Source: Psococerastis gibbosa (Eukaryota; Arthropoda; Insecta; Psocodea; Psocidae). From it: a stretch of 64,000 nucleotides of DNA. The stretch covers positions 39,145,419 to 39,209,418 of the forward strand of contig OZ020486.1 in assembly GCA_963971405.1 (NCBI GenBank), read 5' to 3'. A program made the position numbers and the translations under genes. Positions 1 to 64,000 of this stretch are shown piece by piece. The notes below the pieces were generated by a model. That model was not told where the DNA came from, made no database searches, and saw only the letters and a list, made by a program, of their open reading frames with translations. Each line of letters begins with the position of its first letter. Within the stretch, counting starts at the first letter, position 1.

Positions 1-163
1 GGGGGGGTCATAGGGGTCATAACCCCCCATATTTTATTGGATATTGAAAAAATACTCATAACATCTTATTCAGGATTTTATTAAGTTCTGGTTCTGGCAG
101 CCCTAGTGATGACCCCCCCCCCCTAAAAAATATCGCTGTGCCCGCCCCGGACTAGTGTCAGCG
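1..163. mobile_element. Partial G/C-tract repeat, cut by the window edge
   Basis: The window opens in a G run, and a C run at about 112-123 is followed by a GC-rich end (CGCTGTGCCCGCCCCGG). G-run and C-run halves with a GC-rich terminus are the layout of the hAT-like MITEs elsewhere in the window. The left end lies outside, so neither the terminal repeat nor the target duplication can be checked. Confidence 0.35.
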
Positions 164-269
164 CGTCACCAAATGGCTAACCTGTCAAGGGTGGGCGTTG
201 TCTAGTAAGTAAGTAATACTGCTGGGAGAGCATAGCAATCATGTGATGATACTAGTATAAGCAAAATCA

Positions 270-540
270 CCCCGAAGGCATGAGTTCCCGGGGATGTGCG
301 ATGTGGTGGGTGGTTGCCATACTTACTTATGGTGGAATTCTCGCAAACCGCGATACCTCGTCTGTAAGGACCTCTTTTCCTGCGGTCGTCGCTGCACCGG
401 CTGTCAGACCATCGTCATCTGATGCCACAACCTGCTCTCCTTCCATCTGTTTGAATTGCTTGACCGAGATCACGGGTGACCCTTTGCGGTGGAGACTCAC
501 ACGACACCGTGTGAACATCTTTCAACGCTCGTTATTTTAA
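270..540. other. Unrecognised patch with overlapping ORFs
   Basis: Less AT-rich than its surroundings. It is open on the plus strand (280-540, 86 codons) and on the minus strand (518-327, 63 codons). The minus reading contains an acidic run (ASDDDG) and an Ala/Thr stretch, and ends at TAA immediately followed by GTAAGT, which resembles a splice donor but falls after the stop. Neither translation resembles a family I know. It could be an old exon, a transposon remnant or chance. Confidence 0.15.
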
Positions 541-1269
541 TTACGTTTTTTTGTATGCTTTTGGTTTAATTTTTATTCTTCTTTCGTATTGGAACCTGTT
601 GTTGTGTATACGGTCAAATAATTTTCCTGTTCCGTCGAAATGAATTGGTAGGTAATAAATTTCTCTACTATGATCCAGAACAGCTCATCCAGAAAAACTT
701 GTGATCTTGGTGAGAACAAGACTCAAAATCAAGTGTTTACCATCATCGGGACAACGTGTTAGACGGGAAAGTACTCCTTCAGGAACACGACCTATTAGCC
801 CAAATTCTGTTTCATCATCATGAAAGACAGGTATAAATACAATAAATTGTTAGAAAATCCATATATTTACTTTAGGCTTTTTACCTTATAATAATAAAGT
901 ATTTATTGACAAAAACATTTAAATATAGATACCTAACTGTACATATCAACGAGAGCTTAATGTAAATCTTTGAATATAATAAATTACATTCATACCAGTT
1001 ACGCTATTACGTAATTTTTGGATTTCGTACTTATCCTTCTGAATGCTGAATCAATTTGTCTTTAATTTAACTTTCACAGCGATGAAATCTGAAAATAAAT
1101 ATGGAAATGTGTGCTCGAAAGTTGAAACCTTCGGGCTTACCTAAAAGAAGAGGTCATCACCATCCAGAACAGAATTTTTAAAAATATTTTCCCTGTCATT
1201 AGTTAATGTGAAAGTAATGTAAAATGTTAAAGTAAGTAAGCCTTTAGAAGACTGCTATCTGTCCATGGT
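541..1269. other. AT-rich intergenic DNA, nothing recognised
   Basis: No open frame of note, no tandem repeat and no inverted repeat was seen. Confidence 0.4.
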
Positions 1270-1480
1270 TAAGTCATGCTTTCGCTTGTTACATTGCCTC
1301 AATGGTAAGATTGTCTCAGCTTGTCCATTATCGATTGCAGCCGGCGATATCGAAGACGTATACCAGTTTACCAATGGCCAAAATTGCACACAGAAACATT
1401 ATAAATAATGTCCGAAATTCATGGAGTCGTTGGCATTGGACAAGGGACCAATGGGCCACTTTAAGTAGGCCTAGGTTCAT
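1270..1480 (+). repeat. Dispersed repeat family A, copy 1
   Basis: About 210 bp that recurs at 23,552-23,712 (same strand) and 42,620-42,832 (opposite strand), with a weaker partial match at 31,497-31,565. Shared blocks include CAATGGTAAG, GACATCGAGAACGTATACC-like sequence and CCAGTTTGCCAATGGCCAAA. No coding frame is kept between copies, and no terminal repeat or tail was found, so the class is unknown. Confidence 0.6.
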
Positions 1481-2401
1481 AAAAGGCTTCAGGACATTAT
1501 TATTAGGCCTTTAGAACATGATACGACGCGACATAGTATATGTGACAAAAATGAGTGACACTTCCCATTATGAAACGTATCGTACATTTCTATTAAAACA
1601 AAAAGACGCCAGAAGTTACACCCTTTCTTATAAAGGAAGGTCAAGAAACATTCTTCATTTATACTTGTACCACTGAGGAATCCATCCGGATCCAAGAAGA
1701 AATTGATGCCGTGAACTCTGTGTGCCAGACGTCCCTCAAAATTGAATCTTCATATAGGTTCATGTCATACTTCGATTGAAATCAAGCCTTGGACAATGGG
1801 CCCTTCCCAGGGTCACAATCCTATGAATATAGATTGGTTCGAAAAGTGTCAGAAGCGGCGAAACAAATGATACCTGAGACCTAAGCAAGGATGCCACACG
1901 TTGTGTGGACCTATTTTTCAAAACTCTATAGGCCTCCTACTGTACCCGGCCTATATAATCATATAATGTAATGTATGCACACTTGCTTGGTTGGTACTTC
2001 GTTAGGAATACGTAATATATTATGACATGAGGGGTATAAGATAAAAATGGCAACAGCTTAAGTAAATTTAGATGTTATAGTATTTTGCTACCTGGCAATC
2101 GTATGCAAATTAGCTGCCTCGCGGTATATAGGCTATACAGGTAGCAATAAATGCAATGCAATTGCAGTAGCTACCATAAAATATGTAGACTGTTCCAGTA
2201 TGCTAGTCATATAACTATTAAGTGTAACAACATGACTGGATTTTACTGTTCGTACGGAAAGAGTCTTAATCGCCTTGGGTATAAGGCTCGTAATACCAAT
2301 AATAGTATCAAAGGAAAGGTAACGGTCAGAAATAAAATTAAAACTTTTCAAAAATTATAAAAAGGCTAGATATATAGAATTTTAGTTTTAGCTATTAGCT
2401 T
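1481..2401. other. AT-rich intergenic DNA, nothing recognised
   Basis: Only short overlapping ORFs on both strands (for example 2133-2351 minus and 2151-2360 plus, which shadow each other). No repeat shared with the rest of the window was noticed. Confidence 0.4.
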
Positions 2402-2515
2402 TATTAAAAGGGGTCCCAGCACAGGCTCGTCCTAAAGGGTCCCCTCCTACTGTTATTATACTTATAAAATAATTGTAAATCTATATTTTGAAGGAAATAA
2501 AAAGTTACTTTACTC
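2402..2515 (+). repeat. Retroelement-like 3' end
   Basis: A GGTCCCAGCACAGGC... block leads into an AT-rich stretch with AATAAA at about 2496. This looks like the 3' untranslated end of a LINE or processed insertion. No RT frame is readable upstream, so the call is tentative. Confidence 0.25.
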
Positions 2516-2517
2516 TA

Positions 2518-2608
2518 CATCGGCTTCGGTGCTAGCGGGCTTATACTTGACTCTCTGCAATCCGAGACGTGTCGTAACTCGACACTAGTACCTATTAGGA
2601 TACAATTA
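2518..2608 (+). repeat. Dispersed repeat family B, partial copy
   Basis: Begins CGGCTTCGGTGCTAGCGGGC and contains GACGTGTCGTAACTC. The same block restarts at 2,955 after an RTE fragment. Other copies are at 30,252-30,420 (+), 35,505-35,640 (-) and 63,380-63,487 (+). This copy breaks off where the RTE sequence begins. Confidence 0.6.
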
Positions 2609-2949
2609 GAATGGCGACGTGGCGTATCCGTAGAAATGATGAGCGATATACCAACAACCTATACGATGGAAGCTGAAATCAAGAGAGCCCTCATCAGGTG
2701 GCTGGGACACGTGGAACGAATGCCAGACAATAGGGCTACAAGAGCAGCCTTACACAAGGTGCCCCAAGGGAGAAGACGAGTGGGGCGATCACGGATGTGA
2801 TGGACGACGTTTAGGTGGTTCTGACGACCCTTGGCGTCGATGATTGGCGAAGGTGAGCGCAGGACCACGCAGGCTGGCACGATGTGGCAGAGCAGACCAA
2901 GGCCCTTTACGGGCCGTAGCGCCAAAGAGCAAAGTAAGTAAGTAAGAGA
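2609..2949 (+). pseudogene. RTE-type LINE reverse transcriptase C-terminus, degraded
   Basis: The reading EIKRALIRWLGHVERMPDNR followed by ATRAALHKV is the C-terminal tail typical of RTE-type 'endonuclease-reverse transcriptase' ORFs (basic R-x-R-W-L-G-H-V motif, then a Gly/Arg-rich GRRRVG stretch). A stop follows the GRRRVG stretch at the same place as in the 28.5-kb copy (ATGTGATGG), and frameshifts come later. It ends in an AGTAAGTAAGTAAG tail at 2,934-2,949, a short tandem 3' tail as expected for RTE elements. The catalytic RT core is absent. It is a 5'-truncated dead copy lying between two family B repeats. Confidence 0.75.
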
Positions 2950-2954
2950 TCTAT

Positions 2955-3115
2955 CGCGGCTTCGGTGGTAGCGGGCTTGTACTTGTCTCTGCACACCTTG
3001 CAATCCGAGACGTGTCGGAACTCAAGTACCCATTAGGTTACAATTAGAGAGGTGACTTAAGAGGTCAATCGGATACATTCATTTAATTTATTGTATGCGT
3101 GTTTTGAAATATGAT
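2955..3115 (+). repeat. Dispersed repeat family B, longer copy
   Basis: Repeats the block at 2,518-2,608 and continues through GAGGTCAATCGGATACATTC to an AT-rich end (TTTATTGTATGCG), which is shared with the 30.3-kb copy. Family B therefore has a GC-moderate head of about 110 bp and a fixed CGACTGAAGAGGTCAATCGG-like tail. Confidence 0.6.
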
Positions 3116-3549
3116 AAGAATTTTAATTAATGTGTCTACATCTAAGGGAGAAAAATTGAAAACTCACCAAAAGTATAGCCAAGGATTAATTTATCAATTT
3201 CTCACGCATTTTGCAGTCATTTGTTTAAGACAATTGAATAAACCCCGGTGTTACATTAATCCCAAATCGCTATAATCGGACTGCTATAGACTAAAATATT
3301 TTTAACCTAACCCCAGAAGTAATGTTTCATATTAAAATTGTTACCACCAACATATAACTTTTGACACTTTCTGATCCTTTCTTCCTGCAATGAGGGACCA
3401 GAAAATCGTCTGACCTTTTACTTGGGAGATAAATGCTTTCATTGAAGGACGGCTATAAATCAAAAAGTCCTAGAGAACTAAAAGGTCCTTTACCCATCTG
3501 CTTCATTGCACAAACAAATCATATAATGATAATTTATTGGGTAATATTG

Positions 3550-3616
3550 TTATGCTTATGCGGACGGGAGACAATGCAAATGTTTTGCGGCCATTTTTTC
3601 TACGATCTGCCGCGAT
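3550..3616 (+). repeat. Left member of a 63-bp direct repeat around a MITE
   Basis: CTTATGCGGACGGGAGACAA through TCTACGATCTGCCGCGATTA matches 4,002-4,065 with about two mismatches. The two copies directly bracket the MITE at 3,617-4,005. A normal Tc1/mariner target duplication would be 2 bp. Confidence 0.75.
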
Positions 3617-4005
3617 TAAGGTGCCATTCCATTGACCGGCTAGGGCTATTTCCAAAAACGGTGACGTGGTAGCAGACATTCAAGACTTAGGTGGCGTTTC
3701 CACCGACCTCGCATCGCAGGATTGACGGAAATGTTTATTTTCCTCTATGCTATAGTTAAAATTAATCAATGATCATACAGTAAAATCAGAAACAAACAAA
3801 CTAAAATTAAAAAATGGCGTCATGGGATATGTTAAGTACAAACATTTTAATAGATTTCTATAAAAAGAAAAATTCTAATTTCCGTCAATGTCTTTTGCAT
3901 TCTGCAATGCGAGATCGGTGGAACCGCAACCTAAGTCTTGAATGTCTGCTACCACGTCACTGTTTTTGGAAATAGCCCTAGCCGGTCATTGGAATGGGCG
4001 CCTTA
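3617..4005. mobile_element. TA-flanked MITE, ~388 bp, long inverted repeats (copy 1)
   Basis: Left end TAAGGTGCCATTCCATTGAC and right end GTCATTGGAATGGGCGCCTTA are inverted copies. The inverted arms run about 120 bp and include CCGGCTAGGGCTATTTCC, GTGACGTGGTAGCAGACATT and CACCGACCTCGCAT. The centre is AT-rich and non-coding. TA at both ends fits a Tc1/mariner-type non-autonomous element. Close copies are at 53,763-54,152 and, split by a nested element, at 26,148-26,938. Confidence 0.8.
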
Positions 4006-4065
4006 TGCGGACGAGAGACAATGCAAATGTTTTGCGGCCAATTTTTCTACGATCTGCCGCGATTA
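4002..4065 (+). repeat. Right member of the 63-bp direct repeat
   Basis: See 3,550-3,616. After this block the sequence continues into unrelated DNA (ACGACACGATTTCCGG), so the duplication ends sharply. Confidence 0.75.
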
Positions 4066-4171
4066 CGACACGATTTCCGGGATAGAGATTGTTCAAAACT
4101 AAATGGCGCACCATGGGCATCAAAAAAATAATGTTTTCATGGGCAGGAGGATATATTTTTAGACTTGGACT

Positions 4172-4555
4172 TTGGCGGGTATTCCATATACGCACAACGT
4201 CAATGAAAATTATGAAATTGAAGGACATTTCAATTTCTCATTGATGGCGACCATTCCATATGTTTTTTTTTTTTTAAATTGACAATTTTCAATTGAAGCG
4301 TATGCGCCAAATTTTCGAAATTTGTTTGCATTTGTTTCTTGAAATTGTATTTGTTTTCTTCGTCGCCTTATGATTTAAACCTAATTATAATTTTTATACA
4401 GAAATGCTTTCTTTTTTGAGAAATCAATTAAAATAGTTGACGCCATTTTTTAATTTTAGATTGTTTGTTTCATTGTTTGTGATTTTACTCTATGATCAAT
4501 TGATCATTGATCAATTTTCATTGACGATGTACGTATGTGGAATAGGTGCCTTTCG
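4172..4555. mobile_element. TA-type MITE, second subfamily (copy 1)
   Basis: Left end GGCGGGTATTCCATATACG plus CAACGTCAATGAAAATTATG; right end ATTGACGATGTACGTATGTG then GAATAGGTGCC, inverted to it. The same arms bound the inner element at 26,372-26,805. The right half carries TTGATCATTGATCAATT, a palindrome also present in the first subfamily. The centre includes a T run at 4,263-4,275. Confidence 0.6.
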
Positions 4556-4689
4556 CATATAACCAGGTATTATTTTAGGCGAACCTTGTGGCTTGGAGGA
4601 GGCAATAGCTCATAGGTACCGGGGAAGATAATATGAGTAGTCGCGCTAAATAATTATCTTAGGATATAAATTTCGGCTGCCCCGACTTT

Positions 4690-4881
4690 CCCTATCCCAA
4701 AGCACTGAATGTGTCGATGGGACTATTGCATAGTCATGAACGGGCCAACCAATATAATACAGCACAGCAATAAAAATGGCAATTTATTGGGCATGAATAA
4801 TGCATAATTTCTTTAAGAAATAATTTTCTATTCGAACTTTGCATGTGATAGCAACCGGTTCAATTATTTTGCATCTCTATT
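4690..4881. repeat. Left-arm copy of the large foldback, first part
   Basis: CCTATCCCAAAGCACTGAAT and the following ~170 bp match 13,858-14,040. The copy is interrupted by the hAT-like MITE at 4,882-5,189 and resumes at 5,198. Confidence 0.65.
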
Positions 4882-5189
4882 CAGGCGCGGATCTAGAATG
4901 AGACCAAGGAGGGGGCTAAGATTAAATAAGAATAAAAAAAGAATGAATTGCATTTTTTTTTTAATAGGGCTGAAATATTGGGGTCTTACGCATTTTCAGG
5001 ACAATAAGGGTTCTATATTATAGGTAATTAATACATTTGAGCACAAGGGGGGCCTGGGGGTCTCCCTCGGGAGAGAATTGGTGAAAAATAGGACTGAAAT
5101 AGTGGGGTTTTACGCATTTTGAGGAACCTAATGGGGGGGGGGGCTACAGCCTCTATAGCCCCCCCCCCCCCCCCGTAGATCCGCGCCTG
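4882..5189. mobile_element. hAT-like MITE, 308 bp, with perfect 8-bp duplication
   Basis: Terminal inverted repeat CAGGCGCGGATCTA (left) and its complement at 5,176-5,189. The flanks TCTCTATT (4,874-4,881) and TCTCTATT (5,190-5,197) are identical 8-bp target duplications, the hAT signature. Internal G runs and a long C run (5,160-5,174) are typical of these elements here. No transposase frame. It interrupts a repeat whose uninterrupted counterpart is at about 13.86-14.3 kb. Confidence 0.88.
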
Positions 5190-5197
5190 TCTCTATT

Positions 5198-5520
5198 TAA
5201 CGTAAAACATACCTGAAGTTGGGACTCATCCATAGAAGGGTCCGCAGAGTAATTTCTTTTAGTTACTTTCTCATCAAAATTGAGTATTTTTTAATTTTTT
5301 CCCCAGAACCAAACTATCAAATGGAAAGCGACCTATTGGGTTATATTGTATATATTAATAACGACATCAATTTGCGATAATGTGAATTAAAAAAAAACAA
5401 TTTCGAGAAAACTTGTGTTTGTGACTTTTTTTAGGGAGATTTATCTACCTATTGAGATGGCGACCAATGTTTGACTTTCGGAAAATTTCTTCACAACTTT
5501 TCATTTCATGACCCCCTGAG
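5198..5520. repeat. Left-arm copy of the large foldback, resumed
   Basis: AAAACATACCTGAAG, CCAGAACCAAACTATCAA and ATTAATAACGAC match 14,052-14,220. Together with 4,690-4,881 it gives a copy of the 13.86-kb element split by one MITE. Confidence 0.65.
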
Positions 5521-5975
5521 CCTAAAACCACCTTCCGTTCAAAATGTTATATATATGTATATCGATTTTAGGAAACACTCTAACTTCCGTTAATATTATC
5601 CGATTTGGATGAAACTTGGCACAAAAATTGATCATACAAATGCCTTGATCGAGTTCGTTAACTAGCTAGATCCGCTATTTAGTTACAAGATGGCGGCCGA
5701 TTGAAAACTTATATAATTCATATCTTAGTCAATCTTGGTCACAGAGGAATGAATTAAAATTTGACTGAAAGATCGTATTATTATCTACGATAATGGTAAT
5801 CAACACTTTTTACGACAAATTAACGATTTCAAGATGACGTCCAGTCAAAGCCAAAAAATAATTTAATAAGTAAAAGTTCATAGTCGTCATAGTTTGGAAC
5901 ACAAGAGTGTTTTGTGTGTTGATGTTCTGATCGGGAAAATAATGAAGTTTTTTTATTTTCTATTACACATAGCGT
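5521..5975. repeat. Probable transposon-derived spacer
   Basis: Contains GATTTGGATGAAACTTGG and CAAGATGGCGGCC, phrases common in arthropod interspersed repeats; a related GATTTTGATGAAATTTGG lies at 34,802. No coding frame. Confidence 0.35.
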
Positions 5976-6305
5976 CAGGGGCGTAAAGTTGGGGGGGGGG
6001 GGCACGGTCCAACTTGCCCCCCCCCCCAGCTCCTTTTGGCTTTACCCCCCCCCCCAGCTTCGAGCATTGTAAGACGTGGTTCTTACTTCATAGTCCCCTT
6101 TGCAGCAATATCAATGTAAGCATTCTTTTTTTAGCTTTGTAAAATCTACAGCTATACTACTATTAAAAATTACAACTATTAAAAAATGCGTAAAACTCTA
6201 TAATTTTTCTATTATATTATCAATTTTTTCTTCAATCCTGCCTGATGACGTCATAAGGTCTACTTAGTTTTGCCCCCGCCATCATTCTAAAACTTTAAGC
6301 CTCTG
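5976..6305. mobile_element. hAT-like MITE, 330 bp (CAGGGGCGTAAAGTT family)
   Basis: Left end CAGGGGCGTAAAGTT and right end CTTTAAGCCTCTG are inverted. The flanks CATAGCGT and GGTAGCGT match at 6 of 8 positions, an aged 8-bp duplication. G and C runs lie near the left end. It shares TGACGTCAT and GACGTGGTTCT blocks, in opposite orientation, with 60,410-60,710. Confidence 0.75.
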
Positions 6306-6597
6306 GGTAGCGTAGAGGAAAAGCAGGGTCTGCGGAATCTCCCTACACCTGATCGGCCATAGCCGAAAGGGATTTTTTTAGTTTTGAAGGCTAAACCTCC
6401 CTCCCCTCCCCCAAATTGAAATGCCTCAAAAAAATTTTCACAAGATATGAGGACATGTGAAATTACATAGGAATCCAGCGAGTAGTTTGCCCACAAATCG
6501 ACGAACACACAGACCCAATTCTTAACAAACACCTTTTTTTCTTCCTGGGACCTCAAAACGTGTAAATCCGTTGAAATATTTAAATCGAAAATTTCAA
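6306..6597. repeat. Interspersed repeat family D fragment
   Basis: Contains CCTCAAAACGTGTAAATCCG and AATTTCAACCATCACGAAGC. Related sequence is at 22,680-23,010, 34,520-34,660 and 50,340-50,600. It is read as a fragment of one abundant element that includes GTCCCAGGAA and CTGTCTGTC blocks; the full structure is not visible here. Confidence 0.5.
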
Positions 6598-7005
6598 CCA
6601 TCACGAAGCTTTCCTATACTAAAGTTTAGGAAAGCTAAAAAGCATGGGAAACTCGAGCCATACGGCTGCCCCTATGTTACAGATAATATCGTGACGGACA
6701 GACAGACAATGAAATCTCGAAATCCAAAATTTCGGCCATCACGAAGCTTTCCTTATACTACCGTTTAAATAGGAAAGCAATAGAAACATGGGACACTCGT
6801 GCCATACGGCTGCCTCTGTGTTTCAGATAACATCGTGACGGACAGACAGACAATGAAATCTCGAAATCCAAAATTTCGGCCATCACGAAGCTTTCCTTAT
6901 ACTACCGTTTAAATAGGAAAGCAATAGAAACATGGGACACTCGTGCCATACGGCTGCCTCTGTGTTACAGATAATATCGTGACGGACAGACGGACGTGAA
7001 CTTTG
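6598..7005 (+). repeat. Tandem repeat, three ~140-bp units
   Basis: CCATCACGAAGCTTTCC starts units at 6,598, 6,736 and 6,880 (periods 138 and 144). Each unit carries CCATACGGCTGCC, ATCGTGACGGACAGACAGAC and CGAAATCCAAAATTTCGG. Units 2 and 3 are nearly identical, so the last duplication is recent. Confidence 0.8.
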
Positions 7006-7414
7006 ATCCCCTGGAACATGCGGAAGTCCAGGTATTGACCAAGTATAGCCGTACGGCTAGATCGCTCCAGCTATGATAGTCCAATTCCGTGCCAACAAGG
7101 CATTCATTACCCCATATCAAACCGCTGTGAGGCCTTGGAAGGAAAACACTGTATCGTTCAGGTAATTAAGCTATGATTGGTGTCAGAACTCGAGTTTTAC
7201 ACCTCCAACTTTGTTAGCCACTTGTGCCCTAAGGAGCTCATTTGATTTTTTTAAACCATAATAGATAATTCATGCCCCCAATACATATTATAGCGTCACT
7301 ATTATTGTGTTGAAATGTATTATAGTATCTGCCCATTGTTGACTACGCAATCCTCCCATCGATCAATTCAGCGCTTTTGGATAGGGAAAATCGAAATTTA
7401 ACTCTAGGCACAAC

Positions 7415-7635
7415 GTCAGGACATGCAGAGTAGTGGTACGGACTCTGACTTTCACTCAAAAGGTTGTTGGTTCGAGTCCCACACTGGCTACATTTTCTGG
7501 CCATGCTTTGGAGGGCATGTAAAGCAGGCGGTCCCGGGTCTTCCTAACTGAGTGTAAGAGAGGGTTTTATAGTCCTAACTCCGTTAAGTTGGCTTAGTAA
7601 TAGAACAAAAGAAGTCGTTATTTATTTATTTTTAA
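7415..7635 (+). mobile_element. tRNA-derived SINE, full-length copy
   Basis: The head has a tRNA-like promoter: box A region GTAGAGTAGTGG (here GCAGAGTAGTGG) and a perfect box B GGTTCGAGTCC at about 7,470. The body (CTGGCCATGCTTTGGAGGGC, GGCGGTCCCGGG) is followed by a tail AAGTTGGCTTAGTAATAGAA and a TTATTTATTTA repeat. The tail matches the 3' end of the LINE at 19,512-19,872. Pol III transcription with LINE-driven retroposition is inferred from the class. Confidence 0.85.
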
Positions 7636-7689
7636 TTATTGCAGTATCTACAGGTGTATAATATGTACAAATGAGAAACAACTAAAGAA

Positions 7690-8063
7690 ACTCGAAGCAT
7701 TTCAGACGAGGTGCTATTGTCGCATGCTACGGATACCTTGGCAAGCCCATGTTACAAATGAGGAGGTACTAAACCAGAGTAAGCGAAATAAACACATCGA
7801 TAAATAAAAGAAGAACTCACTGGATTGGACATTTGCTTCGACAGGAGAACTTCGTAAGCTGCCTCATAGAGGGAACAAAAGAAAGCGTCAACCGACCTGG
7901 GCGCCGGAGAAAATAGTATCTGCAGCAAGTTATGGAGGATGTAGGGGCCAATACATACGTGGAGCTGAAGAGGGCTTGCCAGGATTCAGGGGAGTGGAGG
8001 CATCGATGCCACATGTTTCTGCCAACCAGCCAACCGGCTGCAACTTGAAGAAGAAGACAATAA
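7690..8063 (+). pseudogene. RTE-type LINE RT C-terminus, family 2
   Basis: Reads LEAFQTRCYCRMLRIPWQAH, then VTNEEVLNQ, a frameshift, HWIGHLLRQENFVSCLIEGT, a GRRRK segment with a stop, and YVELKRACQDSGEWRHRC before the final Ser/Gln/Pro stretch. This order (L-R-I-P-W, H-W-I-G-H, E-L-K-R...W-R) is the C-terminal region of RTE-type RT proteins. Frameshift and stop make it dead. Its 3' end recurs inverted at 10,983-11,055 and the ELKR block at 34,206-34,286. Confidence 0.75.
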
Positions 8064-8208
8064 TTTACCAAGGAACTATTACGGTACCTACCCTAAGTGA
8101 TAAATAGGAAAGCATGGACGGGTTCACTCGGGCCGGTTCTTCAACGTTTTCCAGCCATTTCCGGCGTTATGTTTTTGTAAAACGGACTAGGGGAAGTATT
8201 TCCACCCA

Positions 8209-8482
8209 TCTAGAGCATGCAGATTCTGTAATGAAGGAGCAGAGGACCTCAAGCACATCCTCCTTCACTGCGGTGCAATCGCACGAAGAAGAGCAGCATG
8301 CTTGGGAAGCTTGCAGTTACATGTAAAAGCCCTACCGCTTCTAAACCACCTCAAGATCCTGGCTCTCCTGAGGGAGATAGGCCTCGAGGAAGTGACGTAG
8401 ATACATTGTTGTAGGGGGCCCAATAGGTTTAAGTGCACACAGGTAACACCTGTACCCCAATTAATAAAAAATAAAAAATCTT
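8209..8482 (+). mobile_element. 5'-truncated Jockey/R1-group LINE, 3' end only
   Basis: An intact 63-codon frame (8,209-8,400) reads SRACRFCNEGAEDLKHILLH and continues to LALLREIGLEEVT before TAG. It aligns throughout with the end of the frame at 50,969-52,225. The CX2C...HX4C zinc-knuckle spacing lies downstream of RNase H in that family. A shared 3' UTR and a short A-rich tail (AATAAAAAATAAAAAA) follow. CACCCAT flanks both sides (8,203-8,209 and 8,483-8,489), extending to 9 bp with one mismatch, as expected of a target duplication. Confidence 0.85.
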
Positions 8483-8489
8483 CACCCAT

Positions 8490-9322
8490 TGCATTATTTT
8501 GGCAGCACTGCTCTTCATTGATTCCACCCGTCCAAGCAAAATGAAAGACATGCTCAGATGAGTCCCTGGGCGGATGACTGGCGCATCATCTTCGACAGAT
8601 CGTACAAGTGCGTAGGCTCTGGGTGGCCCCTCCGACACACAATCACTCATGTCTCTGCTTTGTCACTTTCACAGCGTTTGTTTACTAACGAACGACAACG
8701 CCACCTTCCCAATGACCCCGCAGTTTTCCATGACGGGGCAGATTCTTCGGGCCCTAATATCAATTACAGGATCGGTCTAGGAAAGCTGCAAATCCGCCTA
8801 TACGACGATGGATCCCCCTTTCAGAACGACAATACGTCGAAGAAGTGAATACAAGATTACTTTCTACTATCTTCTAGTTTCATCTCTTCGCGTTGTCGCC
8901 CGTTGCCCGCCTCCTCTTTTCGAGGCATCTCGTGGCTGCCAAATTTGGGGTCCAAATTCAAATTGCGCCTCGAGTCACGACTTATGTAAATTATTTATGG
9001 AAGATATGGGGACCTGTTGTAGCGTATGACATGTTGGTCTCCTCGTGACTGGTATACTGCGGTGACCTGTTCTCACAAAGACAGGAGCTGCCTTCGTCTA
9101 CTCAGCTCCATTGTCAAAACAGATGTCATGATTTATCGTGATGTTCATATTCGTAATTTTGGCATCTGAATACTATACTGTCTTTATACTGTACCTAAGC
9201 TTATAGAGTATCAGCAAACCAGCATGCAGTACAGCAAAACATATTACCAGAATGTCATTTTGATGTTATACTGGAAACGATCTGCCGGAATAGACCAGGT
9301 GGTTGAAAACTGGAACAAAAAC
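8490..9322. other. Unassigned spacer
   Basis: GC is moderate and there is an open frame at 8,558-8,848 (96 codons) plus overlapping shadows. The translation (for example MSPWADDWRIIFDRSYKCVG) matches nothing I recognise. No repeat structure noticed. Confidence 0.3.
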
Positions 9323-9335
9323 AAGGTTCAACATA

Positions 9336-9576
9336 GTAGTAGTATGGTTTGACACAGCCCCAGGCCACGGTGTGGGCCCATAGGCCTCCAGTGGACCTCC
9401 TAATTATAGTGGATTCCGAACCACTTGGGAAACACAGTGAAGTCACACGATTAGTTCGGAGGTGACCAGGACAAGTCCTACCATGTTTCCCTACCGGCAC
9501 TGTGCACACGACCATTTTATCTGCAGCTTTGAACCTGCCCTGGTCCACTGGATTCAACTTGGTATGGCGGCCGGCT
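9336..9576 (-). mobile_element. SINE-like element (family C), copy 1
   Basis: A 241-bp block nearly identical to 63,488-63,729. Flanks AAGGTTCAACATA (9,323-9,335) and AAGGTTCACCATA (9,577-9,589) match 12 of 13, a retroposition-type target duplication. The minus orientation is favoured because its 3' end would be a CTACTAC microsatellite and a box-B-like GGTTCGGAATCC lies inside. A 100-codon minus ORF (9,557-9,255) runs beyond the element and is not conserved as such. Confidence 0.65.
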
Positions 9577-9935
9577 AAGGTTCACCATAAAAAGAACAAA
9601 ATTTTCGCCGAAACTCTAATTCATACCTTAACTAGGGGGAGCCACCGTCTGCGTCTGCAAGTCTAGACCCGCAATGGATTGTATTGTCGTGCCATGGTGG
9701 TTTTTTTTTAACTGTAAACGGTAGTGCCATGAGCTTTCAACTATAAGATGCCATTGCCGATATCGTACTCAAAGTAAGAAATCAAAATATAGGAGCAGTT
9801 GATCATCAGACCCGGCCATAATCTACTTTAAAAAGTTGCTTGGAGAATGATTTCATATGGTTATGCTCTGAAAGTGTGGTAACATGCAGTAAGGTCATTT
9901 TTATCATAATAGATAAAGATAAAGATATATAGATT

Positions 9936-9980
9936 AAAACAAATAAATAAGGACTTTTTGTTCTATTACTAAGCCTAAAT
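9936..9980 (-). mobile_element. SINE/LINE 3' tail fragment
   Basis: AAATAAATAAGGACTTTTTG and TTCTATTACTAAGCC are the complement of the shared SINE/LINE 3' tail. Only the last ~45 bp remain. Confidence 0.6.
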
Positions 9981-10982
9981 TAAAACACAATGCTCTAATA
10001 ATGCTCGAGAGTTGCCTGCTTATTTCCCATCAACTTCTTCACTCACTTTTCCCTAGGGACATCTCACAACAGCTCAAAATTAGCTATGAATGCTTTATTC
10101 AAAATTTCAATTCAAGATCCCTTCCGAATTCTGAAAACAATACGACTAAATGTTTACTGTTGCAGAATAATGAATCCATATTAAATAGTTTGAAGGGATG
10201 CATCCACTTATATGGATGGTCCCTGCATCCTTTCGTAACCTTTATGTCGAATTGCAAAACCATGACCTCATTCTCACCCCTTTTCTTGATGTCTCAGCCT
10301 CATGCTTGAGTTCTTTTTTACAGAATTAACTCAACAGGATTTTCGAATTTTGTTTGCTGTAGATACTGAAACGTTTTGTTTTCCCAGGGCAGCTGTTGCA
10401 AATTCTTTTTCGTTTTGTATTGATAGGCTTGAAGCTGTACCAGTTGAAGAGTATCGTTTTGTTTTCGAGCAATTATGAAGAATTTGACAGGGTTAATTTT
10501 GCTTAGGGAGGATGTTGGGAAATATTACAGTCTGATTTTCAAGTACCTCCTAGTTATTGCAAAGAGAAATAATAAGGGCTGTAAGCTGTTTCCACCATAT
10601 CTTTGTAAACGTGCTTGCGTCTAAACGCTATTCTCAGTAGACTTACCAACTGAGCAAGTACAAACTGATGAATAATTCGTCATCAGGTGGTAATTCAAAA
10701 TATCAGGTACAAATACACAGTTCACCAGGTTTGTTTAATTGTTGGTAATTACGATTTAACACGTAATACTCGCATATTATATGCAGTTGCCTGTTCAAAT
10801 GAGGGTAGCGTATACGACCATGAATCTTTTCAAAAAATACTTCGCGAGAATGGTTCTACCATTGTAAAAAAAATGCCTATTACTACGATATCTATTGTAT
10901 TCTTATTATTTCTATCCATGAAATTGTCATGGCAACTGCTTTAGTCGGGTTGTTTAGTGCACATGCACAATATAATGCTAAT
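9981..10982. other. Unassigned spacer with small ORFs
   Basis: Open frames at 10,001-10,309 (102 codons) and 10,687-10,944 (85 codons) on the plus strand. Both have low-complexity, Leu/Ser/Asn-rich translations with no recognised motif and are likely chance in AT-rich DNA. Confidence 0.3.
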
Positions 10983-11055
10983 GCTCTTCTTCAAGTCACA
11001 GCCGGTTGACTGGTTAGCAGCAACATGTGACTTCGATGCCTCGAATTATACATGG
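10983..11055 (-). mobile_element. RTE family 2, 3'-end fragment
   Basis: AGCCGGTTGACTGGTTAGC and CGATGCCTCGAATT are the inverted counterpart of the 3' end at about 7,995-8,063. The rest of 11,056-11,360 is GC-richer and unassigned; a 64-codon minus frame there has no recognised product. Confidence 0.5.
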
Positions 11056-11765
11056 TTGCTGGTTCTTGGGATGCCACTTGGGCCTATAATGCGGTGGTTT
11101 CCCCTTGCCTTCCGCATCCTATGCCGTTGACCGTCACTTGTTGCCAGGATCCAGTTCGTCCGCCTTTAGGGAGCTTTTCGTCTCCCATGGACAAGAGGGT
11201 GCCCATGCCCTAACTCCACGGAGTTAGACGGGGGTCTTTGACCGAACCCCACTCGGTACCTGCCTGTGTTAGCCGTCATTGAATGTTGACGTTGCCCGTC
11301 CCTCACCGCGAGGAGGTATAGGTCAGGAGTTTGCTGAGGGGCAATGCTAATGCTACACACAGATTATTAGGTAAACATATGTACAGGTAAGTAGCCAAGG
11401 AAGGATATTTCTGCATTAAAACAGGAATAGCAATTAGGCACTAAAATACAAGTGGTCACGGGTATGGGTCCAGCTGAAGGAAACAGGTGAAGCTCCTGAA
11501 CAGTGTCCAGACTTCTATCTCTGAAGTCAATGGCAATTATTTAAAGAATGCAAATAGGATACACAATACAGAGGGCTGGGAATCGGCAGACCGTGGAAAG
11601 TGTGCGCCGAGGAGAAGTCACCAGGCAACCAGGTGCCCAAAACATACCGTGTGTTGCGGGCTTGGCGTCAGGTTCTAATAAATGACATATGCCTTTACAT
11701 TATCACTAAGCAGACGTGTAAAACCCTATGATTTCAGCACTTTCAATTCCTAGTAGTTTGTCGTG
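11056..11765. other. Unassigned spacer
   Basis: 11,056-11,345 is GC-richer than its surroundings (CCATGGACAAGAGGGTGCCC), possibly part of an old mobile element. The remainder has small ORFs only. Confidence 0.3.
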
Positions 11766-12060
11766 GTAAATAAATAAATAAATATATTTCTGTTACATTA
11801 TACAATACAATACAGCAAGTACAAGAAAGTATAAAATAAAATCATCAGAATATCGTCAAAATCAGGTAGTTCTGTCATTGTCATTGTGCTAGTGCCTCAG
11901 TGACAGTGTAGAAAGCTTTCTGTAAGAGATGGTTTCTAAGGAATTTAGGGAAGTTAGAAGCATTTCTCGCCACTCTCAGCTCAATCGGGAGTTTTCTAAG
12001 GTAGGCGAAACCTTATAGTATAGGATCCAGTCGCTCACACATGGCTGTGCGTGGCGTTTC
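11766..12060 (-). pseudogene. CR1/L2-like LINE, RT C-terminus and 3' end
   Basis: On the minus strand, RKLPIELRVARNASNFPKFL followed by RNHLLQKAFYTVTEALAQ and a stop (about 12,005-11,887) is the conserved end of CR1/L2/Daphne-like RT proteins (K-L-P-x-E-L-R...F-K...L...K-A-F-Y). A frameshift or stop just upstream (TATAAGG) breaks the frame from TPRTAMCERLDPIL. A sister fragment at 48,524-48,600 lacks that defect (ATACTATACAAG). The 3' end is AATATATTTATTTATTTATT on the minus strand, a microsatellite tail. Confidence 0.7.
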
Positions 12061-12475
12061 TCCACAAATGGGGAAGACATGGACAATTTTGCAAAAGGGC
12101 AAAGATGATGGTGATCTTAATTGGTGACTGCGGAACAAGTTATTAGTATGAGTGATGAGTGTAAGCCGAACAGGAGAAGCAAAGCTGGCTTCAGGGATAT
12201 CAAAAACACTGCTGGAAGGACGGAGAACAGACTGACTGTCTGTACTGTGGAAAGTCGTACAAAACCAAGATGACTGAGCACTTGTGGAGAAAGGTAGAGG
12301 ATGCCAAAGCCAAAGTGAAGAAGGCGACAGCAGTTGCTGTAGTAAGCTATTTGTAAGCCATTGGCAGAGTTTGGGGAAATACAATGCTTCTTTTTGAAAT
12401 CTCTGACTTCCAGCAACTTCTAAAAGAGAACAATCTTTATACTTTGCATCCTAGAGTTGTTATGTTTGATAGCCT
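12061..12475 (-). other. Possible upstream part of the same LINE
   Basis: The minus strand is open from 12,384 to 12,013 (123 codons), in frame with the RT end downstream. The translation is Ser/Leu-rich and lacks catalytic RT motifs, so continuity with the LINE rests only on adjacency and frame. Confidence 0.25.
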
Positions 12476-12494
12476 CAATAATCATTTGTGCGAT

Positions 12495-12760
12495 AGAGAG
12501 CCGAGTTGTTGCTGACGGTTAAGAAACGGAAACTAACACACTTTGGCCATGTGATGAGGAACGGAAAGTGTAGTTTTCTGCATGTAATAATCCAATGGAA
12601 GACAGAAGGACTGAGTGCTACCGGCAGAAGAAGAACATTCTGGTTGAGAAACCAGAAGCAGTGCTTTGGCAAGAATATGACTTCTTTTTTCGGAGCAGCA
12701 GTCTCCAAGGTCCACATTGCCATTATGATCGCCAATCTCTGATAGAAGAGGCATTTAAAG
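12495..12760 (+). pseudogene. RTE-type LINE RT C-terminus, family 3
   Basis: Reads LLTVKKRKLTHFGHVMRNGK and continues through a GRRRTFWLRN stretch to AAVSKVHIAIMIANL. This is the familiar insect RTE-type ending (K-K-R-K-L-x-x-F-G-H-V-M-R, then G-R-R-x-x-x-W-L-R-N, then the hydrophobic IAIMIANL). Open for 78 codons but truncated before the catalytic RT core. A second copy, including upstream residues, is at 34,305-34,525 on the minus strand. Confidence 0.8.
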
Positions 12761-13234
12761 CAGAAGAAGTTAATATGAAGTCAAAATGTACCATCAATTT
12801 TGGCTTCCTTCCACTACAATAACAAAGAAGTAATGAAAGAAAATTGTCTTAATTTTTCATATGGGCTAATTTCGAGACATTTGACCCACTCTTACAACTA
12901 ACCCATACAGTAAGAAAATAATTAAAGAACCCTTCTGACCTTGAAATGTGGCCCAAATTGATAAGAGACTGAACAATGTTCCCGGGAATTTTGTGAAACT
13001 AAGCCTGAGCTGTAAGTCGTACAACGCTGGTCGAATTCGGCGGTGCGTACCTAGATCCATACTAATAGGACGTTTGACACGGGACTGGCGATTTGTTATC
13101 ACTACCATTTATTCTCGACTTGTAAAATGCAAATGAGACACGCGTCACCGCGTTAGGCAAACCACTCACCCGTTCTCAGACTTTCCGCGTAAGACCCGGT
13201 ACAAAAAGACGATTCGGACGCTGGCGACAAGCCG

Positions 13235-13760
13235 GGAAAGCCTACATTGGAGGAGAAGGGCTGGTGCAAAACCACAGAGTCTGCTTTAGATTAGAAGATA
13301 TCTCTTGCTGAGCTGAGGGAAAGCCTTCATTGGAGGAGGAGGGTTGGTGCAAAACCACAGAGTCTGCTTTAGAAGCTATCTCTTGTTGAGCTGAGGGAAA
13401 GCCTTCATTAGAGGAGGAGGGTTGGTGCAAAACCACAGACTTTGCTTTAGAAGATATCTCTTGCTGAGCTGAGGGAAAGCCTTCACCGGAGCAGAAGGGT
13501 TGGTGCAAAACCACAGAGTCTGCTTTAGAAGATATCTCTTGCTGAGCTGAGGGAAAGCCTTCATTGGAGCCGAGAGATTGGTCCAAAACCACAGACTCTG
13601 CTTTAGAAGATATCTCTTGCTGAGCTGAGGGAAAGCCTTCATTGGAGGAGGAGGGTTGGTGCAAAACCACAGAGTCTGCTTTAGAAGATATCTCTTGCTG
13701 AGCTGAGGGAAAGCCTTCATTGGAGGAGGAGGGTTGGTGCAAAACCACAGAGTCTGCTTT
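13235..13760 (-). repeat. 78-bp minisatellite, about 6.5 units
   Basis: Repeats of GAGTCTGCTTTAGAAGATAT...CAAAACCACA with exact 78-bp spacing. The left-most unit has a short insertion (TTAGATTAGAAG) and there are scattered substitutions. Because 78 is a multiple of 3, several minus-strand frames stay open; the longest (13,748-13,242, 168 codons) reads SSNEGFPSAQQEISSKADSV as a 26-residue period. No splice context or conserved neighbour supports coding. Confidence 0.9.
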
Positions 13761-13857
13761 GAAAAAAATTGAAAAAAAACATTGTAGACTATTATAGATT
13801 CCTTGGTAAATAATTGTCCTAGGGTTAAATTTTGGTTTAGGTTACATTTCGAGTTTT

Positions 13858-14975
13858 CCTATCCCAAAGCACTGAATTGAGTGGTAGGACGATAGCATAG
13901 TCAATACAAGACTAATGTAATACGATACAAAACAGTAATAGTGGAAATGGGATTGCATTGGTGTATGAATTATGTCGTTTCTTAAAAAAATGATTTTTTG
14001 TTCATAACAAAATCTTTGTTTGGGAAAGCGACCTGTTCGTTTTTTTAACACTTAAAACATACCCGAAGGTAGAAAGCATCGATAGAAAGGATCCGCAGAA
14101 AAATCATTTTTTAGCCTTTTTTCAGTAAAATTGATTTTATTTTTATTTTTTGCCTCCAGAACCAAACTATCAAGGCACAAACGGGTTTCGTTGATATTAA
14201 TAACGACTGCAACATATGTAAATTTTAAAAGAACAGTTGAGCCGTTTTTAGAAATAATTCTTGGACGTTTTTTTTTTTAATTTTTTAAAGGTAAGACCGC
14301 CAAAAATGAGTGTAGGTTTACAAAATTCATGCCTCGGAAACGTTTATTTTTATTTTGGGCTAACTCAATTTGGGGGGGGGGGGTTTATTCTCAAAAAACT
14401 CCAAAAAAAAGTCTAAAAAAATTATTTCTCAAATACGGCTCCAACGATTTCTTTTAAATTCACATATATTCTAGTCGTTATTAGTGTTGGTAAAATGCGG
14501 GGGGTCGCTTACCCCTTGATAGTTTGCTTCTGGGGGTAAAAAAGTAAAAATAACTTAATTTTAATGAAAAATGACTAAAAAATAATTTTTCTGCGAAACC
14601 TTTCTATCGATGATTTCTACCTTCAGGCATGTTCTAGGTGTTAAATTGAGTAACAAAACCGGACAGTTTGCTTTCCCAAAAAACTATTTGGTTTTGTGCA
14701 AAAAAGAATTTGAAAAAATGAAAGCAAATTCTCGCTCAAATGCATTGATGCATTGCGTGCCCTGCCATTATTGCTGTGTGGTAATGTGTTGGCCTGACCT
14801 ATCTAGAATTTACCTCACTTCCAATGACGTCAGGTGGAAACCCCCCCCCCACATATCCAAAATTTAACCGTAGGAAAATTATTTACCATGGAATTACTCA
14901 TTTCCTCTATCAACTGGGCTAATTGATTAATTGGAAAGCATGTTCGAGTAAACTCGGATCGGTTCTTTAGTATTG
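13858..14975. mobile_element. Large foldback element, ~1.1 kb with ~350-500-bp arms
   Basis: The left arm (about 13,975-14,300: GGGAAAGCGACCTG, TTAAAACATACCCGAAGG, CCAGAACCAAACTATCAA) is the inverted complement of the right arm (about 14,390-14,700: CCTTCAGGCATGTTCTAGG, TTTGCTTTCCC, TTGATAGTTTGCTTCTGG). The centre holds a G run at about 14,372. The right end continues to GGAAAGCATGTTCGAGTAAA, a phrase repeated at 35,455. Single-arm copies are at 4,690-5,520 and 34,840-35,475. No transposase frame; a plus ORF at 14,610-14,867 is within the arm and not conserved. Confidence 0.75.
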
Positions 14976-14982
14976 TATCGGC

Positions 14983-15427
14983 CTAGTATGAATGCACTCC
15001 TAAACCAAGTTCTACTGCTAAATCCATCTGCGCTGCAGTCTTGTCACTTACAAAATTAGGCAATCTCATTGCCACTCTCATCAACCCAGAACGAAAAAGG
15101 TTGTTAACCCACATAAGTTCGCGCCCAAACGCTTCAGTGACCACGCAGCAGGCATCAGTTTCCTCAAAACTCATGGCTACTTCCACCACCAAAGCACCAG
15201 AGGGATGCGGGGCAAGGTGCGACGCGTGCCTGCAGAACCTGACGCACGCGTCGCTTGGCTGCCTAACCGGAACGCACGCACCCCCAGCACAACTGACGCT
15301 TACGGTCAACCCTTCAGCTGACTTCCGCAAGGTGGCTGCAGCGTCGCGCCTGGTCGCACGCTGCCGGACGTCTTTACCTCCGAGGAGGCGCATCCTCACG
15401 TTCCGCATCAGGACCTGCTGTTATTAG
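14983..15427. other. GC-rich patch with overlapping ORFs on both strands
   Basis: Clearly GC- and CpG-richer than its neighbours (CGACGCGTGCC, GACGCACGCGTCG). A minus frame spans 15,408-14,983 (141 codons) and a plus frame 15,041-15,427 (128 codons). The minus translation includes a basic start (MRNVRMRLLGGKDVRQRATR) and a Cys/Val-rich middle; neither matches a family I know. The contrast in composition makes this the best candidate for a real but unidentified exon, though a GC-rich repeat is equally possible. Confidence 0.25.
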
Positions 15428-15429
15428 GC

Positions 15430-16783
15430 TACATTTCAAGGCGGAAATCACCAGGGTGGGGACTTAAATATGTGGTCTTTGTTATTTCTTTTGTTTTTCT
15501 AATTTTCGAAGCTAATGACCAGGCGTGAGTAGTCTTGGAGATTATACAGGCAGAATGGGATGGTTCTTGATGATGGTTTTTAAAAAGGTGCTTCAATGGA
15601 TGGTTCCTGTTAGTTTTGTGGACAGATTTACGATGCATGTTGATTATTGTGAGAATAAATATAATTACAATGAGTTCCTTGGCTGGAGTTAGATGATGTA
15701 CAAAAGAATTCAGCTTCTGAGTCGTGGCAGACCTGATCTGATTCAAACGTTTTGCAAACAGCTGCAGCGGTAGTATTTAGATTTAAAAGATCATACAAGT
15801 CTGGGCTTTTGAAACTGTTTCTGTAGAACCTTCGAGACACAGAAACACAATCAATGATGTGTCAATTTGGCCTTGGGCGGCTGCTCCTCTCACCCATAAA
15901 ACGCTCCACTAAAAGGCTGTGACCACCAACAGTAAATTCTAAATATCAAGGAAACAGTGCCTCATAGAGATTTCTCCCGTAGGACGATTCCTCGTCAAAC
16001 GGCTTTGAAGCCGAATAAGTATAAGCCACCCATTAGTTACATCCATGACACTATTGATTATTTTGGAGAGCCGTAGAGAAATGTATGGTGTCAGGTATTA
16101 TGATTTAATATCACCTACGTTTTGTCCAAATCTCTTAAACCTGCGCAAATAAGGTATGATGTTGCAACAAAGCTCGATGTGTGGTTCGTCCATAAATTTT
16201 GTAGTTTTTGAAAAATTAAGACATTAAATGGTACGAAAGTGCCAAAATGATTAATGCCAAGATGAGTGTTAGTTTAAACAAGTCATGGCGAGATATTGAG
16301 CAATGTGCATATCGTATAATATTAAATATAATAATATAATATTTAATATTAATATATTATATATTATGTTATTTAAAAAAAAAAAACAGTCTCCATGCTA
16401 AAAAAAAAATAGTTGCTAGGGACAGACATCAGACCAAATGAATAAATGTCAGTTAATTCCTTCGTGCACGCTCTCTGATTTAGAATACGATTTATGTCCA
16501 TATAGGGCTTTATGGCATTTTATAAATAGGCTACGTTTAGAATAAGATTATTATAAGCTAACTGTTGTTTTTTGTTTTGTTGACCATGTGTATCGTACTG
16601 TATTTTGGAAATTGCATTGTTTATTATAGGCTACTATCGTTTGACAATTATTAATCTTTTAAATATTTTATTTTAATTTTTAATTGTAAATAGTATGAAA
16701 TTGATATAAAATTAAAACTAGATTCTTTGCTAACACGGACGTGGAATAGACAACATGTTGTATTATCTACAGCGTCTACAATA
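15430..16783. other. AT-rich spacer with AT palindrome
   Basis: Short minus ORFs (15,746-15,429; 15,840-15,628) overlap and have no recognised motif. 16,318-16,385 is a nearly pure AT palindromic tract (ATATTTAATATTAATATATT) ending in an A run. Confidence 0.4.
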
Positions 16784-17007
16784 GTCAAGACATATAGAGT
16801 AGTGGTACGGACTCTGACTTTCACCCGAAAGGTTGTTGGTTCTAGTCCTATACTTGCTACATTTTCTGGCCATGCTTAGGAGGGCATGTAAAGCTGGCGG
16901 TCCCGGGCTTTCCTATTTGAGTGTAAGAGAGGGCTTTATAGTCCTAACTCCCCTAGGTTGGCTTAGTATAATAGAACCGAAAAGTCCTTATTTATTTATT
17001 TATTTAT
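16784..17007 (+). mobile_element. tRNA-derived SINE, full-length copy
   Basis: Same family as 7,415-7,635. Head GTAGTGGTACGGACTCTGAC, box B decayed to GGTTCTAGTCC, body GGCCATGCTTAGGAGGGC, tail GGTTGGCTTAGTATAATAG and TTATTTATTTATTTATTTAT. The box B change suggests it is no longer transcribed from its own promoter. Confidence 0.85.
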
Positions 17008-17830
17008 CTACTATGCGAGCCCCCGACAAGTTTATTAACTTGGGGCCCTCAGGATTTTTGTAATGTTATAATTGATAACCCTCCCTCCTCAAAATTCCTG
17101 TATATGGCCTTGCTGCGGCACCTATGTATATCGATTTAGTATTTGCAGTAGACGGTTGCATCAATTCACTGTATTATTCATACGTACGACTTGGCACCCA
17201 TTTAGACCTGTTTATTATTGTATTATTCATAAGGTATTATAATATAGTAAACTCACTAAAGGTCAAAAACATTCCGCATGAATGAAGTTAAATAATTGTG
17301 AAAGAGCAAATCATCATCACTCATCCGGGGCCTTAGAGTCAATATAACAATGAATTGCACCCTTCAATCTCCATATTAACAATTTACCATGCCGGCCATA
17401 CCGGGAGCTGCTGCATTTGAAACTATGAAATTAGGTTTAGACTAAATGTGCCTTACTATTAGGCTTACGCCTCGGTTTACACTTCTTTATTTGCATCGCT
17501 GCAATATTCTGCCTTTTTAAAGGTCATACAAACGGTATTGGACGAAAAAGGAAAGGGTATAATAAGACAAAGCTGCATAATAACTGTTGGCGTTGATCTC
17601 GTATTTTCTAGGGAGTGGGGGGGGGGGGCAGATAAATTCCATGCAGGGCTTTAAACCACCCAAAACCAAACCACCCCTAGAGGTAGTTTATTACCTTATC
17701 TAGAAAATAGCAGTTGGTGGGCATTTTGCTGACCACATTACTGTAAATTGGCCAGTTACTAAAAGGCTTATTCTCAATGGCCATAAGAATATGATGCATA
17801 CTGGAAGGGAAAACAATGGATGTGCACGAT
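17008..17830. other. AT-rich spacer
   Basis: A G run at 17,619-17,630 without a recognisable partner may be a MITE remnant. Otherwise nothing supported. Confidence 0.35.
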
Positions 17831-18014
17831 CAAGGCCGTAGCCAGGATTTTTTTTCGGGGGGGGGGTTAGAAATTTCATTGGGTATTACATAGTGGTTTT
17901 TATTTTTCCTCCCAAAATCCGATTCTATCTAGTATCAAGCCATTTCATTTCTGGGGGGGGGGGGGGGGGGGTTTGGACCCCCATGAACCCCCCCCCCCCT
18001 TGGCTACGGCCTTG
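17831..18014. mobile_element. hAT-like MITE, 184 bp (CAAGGCCGTAGCCA family)
   Basis: Terminal repeats CAAGGCCGTAGCCA and TGGCTACGGCCTTG are perfect 14-bp inverted copies. Flanks TGCACGAT (17,823-17,830) and TGCATGAT (18,015-18,022) match 7 of 8. Interior: G runs near both ends, a C run before the right end, and an AT-rich middle. Relatives are at 23,751-23,932, 52,970-53,141 and a left-end fragment near 60,104. Confidence 0.88.
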
Positions 18015-19490
18015 TGCATGATAGGGCATAATAACATTTTAAAAAAGCCTCGCGTTTTTCTTTAGAGAGGGAGGTATGAAACAATTATACGACATAAATT
18101 GTCACAAAGGCTTTGGCGCCCCAAAACAATGTGACCAAGCACTTGGTAGAGTGAGCTTCTTGGACTAAATGTATCAAAAAATACAAAACATGTTCCTTTA
18201 TTAAACTAACCCCCATCCCTTTTTCTCGACTTATTCAAATGCCCTGCTGGTTTTCCAGAGAACCAATTACCAAGCCAGCCCTTGTGTATACCTTTTACCT
18301 TATACATACGGGCCAAACAACAAGAATGTTGTTGACCATATCGCCGCATAACAATACATCAGTAACAACCTGTTGTCAATTAACAAAGGATTGGTTGGAC
18401 TTTACCTTTTTCAATTTTTTCTACACTCAATTACCCCGAGGACTGCTGGTGTTCCAACATTTTATAGGCACCATTTGTTACCACCAGAATGACATATACA
18501 CACACAATCCCCTTGAGGATTCAAACTGCCGTTCTCCCGGATGAAATCCATGCTCCCTAACCATTCTCTTTAACATGTTGTTAAGAAAGACAATTCTTCG
18601 CGAATTCTCAGCCACATAATATTTTTTCAACGCTGAGGACTGCTGATGCTCCACCATTTACAGGCACCATTTGTTACCACCAGCGTCCAGAATTACATAT
18701 ACACAGGAGGTGGTGCAAAATACAGTATGTAGTGACGCCCAAACATGTCTGCATAAAACTAATAAAAAGCAAATTATTTGGACTGTTACGTGTATCCGCC
18801 CTTTACGTTACCTAATGCTATTCAGATTTTACACCCCCAAGCAGCACGCGTTAGTGAGGATTGCATTACATAAATAAATATAAAGCGTGCGCTCATTTAT
18901 AGTTCACATTATCTAGGAAAAGTGGTAGAACAGGAGGATGGACATATACGAGCAGGTAGGCGTGCGAACCTAAGGTACAAACACTCAGGGCGGTTCACTG
19001 CTCCCATATTTATATGCTATCTGGTACGGTCTTGTCGTTGTTTTTGAAATGGACCTTTTTTGCATAGGAAAATGTCAGAGGCCAATCAGGTTATACGGTT
19101 AACCAAACAAAAATTTGAAAGTCACGCAATCTCGGAATTCTTTACGAAAGACATTCGTTAAACACAAACCCAGACTTCTACATCCTTCATCCTTCGCGAG
19201 CTCGTTTCAGCGTGAGGGGGTGCCCGATCTACTTCTTAAACAATTTCGGTAGGCTACCAGGGTGGGAAGCTCCGGCATAAACTCGCCCCTCCACCCTATC
19301 TGTATCCCTCCAAAGTTAATCTAGGTCGGCTGGTCGCGGTCATCTTCTTTGCCGGCCTGATTCTAAGTGATTCAATGCTCTCCCATTCAGTGGCATGTGT
19401 TAATTGGCCTCCAAACCTTTGCTGGAAGGTGTAGCTAGTGTGGGCCTCAATTTCGAAGTTGAACTTACTACCCTTCGAATGAAATCATGA
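18015..19490. other. Spacer with an internal ~75-bp duplication
   Basis: GGCACCATTTGTTACCACCA occurs at about 18,467 and 18,662, each followed by ACATATACACA and preceded by GAGGACTGCTG, so a block of about 75 bp is duplicated about 195 bp apart. Small ORFs (18,239-18,544; 18,671-18,877) overlap it and are not recognised. Confidence 0.5.
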
Positions 19491-19511
19491 ACTACGCTGG
19501 CTAAAGCCTAA

Positions 19512-19872
19512 AGAGCAAAAAAAGAACATGCACTTCTATACCTATTTAAGATATTACATACCAAGAACCCATTTTACCTATCATCCTTATTCACATACTT
19601 GTCTGATTACCACAATTTTAACACAAGAGCTTCTAACAAACTGTCTATTCCTAGAAACCGAACCAATCACTACAATCATTCCTTCACAGTGAACACCTCC
19701 ATGCTTTGGAATTCTTTGCTAGAAGAAACGAGAACAGAGAATAATTTGGGGAGATTTAGGACAGCCTGCCATCAGGTTCTGGGGAGTGAAGTGTGAGAGT
19801 GAATGAACTCCGCTAGGTTGGCTTAGTAATAGAACAAAAAAGTCCTTATTTATTTTATTTATTTATTTATGA
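19512..19872 (+). pseudogene. CR1/L2-like LINE, RT C-terminus plus 3' tail (SINE partner)
   Basis: Open for 94 codons (19,512-19,796): RAKKEHALLYLFKILHTKNP, FYLSSLFTYLSDYHNFNTRA, then SFTVNTSMLWNSLLEET and GRFRTACHQVLGSEV before TGA. The H-N-F-N-T-R...L-x-I-P-R...S-x-x-W-N-S-L pattern is the conserved end of CR1/L2-type reverse transcriptases. The catalytic core is missing (5' truncation near 19,500). The 3' UTR follows directly: AACTCCGCTAGGTTGGCTTA, GTAATAGAACAAAAAAGTCC, then a TTATTTATT repeat. That tail is the SINE tail. Confidence 0.82.
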
Positions 19873-21721
19873 GTGCCTGTGCCATTATTTATTTATTTTG
19901 CTGTTTTTTTTTCAGGAAAATGTTATGAAATTAATGTGAAAATAATTTGTTACCAAAATGGGTTAGCTGGAAGAGTAGCCCTTCGGAGCTATAGTTCGCC
20001 TAACATAAAGACGTTTTCATTTCATTTCACTACGGTACAGTATCATGCAGCCAAAAATATGGTATATATTGCCTGGGCCCCGGACCCTGCACCTTTCCAT
20101 AGCAGCTGAGCCAAATTTCGAAAAAAGAAACAGATTTATGTCTGCCAGAAGAGCCACAACCCCCAACCGAAAAATAAAACTACAAAATCGATTTAATTTA
20201 ATTTTTTGTAATATTGTACTTTATACATTGTTTTAACTTATGTGTATTGGACCGGAAATATAGGGAATGAGCCAAAGAGACGCATGCACGTTGCCGGCCC
20301 CTGGTCTAGGATACCGATAACAACAAAAATATAATCAAATAAATTTCATAATCTCCCCATTACACTAAAACAAATTGATTCATCAATCAAACCGTTATAG
20401 CCAACGACAGACGACACCCATTCAAAATTATCCCCGGAAACGCGCATAACTTTCCAACAATTCATTCCGCCTTTTTATTTTCAAAATTGCACGATCATTC
20501 AAAAAATGCCAACCTAATTTTGTCGACCTGCTGCTGCTGCCTACTCATCACCGGGGTAGGTGCGCCTCACCCCATCTCGTCACGCTTGCCGCCGCAACAC
20601 AATGCGCTCGCAATTCTTCCGTGCCTAATTTTCTGCTGCCTGACTTCAGGACCAACCTGTTTTTATTGTCAGTGTCTTTAAGGTAGCTTCCTCCAGCTAA
20701 TTATCTTGCTCTTCCCTTATTCACCCTTTGTATTCTTCGGTGGATGAAGAACGTGTCATCTGCGTTGATGGCCTGGTGCTGCTTTTTATTCTAATTTTAT
20801 TCTGTGTCTGGGGGGTTAGGAAAGCATCTTGGGATGTCTGTTTTTATGGAAATTCAGAGAAGACCGGTACCATACTGGTCAGGGTGTTTTGTGTAACGAA
20901 GTGAGAACGTTTACGGCGAAGAAATAATAATTCTGGTACCTACATTTTTGTTGGAAAACAACTCACCGGACAAGTTCTTTTTTATAGTTCATTTTGAGAA
21001 GAAAAGGTTGGTTAGGGGATCATTTATTTTCATTTATTTTTATTTTTTAATAAATCACTTCGTCTATAATAAAAAAAAAGTAGTAATTTAAAGTAAAGTA
21101 AAGTAAATTTATTTATCGAGAAATACATTCTACATACATTTCATTAGTGGTTCAGAGGGGCACCTATGGGAATTCCCGTGATGGGCCCCTCCACTTAATA
21201 GATAACATTTATATTATAACTTATTCTAAACACTTAATCTACTTTATAATTACAACTAGGCTTCACGGCTGGAGTCACGTGATGAAGCAGTAGAATCCGG
21301 GGTAATAGGCGTGTATCCAAACGTTTTGTCAACATCTGCGGCAACATCTTCAGTGGAACTGAGTAGACTTCTAAGATTGTATCTCGAAGGCTCAGTGGCA
21401 ACTGAAGTACTCTTCCAAAACGACCATGGCCCATCATCCCGAATTTACTGCTTCATCACGCAGTAGTAATTTTTTCGAGTAGCATATTTAATGGGAATTT
21501 TTGGTTAACGCGGATGCTTATTTCCACGTAGACGGTAGTACAGTATCTACGTGCTTATTATTGCCATGATGATTGCCAATTTTCGTAAGATGTGGCATCC
21601 GAAGTAGAAGAAGAATATTCGGATCCCAGGTTTTTAAGAAAAAAGTAGATATCCCATATACATAATTATAATGTGTGGAGTTTATTGCACGCAAGACCTT
21701 TTAATCTGTACAAAACTATCC
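19873..21721. other. Spacer, no gene supported
   Basis: Short plus ORFs at 19,873-20,109, 20,045-20,236 and 20,487-20,681 overlap and are unrecognised. GGCTTCACGGCTGGAGTCAC at about 21,260 resembles CTTTCACGGCCGGAATTAC at about 38,610, and TGGCCCATCATCCCGAATTT at about 21,427 resembles GGCCTATCATCCCGGATTTT at about 39,473, so a further low-copy repeat probably lies here. Confidence 0.35.
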
Positions 21722-21863
21722 GGTGGCCATGCTTCGGAGAGCATGAAAAGCAGGCGGTCCCGGGCCATCCTAGTTGAGTTTAAGAAAAGGCTTTATAGCC
21801 CTAACTCCACTAGATAGGCTGAGTAATAGAACAAAAGTCCTTATTTATTTATTTAATAATCCC
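21722..21863 (+). mobile_element. tRNA-derived SINE, head missing
   Basis: Starts in the body (GGTGGCCATGCTTCGGAGAG), continues GGCGGTCCCGGGCCATCC and ends with the LINE-like tail AGTAATAGAACAAAAGTCC and TTATTTATTTA. The promoter head is lost, consistent with 5' truncation. Confidence 0.8.
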
Positions 21864-22505
21864 TATAGAGGAGGACTAGAGATTAAAATTTTGAGCCATG
21901 GAACCTGACAAATAAGGTGAAAATAAATTCAAGACAACCCAATATTAAATCTCCCCAAGACAAAACCTTCAAAATGAAGACATTTACCAAAGACATTAAC
22001 CTCTAGAGGGTCACCATGAACTTTTGACCGAACACATAGAAAATGTGCTCAAAACATCACAAACTGCCAATTTAACGACCGAGTGACAGCCATTACATAA
22101 ACGTTATCTAACGCAGTTGAAATACGCAGTCGGCCGCAGCTGTGATTTAATTCCAAAAGAGATATTTCCCCCCAAAACTTGAACCCGTTTGGATATGCCA
22201 TAACAATAGCCATTAGTTCAGTCGAGAGGTTAAGACGTTTGTGGCCAACTAGCTGGGCTTATTGGGCCGAGTTATGATGACGATTTACAAGGCATATTTG
22301 GTGATACAACTATCGCGTACAAGTTTAAAACGTGTTGTTGAGCTGGATAAAAATTTATTGTTATTTATCCATTATCTGCGTTAGAGCCATTAAACATTGT
22401 TTGTTTTAAATAATTGTACGATACATGGATCGTAATTGCTTTGATAGCTATGACCAGGTGTTCTTTTTAAGGTCCATAAGCTTCGTCAATGATATCATAA
22501 TAATA

Positions 22506-22664
22506 GAAAGGACTTTTTATTGTTTCTATTACTAAGCCAACCTAGCGGAGTTAGGGCTATATAGCCCTCTCTTACACTCAACTAGAAAGGCCCGGGACCG
22601 CCTGCTATACATGCCCTCCGAAGCATGGCCAGAAAATGTAGCCAGTGTGGGACTCGAACCAATC
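22506..22664 (-). mobile_element. tRNA-derived SINE, nearly complete, minus strand
   Basis: The tail complement (AGGACTTTTTATTGTTTC, TACTAAGCCAACCTAGCGGA) lies at the left and the body to the right, ending at GGGACTCGAACC, the complement of box B. The box A half is missing. Confidence 0.82.
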
Positions 22665-22679
22665 ATTACTATTCTTTTT

Positions 22680-23010
22680 CTTTAAATGCTATTCTATCGA
22701 TGATTGCGGATTATAACGGCAAAAATATTTTTTTAGGTGTTTTTAGGGTAAACCGCCCCAAAATTGAGTAAGCCCAAAACATAAAAAAATATTCCTGAGA
22801 TAGGATTTTTGTTAACCTGTATGCAAATTGTAATAAAATTCAACCAGTATTTTTCCCACAAATCTATGACATCTACAGACATACCATCAACTGAGAGAAA
22901 TTTCGTGAAAATCACATTTTCTTGTTTCTGGGGAAAGTATGTAAATCCACTGAGATTTGGAAATCGAAAATTTCAACCATCACAAAGCTTTCCTTGCACA
23001 ACGTAAAAAT
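22680..23010. repeat. Interspersed repeat family D fragment
   Basis: CAAAATTGAGTAAGCCC, CCTGAGATAGGATT and AAAATTTCAACCATCACAAA are shared with 6,306-6,620, 34,520-34,900 and 50,340-50,600. Non-coding. Confidence 0.5.
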
Positions 23011-23551
23011 AGGAAAACAATACGTTTTGGTGTTTTATTATTCTAGACATGTATATATCCCGACCAGATTACGAAAATACTCGTTAGCCTTACTTCTTGT
23101 AATGTTGATAGGGCCTCATATTCAAAATCCGAATCATTACATTTTCTAATACAATTGCATATTTAATGAAAATGAATTTTATGTTATGCAATTATGTATG
23201 GCTTAGCCATCCCCAGGTACATGTCAGCCCCCCCCCCCCCGTATTTTCGAGGAAATAAAACTAACTAATTTAATTAATTAATAATTAATTAATAATACGA
23301 AAGTTTTTCTTCACAGAGCATATATCATAACAATAACATTTCACTTTAGCGCGAAAATTCAACTGTCACGCTATTTTAATTTAATATGTTCGCACTGAGC
23401 TTTTGTCAATATCTACTGTGTGCTCGAATCTGCACTGCAATTATTGCATTGATATTAATGTCTTAAAGATTTTGTGGTTATAAGCCTCCACCCTACTCCC
23501 TTCCCTGGTATGTTGACAATTAGGGGCACAGAACACATGAGGTGTTGTACC

Positions 23552-23712
23552 CGGTGTAGTTTGACATCGAGAACGTATACCAGTTTGCCAATGGCCAAAA
23601 ATTCATACGGAAACAATACAAATAATATCCGAAATCCACGGGGTCGTTGGCATAGAACAAGGGACCTAGGGGCCACTCACTATAAGTAGGCCTGGGTCCA
23701 TAAAAAGTCCAT
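23552..23712 (+). repeat. Dispersed repeat family A, copy 2
   Basis: GACATCGAGAACGTATACC, CAGTTTGCCAATGGCCAAA and GGTCGTTGGCATAGAACAAG match 1,270-1,480 and, inverted, 42,620-42,832. Confidence 0.6.
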
Positions 23713-23750
23713 CAAAATTCAAATACTCAAAAAATACTCAACTATTGTAA

Positions 23751-23932
23751 CGCAAGGCCGTGCCCAGGTTTTGATTTCGGGGGGGGGGGGTTCAAATTTG
23801 TTTTTAAATGTAATTTATTAAGGAATTAATGGATAAATTCTTCAAACCATACAGGTTTACATACAAAAATTTATTTCGGGGGGGGGGGGGGGGGTCCGGA
23901 CCCCATGGACCACCCCCCTGGGCACGGCCGTG
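23751..23932. mobile_element. hAT-like MITE, 182 bp (CAAGGCCGTAGCCA family)
   Basis: Ends CGCAAGGCCGTGCCCAGG and, inverted, CACGGCCGTGCCCAGG. ATTGTAA lies directly on both sides (23,744-23,750 and 23,933-23,939), seven matching bases. G runs occupy both thirds. Both ends carry GCCGTGCCC where other copies have GCCGTAGCC, suggesting a subfamily. Confidence 0.82.
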
Positions 23933-23946
23933 ATTGTAAATATCCA

Positions 23947-24222
23947 CAGGCGGCAATTTCACCGGCGATTTTACTTCATTTGCGATTTGAGAGATTTTGT
24001 TTGTTTTGTTTTAAGGAGACTATTATGTAGATACTTAAGTTATAGCTATTATAAATTAAGTTATAATGTGGTAGAAACTTATTAATGATGTCTGCTACCA
24101 TATTATAACTTAATTTATAATAGATAAGTTAAGTATCTACATAATGGTCTCCTTAAAACAATACAAACAAAAAATCTCAAATCACAAATGAAGTAAAATC
24201 GCCGGTGGAATGAGGTTCATTT
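23947..24222. mobile_element. Hairpin MITE of the TA group, ends eroded
   Basis: Arms CACCGGCGATTTTACTTCAT and GAAGTAAAATCGCCGGTGGA are inverted and continue through ...GATTTGAGA, GGAGACTATTATGTAGATAC, AACTTAATTTATAAT. Centre: GTGGTAGAAACTTATTAATG and ATGTCTGCTACCAT. Sister copy at 43,582-43,861; the inner arm recurs at 44,992-45,161. Confidence 0.8.
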
Positions 24223-24962
24223 GTGACGTCATTTTGTAGATGCCAGCACTAGTTGCACTGATATCAAAGCGTTGATTTTCACATAAGCCTCTATACGATT
24301 ATAAAATTATTTTATTTATGTATTATTTTAAAGTGATATTTTTCTATAAATCATGGAGAATAAATATATTAAATTATATGCAGCGAAATAAGGTCTAGGT
24401 ATAGTAAAAATATTATAAAAATTATTAAAAGAATTTATTAGATGCTAAGAGCTTAGCTTTCTCATGCAAACAGCGGCTATTTTGAATAAAATGATGGATA
24501 TCGGTTTGTCGTCAGCGAACCTAGTGACCAAAACTGTCCCTACAGAACCTCATCACCGCCATAGATAAAAGTAAAAAACAACAATGAAAACTTGAGAAGT
24601 TCATAGATAGGTCTGATAGCCATTGACTAGTGATAAGAGCATTAATAATATCCCTGAGGAGGGCGGGGCCATCTAATTGCCACGTATAATCCTAGAAACT
24701 TATTCAATGGCCTATTAATTAAGCATTGAGGTCATCTCAGTGTCATGGGATTTTGTAATAACAATTATAAATCCCCTTAAACGTTACTTATGATTGTAGG
24801 CTCAATTAGAATAATTAACTATGAGTGTTTACAATATGACGTAGTCCTTATTCCATTTCCTGACTTTTTTTTCGATTGTAGGCTTAAAAACATTTGTCAT
24901 AATCATGCAAATTTTATACTACAATAAATAGTGAAACTTACTTCCCCTTTAAATAAATAAAT
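24223..24962. other. AT-rich spacer
   Basis: No feature supported. Confidence 0.35.
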
Positions 24963-25060
24963 GAAGACTTTTTATTGTTTCTATTATTAAGCCAACCTAG
25001 CGCAGTTAGGGCTGTAAAGCCCTCTCTTACACTGAACTAGGAAGGCCCGGGACCCCTTTC
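24963..25060 (-). mobile_element. tRNA-derived SINE, tail half
   Basis: AAGACTTTTTATTGTTTC, AAGCCAACCTAGCGCAGTTA and GAAGGCCCGGGACC are the complement of the SINE tail and distal body. It breaks at the CCCGGG site; the promoter is absent. Confidence 0.75.
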
Positions 25061-26147
25061 GGTTTGTTTACTTCTTGAGTAATTTACTAAACACCCAATG
25101 TCGAAGCTATTTAAAATTAAATTAAATTTATATGTATTTACATATTTACGTATATTTTTTTATGTATTTACATATTTACGTATTGTGTGTGTGTGTATTG
25201 TGTATTGATTGTATTGATTGTGATTACGTATTGTGTGTATTTTTTGGAGTCCTGGAGCCTTCAAGGGAGTCCCCTTATGGGCACTCTAACGGAGTTTAAT
25301 CAAAATCTGATCCCCTCCCCCCACAAAATGAGCTAGATCCGTTAATGAACAAAGGGGACACATTTGAAACCACAGGTTACAAGGGGTTGGGAACAATATG
25401 CCCATCCAAAAGCCTGATGTAAATGCTATCCCAAAACCCAACAGTTTCGACTTAGCAAACATAAATGATTAAATAAACCTCATTGCACCTAAGAACACCA
25501 TTCATAGAACAAATACATCTCTGAAACTGACAAAATTGCAAATTAGACAAGATCCGTATAAAGCATTGTGACTAATGAGTACATAGCCGGCGATTTGTTA
25601 CTTACCCATACTTTGTAAGTGCGTTATTTTTATGCAAAACACAAATACTAACAAGATTTCATTCGATGACCACCCTGACTTCTCCCCTATTAAGGTATCT
25701 TTAACAGATATGTAGGCGGTAAAATAGAAAAGAGTATAGCAATGAAAGTCGTATAAGTCAACTATGGTTGATGACTATTTGGCTGTAACATTTGCGAATA
25801 GCCGTACCATTTACATGGATGGATTACCACTCAGTTATAATTTGTCATTTGACAATAAAGCTGCCACTGTAATTTATTTAATAACTTTTACAAACTTCTA
25901 AATGTCATGAGATTTTATTGCGCAGGCCAAAAAATAATAAATAATTGGTAAGGTGGATACATATTTTGGTTATTCAACACTACTACTATAATACTACTTA
26001 GCCAAATTTATTGTTGAGTGATATTAGATATTTTCCGTTACATAGTGTTGGCTAGGTATGTACCTGCATAAATTGTTATGACAATGACTTACAACCCGAA
26101 CACGATAGGGTGGCACTGGAAACACTTTGTTTATTCGAAAACTTGCT
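25061..26147. other. AT-rich spacer with simple repeats
   Basis: 25,130-25,235 has duplicated TATGTATTTACATATTTACG and GTGTGTGTGTATT/GATTGTATT repeats. The remainder has nothing supported. Confidence 0.45.
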
Positions 26148-26938
26148 TAGGCGCTTACCGACCGGCTAGGGCTAAATACAAATACAGTGACGTGGTAACA
26201 GACATTCAAGACTTGGCGGGGTTTCCACCGACCTCGCATTGCAGAATGCAAATGGCATTGACGGAAATGTTTGTTTTACTCTATGCCATAGTTAAAATTG
26301 ATCAATGATCATAGAGTAAAATCACAAACAAACAAACTAAAATTAAAAAATTGCGTCATGGGATATGTTAATAAGGCGGCCATTCCACATACGTACAACG
26401 TCAATGAAAATTATGAAATTGAAGGACATTTCAATTTCTCACTGTTGGGGGCCATTCCATATGTTTTTCAAAAATTGACAATTTTCAATTGAAGCGTATG
26501 CGCCAAATTTATGAAATTTGTTTCCTGAAATTGTATTTGTTTTCTTCGTCGCCTTATTATTTAATCCTTATTATAATTTTTATACAGAAATGCTTTCTTT
26601 TTAGAGAAATCAATTAAAATAGTTGAATTTGTCATATCACATGACGCCATTTTTTAATTTTAGATTGTTTGTTTCATTGTTTGTGATTTTACTCTATTAT
26701 CAATTGATCATTGATCAATTTTAACAATGGCATAGAGTAAAATTGAAATGCCCTTCAATTTCATAATTTTCATTGACGTTGTACGTATATGGAATGGGCA
26801 CCTTACAAACATTTCCGTCAATGTCATTTGCATTCTGCAATGCGAGGTCGATGGAAACCCCACCTAAGTCTTGAATGTCTGTTACCACGTCACCGTATTT
26901 GTACTTAGCCCTAACCGGTCGGTGGAATATGCGCCTTA
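26148..26938. mobile_element. TA-type MITE split by a nested MITE (790-bp near-palindrome)
   Basis: The outer element has the arms of the 3,617 and 53,763 copies: CCGACCGGCTAGGGC, CAGTGACGTGGTAACAGACA and, inverted at the right, GTCTGTTACCACGTCACCGT and CCTAACCGGTCGGTGGAAT. Left end TTAGGCG and right end CGCCTTA. The interior is interrupted at GGATATGTTAATA by the element at 26,372-26,805, after which outer sequence resumes at CAAACATTTCCGTCAATGTC. Several ORFs in this span are by-products of the arms. Confidence 0.8.
26372..26805. mobile_element. Nested TA-type MITE, second subfamily (copy 2)
   Basis: Left TAAGGCGGCCATTCCACATA then CGTACAACGTCAATGAAAAT; right ATTTTCATTGACGTTGTACG then TATATGGAATGGGCACCTTA, inverted. 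Insertion at a TA within the outer element. The right arm also carries a complement of outer-type sequence (TTGATCATTGATCAATTTTA, GGCATAGAGTAAAA), so subfamilies have exchanged sequence. Confidence 0.75.
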
Positions 26939-27103
26939 AAAGGAACACTGAGTTTATTCGATTTTTATAAGTTTTCCAAGTGCCATCGTGGTCGGGTAGT
27001 ATAGAGTCGTCAAGTTTATTATAATCAGTAACTCCAACAATTTTTCTGACAATAAGTACGACAGCTGCACAAAGTGGACAATTTGTTTATTTCAAATAAT
27101 TAT

Positions 27104-27214
27104 GTCAGGGCATATAGAGTAGTTGAGTGGACTCAGGCTTTCACCCGAAAGGTTGTTGGTTCGAGTCCCATATATTAATTGCTACTTTTGTGGCCATGCT
27201 TCGGAAGGTTTGGT
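27104..27214 (+). mobile_element. tRNA-derived SINE, head only
   Basis: GTCAGGGCATATAGAGTAG, TTTCACCCGAAAGGTTG and a perfect box B GGTTCGAGTCC, then a short body (GGCCATGCTTCGGAAGG) ending in an A run. The LINE-derived tail is missing. Confidence 0.75.
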
Positions 27215-27538
27215 AAAAAAAATATAATAGTGTTTTAAAAGTAATAGGAATAGAGGAGAGCTTTTGCAGTTACTATAATTAATTAATAATAATTATTATA
27301 ATATTATTAATATTTTTTCTTCGTGCGATTTAATCCGATAACAGTTAAAACCCCTTTTAAAATATTTACAAGGCAAAAGAGCCCCTTTAGTCTTTACGTA
27401 CACATAAATCATGAATGAGTAGGATCTTTTTTTACGTTCAATCGCCGTATCTCCAAGCCTGAAAAAGTTAAAAATTTCTTGGCTCAAGTATAGGAGATAC
27501 ATAGATTAAAACTACCGGAAAAACTTAGGAACTCTCTC

Positions 27539-27713
27539 CTGCAGCCTGATCGAGGCGATTATAATAACGGTATTTATTTAATCCTCTGGTATTAAAAATG
27601 TAAACAAGATTATTTTATAATGGAAAGTACTATTCAAAATTTGTTTGTTTACAGTTATAATCCTAAGGTATTTATTTAACCCCAGTATTATAATCGCCTC
27701 GATTAGGCTGCAG
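27539..27713. mobile_element. Hairpin MITE, 175 bp (CTGCAGCCTGATC family)
   Basis: Ends CTGCAGCCTGATCGAGGCGA and, inverted, CTGCAGCCTAATCGAGGCGA; arms continue ATTATAATA and GGTATTTATTTAA. Centre AAAAATGTAAACAAGAT ... AAATTTGTTTGTTTACAG is itself palindromic. Sister copy at 46,510-46,689. Coding absent. Confidence 0.8.
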
Positions 27714-27775
27714 GTAAGTTAGCATTTTGCAGTTAGAGAACAGCAAAGTTGGCAAATCAACAAATCAAGGAGCGA

Positions 27776-27832
27776 TATGTTTGTTCTATTTTGACTCACA
27801 ACTACCCCCCCCCCCCATATTGGGCTGTTGGA
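27776..27832. mobile_element. hAT-like MITE fragment (CAGGGACGGATCC family)
   Basis: TGTTCTATTTTGACTCACAA, a C run and GGATCCGTCCCTG match the right end of the element at 40,112-40,291. The left part is lost. Confidence 0.6.
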
Positions 27833-28479
27833 TCCGTCCCTGATTATGTTATTGATATTCTAAACTGGACATGTTATTTATGGTGAAGACTTGCTATAGG
27901 CGCCAGATGCATGTAAGTTTCTTGTCTGGGTAGATAATAGTGTGAGTCGTTCGGAGACACGCTGTTAAATGCCAATTTTACGGTTATGTCATTCAATACG
28001 ACACTTACAACAGTATATTAAACATTAACATTTACGGGATGGCATAGTTTTTATTGTTTTACCTTGGTGCCATCTATGCACTGCCTCTTTAGCCCACATG
28101 CCGATAATACAATAATTACTAATGACTCCTTAAGCTCAGCACACATGGTCGATTCGCCCAGTCGCGAGTTTCCGACGTCTTTTCCATTATAGCCATAAGG
28201 CTTGCTTTCCCCCGAATATTTTAGTTCTGGGGGTAAATAAGGAAAAGAAACAAAGACAAGTTGGCTCAACTTTCAGGAAAATTTACCAAAAAAATATACT
28301 TTGTTGAGAGCCATTTTCAATAGTAATTTTAGGCATGATTTAAGTTGGAAATGTAGTTTACTATCTCAAGTACGTTTTGATTTTTAATAATAAAATTTTT
28401 TTTATTTAATGAATACCGTATAGCATTCATTTTATTTATGTTGTAAATGCATCATAAGGATTATTACATTTTTTGCCAA
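27833..28479. other. AT-rich spacer
   Basis: The longest frame, 28,269-28,051 minus (72 codons), has no recognised motif. CTTGCTTTCCCCCGAATA and CTGGGGGTAAATAAGG near 28,200-28,245 recall the right arm of the large foldback. Confidence 0.35.
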
Positions 28480-28870
28480 TGCTGGACTATGCAATTGCTC
28501 CGCCGATTAATCCAGTGCTTCGGGATAGGGAAGGAGAGAGAGAGTGGCGTATCCGTAGAAATTACGAGCTTTACGCGATATGCCGAGAACCTACGATAGT
28601 AACCGAAATCAAGAGAGCTCGCTTCAGGTGGCTAGGGCACGTGGAACGAATGCCAGACAATAGGGCTACAAGAGCAGCCTTACACAAGGTGCTCCAAGGG
28701 AGAAGACGAGTGGGTCGACCACGGATGTGATGGCTGGACGACGCCGAGGTGGATCTGGTGACCCTTGGCGTCGATGATTGGCGAAGGTGAGCGCAGGACC
28801 TCGCAGTCTGGCGCGATGTGGCAGAGCAGCCCAAGGCCCTTCACGGGCCAAAGCGCCAAGGAGAAACTAA
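28480..28870 (+). pseudogene. RTE-type LINE RT C-terminus, family 1 (best copy)
   Basis: Open to codon TGA at about 28,728: EWRIRRNYELYAICREPTIV, TEIKRARFRWLGHVERMPDN, ATRAALHKV, GRRRVGRPRM. After that stop the frame continues as WLDDAEVDLVTLGVDDWRR, a second stop, then AQDLAVWRDVAEQPKAL. Order and motifs (R-W-L-G-H-V-E-R-M, G-R-P-R, W-L-D-D) are those of RTE-type endonuclease/RT C-termini. The RT core is missing. Sisters are at 2,609-2,949, 56,672-56,812, 57,113-57,440 and 60,200-60,365; a short upstream piece is at 7,338-7,385. Confidence 0.82.
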
Positions 28871-29726
28871 GTTTAGAAAAGGAAAATTCATTGCAGCCTT
28901 AATTTACCCTTAAGATATTTATGTCCATATAACGGCGAAGGTTAATGTACCTAGAGTTCTAAATACTAGAAGAGATGGGATATTCGCTCTTCTCCAAAAT
29001 GTATTTGTTTTTGCAAAAAAGTCGCAGGTGCCCCCAGGATTAAAAAATAAATCTAGTTTTGGCACTCTCAAATGTCTCATCTCTTCTAGAGCATATATAG
29101 AACTCTAAAGATACAGATTAGGAATTCTTACCTTTCATATCTGTCCATTCAGTGTCATGGCCCAATTCTCTGCAACTGGACTATTCCGGGTGTCCCTCGC
29201 CATTGAGAGACTGGCCAACGAAAACCGTCGTCCGTACAAAGGTACTTGTACGATCATTGAAGCAGGGCAACTGCCCACTGCACAATAAACCTCCGGAAAA
29301 CCAGGGCTATTACAATAATTTGTCGCGATAATATAGTTCGGAATGGCACATCACTTGCTGTTTTACTGCCTATTGGAAAAGCTGTGGTAACCTTTATGCC
29401 GGGACCATTTCCATTCATACCTTACTGGAATTGTAGCCCTCCCCACTGTTAAACGTCGTATCTCTTTTATTCAGACGCACAATTTACTAAATTAGTTCGC
29501 ACTGCAAGCGGCCTCGCTAGATGAGCTGCAGAACAGAAAGTAGGCTACCTACCCATAAAGTACCTACACAATAGTATTTTATGTGATAGCTATATTATTG
29601 GTGCCTGGCACTCTTACAAGGAAAGTAGGCGGTTAGAATCCACTTTTGTAACCTTTTTTTGCTGTTAGGTATTCTGGTATTTACCTTATATTTTTCTTAA
29701 TTAAAATCTAATTTTCAATTTGGTAA
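28871..29726. other. Spacer with a ~170-bp imperfect inverted repeat
   Basis: TAGAGTTCTAAATACTAGAA / AGAGATGGGA at about 28,950 is mirrored by TCATCTCTTCTAGAGCATAT / AGAACTCTA at about 29,075-29,107: a small hairpin element. Elsewhere nothing supported. Confidence 0.45.
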
Positions 29727-30161
29727 CTATACGGCTTTGAAACCTGAAATCTTACTGTCAATGACAGAAACAAACTACGAGTATTGGAAAGAAAGATAAT
29801 AAGGAGGATGTATGGATCGGAAGACGGGGAGTGGCGTATAAGAAACAACGTCAAAATAGACGCAATACTCGACGGAGAAGACATAGTTCGGTTCATAAAA
29901 GCACAACGCATAAAGTGGCTGGGACACGTCGTAAGAATGTCAGATGACCGCATGTCGAAAAATTTGCACAAGGCAAGCATGCCAGGAAGACGAATGGCCG
30001 AGCGTCCTCGAAAACGTTGGAAGGATGGGTTAGAAGCTGACCTTCGCGAGTTGGGAGTCCGTGGATGGTGGAGCGTTGTACAAAACCGAGATGACTGGAG
30101 GAGTGGGCCGAAACCCATCAAAGGCTGTAGAGCCAGAAGAAGAAGAATTATTCGAAAATGA
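29727..30161 (+). pseudogene. RTE-type LINE RT C-terminus, family 4
   Basis: YGFET-stop-NLTVNDRNKLRVLERK leads into a 125-codon open frame: IIRRMYGSEDGEWRIRNNVK, AQRIKWLGHVVRMSDDRM, GRRMAERPRKRWKDGLEADL, then RELGVRGWWSVVQNRDDWR. Y-G-x-E-T-W is the usual start of this region; here the Trp codon is TGA (29,745-29,747), a single-base nonsense change. Otherwise well preserved, but truncated before the catalytic motifs. Called dead. Confidence 0.85.
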
Positions 30162-30251
30162 ACACCACTACCAGAGGTACTTCATTACTGTTACCATCAG
30201 TAATTCAGTATTAGTCAATGCTTATGGATATGTTGGATATGTATGTATAAT

Positions 30252-30420
30252 CAACTTCGATGGCCAGGTGGTAACGTGCTTGCACTTGTGCGAGTCTTTG
30301 CACGCAATGCAATCGGAGTCGTGTCGTACTCATCACAGGTAATAACCATACAGAAGCGACTGAAAAGGTCAATCGGATACATTCATTAAATTGCTTGTAT
30401 GCGATTAATAAAAAAAATAA
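30252..30420 (+). repeat. Dispersed repeat family B
   Basis: CTTGCACTTGTGCGAGTCTT, GTCGTGTCGTACTCATC, GCGACTGAAAAGGTCAATCG and a final TTGTATGCGATTAATAAAAA. This is the longest copy and shows an A-rich 3' end, which suggests a retroposed origin. Confidence 0.6.
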
Positions 30421-31730
30421 ATAAAAAAAAATAAATATTATGTATATTTTCAATTATATTGCCAAGATATTAATGATATCCGCTCACACGGATGTTTAAG
30501 CTAAGAAGGTATCTCACATTACCAACCAATTAACGAAGCAGGATCCTAACTTTCTGCAGAAAGCAGACCTAACACTACGAAAGGCCTGCAGCTTGAATAG
30601 AATCACAGAACCAAGAGCAACTAGACAGTTGAAACTGTAAGAATTCAGCAGAAACACGACAGAAAGTGCAAATGTAGAATTTACGAGGAAGCATTGCGCT
30701 TGTAAATCAAAACAAGATGCAACGCGTACCTGTCGATGGCAATCTGCAACTTCTGCAAATAAGGCATTTGCAAATGGCTGCGAGGTTGCTGAGCGCGAAA
30801 TGCCATGTTCACCCTCTGGGAGTGCCACCGAAGATCTTCCTCAACCAGCAGGCAATAGCGAATGTGCCTAGGTACAGCCGTTGTACCCAGTAAAACATGA
30901 TGACAACTATCCCATAATGTTCTTCAATGATCCATTCAGAGTCGCGTTGGCTTATTTATTGGTTACATTAGAAAGTTCTTGTTTGCCTTTCTTCATTTGT
31001 TGATTTTGCATGAATAAATTTCTGCAAATGCGGTAATACAGGACTTGCGTGTATTAGATGGTGTTTTATTGCTTTTCTTCAGCAGGATGCTGTTTACATG
31101 GTCAATTTAATAATGTAGATGAAGAAACGGGTTATAAGGTTTAGCTAGGAGTGAATTTCTAGGAAAACTATTTTATTGCATTAATGGCTGTCAAGTTATT
31201 GTAGAAAATATGGTAGAAGGATGAAAATTGGAAAGAATAATGAAATATTGAACAGGATTATATTTATAGTGGATTACCGACAGTCTTTTCTGATAGATTC
31301 TTTGGGATAAGGAAATACGTGGCAGTAGATAAATTAGCATTGTAATGTGCCCGTCAGTTCTCATAATCGTCACCCACCATTGAACTGTTACCTGCATTTT
31401 TTTGGTTATGAAACCAGTAGCAATGTTTTATTCTATAGAACCTAAAAAAAATACTTCTTCCTGTCATCTGTTCATTTGAGCTAACGCCTGTCACAATTTC
31501 AATGGTAAGCATGTGTGATCTTGCTCATTGCTACTTGTAGTGGGTGCGGGTTGACACCGAGGAATGATTTTGTTATTTTCTTTCTTCTTCATGAAGCTTT
31601 AAGAGCGGATCCCACGATCGCTTGGACAACCCCTGAATGCGTGCTTACTTGGACACCGGCCCTAGCATGTGGGAACACAGTTGGGCTGGTTAATTTCTCA
31701 TAAATTATGAATTTAATTTAATTTTAATTT
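30421..31730. other. Spacer, small ORFs only
   Basis: A minus frame at 30,828-30,514 (104 codons) is unrecognised. 31,497-31,565 is a weak partial copy of family A (CAATGGTAAGC ... GGTTGACACCGAGGAA). Otherwise AT-rich. Confidence 0.35.
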
Positions 31731-32190
31731 AATTTTGTATTTAGTGATACATTTTATGAAAAGCTTTTATGTTGACATGCGAAGTAACTATCGTAAGCAT
31801 CACGGTTAATGGCAATGGTGTAATACTATTGAAATCTTAAATGTTTAATATGTTAAATAATACATGCATGAAATTTAATTTAATTTTGTATTTAGTGATA
31901 CATGTTATGTAAAATTTTTATGTAGACATGCGAAGTAACTATTGTAAGCATCACGGTTAATGGCAATGGTGCAATACTATTCAAATCTTAAATGTTTAAT
32001 ATGTTAAATAATACATGTATGAAATTTAATTTAATTTTGTATTTAGTGATACATGCTATGTAAAATTTTTATGTAGACATGCGAAGTAACTATTGTAAGC
32101 ATCAAGGCTAATAGCAATGGTGATACTATATATGGAAATACTATTCAAATCTTAAATGTTTAATATGTTAAATAATACATTTATGAAATC
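31731..32190 (+). repeat. Three tandem 151-bp units
   Basis: AATTTTGTATTTAGTGATAC begins units at 31,731, 31,882 and 32,033 (two periods of 151 bp). Each contains GACATGCGAAGTAACTAT, AAGCATCACGGTTAATGG and AATGTTTAATATGTTAAATA. The third unit has an insertion (CTATATATGGAAATA). Divergence is low. Confidence 0.9.
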
Positions 32191-34205
32191 TATCAATGTA
32201 GTCGACACTATTAGGGAGGTCTAGAGAAGCATCTTACTGAGGGTTTACTGAAGTCAACATGAGAAGATGGACAGGGACTGAGAGGATTGGGCAGGTGGGA
32301 AGTTAGCAAATAAGGCACAGGACAGGTGGTCCAGGCAGGTGACATTGCGGTGGAAGCTGCCGACTACCCTTGGTACACCTTCCTACGACCTAACCTTTTT
32401 CCGGCAGGCTCCGCATCATCTTAAGGCTCCCGTCCCTGTTTCAAAAGTCCCAGTAAGAAACCCGGATGGCACCGCCATCTACCAAAGCATTTTGCAACAC
32501 AGTATAGGTAATGTCTGTGTTTTCTGCCGATGATTTTACAGCTATACGGCTTTATGGCACCAGAGATTGATCGGATGTTACTCTCTTTCACGGAGATCCT
32601 TTTGGCCTTAACTAAACTTAGATTTGGACGCGAAACCTTTTTGGTTTTCCGTGTGAAGAGCGCCTGCATATGTGATCAAATAATTAGTGTATAGCACGCG
32701 CTGCGCCCGGGGCCTCATCCTTCTTGGCGCGGCCGCATTGGAGTATACTAATGCCTTCCGCCGTTCACGCTTGGTACCTTTCGATGAGGTCACGACTTTC
32801 TTTAATTTATTAGTATTAATCGAAATGTTGTGCGTCGTCTCCTCCACCTATAGGCCTCTTGACGAACGACAATGGAGGGCGCAGTACGTATCCGGTGTTT
32901 TACGAACGACAGGAGATGCTGCCGGGTGGGGCTGAGATGCAAATATTTAGCTGTTGACGGCTCACGGTTTTTTATGGGCTGTTTAAATTAAAATTCCCCT
33001 GTTAAGTGTAATACTTAATACGGGTACGACATAAAGTTAATAGATGGATTGATTAGAACAATATTAGATTAGATTAGAAATAGACTTAGTGGAACTTTTG
33101 AGAAGAATATACCATCAAGTTGCTGCTGGTGGTTAAGAAACTAACATATTCTATTGATCTTATGAATTGATTAATATTTTTACAGTTTCCCCTCACCAAT
33201 ATACCATCTGCGATCTAAGAATTTTGGAAAAGAGCTGAGCCGACGAGAAGCCAAATGATTGATTCGAGAAACTTTCCTATTAACTCCCAGTTTTTAGGTT
33301 AACGCTTTCTTTACTTAATACTTATATATATACTTATACGTATACTTATATATATATATGTATACTTATATATATATATATATTATATACTATACATGAC
33401 CCCCCCCCCTAAATGAGTAAATTCATAATAAATTCATAAGATACCTACCTAGTAAAAAAAAATGGTTGTTGAATAAAACCCAACTTTTCAACAAAAAAAT
33501 TATCTTTAAACTTACAAAAAACTTGTGACCCCCCCCCCCCTAGATTTTCTGCTGGATCTGCCCTTGAGGGAGGCACGAACTGAAATTGGCCAGACTACAA
33601 ACAATACCGTAATATACATATGGTACGACTACATAACCTATCTACAGACATTCGTGAGTGTCAGACAGTCCGAAATACTCGAGCCCAGTAGGTAGACATA
33701 AAATCCGTGGTGTCCCTAAGCTGTATGATAGCATATAATTATGATTTTATGACAAGCGCATGCGCGCAAGAGCCAGGAGCACGTGACGATCTGACCCGTG
33801 GGTCGGAATCGGTGCCTTTGCGACCTATATGGCAAAGACATGATCCCTGGTTCCCGTCTAGTTAATGGACTCGCTGTAATATTGTTCCGCATATGGATAA
33901 TTTTAGTTGTCTTCATGGTTTTTTATGATAATCCCGTATAGTTGTGAGGAAGAAGATGGTAGCCCATTGTTTGATAATGGCTAATGGGTCGTTCAACTTC
34001 CGTGTATTAGTTGGATATTTTTAATAGTGTTATATGAGTTGACAGAGATGCTATTAAAATGTACAAGGACCCGCAGAATTTCAATAGAAAAGAAGAAAGA
34101 CTAAAAAATAACAGACTGTGAAAAGGGAAGTCGTGGACTCGTGGTCATGCCAGACCACTGCCTCTGGTTTATCAACCAGGATGTCCTTCTGCCTTCTGCG
34201 GAACC
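32191..34205. other. Spacer with low-complexity tracts
   Basis: A GC-richer patch at 32,690-32,930 has overlapping ORFs on both strands, unrecognised. 33,320-33,392 is a TATACTTATA/TATATA tract. 33,395-33,560 has two C runs and ends GGATCTGCCCTTGAG, a probable hAT-like MITE right end. 34,060-34,110 (AAGGACCCGCAGAATTTC) recurs at 38,735. Confidence 0.45.
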
Positions 34206-34286
34206 TACTTAGAACTCAAGAGAACGGCCCAAGACACGGAGGAGTGGAGAAGGAGGTGGAAAGATTTGCTGCAAATTAATCGCTAG
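34206..34286 (+). pseudogene. RTE-type LINE extreme C-terminus
   Basis: YLELKRTAQDTEEWRRRWKD then LLQINR and TAG, 26 codons. It aligns with YVELKRACQDSGEWRHRC of the 7.7-8.06-kb copy. Only this tail is preserved. It lies tail-to-tail with the fragment at 34,305-34,525. Confidence 0.65.
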
Positions 34287-34304
34287 ATTGTAACTAAAGA
34301 AGAA

Positions 34305-34525
34305 GTCCTTCTGCCGGGAGCCCTTGGATTATTACATGCAGAAGGCAATACTTTTCGTTCCTCATTACAAAGCCAAAGTATGTTAGTTTCCGTTTCTTAA
34401 CCATCAGCAGCAACTCGTTTTCTGTATCCATTCGCCTCAGAATCTCAGCATTAGGGATACGTTCTGTCCAGTATATGCGCCAAATTCGTTTGTATACCCA
34501 CTTTTCAAATGTGCTGATTCTGTAC
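34305..34525 (-). pseudogene. RTE-type LINE RT C-terminus, family 3
   Basis: The minus strand reads RISTFEKWVYKRIWRIYWTE, RIPNAEILRRMDTENELLLM, VKKRKLTYFGFVMRNEKYCL, then LHVIIQG, without a stop. Standard RTE order (F-E-x-W...R-I-x-W...V-K-K-R-K-L-T-Y-F-G-x-V-M-R-N-E-K). Truncated at both ends. This copy extends further upstream than the one at 12,495. Confidence 0.82.
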
Positions 34526-34529
34526 TCAA

Positions 34530-34900
34530 CAGATTTTTGCTTTCCAATTTATACGTAGTATAAGGAAAGCTTTGTGATGGTCGAAATTTTCAATTCCGAG
34601 ATTTCAACGGATTTACACGTTTTGAGGTCCCAGGAACCCAAAAAAGTGGTTTTTACGAAATGTCTCTCTGTCGCTCTGTCTGTCTGTCGCTCTGTCTGTC
34701 TGTCGCTCTGTCTGTCTGTCGCTCTGTCTGTCTGTCGCTCTGTCTGTCTGTCGCTCTGTCTGTCTGTCAGTTCATCGATTTCCGGGAAAAACTACTCTGC
34801 CGATTTTGATGAAATTTGGCACGTAGGTTCTCAAAAATCATACCTCGGGACCATTTTTTTATTTTGGGCTAACTCAATTTGGGGGGGTTTTATTCTCAAA
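34530..34900. repeat. Interspersed repeat family D with TCTG microsatellite
   Basis: GGAAAGCTTTGTGATGGTCG, ATTTCAACGGATTTACACG and GAGGTCCCAGGAACC match, inverted, 6,540-6,610. 34,661-34,768 is a microsatellite with a 16-bp period, GCTCTGTCTGTCTGTC, about six units. Open frames across it (34,574-34,978) come from the repeat itself. Confidence 0.65.
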
Positions 34901-35475
34901 AAACTCCAAAAAACGTCTAAAAAAATTATTTCTCAAAAACGGCTCCAACAATTTCTTTTAAATTCACATATATTGTAGTCGTTATAAATTTTAACAAAAT
35001 GCGGGGGTCGCTTGCCCCTTGATAGTTTGCTTCTGGGGGTAAAAAAATAAAAATAACTCAATTTTAATGAAAAATTATTAAAAAATAATTTTTCTGCGAA
35101 ACCTTTCTATCAATGATTTCTATCTTCAGGCATGTTTTAGGTATTAAATTAAGTAACGAAACCGGACAGGTTGCTTTCCCAAAAAACTATTTGGTTTTGT
35201 GCAAAAAATATTTTTTTTTGAAGAAATGTTAGAAAATTCACACATATGTAAATGCATTGCGTGCCCTGCCAGTTTTGCTGTGTGGTAATGTGTTGGTCTG
35301 ACATATCTAGAATTTAACTCACCTCCAGTGACCAGTGACATCAGGCGGACAACCCCCCCCCCCCGACCCCCCCGAGATATCGGAAACTTAACCATAGGAA
35401 AATTATTTACCATGAAATTATTAATTTTCTCTATCTGCTAATTTTGATAAATTGGAAAGCATGTTCGAGTAAACT
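34840..35475. mobile_element. Right-arm copy of the large foldback
   Basis: GGGCTAACTCAATTTGGGGG, GGCTCCAACAATTTC, GTCGCTTGCCCCTTGATAGT, ATCTTCAGGCATGTTTTAGG and the end GGAAAGCATGTTCGAGTAAA follow 14,345-14,975 closely. The complementary left arm is absent, so this is a solo arm. Confidence 0.75.
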
Positions 35476-35504
35476 CGGACCGGTTCTTTTTTAAGGGTTA
35501 ATCG

Positions 35505-35640
35505 CACACAAACAATTAAATGAATGCATCCAATTTAACTCTTCAGTCGCCTCTGTAGGTTGAGTTACGACACGTCTCCGATCACATATAGCATGCAGAT
35601 CCTCGCACAAGTACAAGCACTCTACCAGCTTGCCATCGAA
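35505..35640 (-). repeat. Dispersed repeat family B, minus copy
   Basis: AACTCTTCAGTCGCCTCTGT, GAGTTACGACACGTCTCCGA and TTGCCATCGAAGTCGATGAT are the complement of the 30,252 copy. Confidence 0.6.
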
Positions 35641-36794
35641 GTCGATGATAGATAGTTCTTACAATAATTTAGATACAATATTAGAACTATAGTTATAGTT
35701 CTGCAGAAAATGTCACCTGCACATGTGGAACGAAACGTTAATTGTGTTATTATTTGCATAAGGATATTGGATGGGTTAGTTGAAAGATTGGGCTGAAAGT
35801 CCCGAAATTCGCCCAAAATAAAGACAAAGTTCTTTTTTTTCACTATATATTTTTGAATATCTTCTTTCAACCAACCAATGCATTGCTGCCACACCCGGAT
35901 TTGCTGTTGTTTGCTGTTTCCAAACAGCGCTCCGATTGCTGCTCGTTGTTGAAGTGGTATGTGGCACCCAAAATGAAGAACAAACAATTTTTTTGGCAGT
36001 TGACCCATCTCTTCTTTTAAAGAACTCTCTGACAGCAGGGATTTCAAAACTGTACACAGTTTAGTATAATGCATACTCAACGATATAGTTGGATTTTATA
36101 TCATACACAATGCCCTTCCTTTCATCTCTTAGAGAGTGCCAGCAAAACCAATCAATTTATCTTCATTGTCACCAAACGCTAACCTGAACTTTCACGAGTA
36201 CATGTGTCGCATATGAAATCAGCGCATGGTCCAATTCTTAACATATCAGGTGTCTCCACCAAAGGTGAAGCTCCTTAATCAAAATAATGATCTGTATGTA
36301 AACGGAACCTTACCGGTCCAAAGGAACGTGACAAATATGTTCCAGGTATTTAGGGTGTAGGATTTTTCGAACAAGCTAGGCTATCTGGAGTCCAACTTCG
36401 ACTATAATCGATCGTTCGAGATTGCTATCTCTCCGTTCCGAGGGTCAGCCCAGGCCTTGTGGCATTTTCGGATCTCTTCTTAGTCCAGGTCAAGAATTTG
36501 AGGAGAAAATCGTGAGTGGATGAACTTGTACTGCAAAAAACAGGTGCGTGGGCAAACTTCTTGTATTTAGGAGGAGTAGTATGTTTTATTGGTGGAATTT
36601 ATTTTTAGAACCTGAAACTGGTTTGATGAATTAAGCCAAATAAGGTTTAATCTCTTTTCTTCATTGTTCGTTTTTTTTGACACTGTTGCAAATCTCTTTT
36701 AAAGCGTTTGTGGTTAGTCTTTAAATTTTCAATGCTATTTAATTTTAAACCACACGGCCAACACGTTCTTTCTCAGTCAAATTATCTTATAAAT
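35641..36794. other. Spacer with two overlapping minus ORFs
   Basis: Minus frames 36,080-35,622 (152 codons) and 36,057-35,776 (93 codons) overlap in different frames. The longer includes KKLFVLHFGCHIPLQQRAAI and ends in AT-rich low-quality sequence. No family recognised. Possibly a decayed exon; most likely chance. Confidence 0.2.
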
Positions 36795-38422
36795 GGGTCA
36801 TTCTCCTGAAAACGTACATTTTATGTCCGGACCCTTTTTATACTTCATGTTCATAAATATTAGTTAATTAGCTTATGACAGTTGTAAAGGGTGTCAAGTT
36901 ACAGCTTGCCAATCACATTTTACCAAATAATAAAGCATCTTAAAAGTTTAGCAATATTTTTAAGTCTCAATTCTAACAGCTGTCCGCGTGTCCCTATTGC
37001 GCTTTTTGAGATAAATTGAATTTTCTTAGAGTTACCTTCAACTTTACAGTGAATGGGATGATTGGAAGTTGTGAAAAACCTGACAAAGTTTTAAATTTTT
37101 TATAAAATGTAAAAATTACAATAGTAAGTAAGTAAGTAAGTATATATATAATTGAACAATCAATAAAAATCGAAGCATAAATCCCCAGCACTAAGTACAA
37201 AAATGACTTGTCATGCTGGGGTCAAAAATTGTTCACTGCTAAAAAAAATATGAACTAGTGTCCAGATATTCGCTCAATTCAATTTCTAATAGCCGTCCTA
37301 ACGTTAAAAAAATAATTTAAAAATCTGGTTTGGCGCGGGAATCAAATTGTTGTGCTGGCTGCTGTTGGAAAACTATATGGCTCCAAGTTGTAAGGGGTAT
37401 TTATATTAACAAATTTAAACTTAAATTTTTATTGCTAATTTTAGGCGCGAGTGTATGAAACGTGCCGATCATAACTCAAACAACCGTCCAACTTAATTAC
37501 GCTGATGCCAAAAGCTTCAGGTACTCGATTTTTTGGGCTCATTGAGGTTGTTTTTAGTCATGACTACGAGGGATGTTTACAATTAGCTAGCGCCATCTTG
37601 AAGGGTGCTAAATTTTTTCAAACGGGATTTCTATCTACCGTCCGTCTAACAGCCGTCCCAAAATTTTATGGACAGTCTGCTGATGTTTGATGATAAACTG
37701 TTTTGATGGTGTAAATTAGTACGGTAACTACTTACAATAGAAAGGGGAACTTTTAGCTGCCTAAATTAATTTCGACAAGACAAATAGGCACTCGAGTATT
37801 CAGTACGCCACATTACATTTTTTTGAGGAAGAGGAGGTTTCAGGGCAAACATGGCAGATGAAGAGAAACAGACTCGTAAAGCAAAATTTAGATCAATTTA
37901 TCTAAATTTAGATCAATCACACGAAAGGAATTAAAGAGTAATTGCGAATTATCACCTCGCGAGCTTCGAATGGCGCGTAAAGACGAGGAATCTATGTGAC
38001 ACTATTACTAATTTACATGAAATAGTCCGTAAATATTTTATGAAAATGGTCATACAGGAATTTTTGTAAAATGCGGACCTTTTATATTCTTCATCCGAAA
38101 TAAGTGTGTGACAGGGATGTCTTTACGAAATTCCCGCATATATTAATTTTTGCATAAACGAATAACAGTCCGGTGATAACTAGCATGGATACCTATAACA
38201 ACTCTGTCAATGTCGGTCTGACTAATGTTCGCGGCCGTCTCTCAACTGTCCTTCTATTTTTATTTCATTGTGGGATTAAAGCATGATTAAGATCAGTTGG
38301 TGATCAAAGAGGCCCCAAGGAGAGGTCCCTATGTGGTTTTCGTTAAAAAAGCAACCCGAAAAATTAAATTAAAATTACAAAAAAAAAAACACCAAAAGTG
38401 ACCGTTTTCAGGAGAATGACCC
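36795..38422. mobile_element. Unclassified 1.63-kb element with perfect 20-bp terminal inverted repeats
   Basis: GGGTCATTCTCCTGAAAACG at 36,795-36,814 is the exact complement of CGTTTTCAGGAGAATGACCC at 38,403-38,422. AAAT directly flanks both ends (36,791-36,794 and 38,423-38,426), a candidate 4-bp duplication. The interior repeats a motif close to AACAGCCGTCC on the plus strand (about 36,974, 37,287, 37,479, 37,635, 37,653, 38,230). The only frame of note, 37,505-37,690 (61 codons), is not transposase-like. Probably a non-autonomous DNA transposon of unidentified superfamily. Confidence 0.6.
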
Positions 38423-39049
38423 AAATAGCATTTTATAAAATACAAAGAATGATTGCATAAACTCAGTATGAGAGGCTAAAGGTACATGCTACTTCTTACA
38501 AAGATATTTTGAGTGCCCTTTAGGAGTTTTACTAACATTTGCGGTAGTAGGTGGGTCTAGAAAAAAAATAAACTGAGAATGTTGGGTCAATATAATTACA
38601 AAAGCTTTCACGGCCGGAATTACTTGATGAAACCTTAGAATTCGGGATGAAATCTGTTGAGGGTGCTACAGTACTATCTACAACAGCTTCATACTACCCC
38701 CCGGTTGAACAGAGAAGGAAAACAAATCCACAAGGACCCGCAGAATTTCTATAGGAAAGAAGAAAGAAAGAAAGAAAAGTTAACCGACTATGGTATCCAG
38801 CCCTGAACAAGACTACAACAAAGAGAGGACGTCATCATTGGGAAATCAGGTGGAGGTAGCAGGGAGTCAATCAGGGACGATGAGGACTCCGCTTTCACCC
38901 CCCCCCCCTCGTCTTGTTGTAAATATCAGTGCACATCCCCTTCACCGAACACACGAGGAGGTATTTTGCCTCCTCCCTATTCTGTAACCAATACAAGCTC
39001 TCCTATTCAGACAAAAGTCTAAATACCCTCACTTGGGAAGACTTTTTAT
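38423..39049. other. Spacer with repeat pieces
   Basis: 38,735-38,775 (AAGGACCCGCAGAATTTC plus an AAAG microsatellite) recurs at 34,065. A C run at 38,898 has no partner. Small ORF 38,790-38,987 not recognised. Confidence 0.35.
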
Positions 39050-39212
39050 CAGGGACGGATCCTTGGATCCTTGGATCCCGAGAGAAATAGCTTTATACTA
39101 GATAGAATGGGCTTGTGAAGGAAAAAAAAATTATTACTCAAGTAAAAGAATCGCGACATTTTTCAGGCCACCCCCCCCCCCAATAAAAAAACTTTTTCTG
39201 AAACCGTCCCTG
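39050..39212. mobile_element. hAT-like MITE, 163 bp (CAGGGACGG family)
   Basis: Left CAGGGACGGATCC and right ACCGTCCCTG inverted. Flanks CTTTTTAT and CTCTTCAT match 6 of 8. A TTGGATCC duplication near the left end and a C run at the right third. No ORF. Confidence 0.7.
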
Positions 39213-40103
39213 CTCTTCATCCTTCCTTTCTGATTTTTCGGGAGGTAGCACTGGTACTCGAAACCAGCTGGTTCGTTACCGGGTCGACTATCACCATTTC
39301 CGAAGCGAAGTTGGGGCTTTAAATTTAAAAAAATTAAAAAAATTAAAATTAAAAATTAAAAAAAAATTAAAAAAAAAAAACTTGCCAAATAGTTGCTGCT
39401 ACGCCTCCGGGACACGCTCTTAGAAGTCTACGCATTGCTTCTGAAGATGTCGACCGGTTCCAGATCAACTACGGCCTATCATCCCGGATTTTACTGTTTC
39501 ATTAATTTTGGGTTGCATTACGAAAAGGTTGGGAACCATTGGCGTAGACTACTTTATACTAAATATCGTTGATGGGTAAACCCAGTGCAGTGCCACCTCG
39601 CAATAGCATACGTTGTACGTTATCTAGTCAAAAAACATTAAAATACTGACATAAGTTGTTGGAATATTTAAAAAACGAACGTGTTCATAATTATGCACAT
39701 TGATGTCACGTAATTCGTTAAGCGCCACGTCTTGCCACTGTCTACTGCCACGGTCATATCTAATCATTTACCTGCGGTAACTCACACCTTATTTTGACTC
39801 TCATCAATTTATTTATGACTAAAATTTTGGGTACCTTCTTAAATCTTTCCCATTTATTTTATAAGTTACATTAGACATAGAATTTTATCCTACTCAGATT
39901 TTTATCATAAATACAAGGATCTTAATTGTGGCTTTCATATATCACGCGCAAAATTTTTACGTTTAATGTCATGTCGATGTCATAGGTAATAAAATTATGT
40001 GCCTGGGGAGTTAACTTGCCCTCGTGTACCTTAAAGCTACTAGGATTACTTGCAGCAAATAGGAAATTTAAGGGCTGAAGAAGAATAATGTTGGAACCCT
40101 ACG
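39213..40103. other. AT-rich spacer
   Basis: 39,320-39,380 is an A-rich simple tract (AAATTAAAA repeats). Nothing else supported. Confidence 0.35.
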
Positions 40104-40111
40104 AACGGCAT

Positions 40112-40291
40112 CAAAGACGGATACAGGGGGCAGGGGGTAGCTGCCCCCCCCCCCCCCCCAAATTAAGTAAGTCCGCTAACTGTTAATTTATTACGTTGGA
40201 TGCAATTTAATCGATACTACATATGTACGTTTTTATTCTATTTTGACCCGCAATGACCCCCCCCCCCCCCAATGGACTGGACCCGTCCCTG
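40112..40291. mobile_element. hAT-like MITE, 180 bp (CAGGGACGGATCC family)
   Basis: Left CAAAGACGGATACAG and right GGACCCGTCCCTG inverted with mismatches. Flanks AACGGCAT (40,104-40,111) and AACTGCAT (40,292-40,299) match 7 of 8. C runs at 40,145-40,160 and 40,257-40,271. Fragment of the same family at 27,776-27,832. Confidence 0.78.
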
Positions 40292-40299
40292 AACTGCAT

Positions 40300-41094
40300 G
40301 CTATCGAACTTGAAACACAAGGTATGGTAGTAGTATTCATTTGTTTGTTCTCCTTTGTAACCTACAGCATGTGCATCTAAATTTCACTGAAATTTTAGAT
40401 GTTGCTCCAGAGTATAAACGAATTCCGCGATTTGATGCATGTAGCGCACATACTTATGGTGGTGATAATAGGATATTTTATTATACCAATATATAACATT
40501 ATAGCCAAACATGCAAAAACATACTGTGCCTGGTGCCTCAGGAAAAAATTACAAAACTCCGAAAACTACACAAAATTAATTTTTTTTTGTATTGACTTTG
40601 ATACCGACAAAAAAAAAATAAACCTAACTTCCACTAGAAATTGAATGAAATGAAACTGATCCAAATGCACATGAATGTGCTACCTGCATACAATCAAGAA
40701 ATTTAAAAAAATATACATATTCTCCGCTTGAAAAGTTGTGTTGTGTGTTGCATCGCCAAAACGCTACTTTTTCAGGAGAGCGTTTGAAAGTTTTTGCAAT
40801 TGTATTTTTTCGCACTACAAACTAGTTGCAACTCTGTCTAGTGGTTACAATTGAAAATACAGATTTAACTTAGCCCGAAAGAAAGAAAAAAAAATAAAAT
40901 ATAATTTTTGAACCAATAAAAAAACAATTTTTGCAGATATAACGGTTAGCCTTTCAAGCGCCGATCAGTGTATCATTTCCTTTGATTCCTTGACACACAA
41001 TAAAAAAATTGTACGCAAACAAACTATTTACCTCTTAATATGCAGTTGTCAACTATTATAAATATAACTTTTAACATCGATTAACCACAGCTAT
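40300..41094. other. AT-rich spacer
   Basis: ORFs 40,399-40,644 (+) and 40,815-40,624 (-) are unrecognised. A hydrophobic stretch in the plus frame (AHILMVVIIGYFIIPIYNII) could mimic a membrane segment but is unsupported. Confidence 0.25.
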
Positions 41095-41190
41095 TTTTAA
41101 TCGTAACCTGGGATAAAAATTTAAACAAGATAATTTAAAATAGAAAAATTCGAAATTGTTTTGTATACATTTTCAACCCCCAAGAATAAG
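41095..41190. repeat. Small hairpin, AT-rich
   Basis: CCTGGGATAAAAATTTAAAC ... GTATACATTTTCAACCCCCA is a loose inverted repeat related to 46,399-46,489. Confidence 0.45.
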
Positions 41191-41933
41191 TTAAGATTGT
41201 ACATCCCGTAGGAAATAAGCAGCCCGAAATTAAATACTTTTTATTTTTTATTTAATTAACTTAGCAAGTTATTAAAGATTTGGCTCATTACAGTTGTAGA
41301 AGACTACTTGCATCAGGGACGCCGAGTTTTAAAAATTCTGGGGGGGGGGGGTGCAAAAATTCGGTACTCTGGAAAGTATTAATAAAATGCATTGGTAAAT
41401 GGTTACTTAAAATAACTATAATGCAGAAAAGTAGGATATACGAACAAAATTGGCGCGAAAAAGGTTCTAAAAGTTGATGCGGTGCAAATTCTGAATTATG
41501 TGATTTATTTTTATCTTAATGTTTGAAATATTAAGGGAGGCAAATAAATAAACTGCACTAAGGGCTCTTGCTTCTGGGGGGGGGGCTGCGCCCCCCCAGA
41601 AACTATTCTGCGGGGGCTAAAAGGACCGTGCCCCCCCCCCCAAGTCGGCGTCCCTGTCATGCATCATATAATAAGGTTTCTTTAGTTTTCGAAATTGTAG
41701 TTTTTTTATAAAATCTAGTTTACGTGAAAAGTTATTGTTTATAAAATATTATCATTTTTATGAAAAAACTACAATTATTTTGAAAATTAAAAATACCTTA
41801 TTATATGATGCATGAAGTAGTCTTCTACAACTTTAATGAGCCAAATCTTTAATAACTTGCTAAGTTAATTAAATAAAAAATAAAAAGTATTAAATTTCGG
41901 GCTGCCAACTTCCTATGGGATGTACACTCTTAA
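41191..41933. mobile_element. Foldback element F, copy 1, split by a hAT-like MITE
   Basis: Left end TTAAGATTGTACATCCCGTA then GGAAATAAGCAGCCCGAAAT; right end, inverted, TTAAGAGTGTACATCCCATA and GGAAGTTGGCAGCCCGAAAT. Arms run about 135 bp through GTTATTAAAGATTTGGCTCA and TTGTAGAAGACTACTT. Without the 343-bp insertion it is about 390 bp. Sisters at 49,118-49,461, 57,705-58,240 and 63,037-63,386. Confidence 0.85.
41314..41656. mobile_element. hAT-like MITE, 343 bp (CAGGGACGCCGA family), nested
   Basis: CAGGGACGCCGA and TCGGCGTCCCTG are perfect inverted ends. Flanks ACTTGCAT and TCATGCAT match 6 of 8. G and C runs near both ends. It sits in the foldback of 41,191-41,933 at ACTTGCAT, where sister copies read on uninterrupted. 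A plus ORF at 41,280-41,477 straddles the junction and is an artefact. Confidence 0.82.
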
Positions 41934-42619
41934 TACTAAACGGCCCATTAGGCCCGCTGAGAAAAACGTTGACAACTGCCAGCTCAGTCAACTTTATAAC
42001 AACAGAATCTGTTATCTGAAATGGATGGTTAAGACCCTGCAATATTTTTAAAAGTAATACCGTGGTTAAATCTCTTAATCAGAGGGTAGAAATTACACAC
42101 CTTTCGGAAAGGGACCGGAAATTTGAGATCACACTCTTCCTCTTCCTTAAAAGGGCTGCAATTACCCCAGTAGGGGTTGTATTAATATTTAACTGCTCTT
42201 TTTTATTATTTTAACTGACGCATGTGGCTGCATTTATTTGCTTCGTTTGCTGGCCAGTATTAAAAATTAATTTCTCAAGAGTCTGTGGTTTTGTATTTAG
42301 TCTTTAGTGTCATGGGGCAATAGTTCTGTGATGACAGGTCACAATATTGGTCACAGCACTGATGGATTATGATTTAAACTTGTTTCCGAAAAATTGACAA
42401 TATGGTAAACATATCCTTCAACCTGGCGCGAGTATCGTGTTATATTTATTAATGTTCACACGCTCTAAAAAATTACCTGTCAAAATAATTTTAAGCGTAT
42501 ATAGAAAGCAAAGTACGTAACAAGTCAAATAAATTGTGTACATCTGGGCCTGCAGGGGAATAGAGATATAACCATTTTTTATTTTTGAAACTGATTTTAC
42601 TTAAGTAGTTAGTAATTGA
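41934..42619. other. AT-rich spacer
   Basis: Nothing supported. Confidence 0.35.
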
Positions 42620-42832
42620 AGGACTTCTTTGTGGACCCTGAACCATAGGTCCCTTTTCCAATGCCAACGACTTCATGGATTTCGAACATTTTGTTTATTG
42701 TTTACGTATGAATTTTTGGCCATTGGCAAACTGGTATACGGTCTCGATGTCAACCTACACCGGCTACAATGATAATGGACAAACTGAGACAAGCTTACCA
42801 TTGACGCAATGAAACAGACGCATGACTTACAT
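42620..42832 (-). repeat. Dispersed repeat family A, copy 3
   Basis: Complement of 1,270-1,480: TTTTTGGCCATTGGCAAACT, GGTATACGGTCTCGATGTCA, ACTGAGACAAGCTTACCATT. Both ends of the homology can be placed within about 10 bp. Confidence 0.65.
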
Positions 42833-42904
42833 GACTGACTTTACTTAAAGCAACCTAAGCTTCAGATTTACAGCAGACTTAATTTAAGAAATAATATTCT
42901 TTAC

Positions 42905-42907
<3 letters not shown>

Positions 42908-42939
<32 letters not shown>
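42908..42939 (+). repeat. Poly(A) run, about 31 bp
   Basis: A long uninterrupted A run after TTACTTGT. It could be the tail of a short retroposed copy ending here, but no matching body or target duplication was found. Alternatively simple-repeat expansion. Confidence 0.6.
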
Positions 42940-42942
<3 letters not shown>

Positions 42943-43581
42943 ACGGAATTTCATCAAACTCCCTTTAATTTTGCAATCCATTTCAGACTATACAATATGT
43001 TATTCAAAGCACAGCAATGACTGTGTAAATGAATGACAATAAACAGCATTTTAAATGTATTAAAGGGGGTTGCAAAGGTAAGACTTCCGGAAATGAGTCC
43101 CGTTAAACAAAGAAATTCCATCCCTTTTCCGCCTCATGGCCTGGCAAGTCGATCTCAAGTGCGACTTTTTGTTTGGAGTCACTGAGAAGTGGCTCATTTT
43201 GAGAGGGTCAGGATTTTAGGAGCCTTTTATTCCCACAGGAACACGTAATGAAGGGTTAGCACGCTGACGGCTTCAAGATTAAAGGATTAACAAATCATTA
43301 GCTTCTATGAATGGTTGTAGGTATACTACAATTATAGCCTATAAGTTGAAAACTGACGGGCATGAAATACATGCCCAGTTGCAAATTTGTAGTAGGGACT
43401 ACGGAGTAACAATGCATGTCTATGATGTTTACAATTTTGTTTCTCTAAGTACATTTGCCCGTACGGAAAAGGTGTGCCGAAGAGGCCTTGAAGCCTCCCT
43501 CTCCCCTAAATTTTCCCGAATTTTTTTTTCAAATAGCCTTATGCAATTGGCATAGACATTATTCATTATATTATATTATGT
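42940..43581. other. Spacer
   Basis: Overlapping plus ORFs at 43,307-43,555 and 43,455-43,649 are unrecognised. Confidence 0.3.
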
Positions 43582-43861
43582 TAAGGTGGCAATTCCACCG
43601 ACGATTTTACTTTATTTGTGAGTTGAGATTTGTTTTTGTTTTGTTTTAGGGAGATTACTATGTAGATACTTAACTAATCTATTCTAAGCTAATCTATTAT
43701 AAATTAAGCTATAATATGGTAGCAACCATCATTAATAAGTCTCTACCATATTATAACTTAATTTATAATATATAAGTTAAGTAGCTACATAATAGCCTCC
43801 TTAAAACAAAACAAACAAAAAATCTCAAATCACAAATGAAGTATATGTGGAATTGCCGCCG
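43582..43861. mobile_element. Hairpin MITE of the TA group, 280 bp
   Basis: Left end TAAGGTGGCAATTCCACCGA then CGATTTTACTTTATTTGTGA; right arm ACAAATGAAGTATATGTGGA then ATTGCCGCC, inverted. Mid-arms TAGATACTTAACTAATCTAT / ATATAAGTTAAGTAGCTACA. Centre ATGGTAGCAACCATCATTAA. Sister of 23,947-24,222 with better preserved left end. Confidence 0.82.
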
Positions 43862-44991
43862 AAAGTAAAGGCCGCTTTGTAGATTAGTTGCTATGACAAC
43901 GGCATTTATGTTATGATTAGTCGTCATTTCCAAGTTAATTAACTAATTAATTGCACCAATTAATTTAATTCAATTATTTAAATTAATATAAATGATGCGG
44001 TAGCCAAAACATAGAGGTACATGGAAACCAGAAATTCGATGCGCTTTATTATTATCCTAAGTTACCGTGATTTTTTTTACTGTAAATGCAATTATTAAAA
44101 AACATCATAGTAACTTTAAGAAAAATAACGCTTATCGGATTTTAGGGGTGTATGAGTCTATATTTTGTCTCGATGCGTTATCCTTTAAATCATTTAAGTC
44201 TTGTTATGATTATTGTTGTTATTTGTCTATGTGAGCCGATTCAATAATAAAAATAATAACAAGATAAGTGTTAGTTAATTTTTAAGTATATTTCGTCGAC
44301 CACTAACTAATTTATTTATATACTGTAGAATAATTGATCATAACCGAGAAGCATGATTTCTGCCATCTAGCTGATTTCAGTTGGGTTATTTTAGTTGTCT
44401 TCTATACGCGCAATAGGCACAAGAAATATTGTAAATAAAATATCACTAACGCTTGTTTCCAAATTAATATTTTTAAATATAAAAGAAACTCAAGAGAAAT
44501 TGAACTATTGCTGTCGGACAATGACCCGTGGCTCTTGGAATAAAATTTAGGATAGGTTTTTATCAAATAAGTGATAATAAAAGATGTGATGTTTGTTGGT
44601 TAATAGACTGTGTTTATTTTTATTATTGGGGTGACTGCAAAGAAAGGCGCGGTGGCCAACTTTCAAATCGATTTGCTTAGAGGAAGAAGGGACTCAATGC
44701 TGATTCAACAGTCAACCATCCTCTTAGGACATAAATTTCACTGTAATTTCTTCGGTACATTAAAGAATTAAATATTGTAGTGTAGCATATAACTCGCATA
44801 TTAACATAATAAAGTGAGTTAGGTAAAAAAAATATATTTGCATTAAGGTTTACAATAGGCTACTTGACAGTTGTAACAATAAAGAGAAATAGAAATAAGG
44901 TAGATTACAGGTTAATAATAATAATAATAATGGAAAATGTCTTTTGAAAAAAGTAAACATTAAAAAATAAATAAATAAATGTTGGTGTTTC
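43862..44991. other. AT-rich spacer
   Basis: Short AAT triplet run near 44,918. Nothing else supported. Confidence 0.35.
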
Positions 44992-45161
44992 TAAGGCGGG
45001 TCAATTTTCCTGTCAAATGTGATTAATGAGTATTATAACTTAATTTAAGGAGACTATTATGTAGATACTTAACTTATCTATTATAAATTAAGTTATAATA
45101 TAGTAGCAGACTATTCCTAATCACATTTGACGGGAAAATTGACCGTGGAATACCCGCCTTA
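44992..45161. mobile_element. TA-flanked MITE, 170 bp
   Basis: TAAGGCGGGTCAATTTTCCT and, inverted, TAAGGCGGGTATTCCACGGT then CAATTTTCCCG. The left end lacks the ATTCCACG present at the right. Interior GGAGACTATTATGTAGATAC and AACTTATCTATTATAAATTA is shared with the 23.9- and 43.6-kb elements although the ends differ. Centre ATAGTAGCAGACTATTCC. Confidence 0.85.
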
Positions 45162-46231
45162 CTGCGGATTAAAAGAGCCAAAATGGGTGACCTAGAAATG
45201 ACGTCACATTACATATTGGGTATACGGAAATTAGTATTGATGACTACTCCTCCACGTCACAAATGACGACACATTCTGAAGTCACGCGATTTAACTTTCA
45301 ATCTTAAATTTATGGGGGGAAACTATTTTTTAAATAACGTTTCTTTAGGTAAAATAATAATTTAAAGGAGCATAAAATAAATCTATTAATGCATCAAAAT
45401 AGGTTTTCAAAAATTGTCAATGCGGAATCTGACGACATTTTCATGTTACTCATGGCTGCCGGCGTTTGGCTCATGTAACCCACAAACATTTATTTATCTA
45501 TTTCTTAATGTTTGCAATTTTTTCATACAAAGAACATTATAGTATTATTATTATTGTGAACGGTGAACCTTTTGTATAAGCTACCTTATCAAGCATATTT
45601 TTTATTTTAATGTTAAAACTGTCGAGTTGCCTATTGCTGGCTTCCATTGTGAATTTGTGACTATAGCCCCCGCAGTCCGCATTTAAACCATACACAAAAA
45701 GAAGCTATTAAAATATGTATATATCCCCTTGTAACATAAAAATTAACTAAAGAAAATAGATAGTAAGATCGACTTAAAAAGATCGTGGGACCCAATTCAT
45801 AGCAGGTAGGGATAGGGCGGTTATCATAATAGATACAAAACGGTAGATAAGGAGCAGGTAGAAAAGCGGCGAGTGCCCCAGGCCTTGACCCTAAGGCTAA
45901 TACCAATCCTAAGGCAAATTGATTAAGGCATTTAACTTCAAATTAAGGATCAATTTAAAGCCGTCCACAGAGTCTATAAGCCATGCCGAGCACATAAATC
46001 GTGATCGAAGAAAAGTGCTATAGGCAAGGCCTTCTAGAAATCGTTTACCTACCTACGTATAATTTTCGTAATTTTACAATACTATAACTCTTTCGACCCT
46101 CATAGACCATAGTACACATGTGTTCCATGAGCATTTAAAAAAAATTGTGAGTATTGGATCGTATTGATCGTTGAGTCGCGAAAATGCGACTTATAGGTCA
46201 GCGGGGCTACTATGGCCAATATTAATAATCT
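45162..46231. other. Spacer
   Basis: 45,906-45,661 minus (81 codons) is unrecognised. Nothing else supported. Confidence 0.3.
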
Positions 46232-46398
46232 TAGGCGGGTATTCCACATACGTCAATCGTCAATGAAAAATTGAAAAATGACGTTTTAGCAGACATTAAA
46301 GACATACTAAAAATTCTGCTACCACGTCAATTTCAGTCATTGTTACGTCTTTTTTCAATTTTTCATTGACGATTGACGTATGTGGAATACTCGCCTTA
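46232..46398. mobile_element. TA-flanked MITE, 167 bp
   Basis: TAGGCGGGTATTCCACATAC then GTCAATCGTCAATGAAAAAT; right TTTTCATTGACGATTGACGT then ATGTGGAATACTCGCCTTA, inverted. Core TTTTAGCAGACATTAAAGAC ... TTCTGCTACCACGTCA. This is the most compact member of the TAAGG group. Confidence 0.88.
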
Positions 46399-46489
46399 TC
46401 CTGGGATTAATAATGTAAACAAGATAATTTTAATATGGAAAGTGGTATTCAAAATTGTTTTGTTTACATTTTTACCCCCAGGAATAAGT
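46399..46489. repeat. Small hairpin abutting the MITE
   Basis: TCCTGGGATTAATAATGTAA and, inverted, CTTATTCCTGGGGGTAAAAA with ATGTAAACAA / TTGTTTACAT. Resembles the core of the CTGCAG-ended hairpins. Confidence 0.65.
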
Positions 46490-46509
46490 TATTACTAAAC
46501 GGTATATAG

Positions 46510-46689
46510 CTGCAGGCTGATCATGGCGATTATACTATAATACCGGGGTTAAATAAATACCCCGGTATTAAAAATGTAAACAAGATAAATTTATAATGGA
46601 AAGTGCTATTCAAAATTTGTTTGTTTACAGTTTTAATCCCAGGGTATTTATTTAATCCCGGTATTATAATCGCCATGATCAGCTTGCAG
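46510..46689. mobile_element. Hairpin MITE, 180 bp (CTGCAGCCTGATC family)
   Basis: CTGCAGGCTGATCATGGCGA and, inverted, CTGCAAGCTGATCATGGCGA; arms ATTATA...AATACCGGG and TTTAATCCCGGTATTATAAT. Centre shared with 27,539-27,713. Confidence 0.82.
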
Positions 46690-48523
46690 GCCCGCAGAAG
46701 GGTTAATTGGCCTGGATTTTCTTTTTCCGCATTATTTCTAATAAAACCTCGCCCTGATTTTTATTTATTTTATTTTTATTTCCCCTCCGTATTATTATAT
46801 ATGTCCCTTAGTTCTTTTGTACATACTATTAGAGACTAAAGGAGTGGCAATTTTTTTTTTGATAAACTTATAAGTAAAGCGTTAAGGAAGTTACGACATC
46901 AACAGAGAAGAAAATGGTCGCCATCGTTGATCTTGATTGGTATATGGCTCTGCCAATGGAATCAGATGACCCCAGTGCACTGATTGTTTCATGTTACCCT
47001 CAGGGAATCCCCTGTATCTGATCGCTTACGTCACTTGGGTAAAATATGACTTTTTGCACTATCACCCGGGAGACAAGGAAATCCAATTGCACACTATGCA
47101 ATCTACCGTAATTGGTAGAGGATATTTTTTGTTTTTGGTATCCATTTTTATATTGAAATTGGTGCAATTGAAGTAATTGAACATAGGTGTGTGTAGGGAA
47201 CCAAAATCTCAGCAAAACCGAGAGACCTTTTTCTTCTGGGGTATCTTTGCACACGTTACTCTAAGGCGCATAGTCCACCGACCTCGATAGTGATAGTGAT
47301 ACTGATATTGACAGGTAGCAGACATTAAAGACAGTCTAAAAATGTCTGCTACCACTATAACTATACTACACTATTAAACTACTACACTATACTATACCAA
47401 TATAATACCATGCCACGTGATGGCATTAATTCAATTGTTTAAAATAAAGGAACAGTAAATTTCAGAATTGTGATGTTGGCAGTACTGAACAACTGAACTG
47501 ACGCGACGCTTCCGTAGAAAATATAAATAAAAATAGCTAATACAGGAATAAGAATACCAAATCGCAATGATCGGGCCGCAGGTCGAAAAAGAATAACATC
47601 TTCTGGGGTTATAAATATAAACAACACCATTTTGAATTGGAATTTTCATTCTAAAATTGTCTGGTTTTTAAACCCAGGCGGGGGCGGATTTCGGGTAAGT
47701 GCCGCCCTGAGTTGCACCCCATAAGGAAAAAGGCCCGCAGGACATTACCGTAAGTCTGAGATACACTCGGAGCGTATTATAACCGCATCCAACGACTCAA
47801 TTTCTCTGCTACAATAAAGCAATAGTCACTATTTTTGACGCTAACAAAACGTACATTTCATTATATCAATCGTGAATCTTCCACCAATCAACAATGAAAC
47901 TTGGAAAGTGTCTTTCAATCACTCATCAAAGAAGGAGAAACTCATACATAAGACTTTGATCTCTCTCTAAATAAATAAATAATTATAAACAATAGAGTTG
48001 AAAAGCTATTGTAAGGCTGTTCGTGTTGGGGGAGCCGACAAAAGGCTAGTGGGTGGTTCTTCTGATGGACGAGAATTGCCCTAGTGTGTACCTGAGCCTA
48101 CACACGGGTACCTAGCGCTAATGTGTATGAGCCACGCATGCGCTGGAAAACATAAAATAACACAATTATTATTGCCAGTTAAATAGGCTCATAACCTGTG
48201 TTGAAGTGGACTTTATTGTTATTATCATTATTGTATTAGTTGTTTTTGTTTATACCTGCAGCCCTATTATGACGATTTGGGATTTAAATAAAACCGGGGT
48301 TTATTCAATTGTTTTAAACAAATGAGTGGAAAATGCGCGGGTAATTGAAATTGATAGATTAATATTTTTGGTGAGTTTTCAATTAAATTCAATTTAATAA
48401 AAATAAATATTGTCCTACTTAAAAAGAAAATGTGTAATAAAAAATTGGCTACCGTAAACCGGTCTTACTTTCTTAGCAAAAGGCGCTAATTTCGGCCATG
48501 GCCCCTTTCAAATAAAAAAAAAG
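46690..48523. other. Spacer with a MITE fragment
   Basis: 47,263-47,365 begins TAAGGCGCATAGTCCACCGA and has the core GGTAGCAGACATTAAAGACA ... ATGTCTGCTACC, but no matching right end, so it is a partial TA-group MITE. Small ORFs (46,603-46,839; 47,254-47,000; 47,649-47,431) are unrecognised. 48,290-48,400 (AATTGTTTTAAACAAATGAG) resembles 3,160-3,250 in inverse and may be a low-copy repeat. Confidence 0.45.
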
Positions 48524-48600
48524 TTTTCTAAGATAGGCGAATTCTTGTATAGTATAGGATCCAGTCGCTCACACCTGGCTGTGCGTGGTGCTGGCCTTTA
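48524..48600 (-). pseudogene. CR1/L2-like LINE fragment, related to 12.0 kb
   Basis: Minus strand TARCERLDPILYKNSPIL; the DNA (TATAGTATAGGATCCAGTCG, CTCACACCTGGCTGTGCGTG) matches 12,012-12,050. It preserves the reading where the 12-kb copy has lost bases. Too short to classify alone. Confidence 0.5.
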
Positions 48601-48710
48601 CAGTTCTCCCCTTTGCCTCGTGTTTTAGGTTTGGGGTATCCCCGTTTTGTTTAAATTTCTCACACACCTTAGGCCTTAGATACCGTATTTAAAAAAAATA
48701 TATATATATC

Positions 48711-48921
48711 GACTTCTTTTGTTCTATTACTAAGCCAAACTAGCGAAGTTAGGGCTATAAGCCCTCTCTTACACTCAACTATGAAAGCCCGGGACCGCCT
48801 GCTTTACATGCCCTTCGATTTCCGAAGCCTGGCCAGAAAATATAACAAATATGGGACTCGAACCAACAACCTTTCCGGTGAAAGTTGGAGCCCGTTTCAC
48901 TGCTCTACATGCTGTCCTGAC
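48711..48921 (-). mobile_element. tRNA-derived SINE, full-length, minus strand
   Basis: The left tail complement (CTTCTTTTGTTCTATTACTA) runs through the body to box B complement GGGACTCGAACC, then TCACTGCTCTACATGCTGTC for the box A half. Head and tail both present. An insertion (GATTTCCG) sits in the GGGCATG stretch. Confidence 0.85.
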
Positions 48922-49117
48922 TGAAATGCTACTATATATTGTATATATAATGTAATTGTAGGAGAGGGCCTTTGGCCCTAATATTCGCTGCGAAAATTGT
49001 TGTTGTTTTTTTTCAATAAAGGCGATTTATTATTATCATCATTATTATAATATTTTTCGTTTTGTTTTTCACATAATTTCTAAAGCCCTACAGTGGAAGA
49101 ACTCCTCAACTTTACTT

Positions 49118-49461
49118 TAAGAGTGTATAGTCCGTAGGAAATTGGCAGCCCGAAATTTAATACATGTTATTTTTTATTTCATTAACTAAGCATGTTATTA
49201 AAGATTTGGCTCATCAAAGTTGTAGAAGACTACTTCGTGCAGTATTTTTATAAAATCGATAATACGTGAAAGCTATTGTTTATAAAATATTTGCATGTTT
49301 CTGAAAAACCAACAATTTCGAAAATTAAAAATATCTTATAATGTGATGCATGAAGAAGTCTTCTACAACTTTGATGAGCCAAATCTTTAATAACATGCTT
49401 AGTTAATTAAATAAAAAATAAAAAGTATTAAATTTCGGGCTGCCAATTTCCTGCACTCTTA
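49118..49461. mobile_element. Foldback element F, copy 2, uninterrupted (344 bp)
   Basis: Left TTAAGAGTGTATAGTCCGTA then GGAAATTGGCAGCCCGAAAT; right, inverted, CGTAAGAGTGCAGGAAATTG then GCAGCCCGAAATTT. Arms about 130 bp through AAGATTTGGCTCATCAAAGT and AGAAGACTACTTC. Serves as the empty-site reference for 41,314-41,656. Confidence 0.85.
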
Positions 49462-50339
49462 CGGAAAAACAAAAATACAGTAAGATGTATTCCCCGGCGG
49501 TGTTTGGCAAATGCATAAATAACAAAAGACAAATAATCACTACATTGGAAGTAATTCCCCTCACCTTGATCCATATTTCGAATCCTACGTCTATACTGAT
49601 TTAAAGAATTCCGTCTGGCAATAACTGACTTCACATTTATTTCAACAAATCAGCAATGAATTACTCGCTGTTTGCTCGTTTTCCCACGATCACACCTTAC
49701 GACAGGGAGCAGGCGCCTACATGATAAACCTTAGCAACACCGGCAACGCAATCAGACACATTTCGACTGAGACCTTTGATAATGTAAGGTTTGACCGTTA
49801 TTTCTGCTTGCATAACGACACAAACTGGAACAATAAAGAATTATTGAATGCAAAAATATTTCATGTCAGTGTTCCAAAGTTTGGACCCTTCTCGTCAGCT
49901 GTTAAGTCCAGTACAAATTGAAAAAAATGCATACATCAGCTCCCTTTTTCGGTTGGTTTTATATTTCTTAGTATAAACGTAGGTTATGCTCTCCAGGTTC
50001 TATACATTGAAGTTCCAGGTATCAATCAAATGGACGTGGACGAGTGACACTGTAAATGAGACTTGCTCGAATATGCATTGTAAGATACAGGGTGGGGCAA
50101 GGATGACACTTGACAGTTTTAAATCTTTTTAGATTTGTTGGCATGTCAGTTTCTGTTAGTTATGTTGTATTATCTTTATCCGATAGGTAATTTATTGTAT
50201 TGTCTTATTTTCTTGTAGTTTGATTATTATAATGCGTATGATTGGTTAGGGACGCGATTCATGTGTTTACATGAGAAGACTTATTTAGAATAGCGGCTAT
50301 GACATTCAAAATTATTGCAGACTAATGACAATGAAACCG
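49462..50339. other. Spacer
   Basis: A plus ORF at 49,721-49,921 (MINLSNTGNAIRHISTETFD start) is unrecognised. Nothing else supported. Confidence 0.3.
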
Positions 50340-50607
50340 AAAATAGGTTATTTAAAAAAAAGCAACCGTATCTTTTAGTTCTTAAGGAGCTAAACCCCTC
50401 AAAATTGAGTTAGCCAAAAAAGGTCCTGAGATAGGATTATACTCAATCTACACGCCAAAGTTGGTCAAAATTCATCGATTAGTTTGTCTGCAAATTGACG
50501 AACAGAGTCAACAGACTGAGATACTAACAGACAGATTGACTGGCACTTCGTAAAAACCCCTATTTTTGCTCCTGGGACCTTAAGAATTATCAATCCTCAG
50601 AAATCTC
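50340..50607. repeat. Interspersed repeat family D fragment
   Basis: CAAAATTGAGTTAGCC, GTCCTGAGATAGGATTATAC and CTCCTGGGACCTTAAGAATT match the family at 22.7, 34.5 and 6.4 kb. Confidence 0.5.
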
Positions 50608-50820
50608 GTCGGGACATGTAGAGTAGTGGTACAGACTCCGACTTTCGCCCGAAATTTAGTTGTTTCGAGTCCCACACTTATTACATTTTCTGGCCAGCAT
50701 GAAAAGCAGGTGGTTCCGGGGCCCGGGTCTTTCTAGTTGAGTGTAAGAGAGGGCTTTACAGCCGTAACTCCTCTAGGCTGGCTTAGTAATAGAACTAAAA
50801 AAGTCAATATTTATATATTT
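50608..50820 (+). mobile_element. tRNA-derived SINE, full-length copy
   Basis: Head GTCGGGACATGTAGAGTAGT and GGTACAGACTCCGACTTTCG; box B decayed to TGTTTCGAGTCC. Body lacks the CTTCGGAGGGC portion (GGCCAGCATGAAAAGCAGG). Tail GCTGGCTTAGTAATAGAACT. It lies just left of the RNase H LINE insertion. Confidence 0.82.
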
Positions 50821-50858
50821 CTTTAAATCTCGGAATCAACAATATTGACCATCCTTGG

Positions 50859-50859
<1 letters not shown>

Positions 50860-50893
<34 letters not shown>

Positions 50894-52173
50894 GGGGTAC
50901 AGGTGTTACCTGTGTGCACTTAAGCCTATTGGGCCTATTGTGCCCCCTACAACAAAGAATCTACATATCTACATCAGTTCCTCGAGGCCTATTTCCCTCA
51001 GGAGAGCCAGGACCTTGAGGGGATTTAGAAGTGGTAGGTCTTTTACATGTAATTGCAAGTTTCCCAAGCATGCTGCTCTTCTACGTGCGATTGCATCGCA
51101 GTGAAGGAGGATATGCTCGGGGTCCTCCGCTCCTTCGTTACAGAATCTGCATGCTCTAGACTCTCTGACACCTATGTTGGTCAGATGTCCATTCAAGTTG
51201 CAATGCCCAGAGAGGAATCCTGTGATCACACGCAGATGTCTCCTGTTCATATTAATGCATACTTGGGCTCTTTTGCGCTGGTGGCTTCCCAGGAGCATTT
51301 TGGCTTGCCGAAGGCCCGGCAATGAGGTCCAGTATTCAGCCACTTTCAGGTTCTCCCTGCCTTTAACAAATCTGCGGGCGAGGGTTTCCCCAACACCGCA
51401 AAAAGGTTCGGGTCCCGTAAAAGGGGAGGTAGCTCCCCTTTTTGCAAGCTGGTCAGCAACCTCATTGCCTTCAATGCCTGTGTGCCCAGGCACCCATATC
51501 AAGGTAACCTTATTCGCACCGGACAGTATGTCCAGTTTCAATCTACATTCCCACACTAGTTGTGAGGTGATTTTGTATGCTGTTATTGCTTTAAGGGCTG
51601 CTTGGCTATCTGACATGATAACAATTTCTCTCGATCTGTATTCCCTGTCGAGATTCATTTGCATACATCTGTCAAGGGCACATAACTCAGCCTGGTAGAC
51701 TGTAGTTGTCTCCCCAAGAGACTCCAGATATTTCACCCCAGGACCAAAGACGCCAAGACCTGTTCTTGGTCTTGTACGTCCCAGCCTAGAGCCATCAGTG
51801 AACCACTTAATTGTGTGACTATTGAGAATTCCTGCTGATTCGCAGTATTCTTTCTTTGTCCCTAATATAGTTTCGAATTCCCTCTTAAAACAGTATTTTG
51901 GGTGAATTCTATCGCTTGGCATATCCAGGCAGTGGTTAGACGTAGTCAGAGAGGCTGAGTCTCTCTTAATTGCCCTTCCACTCCTTTTTACCCCGCTCCT
52001 AATAATCCGTAGCCTTGCCATTTCGGCTGACGTTTCCACTGCAATATGGAGGGGTGGGAAGTCCAGCACAATCTCCATTGCTGCAGTGGGACAGGATTTC
52101 ATAGCCCCTGTAATGCATACACAGGCCAGTCTTTGTACTTTAGTGAGGGTGTCTCTTATACTTTGTACTGCAG
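50860..52173 (-). mobile_element. 5'-truncated Jockey/R1-group LINE with poly(A) and target duplication
   Basis: The poly(A) appears as a 29-bp T run at 50,860-50,888. ATCCTTGGCT(T) lies immediately beyond it (50,851-50,860) and again at 52,174-52,184 at the truncated 5' end: a target-site duplication of 10-11 bp. Between them are about 1.3 kb of element with an uninterrupted ORF end and the 3' UTR shared with 8,401-8,470. The clean tail, near-perfect duplication and intact frame point to a recent insertion by target-primed reverse transcription. 5' truncation removed endonuclease and RT. Confidence 0.92.
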
Positions 52174-52225
52174 ATCCTTGGCTTATACCAACGGATAAAT
52201 AGAAAAGCAATATAGCGCACCGCAT
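50969..52225 (-). CDS. RNase H and zinc-knuckle end of a LINE ORF2 (5'-truncated)
   Basis: RNase H degrades the RNA strand of the RNA/DNA hybrid during retroposition. The 418-codon frame holds the end of the RT thumb (LTKVQRLACVCITGAM, residues 27-42, and FPPLHIAVETSAEMARLRI), then RNase H with WFTDGSRLG (D144), VYQAELCALD (E180), IMSDSQAALKA (D206) and WVPGHTGIEGNEVADQLAKR (H248, D258): all four catalytic acids are present. C359-x2-C362...H371-x4-C376 follows. This layout fits Jockey/I/R1-group ORF2. The apparent Met start is not native: residues 1-17 are read from flanking DNA across the target duplication, and LINE sequence begins at about residue 18. RT and endonuclease are missing, so it cannot act alone. 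Confidence 0.9.
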   Translation of the reverse strand: MRCAILLFYLSVGISQGSAVQSIRDTLTKVQRLACVCITGAMKSCPTAAMEIVLDFPPLHIAVETSAEMARLRIIRSGVKRSGRAIKRDSASLTTSNHCLDMPSDRIHPKYCFKREFETILGTKKEYCESAGILNSHTIKWFTDGSRLGRTRPRTGLGVFGPGVKYLESLGETTTVYQAELCALDRCMQMNLDREYRSREIVIMSDSQAALKAITAYKITSQLVWECRLKLDILSGANKVTLIWVPGHTGIEGNEVADQLAKRGATSPFTGPEPFCGVGETLARRFVKGRENLKVAEYWTSLPGLRQAKMLLGSHQRKRAQVCINMNRRHLRVITGFLSGHCNLNGHLTNIGVRESRACRFCNEGAEDPEHILLHCDAIARRRAACLGNLQLHVKDLPLLNPLKVLALLREIGLEELM

Positions 52226-52969
52226 AACATGGGACGACCTTGAAATAAATTATGGGGCACACGGCAAGTTGGCCGAATCGGACATTTGACACTGCGAGTA
52301 CGAACTTTAAGGAAACTATAAGTTGTAGGGAGCACATCAATCTCGTAACATGTTTATTGTCAGTGGAGAGGTTATTGTACTCAATTCCAGCTGACCCTTA
52401 ATTTGAAGACACATTAGGAAACTTCTCCAGTGTTGGGACACGGTATGTATCCGATATATATATGGTTCCTCGTTTGCATGACACAGTGGCCACTTTCGAC
52501 GCGGGTATCGTATCGTAGTCGTATCGATACAATCGCGGGCAGTACGTCAGTATTGAACTCGGTCATATATCAGCAGAGCTTGTTTAACTCGCCTTAGGCC
52601 CGGACGACATATTTAGATTGGGTAACTTAAATACCCGCGCGTGAAAGAGGAACATTAACAAACAATGGGGGGAAATTTTATAAATTCTTCGGGTGACATT
52701 TATTTGACGTTGACTGGGTTTTCCTTTGCTGGAGAAGCCAATAATGTCATTATTTATTCATTAAAGTAAAATATAAGTTATAATACTTTACTCAGGTTAG
52801 TCCTTAAGAGAAAATTGGTCTCTGACTACGCGTTTTTTTTACAAGGTCGAATATGCATTACGTATCGATCGTAGAGTAATAATTGGAGTAGAATAAATAA
52901 GTAGAAGAACCTATATGGAACTATTCCATTATTATATTGCTCATTCTAATAGATAAATAGGGAAGCAAT
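52185..52969. other. Spacer
   Basis: GC-moderate with TATCGTATCGTAGTCGTATC. ORF 52,340-52,140 (-) overlaps the LINE junction and is an artefact. Nothing else supported. Confidence 0.35.
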
Positions 52970-53141
52970 CAAGGCAGTAGCCAGAATTTTTTTTCGGAGG
53001 GGGGGGGGGGTCCATCTGACGTCGGCGGAGGTGAGGTAACCTCAATATATTTAAAACTCAATTCTATGTAGCGTACACTGCAAATATTACGGGGGGGGGG
53101 GGGAGGTTAAGACCTCCTGGACCCCCTCTGGCTAAGGCCTT
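52970..53141. mobile_element. hAT-like MITE, 172 bp (CAAGGCCGTAGCCA family), diverged
   Basis: CAAGGCAGTAGCCAG and, inverted, AAGGCCTTAGCCAG, with G runs after each end as in 17,831-18,014. No convincing target duplication, and several changes in both ends, so this is an old copy. Confidence 0.7.
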
Positions 53142-53762
53142 CCAGCAGGAACGGGTTCACTTGTACCGGTTCTTTCCAGCGCATCACTCGTCATTGGAGG
53201 TCTATACTCCACTTAACCCGTGCTTGATACCTACGAGTATGTAGCTTCACGCTGTTTGAGCTTTTTACAGCTCAAATTTGTGCCTGTCTTCTATCAATGG
53301 AGAGGCAGTCGGAATTGGCGCTTCTTCATCGTTATAGACAGTTGTTGTGAAGTTTTGGAGCTAGTTCAGCTCATGGTTCTCTTTCGCGGTATTTTTTAAG
53401 TTTTAATTGTCTCTTCTAGAATTGAGGTGGCTGTTTACAAACATGGCCAATTCCAAGTTGTAGAATTTTTCAGGAGAGCGGATTTTCTGTTGAAAATTGC
53501 ATTAAGTTTATAGCTAACCCTAGACTTCTCATCGCTTCTGTGCGCAATCTATTTGCTTTTGTTACTTTATTTTACAACGTGCCGGTGAACATTACAATTT
53601 TCTGCAAGTTTGGATCAAAACCCCGTTTTGGGAAAAAAAATGGAGTTGGCCACGTTTGTTACCAAACTCCTCAATTTGCTTAGCCTACATTGCCTAATTC
53701 AAAATACACTTTTTTAGTCGAATTATTTGCGAAATTAGGTGAGGCACTGTCACAGTTGCCTC
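53142..53762. other. Spacer
   Basis: GGAACGGGTTCACTTGTACC then GGTTCTTTCC at 53,148 is like GGACGGGTTCACTCGGGCCG at 8,115 and GAGTAAACTCGGACCGGTTC at 35,467, the end of the large foldback. Otherwise unassigned. Confidence 0.4.
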
Positions 53763-54152
53763 TAAGGTGCCCATTCCATTGACCGGCTAGGGCTATTTCC
53801 AAAAACGGTGACGTGGTAGCAGACATTCAAGACTTAGGTGGCGTCTCCACCGACCTCGCATTGCAGAATTGACGGAAATGTTTATTTTCCTCTATGCCAT
53901 AGTTAAAATTGATCAATGATCATACAGTAAAATTACAAACAAACAAACTAAAATTAAAAAATGGCTTCATGGGATATGTTAATTACAAACATTTTAATAG
54001 ATTTCTATAAAAAGAAAAACAAGCATTTCCATTAATGTCATTTGCAATCTGCAATGCGAGGTCGGTGGAGACGCTACCTAAGTCTTGAATGTCTGCTACC
54101 ACGTCACCGTTGTTGGAAATAGCCCTAGCCGGTCAATGGAATGGGCGCCTTA
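53763..54152. mobile_element. TA-flanked MITE, 390 bp, long inverted repeats (copy 3)
   Basis: TAAGGTGCCCATTCCATTGA and, inverted, TAAGGCGCCCATTCCATTGA, then about 120 bp of near-identical inverted arms (CCGGCTAGGGCTATTTCC, GTGACGTGGTAGCAGACATT, CAAGACTTAGGTGGCGTCTC). The best preserved member of its subfamily. ORF 54,085-54,270 begins in the right arm and is not a gene. Confidence 0.9.
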
Positions 54153-54985
54153 TGGCGAGCCGCCGCTGCCGGAGTATAGACACAATATGAAACCAAATAT
54201 CGAAGAAAGATGGTCAACGCCCCCGCAATCTACTTGGCGCCTAGACTTCACCATTCCATACACATCATAAAGTCAATAACATGAATTAATCGGGGTTTAT
54301 TTGGTAAACCTGTTAGAGGGGCAATAATGTTGACATGACTCCGGGAGTTTGTTGGTACCTTGTGTGGTCCAAACTATTAGGTTTGTTAGGTTTCAGACCT
54401 GTCGTCAGCCATTTCACTCTCACTTGGTTCTGACAACCTGTACCCGTATAATATACGATGTCATTCATGTCCGTTTGACTTATACAGAGTGGCTGGGCCT
54501 TATGGAGGAGGTGGTCGGACAAGCCGGTTGGTATTTAGGCTTAGCTTCAATTAATTTTTTATATGGCGAATTCTTCGATATGCCTGTCTGCTCTGGCACG
54601 AGCTCTGACCAATTAGATTGATGACACCTGTACTCGACACAATCAAGGTATTTTTTTATGTTTTTGAAAGTGAGTCGACGGTTTTCTTAAGTCCTTGTCT
54701 AGGCGGGGTGTAACATGATTTGTATGAATCGACATTAATACATCTAATGCATACGGTATATTTTAGATTAATATAAATCCTGTTTTTTCATGCGCGGTGG
54801 TAGAAAATTTGAAAAATGCCACTCGATTTGTTTCAAAAAGTCAATGCAAAAATTATCCCTAAATTTTCAAATTAACTGAATTGAATCACTGACCTGGGGA
54901 ATTACTTGACTTAGAGATGGATTCGTTAGAGATGGATTCGAATTTTCTGTCCGGTGCAGTTTGGAATTTTTGTTTCGGCCAAATT
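54153..54985. other. Spacer
   Basis: ORFs 54,349-54,621 (+) and 54,522-54,313 (-) mirror each other and are unrecognised. Confidence 0.3.
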
Positions 54986-55058
54986 GCGGATCGAAGAAAG
55001 GGCGACGATGCCCTGGCAAGGCATAGATCGTGGGTTCCAATCCCGCCTAGTCCTGATT
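54986..55058 (+). repeat. tRNA-like half (anticodon and T arms)
   Basis: ATGCC-CTGGCAA-GGCAT forms a perfect 5-bp stem with a 7-nt loop (anticodon position GGC), followed by GTGGG-TTCCAAT-CCCGC, a T arm with box-B-like GGTTCCAATCC. The upstream D arm and acceptor strand do not fold. Probably a tRNA-derived SINE head or pseudo-tRNA rather than a functional gene. Confidence 0.35.
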
Positions 55059-55119
55059 TTTTTAGAGCCTTTAGTTAGTTTTATGACAGTATTAGATAGC
55101 ATATAACTATGACGTATAC

Positions 55120-55232
55120 TATGTATCGAAGAAAGGACAACCGAACCGATAACAGGACGACCGAAGAAAAGAGGACCGAACCGATGAAAGGAGAACCGAA
55201 CCGAAGAAAGTATAGAACCCAACCGAAGACCG
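55120..55232 (+). repeat. Degenerate ~22-bp GAAGAAAGGA/GACCGAACC repeat
   Basis: ATCGAAGAAAGGACAACCGA is echoed several times (GACGACCGAAGAAAAGAGGA, GAACCGATGAAAGGAGAACC). Low-complexity coding-like minus ORFs here (55,222-54,926) come from the repeat. Confidence 0.6.
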
Positions 55233-55310
55233 GATCAAAAATATCAGCGGACGGGACTACTTGGACCTTGGTCGTGTAGCCACCATCATCTATTGCCCAA
55301 TATCCGCTAG

Positions 55311-55508
55311 TTAGGTTTAGTAACAGAACAACAATCAACAGTAACCCTTAAATCTCCCGAAGTCATGGGAGCCAGACTATTTAACGTTTTACCACCCAGA
55401 ATATGGGATATTGAGGGCAATAAGTTGTTCTACAACGTGCTTAAAAAAGAATTGTTAAGCGATTGTCCGTATGCTGTCAGTGAGATCTTTGAAGTCTATA
55501 GGAATTAG
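55311..55508 (+). pseudogene. CR1/L2-like LINE RT C-terminus, second family
   Basis: In frame from just after a TAG at 55,308: VTEQQSTVTLKSPEVMGARL, FNVLPPRIWDIEGNKLFYNV, LKKELLSDCPYAV, then SEIFEVYRN and TAG (55,506-55,508). G-x-x-L-F-N-x-L-P-P-x-I...F...L-K...L is the closing motif of CR1/L2-type RTs. Downstream AT-rich sequence ends AGGAGAAATAAATTAACTT, a possible 3' end. Only ~65 codons survive. Confidence 0.65.
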
Positions 55509-56395
55509 AAATAGCGTTCCCCACCCTCTAATACTCCACACCCCTAACACATACTAACACTTCTATAGCAATAGTGGCGAACACATTGTTATAAGAGGTG
55601 AGGAGAAATAAATTAACTTAACATTGACCTAAGACCTAAATACTGCCAGTTATCTAACGTTAGGATTTTATTATATTATGTATACGCATTTTTTTCTCTC
55701 TAAATTTTGACGATGCCTAAAACTAAGACGACATGCCTAGGCGGTTGGTGGAAATACTCAAATACTGAAGTCATTACATATTTATTTGTTTATTTATGAA
55801 AAATAGGTCAGAAATCAAAGAAATTCTTCTGAGAGTCCTCATTAATTCTTGACCAGTTAATTAAACACTGCGCTCCACAGAAATATTACCCAGGAAACAG
55901 ACAAAAGATAACTAAGAAATAAGAATAGTGATGCTACAAATTCTCACTTTATAGATTAATTAATTTTGCAAATTTTGAATTTTCAACTTTGATGACCACT
56001 TACAATGCCAGACAACACCGCAACATAGAACAAGAATAAAACAGGCCTTAGCATAACACCTTTAGAGACGCTCGGATATATACGGCTCCGCGTTGAGGAA
56101 ACAAATGCTGGAGTTTGTATTCATTTAATAGTGTGACTGGCATTGTATGTCCATTGTCCGGTCGTACAATATGAGTGTCGCTATAGCGGGTCACCTGCTT
56201 TATTGTTGAACAAAACCCATCAGGTTACGGTACCACGATTTTGTAGACTGAAGTTGAGGTAATAATGGAGAGATTTCACTTTACATGATACTGTAACCAT
56301 TTTCAAAGAGATGCTTCCTGATATTTTTCGTCTCATTAATGATTTAGTCAACATGGATTTCACTGATTTCGTCGGTCATTTATAGTTATTTTTGC
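55509..56395. other. AT-rich spacer
   Basis: After the possible LINE 3' end at about 55,625 nothing is recognised. Confidence 0.35.
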
Positions 56396-57245
56396 AGTCG
56401 ACTCGCCAAAATTCTCTTGTTGGTTTAGTTAGGCCTGGTTTTTTGCAAAATCTCCTTGGATCTCGGCAAACAATGTTTTGAGAGTGTTATTACTGTTATT
56501 TTATCAAGTTATTGAGAAGAAGCCAATATTTGGACGATATTAATTTAACTATTTTTGAGAGTGAAAATAGCCTACTAATGAAACGTAAGCAGACTGCCCT
56601 CCAGCCATCGTATGGCGTCAGCTTGGCAGAATACTAGGAGTCTACCACGGGCTCGAAAAAGTAAAATAAGTATCGCATCCGTGATGGCCCCACTCGTCTT
56701 CTCCCTTGGGGCACCTTGTGTAAGGCTGCTCTTGTTGCCCTATTGTCTGGCGTTAGTTCCACGTGCCCCAGCTACCTGATGCGGGCTCTCTTGATTTCGG
56801 CTTCTACTGCTATTATTAATCTTCCTGACGACTCGCCCAAATTCCCTTGTTGGTTTAGTTATTGTTTGGCTTTCTGCCAGATCTCTTTGGAACTCGGCAA
56901 ACAATTTTTTCGGTGTGTTATTTTATCATGAAGTTATTGAGAAGAAGCTTTGTTTTGGCCAATATTTGGATGATATTAATTTAACTATTTTTGACAATGA
57001 AAATAGCTTACTAATGAAAAGTGAGCAGACTGTTGTACAGCCATAGTATGGCGTCAGCTTGGCAGAATACTAGGAGTCTACCACGGACTCGAAGAAGTAG
57101 AGTAAGTAAGTTTCGCATCCGTGGTCGTTACACTCGACTTCTCCCTTGGGGCACCTTGTGTAAGGCTGCTCTTGTTGCCCTATTGTCTGGCATTGGTTCC
57201 GCGTGCCTTAGCCACCTGATGCGGGCCCTCTTGATTTCGGCTACT
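56396..57245. repeat. Tandem duplication, unit ~430 bp
   Basis: GACTCGCCAAAATTCTCTTG at 56,400 restarts as GACTCGCCCAAATTCCCTTG at 56,829. The copies share CGGCAAACAAT, TTATTGAGAAGAAGC, ATGGCGTCAGCTTGGCAGAA and the inverted RTE fragment. Copies differ by a few percent and small indels. The duplication breakpoint falls inside the RTE fragment (about 56,812). Confidence 0.8.
56672..56812 (-). pseudogene. RTE-type LINE fragment, family 1, first duplicate
   Basis: Complement of the MPDNRATRAALHKVPQGRRR segment of the 28.5-kb copy. About 140 bp only, ending at the tandem-duplication breakpoint. Confidence 0.7.
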
Positions 57246-57440
57246 TTCGGAGGTTCTCGGTTTATTGCGTTGAGCTCATCATTTCTACGGATACGCCACT
57301 CTCTCTGTCCCTCCCTCTCTCCCTGATTTTGCACTGGTACGTACACTTGGTGTCGATGACAGGCGAAGGAAAGCGCAGGACAGCACAGGCTGGAGCGATG
57401 TGGCAGAGGAGGCCAAGCCCATTACGAGCCAGTAATTATA
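57113..57440. pseudogene. RTE-type LINE fragment, family 1, with internal inversion
   Basis: 57,337-57,113 on the minus strand reads REWRIRRNDELNAINREPPK, VAEIKRARIRWLRHAEPMPD, NRATRAALHKVPQGR. Directly adjacent, 57,347-57,440 on the plus strand is the next part of the same family (CTTGGTGTCGATGACAGGCG, GAAAGCGCAGGACAGC, GGCAGAGGAGGCCAAG). The upstream segment is thus inverted relative to the 3' segment, with about 35 bp of consensus missing at the junction. Confidence 0.75.
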
Positions 57441-57539
57441 AGAGCATACTGCCGAAATTGAATTGAACCACTGAGTCTTCGATATTTTCTTAAATGTATG
57501 TCTATTAATAAATAGGGCTCTATAAAGTTTCTAAAGAGT

Positions 57540-57625
57540 TCTATCAATATAGCCCTAACTCCGCTATATTGGCTTAGTTAAAGAACAAAAAAGACCTTAT
57601 TCATTTATTTATTTATCAATAAATA
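57540..57625 (+). mobile_element. SINE/LINE 3' tail fragment
   Basis: GCCCTAACTCCGCTATATTG, GCTTAGTTAAAGAACAAAAA and a CATTTATTTATTTAT tail. Head and body missing. Confidence 0.7.
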
Positions 57626-57704
57626 GGCAATGTACAGTGCAATTCATATATTTGAATAACTAAGTATTCCAGTATCTGTTATATACCAATTAACGGTTGG
57701 ACAG

Positions 57705-58240
57705 TAAGCCTATACGTCCCGTACGAAATTGGCAGCCCGAAATTTAATAATTCCCTCTTTTATTTTATTAACTAAGCAAGTTATTAAAATATCAGTTCAT
57801 TTAAGTTGTAGAAGACTACTTTATGCTACTGGCTACATTTTCTGGCCATGCTTCGGAGGGCATGTAAAGCAGGCGGTCCCGGGTCATCCTAGTTGAGTGT
57901 TAGAGAGGGCTTTACAGCCCTAACTCCGCTAGTTTGGCTTAGTAATAGAAACAATCAAAAGTCATTATTTATTTTTTTATTTATATGCATCATATAATAG
58001 GAGGGTATTATTAATATTTGGTTTTAAAGTTTTTTCATGATATCTACAGCAGCTAGACAAAAGCTCATCAAACTTTTAACAAACATTTAACTTCAAAATT
58101 TAGCCCTCAATCATTTTTTATGAAAAAGCTTCGGTACCAAAAATGAATAATACCTTATTACATTATGCATGAAGTAGTCTTCTACAACTTGAATGAGCCC
58201 AATATTTAATGTCTAGCTTTGTTAATTAAATAATGGCCCA
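57705..58240. mobile_element. Foldback element F, copy 3, split by a SINE
   Basis: Left TATACGTCCCGTACGAAATT then GGCAGCCCGAAATTTAAT; right arm GCATGAAGTAGTCTTCTACA then ACTTGAATGAGCCCAATATT, inverted. The right terminus is lost past about 58,240. A SINE occupies 57,828-57,988 between ACTACTTTATGC and ATATGCATCATATAATA. Confidence 0.8.
57828..57988 (+). mobile_element. tRNA-derived SINE, head missing, nested in foldback F
   Basis: CTGGCTACATTTTCTGGCCA, TGCTTCGGAGGGCATG, GGCGGTCCCGGGTCATCC, then GTTTGGCTTAGTAATAGAAA and TTATTTATTTTTTTATTTAT. TTTATGC/TATATGC on either side may be a target duplication. Confidence 0.82.
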
Positions 58241-59477
58241 CCCCTATGTTGGAAGCTGCGCACAATAGGTTGCGCACGAAAAACGTAACGAGGTCATTCG
58301 ATCTCTAGGTTTCACCCTCATATTTTTCTCATACCGGGCGCCTAATATGAAAATCGATTCTTAAGGAGTAAACTCCAAAAATGAGAAGTCTATAAAACAT
58401 TGGTACCTATATATTTACTACGGGGCTCTTATGTTTCTCACAGTCGTATTAGAGGCCAAAGGGGCAAGAACTGTTTCATATTTCTTGACAAATAATTCTG
58501 CTCTGGAGCCGCATTACCCCTTCATTCCGCTTTATTGTAAAATATAAACATCACGATTCACGGGCCAATACGCAATGGTCATGACAATAAAGGCACAACA
58601 CCTAAATTCAGCACCGCAAAAATGAAATCAGGACAGTACAGAAAAACAAAACAACGCATTAGTGATTGATCTTTCAGATGGGACAACCAATCAACCAAAC
58701 ATCACGCAAAATGCGGCTTTCATCTTGCTATATATTTTTTTGCAGGACGAAGCCTGCTGGATGTTAATGACTGGATACGATAAATAGTTGATCTGTAACC
58801 TTATATGGTTGTCCCTGTATACCTTCATAAGAAGATGATAACATTAAAATGTGTTTGGGCGTGTCCCTTTATATTCAGTTGCACATGGGTCGTATCTAAA
58901 AACTCGAATTTCGGACGCTGCTTCGATGACAGCCATCTCACCGCTACGCACAAAAACAGTTTAGAATTGCGATCACTGTCGGGATTATCAACAAAGCCGC
59001 TAAAAAGGTAAAAAAAAGCGGGAGCGATCAGTATCTAAATAGAAATTGTAGCGTTATTTTTACTGGTGATACAATCATCATGAAGCATTCTTCTTCCGGG
59101 CGTTTTTGTCTTGTACATTTGAAAGTGGCTTGTTCTGTGGTACCTATAGTCTTCTGTTTCTGTTTTTGATTTTTAGTACCGGTTTGGTTTCAGGACTTCA
59201 GGTTTTAAAACCTTTTTAGCAATCGTTAAGTTTATATGTTTCAACTTTTGTAGTTAATCACTTTTAAATGATTCTGCAGTCAGCTAATGATCTGTCTTAG
59301 GACTTGGGTCTGGCAGAAGAGGTTTAGAGTTCTGCCACCAGGGAAAGTTTTCCGGGCACAAATTAATAATAATCTCCTTTTTCTTCATAATCATGACATT
59401 CGACTTTCAAAAAAAAATATATATATATATATAATATTTAATATATTATAAACATTAATCTGTACTTAGTTGGAAGA
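58241..59477. other. Spacer
   Basis: A plus ORF at 58,805-59,011 (68 codons) is unrecognised. 59,407-59,450 is a TATATA tract. Nothing else supported. Confidence 0.3.
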
Positions 59478-59740
59478 CATTGGCGGACTGGGCTGGCGGG
59501 CAGGCAGACGGGCATTTGCCCGGTGGGCCGGACCAAAAATATTTTTTTTAAGCCGGACGTCCAAAGGAAAAAAAAAGTAACATATTTCAAAATAAAATAA
59601 AATAAAATTTGTGTTAATAAAAAGCATTACAACAGCATTTTGAATTTCAAATGTAAGCGTGCGTCCGCCTTTTTGAACTGAGGAAGGGGCCGCGGTATCC
59701 GAAAATGCCAAAGCTGATTTCCAGTCCCAGTCCGCCACTG
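59478..59740. mobile_element. hAT-like MITE, 263 bp (CAGTGGCGGACTGGG family)
   Basis: CATTGGCGGACTGGG and, inverted, CAGTGGCGGACTGGG. Flanks TTGGAAGA (59,470-59,477) and TTGAAAGA (59,741-59,748) match 7 of 8. The interior has GGCGGGCAGGCAGACGGGCA near the left and an AT-rich centre. A 90-codon minus ORF across it (59,738-59,466) includes the termini and is not a gene. Confidence 0.82.
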
Positions 59741-60103
59741 TTGAAAGAGTATACCTGTATGTTACACATTTTCAAGGAGCCCCATTTGACCTACATAATT
59801 TTTCAAATACACTATTGTACCTGAAATATTCAAATTGGGTGAAGAGCATAATGAAGTGAGCCTGATAAAGACTTAACTTGAATGGCGGTCAGCAGGGGGT
59901 CTAACGGGACCGTAGGCCGCCCACACATACCTGGGCGTGGTCGCAACATCAGACTGCACCTGCACCTGCACAATAGGGTGGTTCCAAGCTCATTACCATT
60001 TCTTCCAGGACCGCAGGTAGGTCCAAAACCAAGGCCAACCTAATTAAAAAATATCATGGTCTCACTCACGGCTATATTACATGTTTTCTCTCGTAGGGCA
60101 TGG

Positions 60104-60165
60104 CGCAAGGCCGTACCCAGAGTTTTTTTTGGGTTTGGACCACCTCACCCCCCCCCCTCGCCAGA
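60104..60165. mobile_element. hAT-like MITE left-end fragment
   Basis: GCAAGGCCGTACCCAGAG, a T run and a C run: the left end of the CAAGGCCGTAGCCA family followed by a deletion. Confidence 0.5.
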
Positions 60166-60199
60166 TGGATTCGAAAAAATAACCTCATGCACCGCGGGG

Positions 60200-60365
60200 G
60201 CCGTCCCCCACTCGTCTTCTCCCTTGGAGTACCTTGTGTAGAGCTGCACGTGCCCTAGCCACCTGATGCGGGCTCTCTTGATTTCGGCTACTATCGGAGG
60301 TTCTCGGTATATCTCATAGAGCTCGTCATTTCTACGGATACGCCACTCTCTTCTGCCCCTCCCTC
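60200..60365 (-). pseudogene. RTE-type LINE fragment, family 1
   Basis: Complement of EWRIRRNDELYEIYREPPIV then AEIKRARIRWLGHV, with a deletion of the MPDNRATRA segment and resumption at LYTRYSKGRRRV. ATTTCTACGGATACGCCACT marks the shared upstream block. Confidence 0.7.
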
Positions 60366-60409
60366 TCCCCCTCGTACGTACGAGTACTTATTTAAAAAAT
60401 ACTGCTGAG

Positions 60410-60710
60410 CAGAGGCGTAAAGTTTTAGAATGATGGTGGGGGCAAAACTAAGGAGACCTTATGACGTCATCAGGCAGGATATGGAAAATTTGAAAATATT
60501 AGAGCAAAAAAGTAGGGTTTTACGCTTTTAAATAGTAGTAAAGTTTAGCTGGAGATTTTACAGCTAAAAAAGGAACGCATATGTTCATATTGCTGCAAAG
60601 GAGCTAGACCATGAAGTCAGAACCACGTCTTACAATGCTCGAGCCTCCCCCAAAACGAGCTGGGGGGGGGGGCAAGTTGGACCGTGCCCCCCTCCAACTT
60701 TACGCCCCTG
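60410..60710. mobile_element. hAT-like MITE, 301 bp, with perfect 8-bp duplication
   Basis: CAGAGGCGTAAAGTT and, inverted, CAGGGGCGTAAAGTT. CTGCTGAG flanks both sides exactly (60,402-60,409 and 60,711-60,718). Interior TTATGACGTCATCAGGCAGG and a G run/C run at the right. Opposite orientation to 5,976-6,305. The plus ORF at 60,611-60,874 crosses the end and is an artefact. Confidence 0.92.
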
Positions 60711-60829
60711 CTGCTGAGACAAAGAAGCGAAGTCCAATACTTCAATACATGCAGAGTGTACCTAGCGAGCTTATTTTTGTTTCCAAACCCTTTGGCATTG
60801 AATATATTACTCCATTATATACTGTGTGT

Positions 60830-61205
60830 ATATCGCCTTTTCCGAGTCAAAGGGAAGTAACTCAAAATTTTTAGTTTCGAGTAAATTGCAGTTATAGGTG
60901 TTTTTTTCTTTTTGATTTTTTTCAAATAAAATGAATAAAGGAGCTCGAGTTGCTTCCGTTTGGAGCAGGCTGCTGTAGCCATATAAATCGGGCCGTAGCG
61001 AAGGAAGTGGAGTTACTTCTATACCAAGTAGCGTATAACATGTGCGGATTTTGTTGCTCAGAAAGAGAATTTAATTTGAGTCCAGATTTTTTTCTCTGAT
61101 TTACTTCTCTTTCATTCGACGGAGAATTTTTTTTTTGCTTTTATTGATACCACTCATTTTTTTATTTTTTTGAGTTACTTCCCTTTGACTCGGAAAATGC
61201 GATAT
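60830..61205. mobile_element. Inverted-repeat element, ~376 bp with ~38-bp ends
   Basis: ATATCGCCTTTTCCGAGTCA then AAGGGAAGTAACTCAAAA at the left; TTTTGAGTTACTTCCCTTTG then ACTCGGAAAATGCGATAT at the right, with one mismatch. The interior again has TTGCTTCCG and GAAGTGGAGTTACTTCT echoes. TA at the ends is a possible target duplication. No ORF. Confidence 0.75.
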
Positions 61206-61895
61206 GTGACAAGCTCAAACCACGCCTATAAGGAAGTTTTCACTTTAAGAACCATAAGGAGCCATCCCATTGACGGGACCAAACCTCGCCCCGATTGGCT
61301 GGATGCGGCCAAGGAGTTTTTCACTGCAAGAACCATAAGACACCATCTTATTGATTGGACTGAACCTGGCCCGGATTAGCTAGACATGTCTAAGGAGTTT
61401 TTCACTTCAAGAACCATAAGGCACCATAAAAATGAATCTGGCCCTGATTATGTTCCCGGTACGGCCATCTCATTGACCGGACGGAACCTGGCCCTGATTA
61501 GCTAGACTCGTTTAGGGAGTTTTTCACTTCAAGAACCATAAGGCACCACCTCATTGTCTGGGCTGGAACTGGTGCTGATTAGGTTCTAGGTACGGCCTAT
61601 GCGAACATCTGATGTCACATGAAATTATTGGAAAGTCAGGCTCTGACGTATGACGCCAAACTTCATGACAAGCTCAAGCCACGCCTATTTGGAAGTGTTC
61701 ACTTCAAGAACCATAAGACACCATCTTATTGACTGGACTGAACCTGGCCCTGATTAGCTAGACTCGTCTAAGGAGTTTTTCACTTCAAGACCATAAGGCA
61801 CCATCTCATTGTCTGAGCTGAAACTGGCCCTGATTAGGTTCCAGGTACGGCCTATCCGAACATCTGATGTCACATGAGATTAATGGAAACGCAGG
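61206..61895 (+). repeat. Satellite-like array, ~85-120-bp monomers with higher-order period ~459 bp
   Basis: CAAGAACCATAAG-type monomer starts near 61,246, 61,329, 61,410, 61,531, 61,696 and 61,786. Each carries CCATCTCATTGACTGGAC and AACCTGGCCCTGATTAGCTA variants and GGAGTTTTTCACTTC. A larger block (GACAAGCTCAAACCACGCCT at 61,211 and GACAAGCTCAAGCCACGCCT at 61,670; CATCTGATGTCACATGA twice) gives a second-level repeat. The short plus ORF (61,170-61,379) has no independent support. Confidence 0.85.
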
Positions 61896-62219
61896 CTCTT
61901 TTACATGGAAATCAGAAGCACTGACCTCCGTTATAAGCCCATTACTCTTATGCCTCAAATATAACGGGGGTCCAGAGACGAACAATCATTTTTTAGAGCG
62001 TGACATTGACCCTCAAGACTGGTGGTAAAGAAATTTTGGTTTATTTATTTCATCGATTATTCAAGGGAATTTGTCGCCTGAATGACAAGTTATCAGCCCA
62101 TGACCAGTCTTAATGGTAGGTAGCCTGAATTTCTTAACTTTGACCATCCGGGGGTCTCTAAGTCTTAATCTTACCCGTAGCCAATATAGGAGTTAGGAGC
62201 TTTGTCTCTGTCTTTGTGC
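61896..62219. other. Spacer
   Basis: Contains a loose inverted repeat (GACTGGTGGTAAAGAAATTT near 62,017 and GACCAGTCTTAATGGTAGGT near 62,102). Nothing else supported. Confidence 0.4.
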
Positions 62220-62227
62220 CATTAGGG

Positions 62228-62458
62228 CAGTGGCGGCGCTACGGGGGTGCCCGAGGGGGCCTGGCCCCCCTAACAGTTTCTACGGCCCCTCCGGGGCCCC
62301 CCCACTTTTGAGATATTTGACATGTTGTTAAATTGCAGAATTATTGAACGGTATAACTACTCCCAATTAAAAATGTTTCGTTTTTTCATTGACCCCCCGG
62401 ATAGAAGTCATGCCCCATGCCCCCCCCCCCCGCCTTAAAATTTCTAACGCCGCCACTG
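62228..62458. mobile_element. hAT-like MITE, 231 bp (CAGTGGCGGCG family)
   Basis: CAGTGGCGGCG and CGCCGCCACTG are perfect inverted ends. Flanks CATTAGGG and CATTAGTG match 7 of 8. G- and C-rich thirds, AT-rich centre. Confidence 0.85.
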
Positions 62459-62698
62459 CATTAGTGACAGGATGTTGGCTGATATTTAAAAATTAAAAAA
62501 TGTCGCAAAGTTTATGTACGTTTAACAATTTTTGCTCCGTGTATGAGTGTAATTATAATAAATATTTGTGTGCAAAGAGAGACAGCTATAAACAAATGGA
62601 TAAAAATCTTGTCTCTATCAGCAATACCAAATGGCATGGTGACTTGGAGACAAAAACCAGGTATTTTTCTCTTATGCTTTTTAGTGTCATATTAACAG
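62459..62698. other. Short spacer with ORF
   Basis: A 70-codon plus frame, 62,500-62,712, runs into the next element; unrecognised. Confidence 0.25.
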
Positions 62699-63032
62699 TG
62701 TCAGAGCCTTAGCTCCAACTTACCATTATTTTTCACCATTCAGTACTCTGATGTTTGGTTACGCCACTGCCGTTGCATTTTACAAGCTCAGTGCTGCATA
62801 AGCGACACTAGGCTATCCTTGGAATGTCCGCCTGGCCGTCTGGCCCGACATCAGACAACCTGTAGGCCATCGAGGTATTAAATAGGAGTAGGTTCGGAAA
62901 ATAGCGCCAGAAGAAACTTAGTGTCGCTTATGCAGCACTCAGCTAGCCAAATGCAACGGCAGTAGTGTAACCAGACATCAGAATACTGAATGGTGAAAAA
63001 TATGAGTAAGTTGGAGCTAAAAGGCTCTGACA
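62699..63032. mobile_element. Foldback element, 334 bp with ~110-bp arms
   Basis: TGTCAGAGCCTTAGCTCCAA, ATTTTTCACCATTCAGTACT, CTGCCGTTGCATTT and AGTGCTGCATAAGCGACACT at the left are mirrored at the right by AGTGTCGCTTATGCAGCACT, AAATGCAACGGCAGTAG, AGTATTCTGATG-complement and TTGGAGCTAAAAGGCTCTGA. Loop ~120 bp, GC-moderate. No second copy in the window and no clear target duplication. Confidence 0.8.
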
Positions 63033-63036
63033 ACAA

Positions 63037-63386
63037 TCTCGTAGGAAATTGCCACTTCTTATTTTTTATAAATTATAATTAACCAGGCAAATTATCAAAG
63101 TATTGGCTCATTTAAATTGCAGATAATTGCTTCATGGATCATATAATTGGATATTTTCAATTTTTCAATTTTTGTTACCTTAGGTTTTTCATTCTGAAGA
63201 TTATAATAATTTATAAACTATATAAAATTTCACATAAAGTATAGGTAGATACCATGAAAAAATTACAAAATCAAAAATTAAAAATATCCAATAGTATGAT
63301 GCAAGAAGTAGTTTTCTACAACTTAAATGAGCCAAATCTTCAAAAGCTTGCTTGATTAATTAAATAAGAAGTAAGAAGCATTCGGT
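63037..63386. mobile_element. Foldback element F, copy 4, diverged
   Basis: AATCTCGTAGGAAATTGCCA, CAAAGTATTGGCTCATTTAA and, at the right, AGAAGTAGTTTTCTACAACT then TAAATGAGCCAAATCTTCAA. The GCAGCCCG block is lost from both ends. Confidence 0.7.
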
Positions 63387-63487
63387 AGCGCGCTTGTACT
63401 TGTGCAAGTCTCTACATGCCATGTGAACGGAGGAGACGTGTCGTAACTCAACACGGGTGCTAACCTACAGAGGCGACTGAAGAGGTA
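63380..63487 (+). repeat. Dispersed repeat family B, split by family C
   Basis: GCGCTTGTACTTGTGCAAGT, GAGACGTGTCGTAACTCAAC and AGAGGCGACTGAAGAGGTA, then the family C insertion; resumes at 63,730 as GACTGAAGAGGTAAATCGGA. Confidence 0.7.
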
Positions 63488-63729
63488 GTAGTATGGTTGG
63501 ACACAGTCCCAGGCCACGGTGTGGGCCCATAGGACATTGGACCTCCTGATTATAGTGGATTCCGAACCACTTGGGAAACACAGTGAAGTCACACGATTAG
63601 TTCGGAGGTGACCATAGGACAAGTCCTACCATGTTTCCCTACCGGCACTGTGCACACGACCAAGTTGTCTGCATCTTTGAACCTGCTCTGGTCCGCTGGA
63701 TTCAACTTAGTATGGCGGCCGGCTAAAGA
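63488..63729 (-). mobile_element. SINE-like element (family C), copy 2, nested in family B
   Basis: Nearly identical to 9,336-9,576 with a few indels (the CCTCCAGTGG segment is shortened). GACTGAAGAGGTA stands exactly on both sides (63,475-63,487 and 63,730-63,742), a 13-bp duplication. The host sequence on either side joins into an uninterrupted family B copy, so insertion is certain. Class inferred as SINE from size, duplication length and lack of terminal inverted repeats. Confidence 0.78.
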
Positions 63730-63742
63730 GACTGAAGAGGTA

Positions 63743-64000
63743 AATCGGATATATTATTTTAATTTAATTTAAAAAAAATCCTAATGGACGTAATGGCATC
63801 AACGGACTAATGGACAATAAGACGAGATAGGTCTGACTATGAAACGCCCTGATGGACTAAGTTATGAATTCAGACTATAGTTGCAAATTAAAGTAATTTA
63901 GCATTAAACCTCACTTTAAATCAATTTGTACTTCATGCTATGGCTGATGAAAACAATTTCCTTCGTGTCTATAACTAATTTATACAGTGTTCCGCAGCAG
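63743..64000. other. Spacer to window end
   Basis: The end of family B (AATCGGATATATTATTTTAA) then AT-rich DNA with a loose CCTAATGGACG / CAACGGACTAATGGAC echo. Nothing else supported. Confidence 0.4.

Follow-up and report, generated by a model that had tools for sequence, protein, structure and literature searches.

Does the short sequence that follows a reverse transcriptase-like reading frame at 19.8 kb in this stretch of the Psococerastis gibbosa genome form the 3' end of a LINE, and is it this LINE that mobilises the SINE copies ending in the same sequence nearby? An earlier note on this DNA had proposed that it is. We addressed this question in the whole stretch of 64,000 nucleotides, referred to here as the window.

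SINE copies and their tRNA-like head

Eight SINE bodies dispersed over both strands of the window were delimited and aligned, and every one of them ends in the shared 3' tail. The element is about 200 nt long, plus a TTATTTA-type repeat, and the copies diverge by 2.6 to 10.4 % from their own consensus (n = 8). The head is mostly present in four copies (7414, 16783 and 50607 on the plus strand and 48902 on the minus strand). Three of them are full length, at 7414–7640 with the tRNA-like head, box B and tail, at 16783–17010 and at 50607–50830; the fourth, on the minus strand at 48687–48919, has box B and tail, with the head from 48902 to 48919 assigned by eye. The 5'-truncated copies are found at 22665 on the minus strand (22487–22685, box B kept), at 57825 (57806–57987) and 21715 (21697–21863) on the plus strand, and at 25060 on the minus strand (24943–25075).

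An nhmmer search with a profile of these copies returned 18 rows, eight of which are the source copies that match by construction (7432, 16801, 50625, 57826 and 21717 on the plus strand; 48901, 22665 and 25060 on the minus strand). The remaining rows include the tail at 19806, a tail-less head at 27123–27211 on the plus strand and two tail-only pieces, one at 57548–57619 on the plus strand and one at 9936–9977 on the minus strand (E 7.1e-7). Further rows correspond to a weak old tail at 55291 on the plus strand (E 1.4e-4) and to four matches at E 0.08 or worse. The earlier count of at least nine SINE copies sharing the tail therefore becomes eight bodies, the others being two or three tail-only pieces.

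The tails fall into two types, GAACAAAAAAGTCC (type A) and GAAACAATAAAAAGTCC (type B). Type-B-like tails end the three truncated copies with tails at 57922 on the plus strand and at 22552 and 25007 on the minus strand, and type-A-like tails are found in the other five SINEs. The two types suggest two subfamilies. The tail behind the LINE-like frame is of type A.

Three of the eight tail-bearing copies have the box B motif GGTTCGAGTCC without any mismatch (7414 on the plus strand, 22665 and 48902 on the minus strand), and two have it with one mismatch (16783 and 50607). The tRNA-like box B previously ascribed to the SINE heads is consequently seen in five of the eight; it is absent from three, all 5'-truncated. 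An exact box B is also present in the plus-strand head at 27103–27211, which has no recognisable tail and whose 3' half is unlike the usual body and tail. This element is either an old copy or a member of a second SINE family sharing the head.

The Rfam tRNA model spans 7419–7490 over its whole length with 14.6 bits, under the gathering threshold of 29 (E 2.1), and an unrelated Rfam family has a better E value among the matches listed. The same tRNA model gave no match at the head at 27103. ARAGORN reported no tRNA in the SINE at default settings; with a relaxed cut, it called Glu(TTC) in two of the five sequences supplied (the consensus plus four heads), and assigned the remaining three to other types or left their type undetermined. 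By eye, box A departs from the consensus TRGYNNARNNG at one position. Judged from these sequence features, a tRNA origin of the SINE head is plausible but weak.

The reading frame at 19.8 kb and the tail behind it

The frame in question occupies 19512–19796 on the plus strand. Printed from 19482, it has a preceding stop at 19509–19511 and stays open for 94 codons until the TGA at 19794–19796, so that translation bears out the open frame and the stop described earlier. Its peptide ends in ...HNFNTRASNKLSIPRNRTNHYNHSFTVNTSMLWNSLLEETRTENNLGRFRTACHQVLGSEV and carries an ordered motif set that we take to mark the C-terminus of a CR1/L2/Rex-type LINE protein. By eye, a different frame continues the likeness to reverse transcriptase upstream as far as about 19490 (ELRWLKPKEQ). 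The three plus-strand frames of 18300–19530 contain no match to a simple pattern for the RT catalytic motif, and the C-terminus alone is present. A weak SINE-head-like match on the minus strand at 19405–19485 (E 7.7e-5) overlaps the possible start region of the LINE frame.

Sequence searches with the peptide returned no relative. Pfam gave one unrelated family only, under its cut-off, and the PDB sequence search found no relative. The peptide pattern matched 5 stretches in viral_contigs and 46 in genome_contigs, with none confirmed in either set and no relative found, and tblastn against plasmids yielded a single unrelated match (E 5). It is conceivable, given a frame with neither an accepted family in Pfam nor a solved relative in the PDB, that 19512–19796 is a chance open frame and that the tail behind it is an ordinary tail-only SINE piece. 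The length of 94 codons alone proves nothing because the window contains 16 stop-to-stop frames of at least 110 aa. Against this stands the ordered set of C-terminal motifs, apparently that of the CR1/L2/Rex type, and we consider a chance frame improbable. We infer that 19512–19796 is the end of a LINE reverse transcriptase.

Behind the stop comes AACTCCGCTAGGTTGGCTTAG, followed by the repeat. The shared tail starts nine bases after the TGA, in sense, and occupies 19806–19845, composed of AACTCCGCTAGGTTGGCTTA (19806–19825) and GTAATAGAACAAAAAAGTCC (19826–19845); a TTATTTA-type terminal repeat follows at 19846–19869. The tail had been described as lying directly after the stop, which the gap of nine bases makes nearly right.

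We compared this tail with a consensus of the eight SINEs that was built without the LINE copy at 19806. All 40 of 40 letters agree with no mismatch and one gap of 1 nt. An nhmmer profile of the eight SINEs, with 19806 likewise left out, finds 19806–19859 at E 1.5e-13. Ungapped comparison with 19806–19845 as the query gives scores of 27 to 34 of 40 for the eight SINE copies, compared to 24 of 40 for the best non-tail place in the window (10838, plus strand) and to a maximum of 22 to 23 of 40 in five dinucleotide-block shuffles of the plus strand. The sharing begins sharply at AACTCC: upstream of it, 3 to 47 % of random 60-mers equal the score across the eight SINE copies. A candidate homology upstream of the tail, linking the SINE body (AGTGTAAGAG) with the RT end (AGTGTGAGAG), was rejected at this same level of 3 to 47 %.

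A second LINE-like C-terminus, assigned by eye, is found on the minus strand at 11751–12081, where LPIELRVARNASNFPKFLRNHLLQKAFYTVTEALAQ is followed by a stop; near 11781 its own 3' UTR passes into a TTTA repeat, and the shared tail is missing. The terminal repeat alone is therefore not diagnostic, and this second end would fit an explanation in which SINE and LINE tails are alike by chance or by microsatellite convergence. For the 40 nt ahead of the repeat, both the nhmmer E value and the gap between the SINE scores and the shuffles refute such an explanation, to which we give hardly any credence. The match between the SINE and LINE tails is not due to chance. If the tail does belong to the LINE, the 3' end of the SINE is identical or close to that of the LINE at the only LINE copy.

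Other elements lie in the same window. On the minus strand, 50969–52249 holds an open frame of 426 aa in which an RNase H domain (E 2.2e-16) is accompanied by a zf-RVT match under the cut-off; it looks like a LINE remnant of the RNase H-carrying type. Tandem arrays are found at 13234–13760 (78-bp units), 6582–6995 (144), 31723–32189 (151), 34661–34768 (16) and 61230–61427 (81).

Pair or insertion

The common tail could belong to the LINE, or it could have been carried behind the RT stop by a SINE. According to the second explanation, what stands at 19806 is a SINE truncated from its 5' side down to the tail and inserted after the stop, and the 3' UTR of the LINE resumes at about 19870 and ends at 19884–19899. 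Tail-only insertions do occur in the window. The piece at 57548–57619 is bounded by the target-site duplication (TSD) TATCAATA, which in the test at 57557 on the plus strand was equalled by 6 of 2000 random flanks, and the piece ending at 9977 on the minus strand has an imperfect TSD, TGTTTTAATYTA, equalled by 29 of 2000. This explanation stays serious because these two pieces are bounded by TSDs. An 8-bp TSD is plausible at two of the eight SINE bodies, AAATCTCG at 50607 and TTATCTAC at 16783, with none evident at the remaining six bodies.

The tail at 19806 is itself flanked by an imperfect candidate duplication, GAGTGAATG and GAGTGCCTG, identical at seven of nine positions. This duplication is at chance level, as 470 of 2000 random flanks equal it. 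The scenario that the earlier note had named as refuting, in which a SINE tail entered behind the RT stop, is in this way backed by the existence of such insertions in the window and not by the duplication at the site itself.

A further feature that might point to an insertion is a second stretch of the TTATTTA type, ATTATTTATTTATTTT, at 19884–19899, just downstream of the LINE tail and 14 nt beyond its repeat. The LINE itself may end here, in which case the SINE tail would have been inserted ahead of this stretch. At two mismatches it is the sole plus-strand stretch of its kind outside the tails. Similar stretches outside the tails occur at about five places on the minus strand, and a looser pattern adds four on the plus strand; for this reason the stretch at 19884–19899 carries small weight.

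An insertion would also require that the piece arrived in sense and no further than about 10 nt from the LINE stop. We estimate the probability that a tail-only piece lands near a LINE stop by chance as 4 pieces x 2 LINE stops x 20 nt / 128,000, or about 1.3e-3, a figure calculated post hoc. The reading of SINE and LINE as a pair is favoured because the tail sits in sense only nine bases after the stop, whereas random landing there has a probability of about 1e-3. Taking both sides together, we regard an inserted SINE tail as rather unlikely.

A mobilisation pair of SINE and LINE is probably the correct reading and the best one, though unproven. Directly observed are the common tail, its place behind the RT-like stop, a SINE head that resembles a tRNA and has box B, and the TSDs at two tail-only pieces. 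That the tail at 19806 has no convincing duplication around it, unlike those two pieces, speaks for the pair. Counting against it are the single LINE copy, the second ATTATTTATTTATTTT downstream, a candidate hairpin that shows no covariation, the database searches that did not confirm the RT, and the outcome of the search for a TSD of the whole LINE. Comparison of the 5' region at 19380–19530 with the flank from 19866 gave no such duplication, and 288 of 300 random regions did equally well. A 7-bp repeat, TTTGCTG, is present at 19418 and 19897; by arithmetic, about 0.5 exact matches of this kind would be expected within the searched space.

The earlier note went further and proposed that this LINE drives this SINE. 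What holds of this proposal is a shared tail, in sense, behind an RT-like stop; it concerns one LINE copy, whose identity as a reverse transcriptase of the CR1/L2 type has no database support. We infer that the tail is part of the LINE and would be recognised by the LINE protein, and that the LINE at 19.8 kb would have driven the SINE.

We hypothesize that a tRNA-derived SINE family and a LINE resembling the CR1/L2 group form a mobilisation pair in the following manner. The 3' UTR of the LINE would be short, comprising the 40-nt tail and the repeat, and the SINE would have acquired this tail at its 3' end. RNA polymerase III would make the SINE RNA by way of the internal box A and box B, the LINE protein would take this RNA at the tail, and the RNA would be copied at a nicked target site by target-primed reverse transcription.

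The recognition step might involve an RNA structure, and a 6-bp stem can indeed be drawn in the tail (GCUAGG-UUGG-CUUAGU). It is paired in 84.8 % of cells, compared to at most 53.6 % when slid by one to three columns. The stem has no covariation, with 500 of 500 shuffles scoring at least as high by five measures in an alignment whose 12 short rows give low power. Nor is the stability of the tail fold unusual relative to shuffles (z 0.50; four other folded stretches range from -1.25 to 0.19). With neither covariation nor extra stability, a conserved recognition hairpin in the tail failed as a candidate, and the sequence gives no support for recognition through a stem-loop.

Relation to known SINE/LINE pairs

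CR1 and RTE are the predominant clades among the known pairs reviewed in PMC3747384, which also describes experiments on eel SINEs that backed the common-tail hypothesis. Table 1 of that 2013 review contains at least one protostome pair, and insect cases reported since then include those in PMC8010984 and PMC9191728.

Among the cases compared, the closest is the pair PxLINE1.1/PxSE5 of Plutella, for which PMC8010984 describes a common 3' end of 43 bp, a short 3' UTR and a terminal tetranucleotide repeat. The elements described here likewise share a short 3' end, with a LINE that has a short 3' UTR and a simple repeat at the very end, and the present pair would be of that type. The two cases differ in that PxSE5 is 5S-derived, the repeat of its LINE is ATGT, and more LINE copies and TSDs were found in Plutella, as reported in the same paper.

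A 3' tail common to SINE and LINE, a LINE of the L2 group, as the present one may be, and terminal short repeats are also described for UnaL2/UnaSINE and ZfL2 (PMC4176376, PMC3747384). In those systems the need for a stem-loop was demonstrated by experiment, including that of the 3' stem-loop of the zebrafish L2 elements ZfL2-1 and ZfL2-2 (PMC4176376), whereas the candidate hairpin has no support here. The Gecko SINE of Aedes is an insect tRNA-derived SINE with a LINE-like tail, as the present SINE may be; its partner LINEs belong to the I clade (PMC3747384), as opposed to the CR1/L2-like element here. Similarly, Sbg8 of Blattella germanica, paired with an RTE element of Locusta, is a tRNA SINE with a LINE-like 3' part and a tetranucleotide tail; it differs in having an RTE partner and a ttag repeat, a comparison that relies on the description given in PMC9191728.

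It is possible, if doubtful, that we are dealing with an undescribed pair of a SINE and a CR1/L2-type LINE in which the signal is only 40 nt long, begins less than 10 nt past the ORF stop and contains no conserved stem-loop, so that recognition would proceed by sequence and terminal repeat and not through a hairpin. SINE/LINE pairs reveal which enzyme copies a SINE. If true, a pair with such a very short common tail would help to define the minimum of RNA that a LINE has to recognise.
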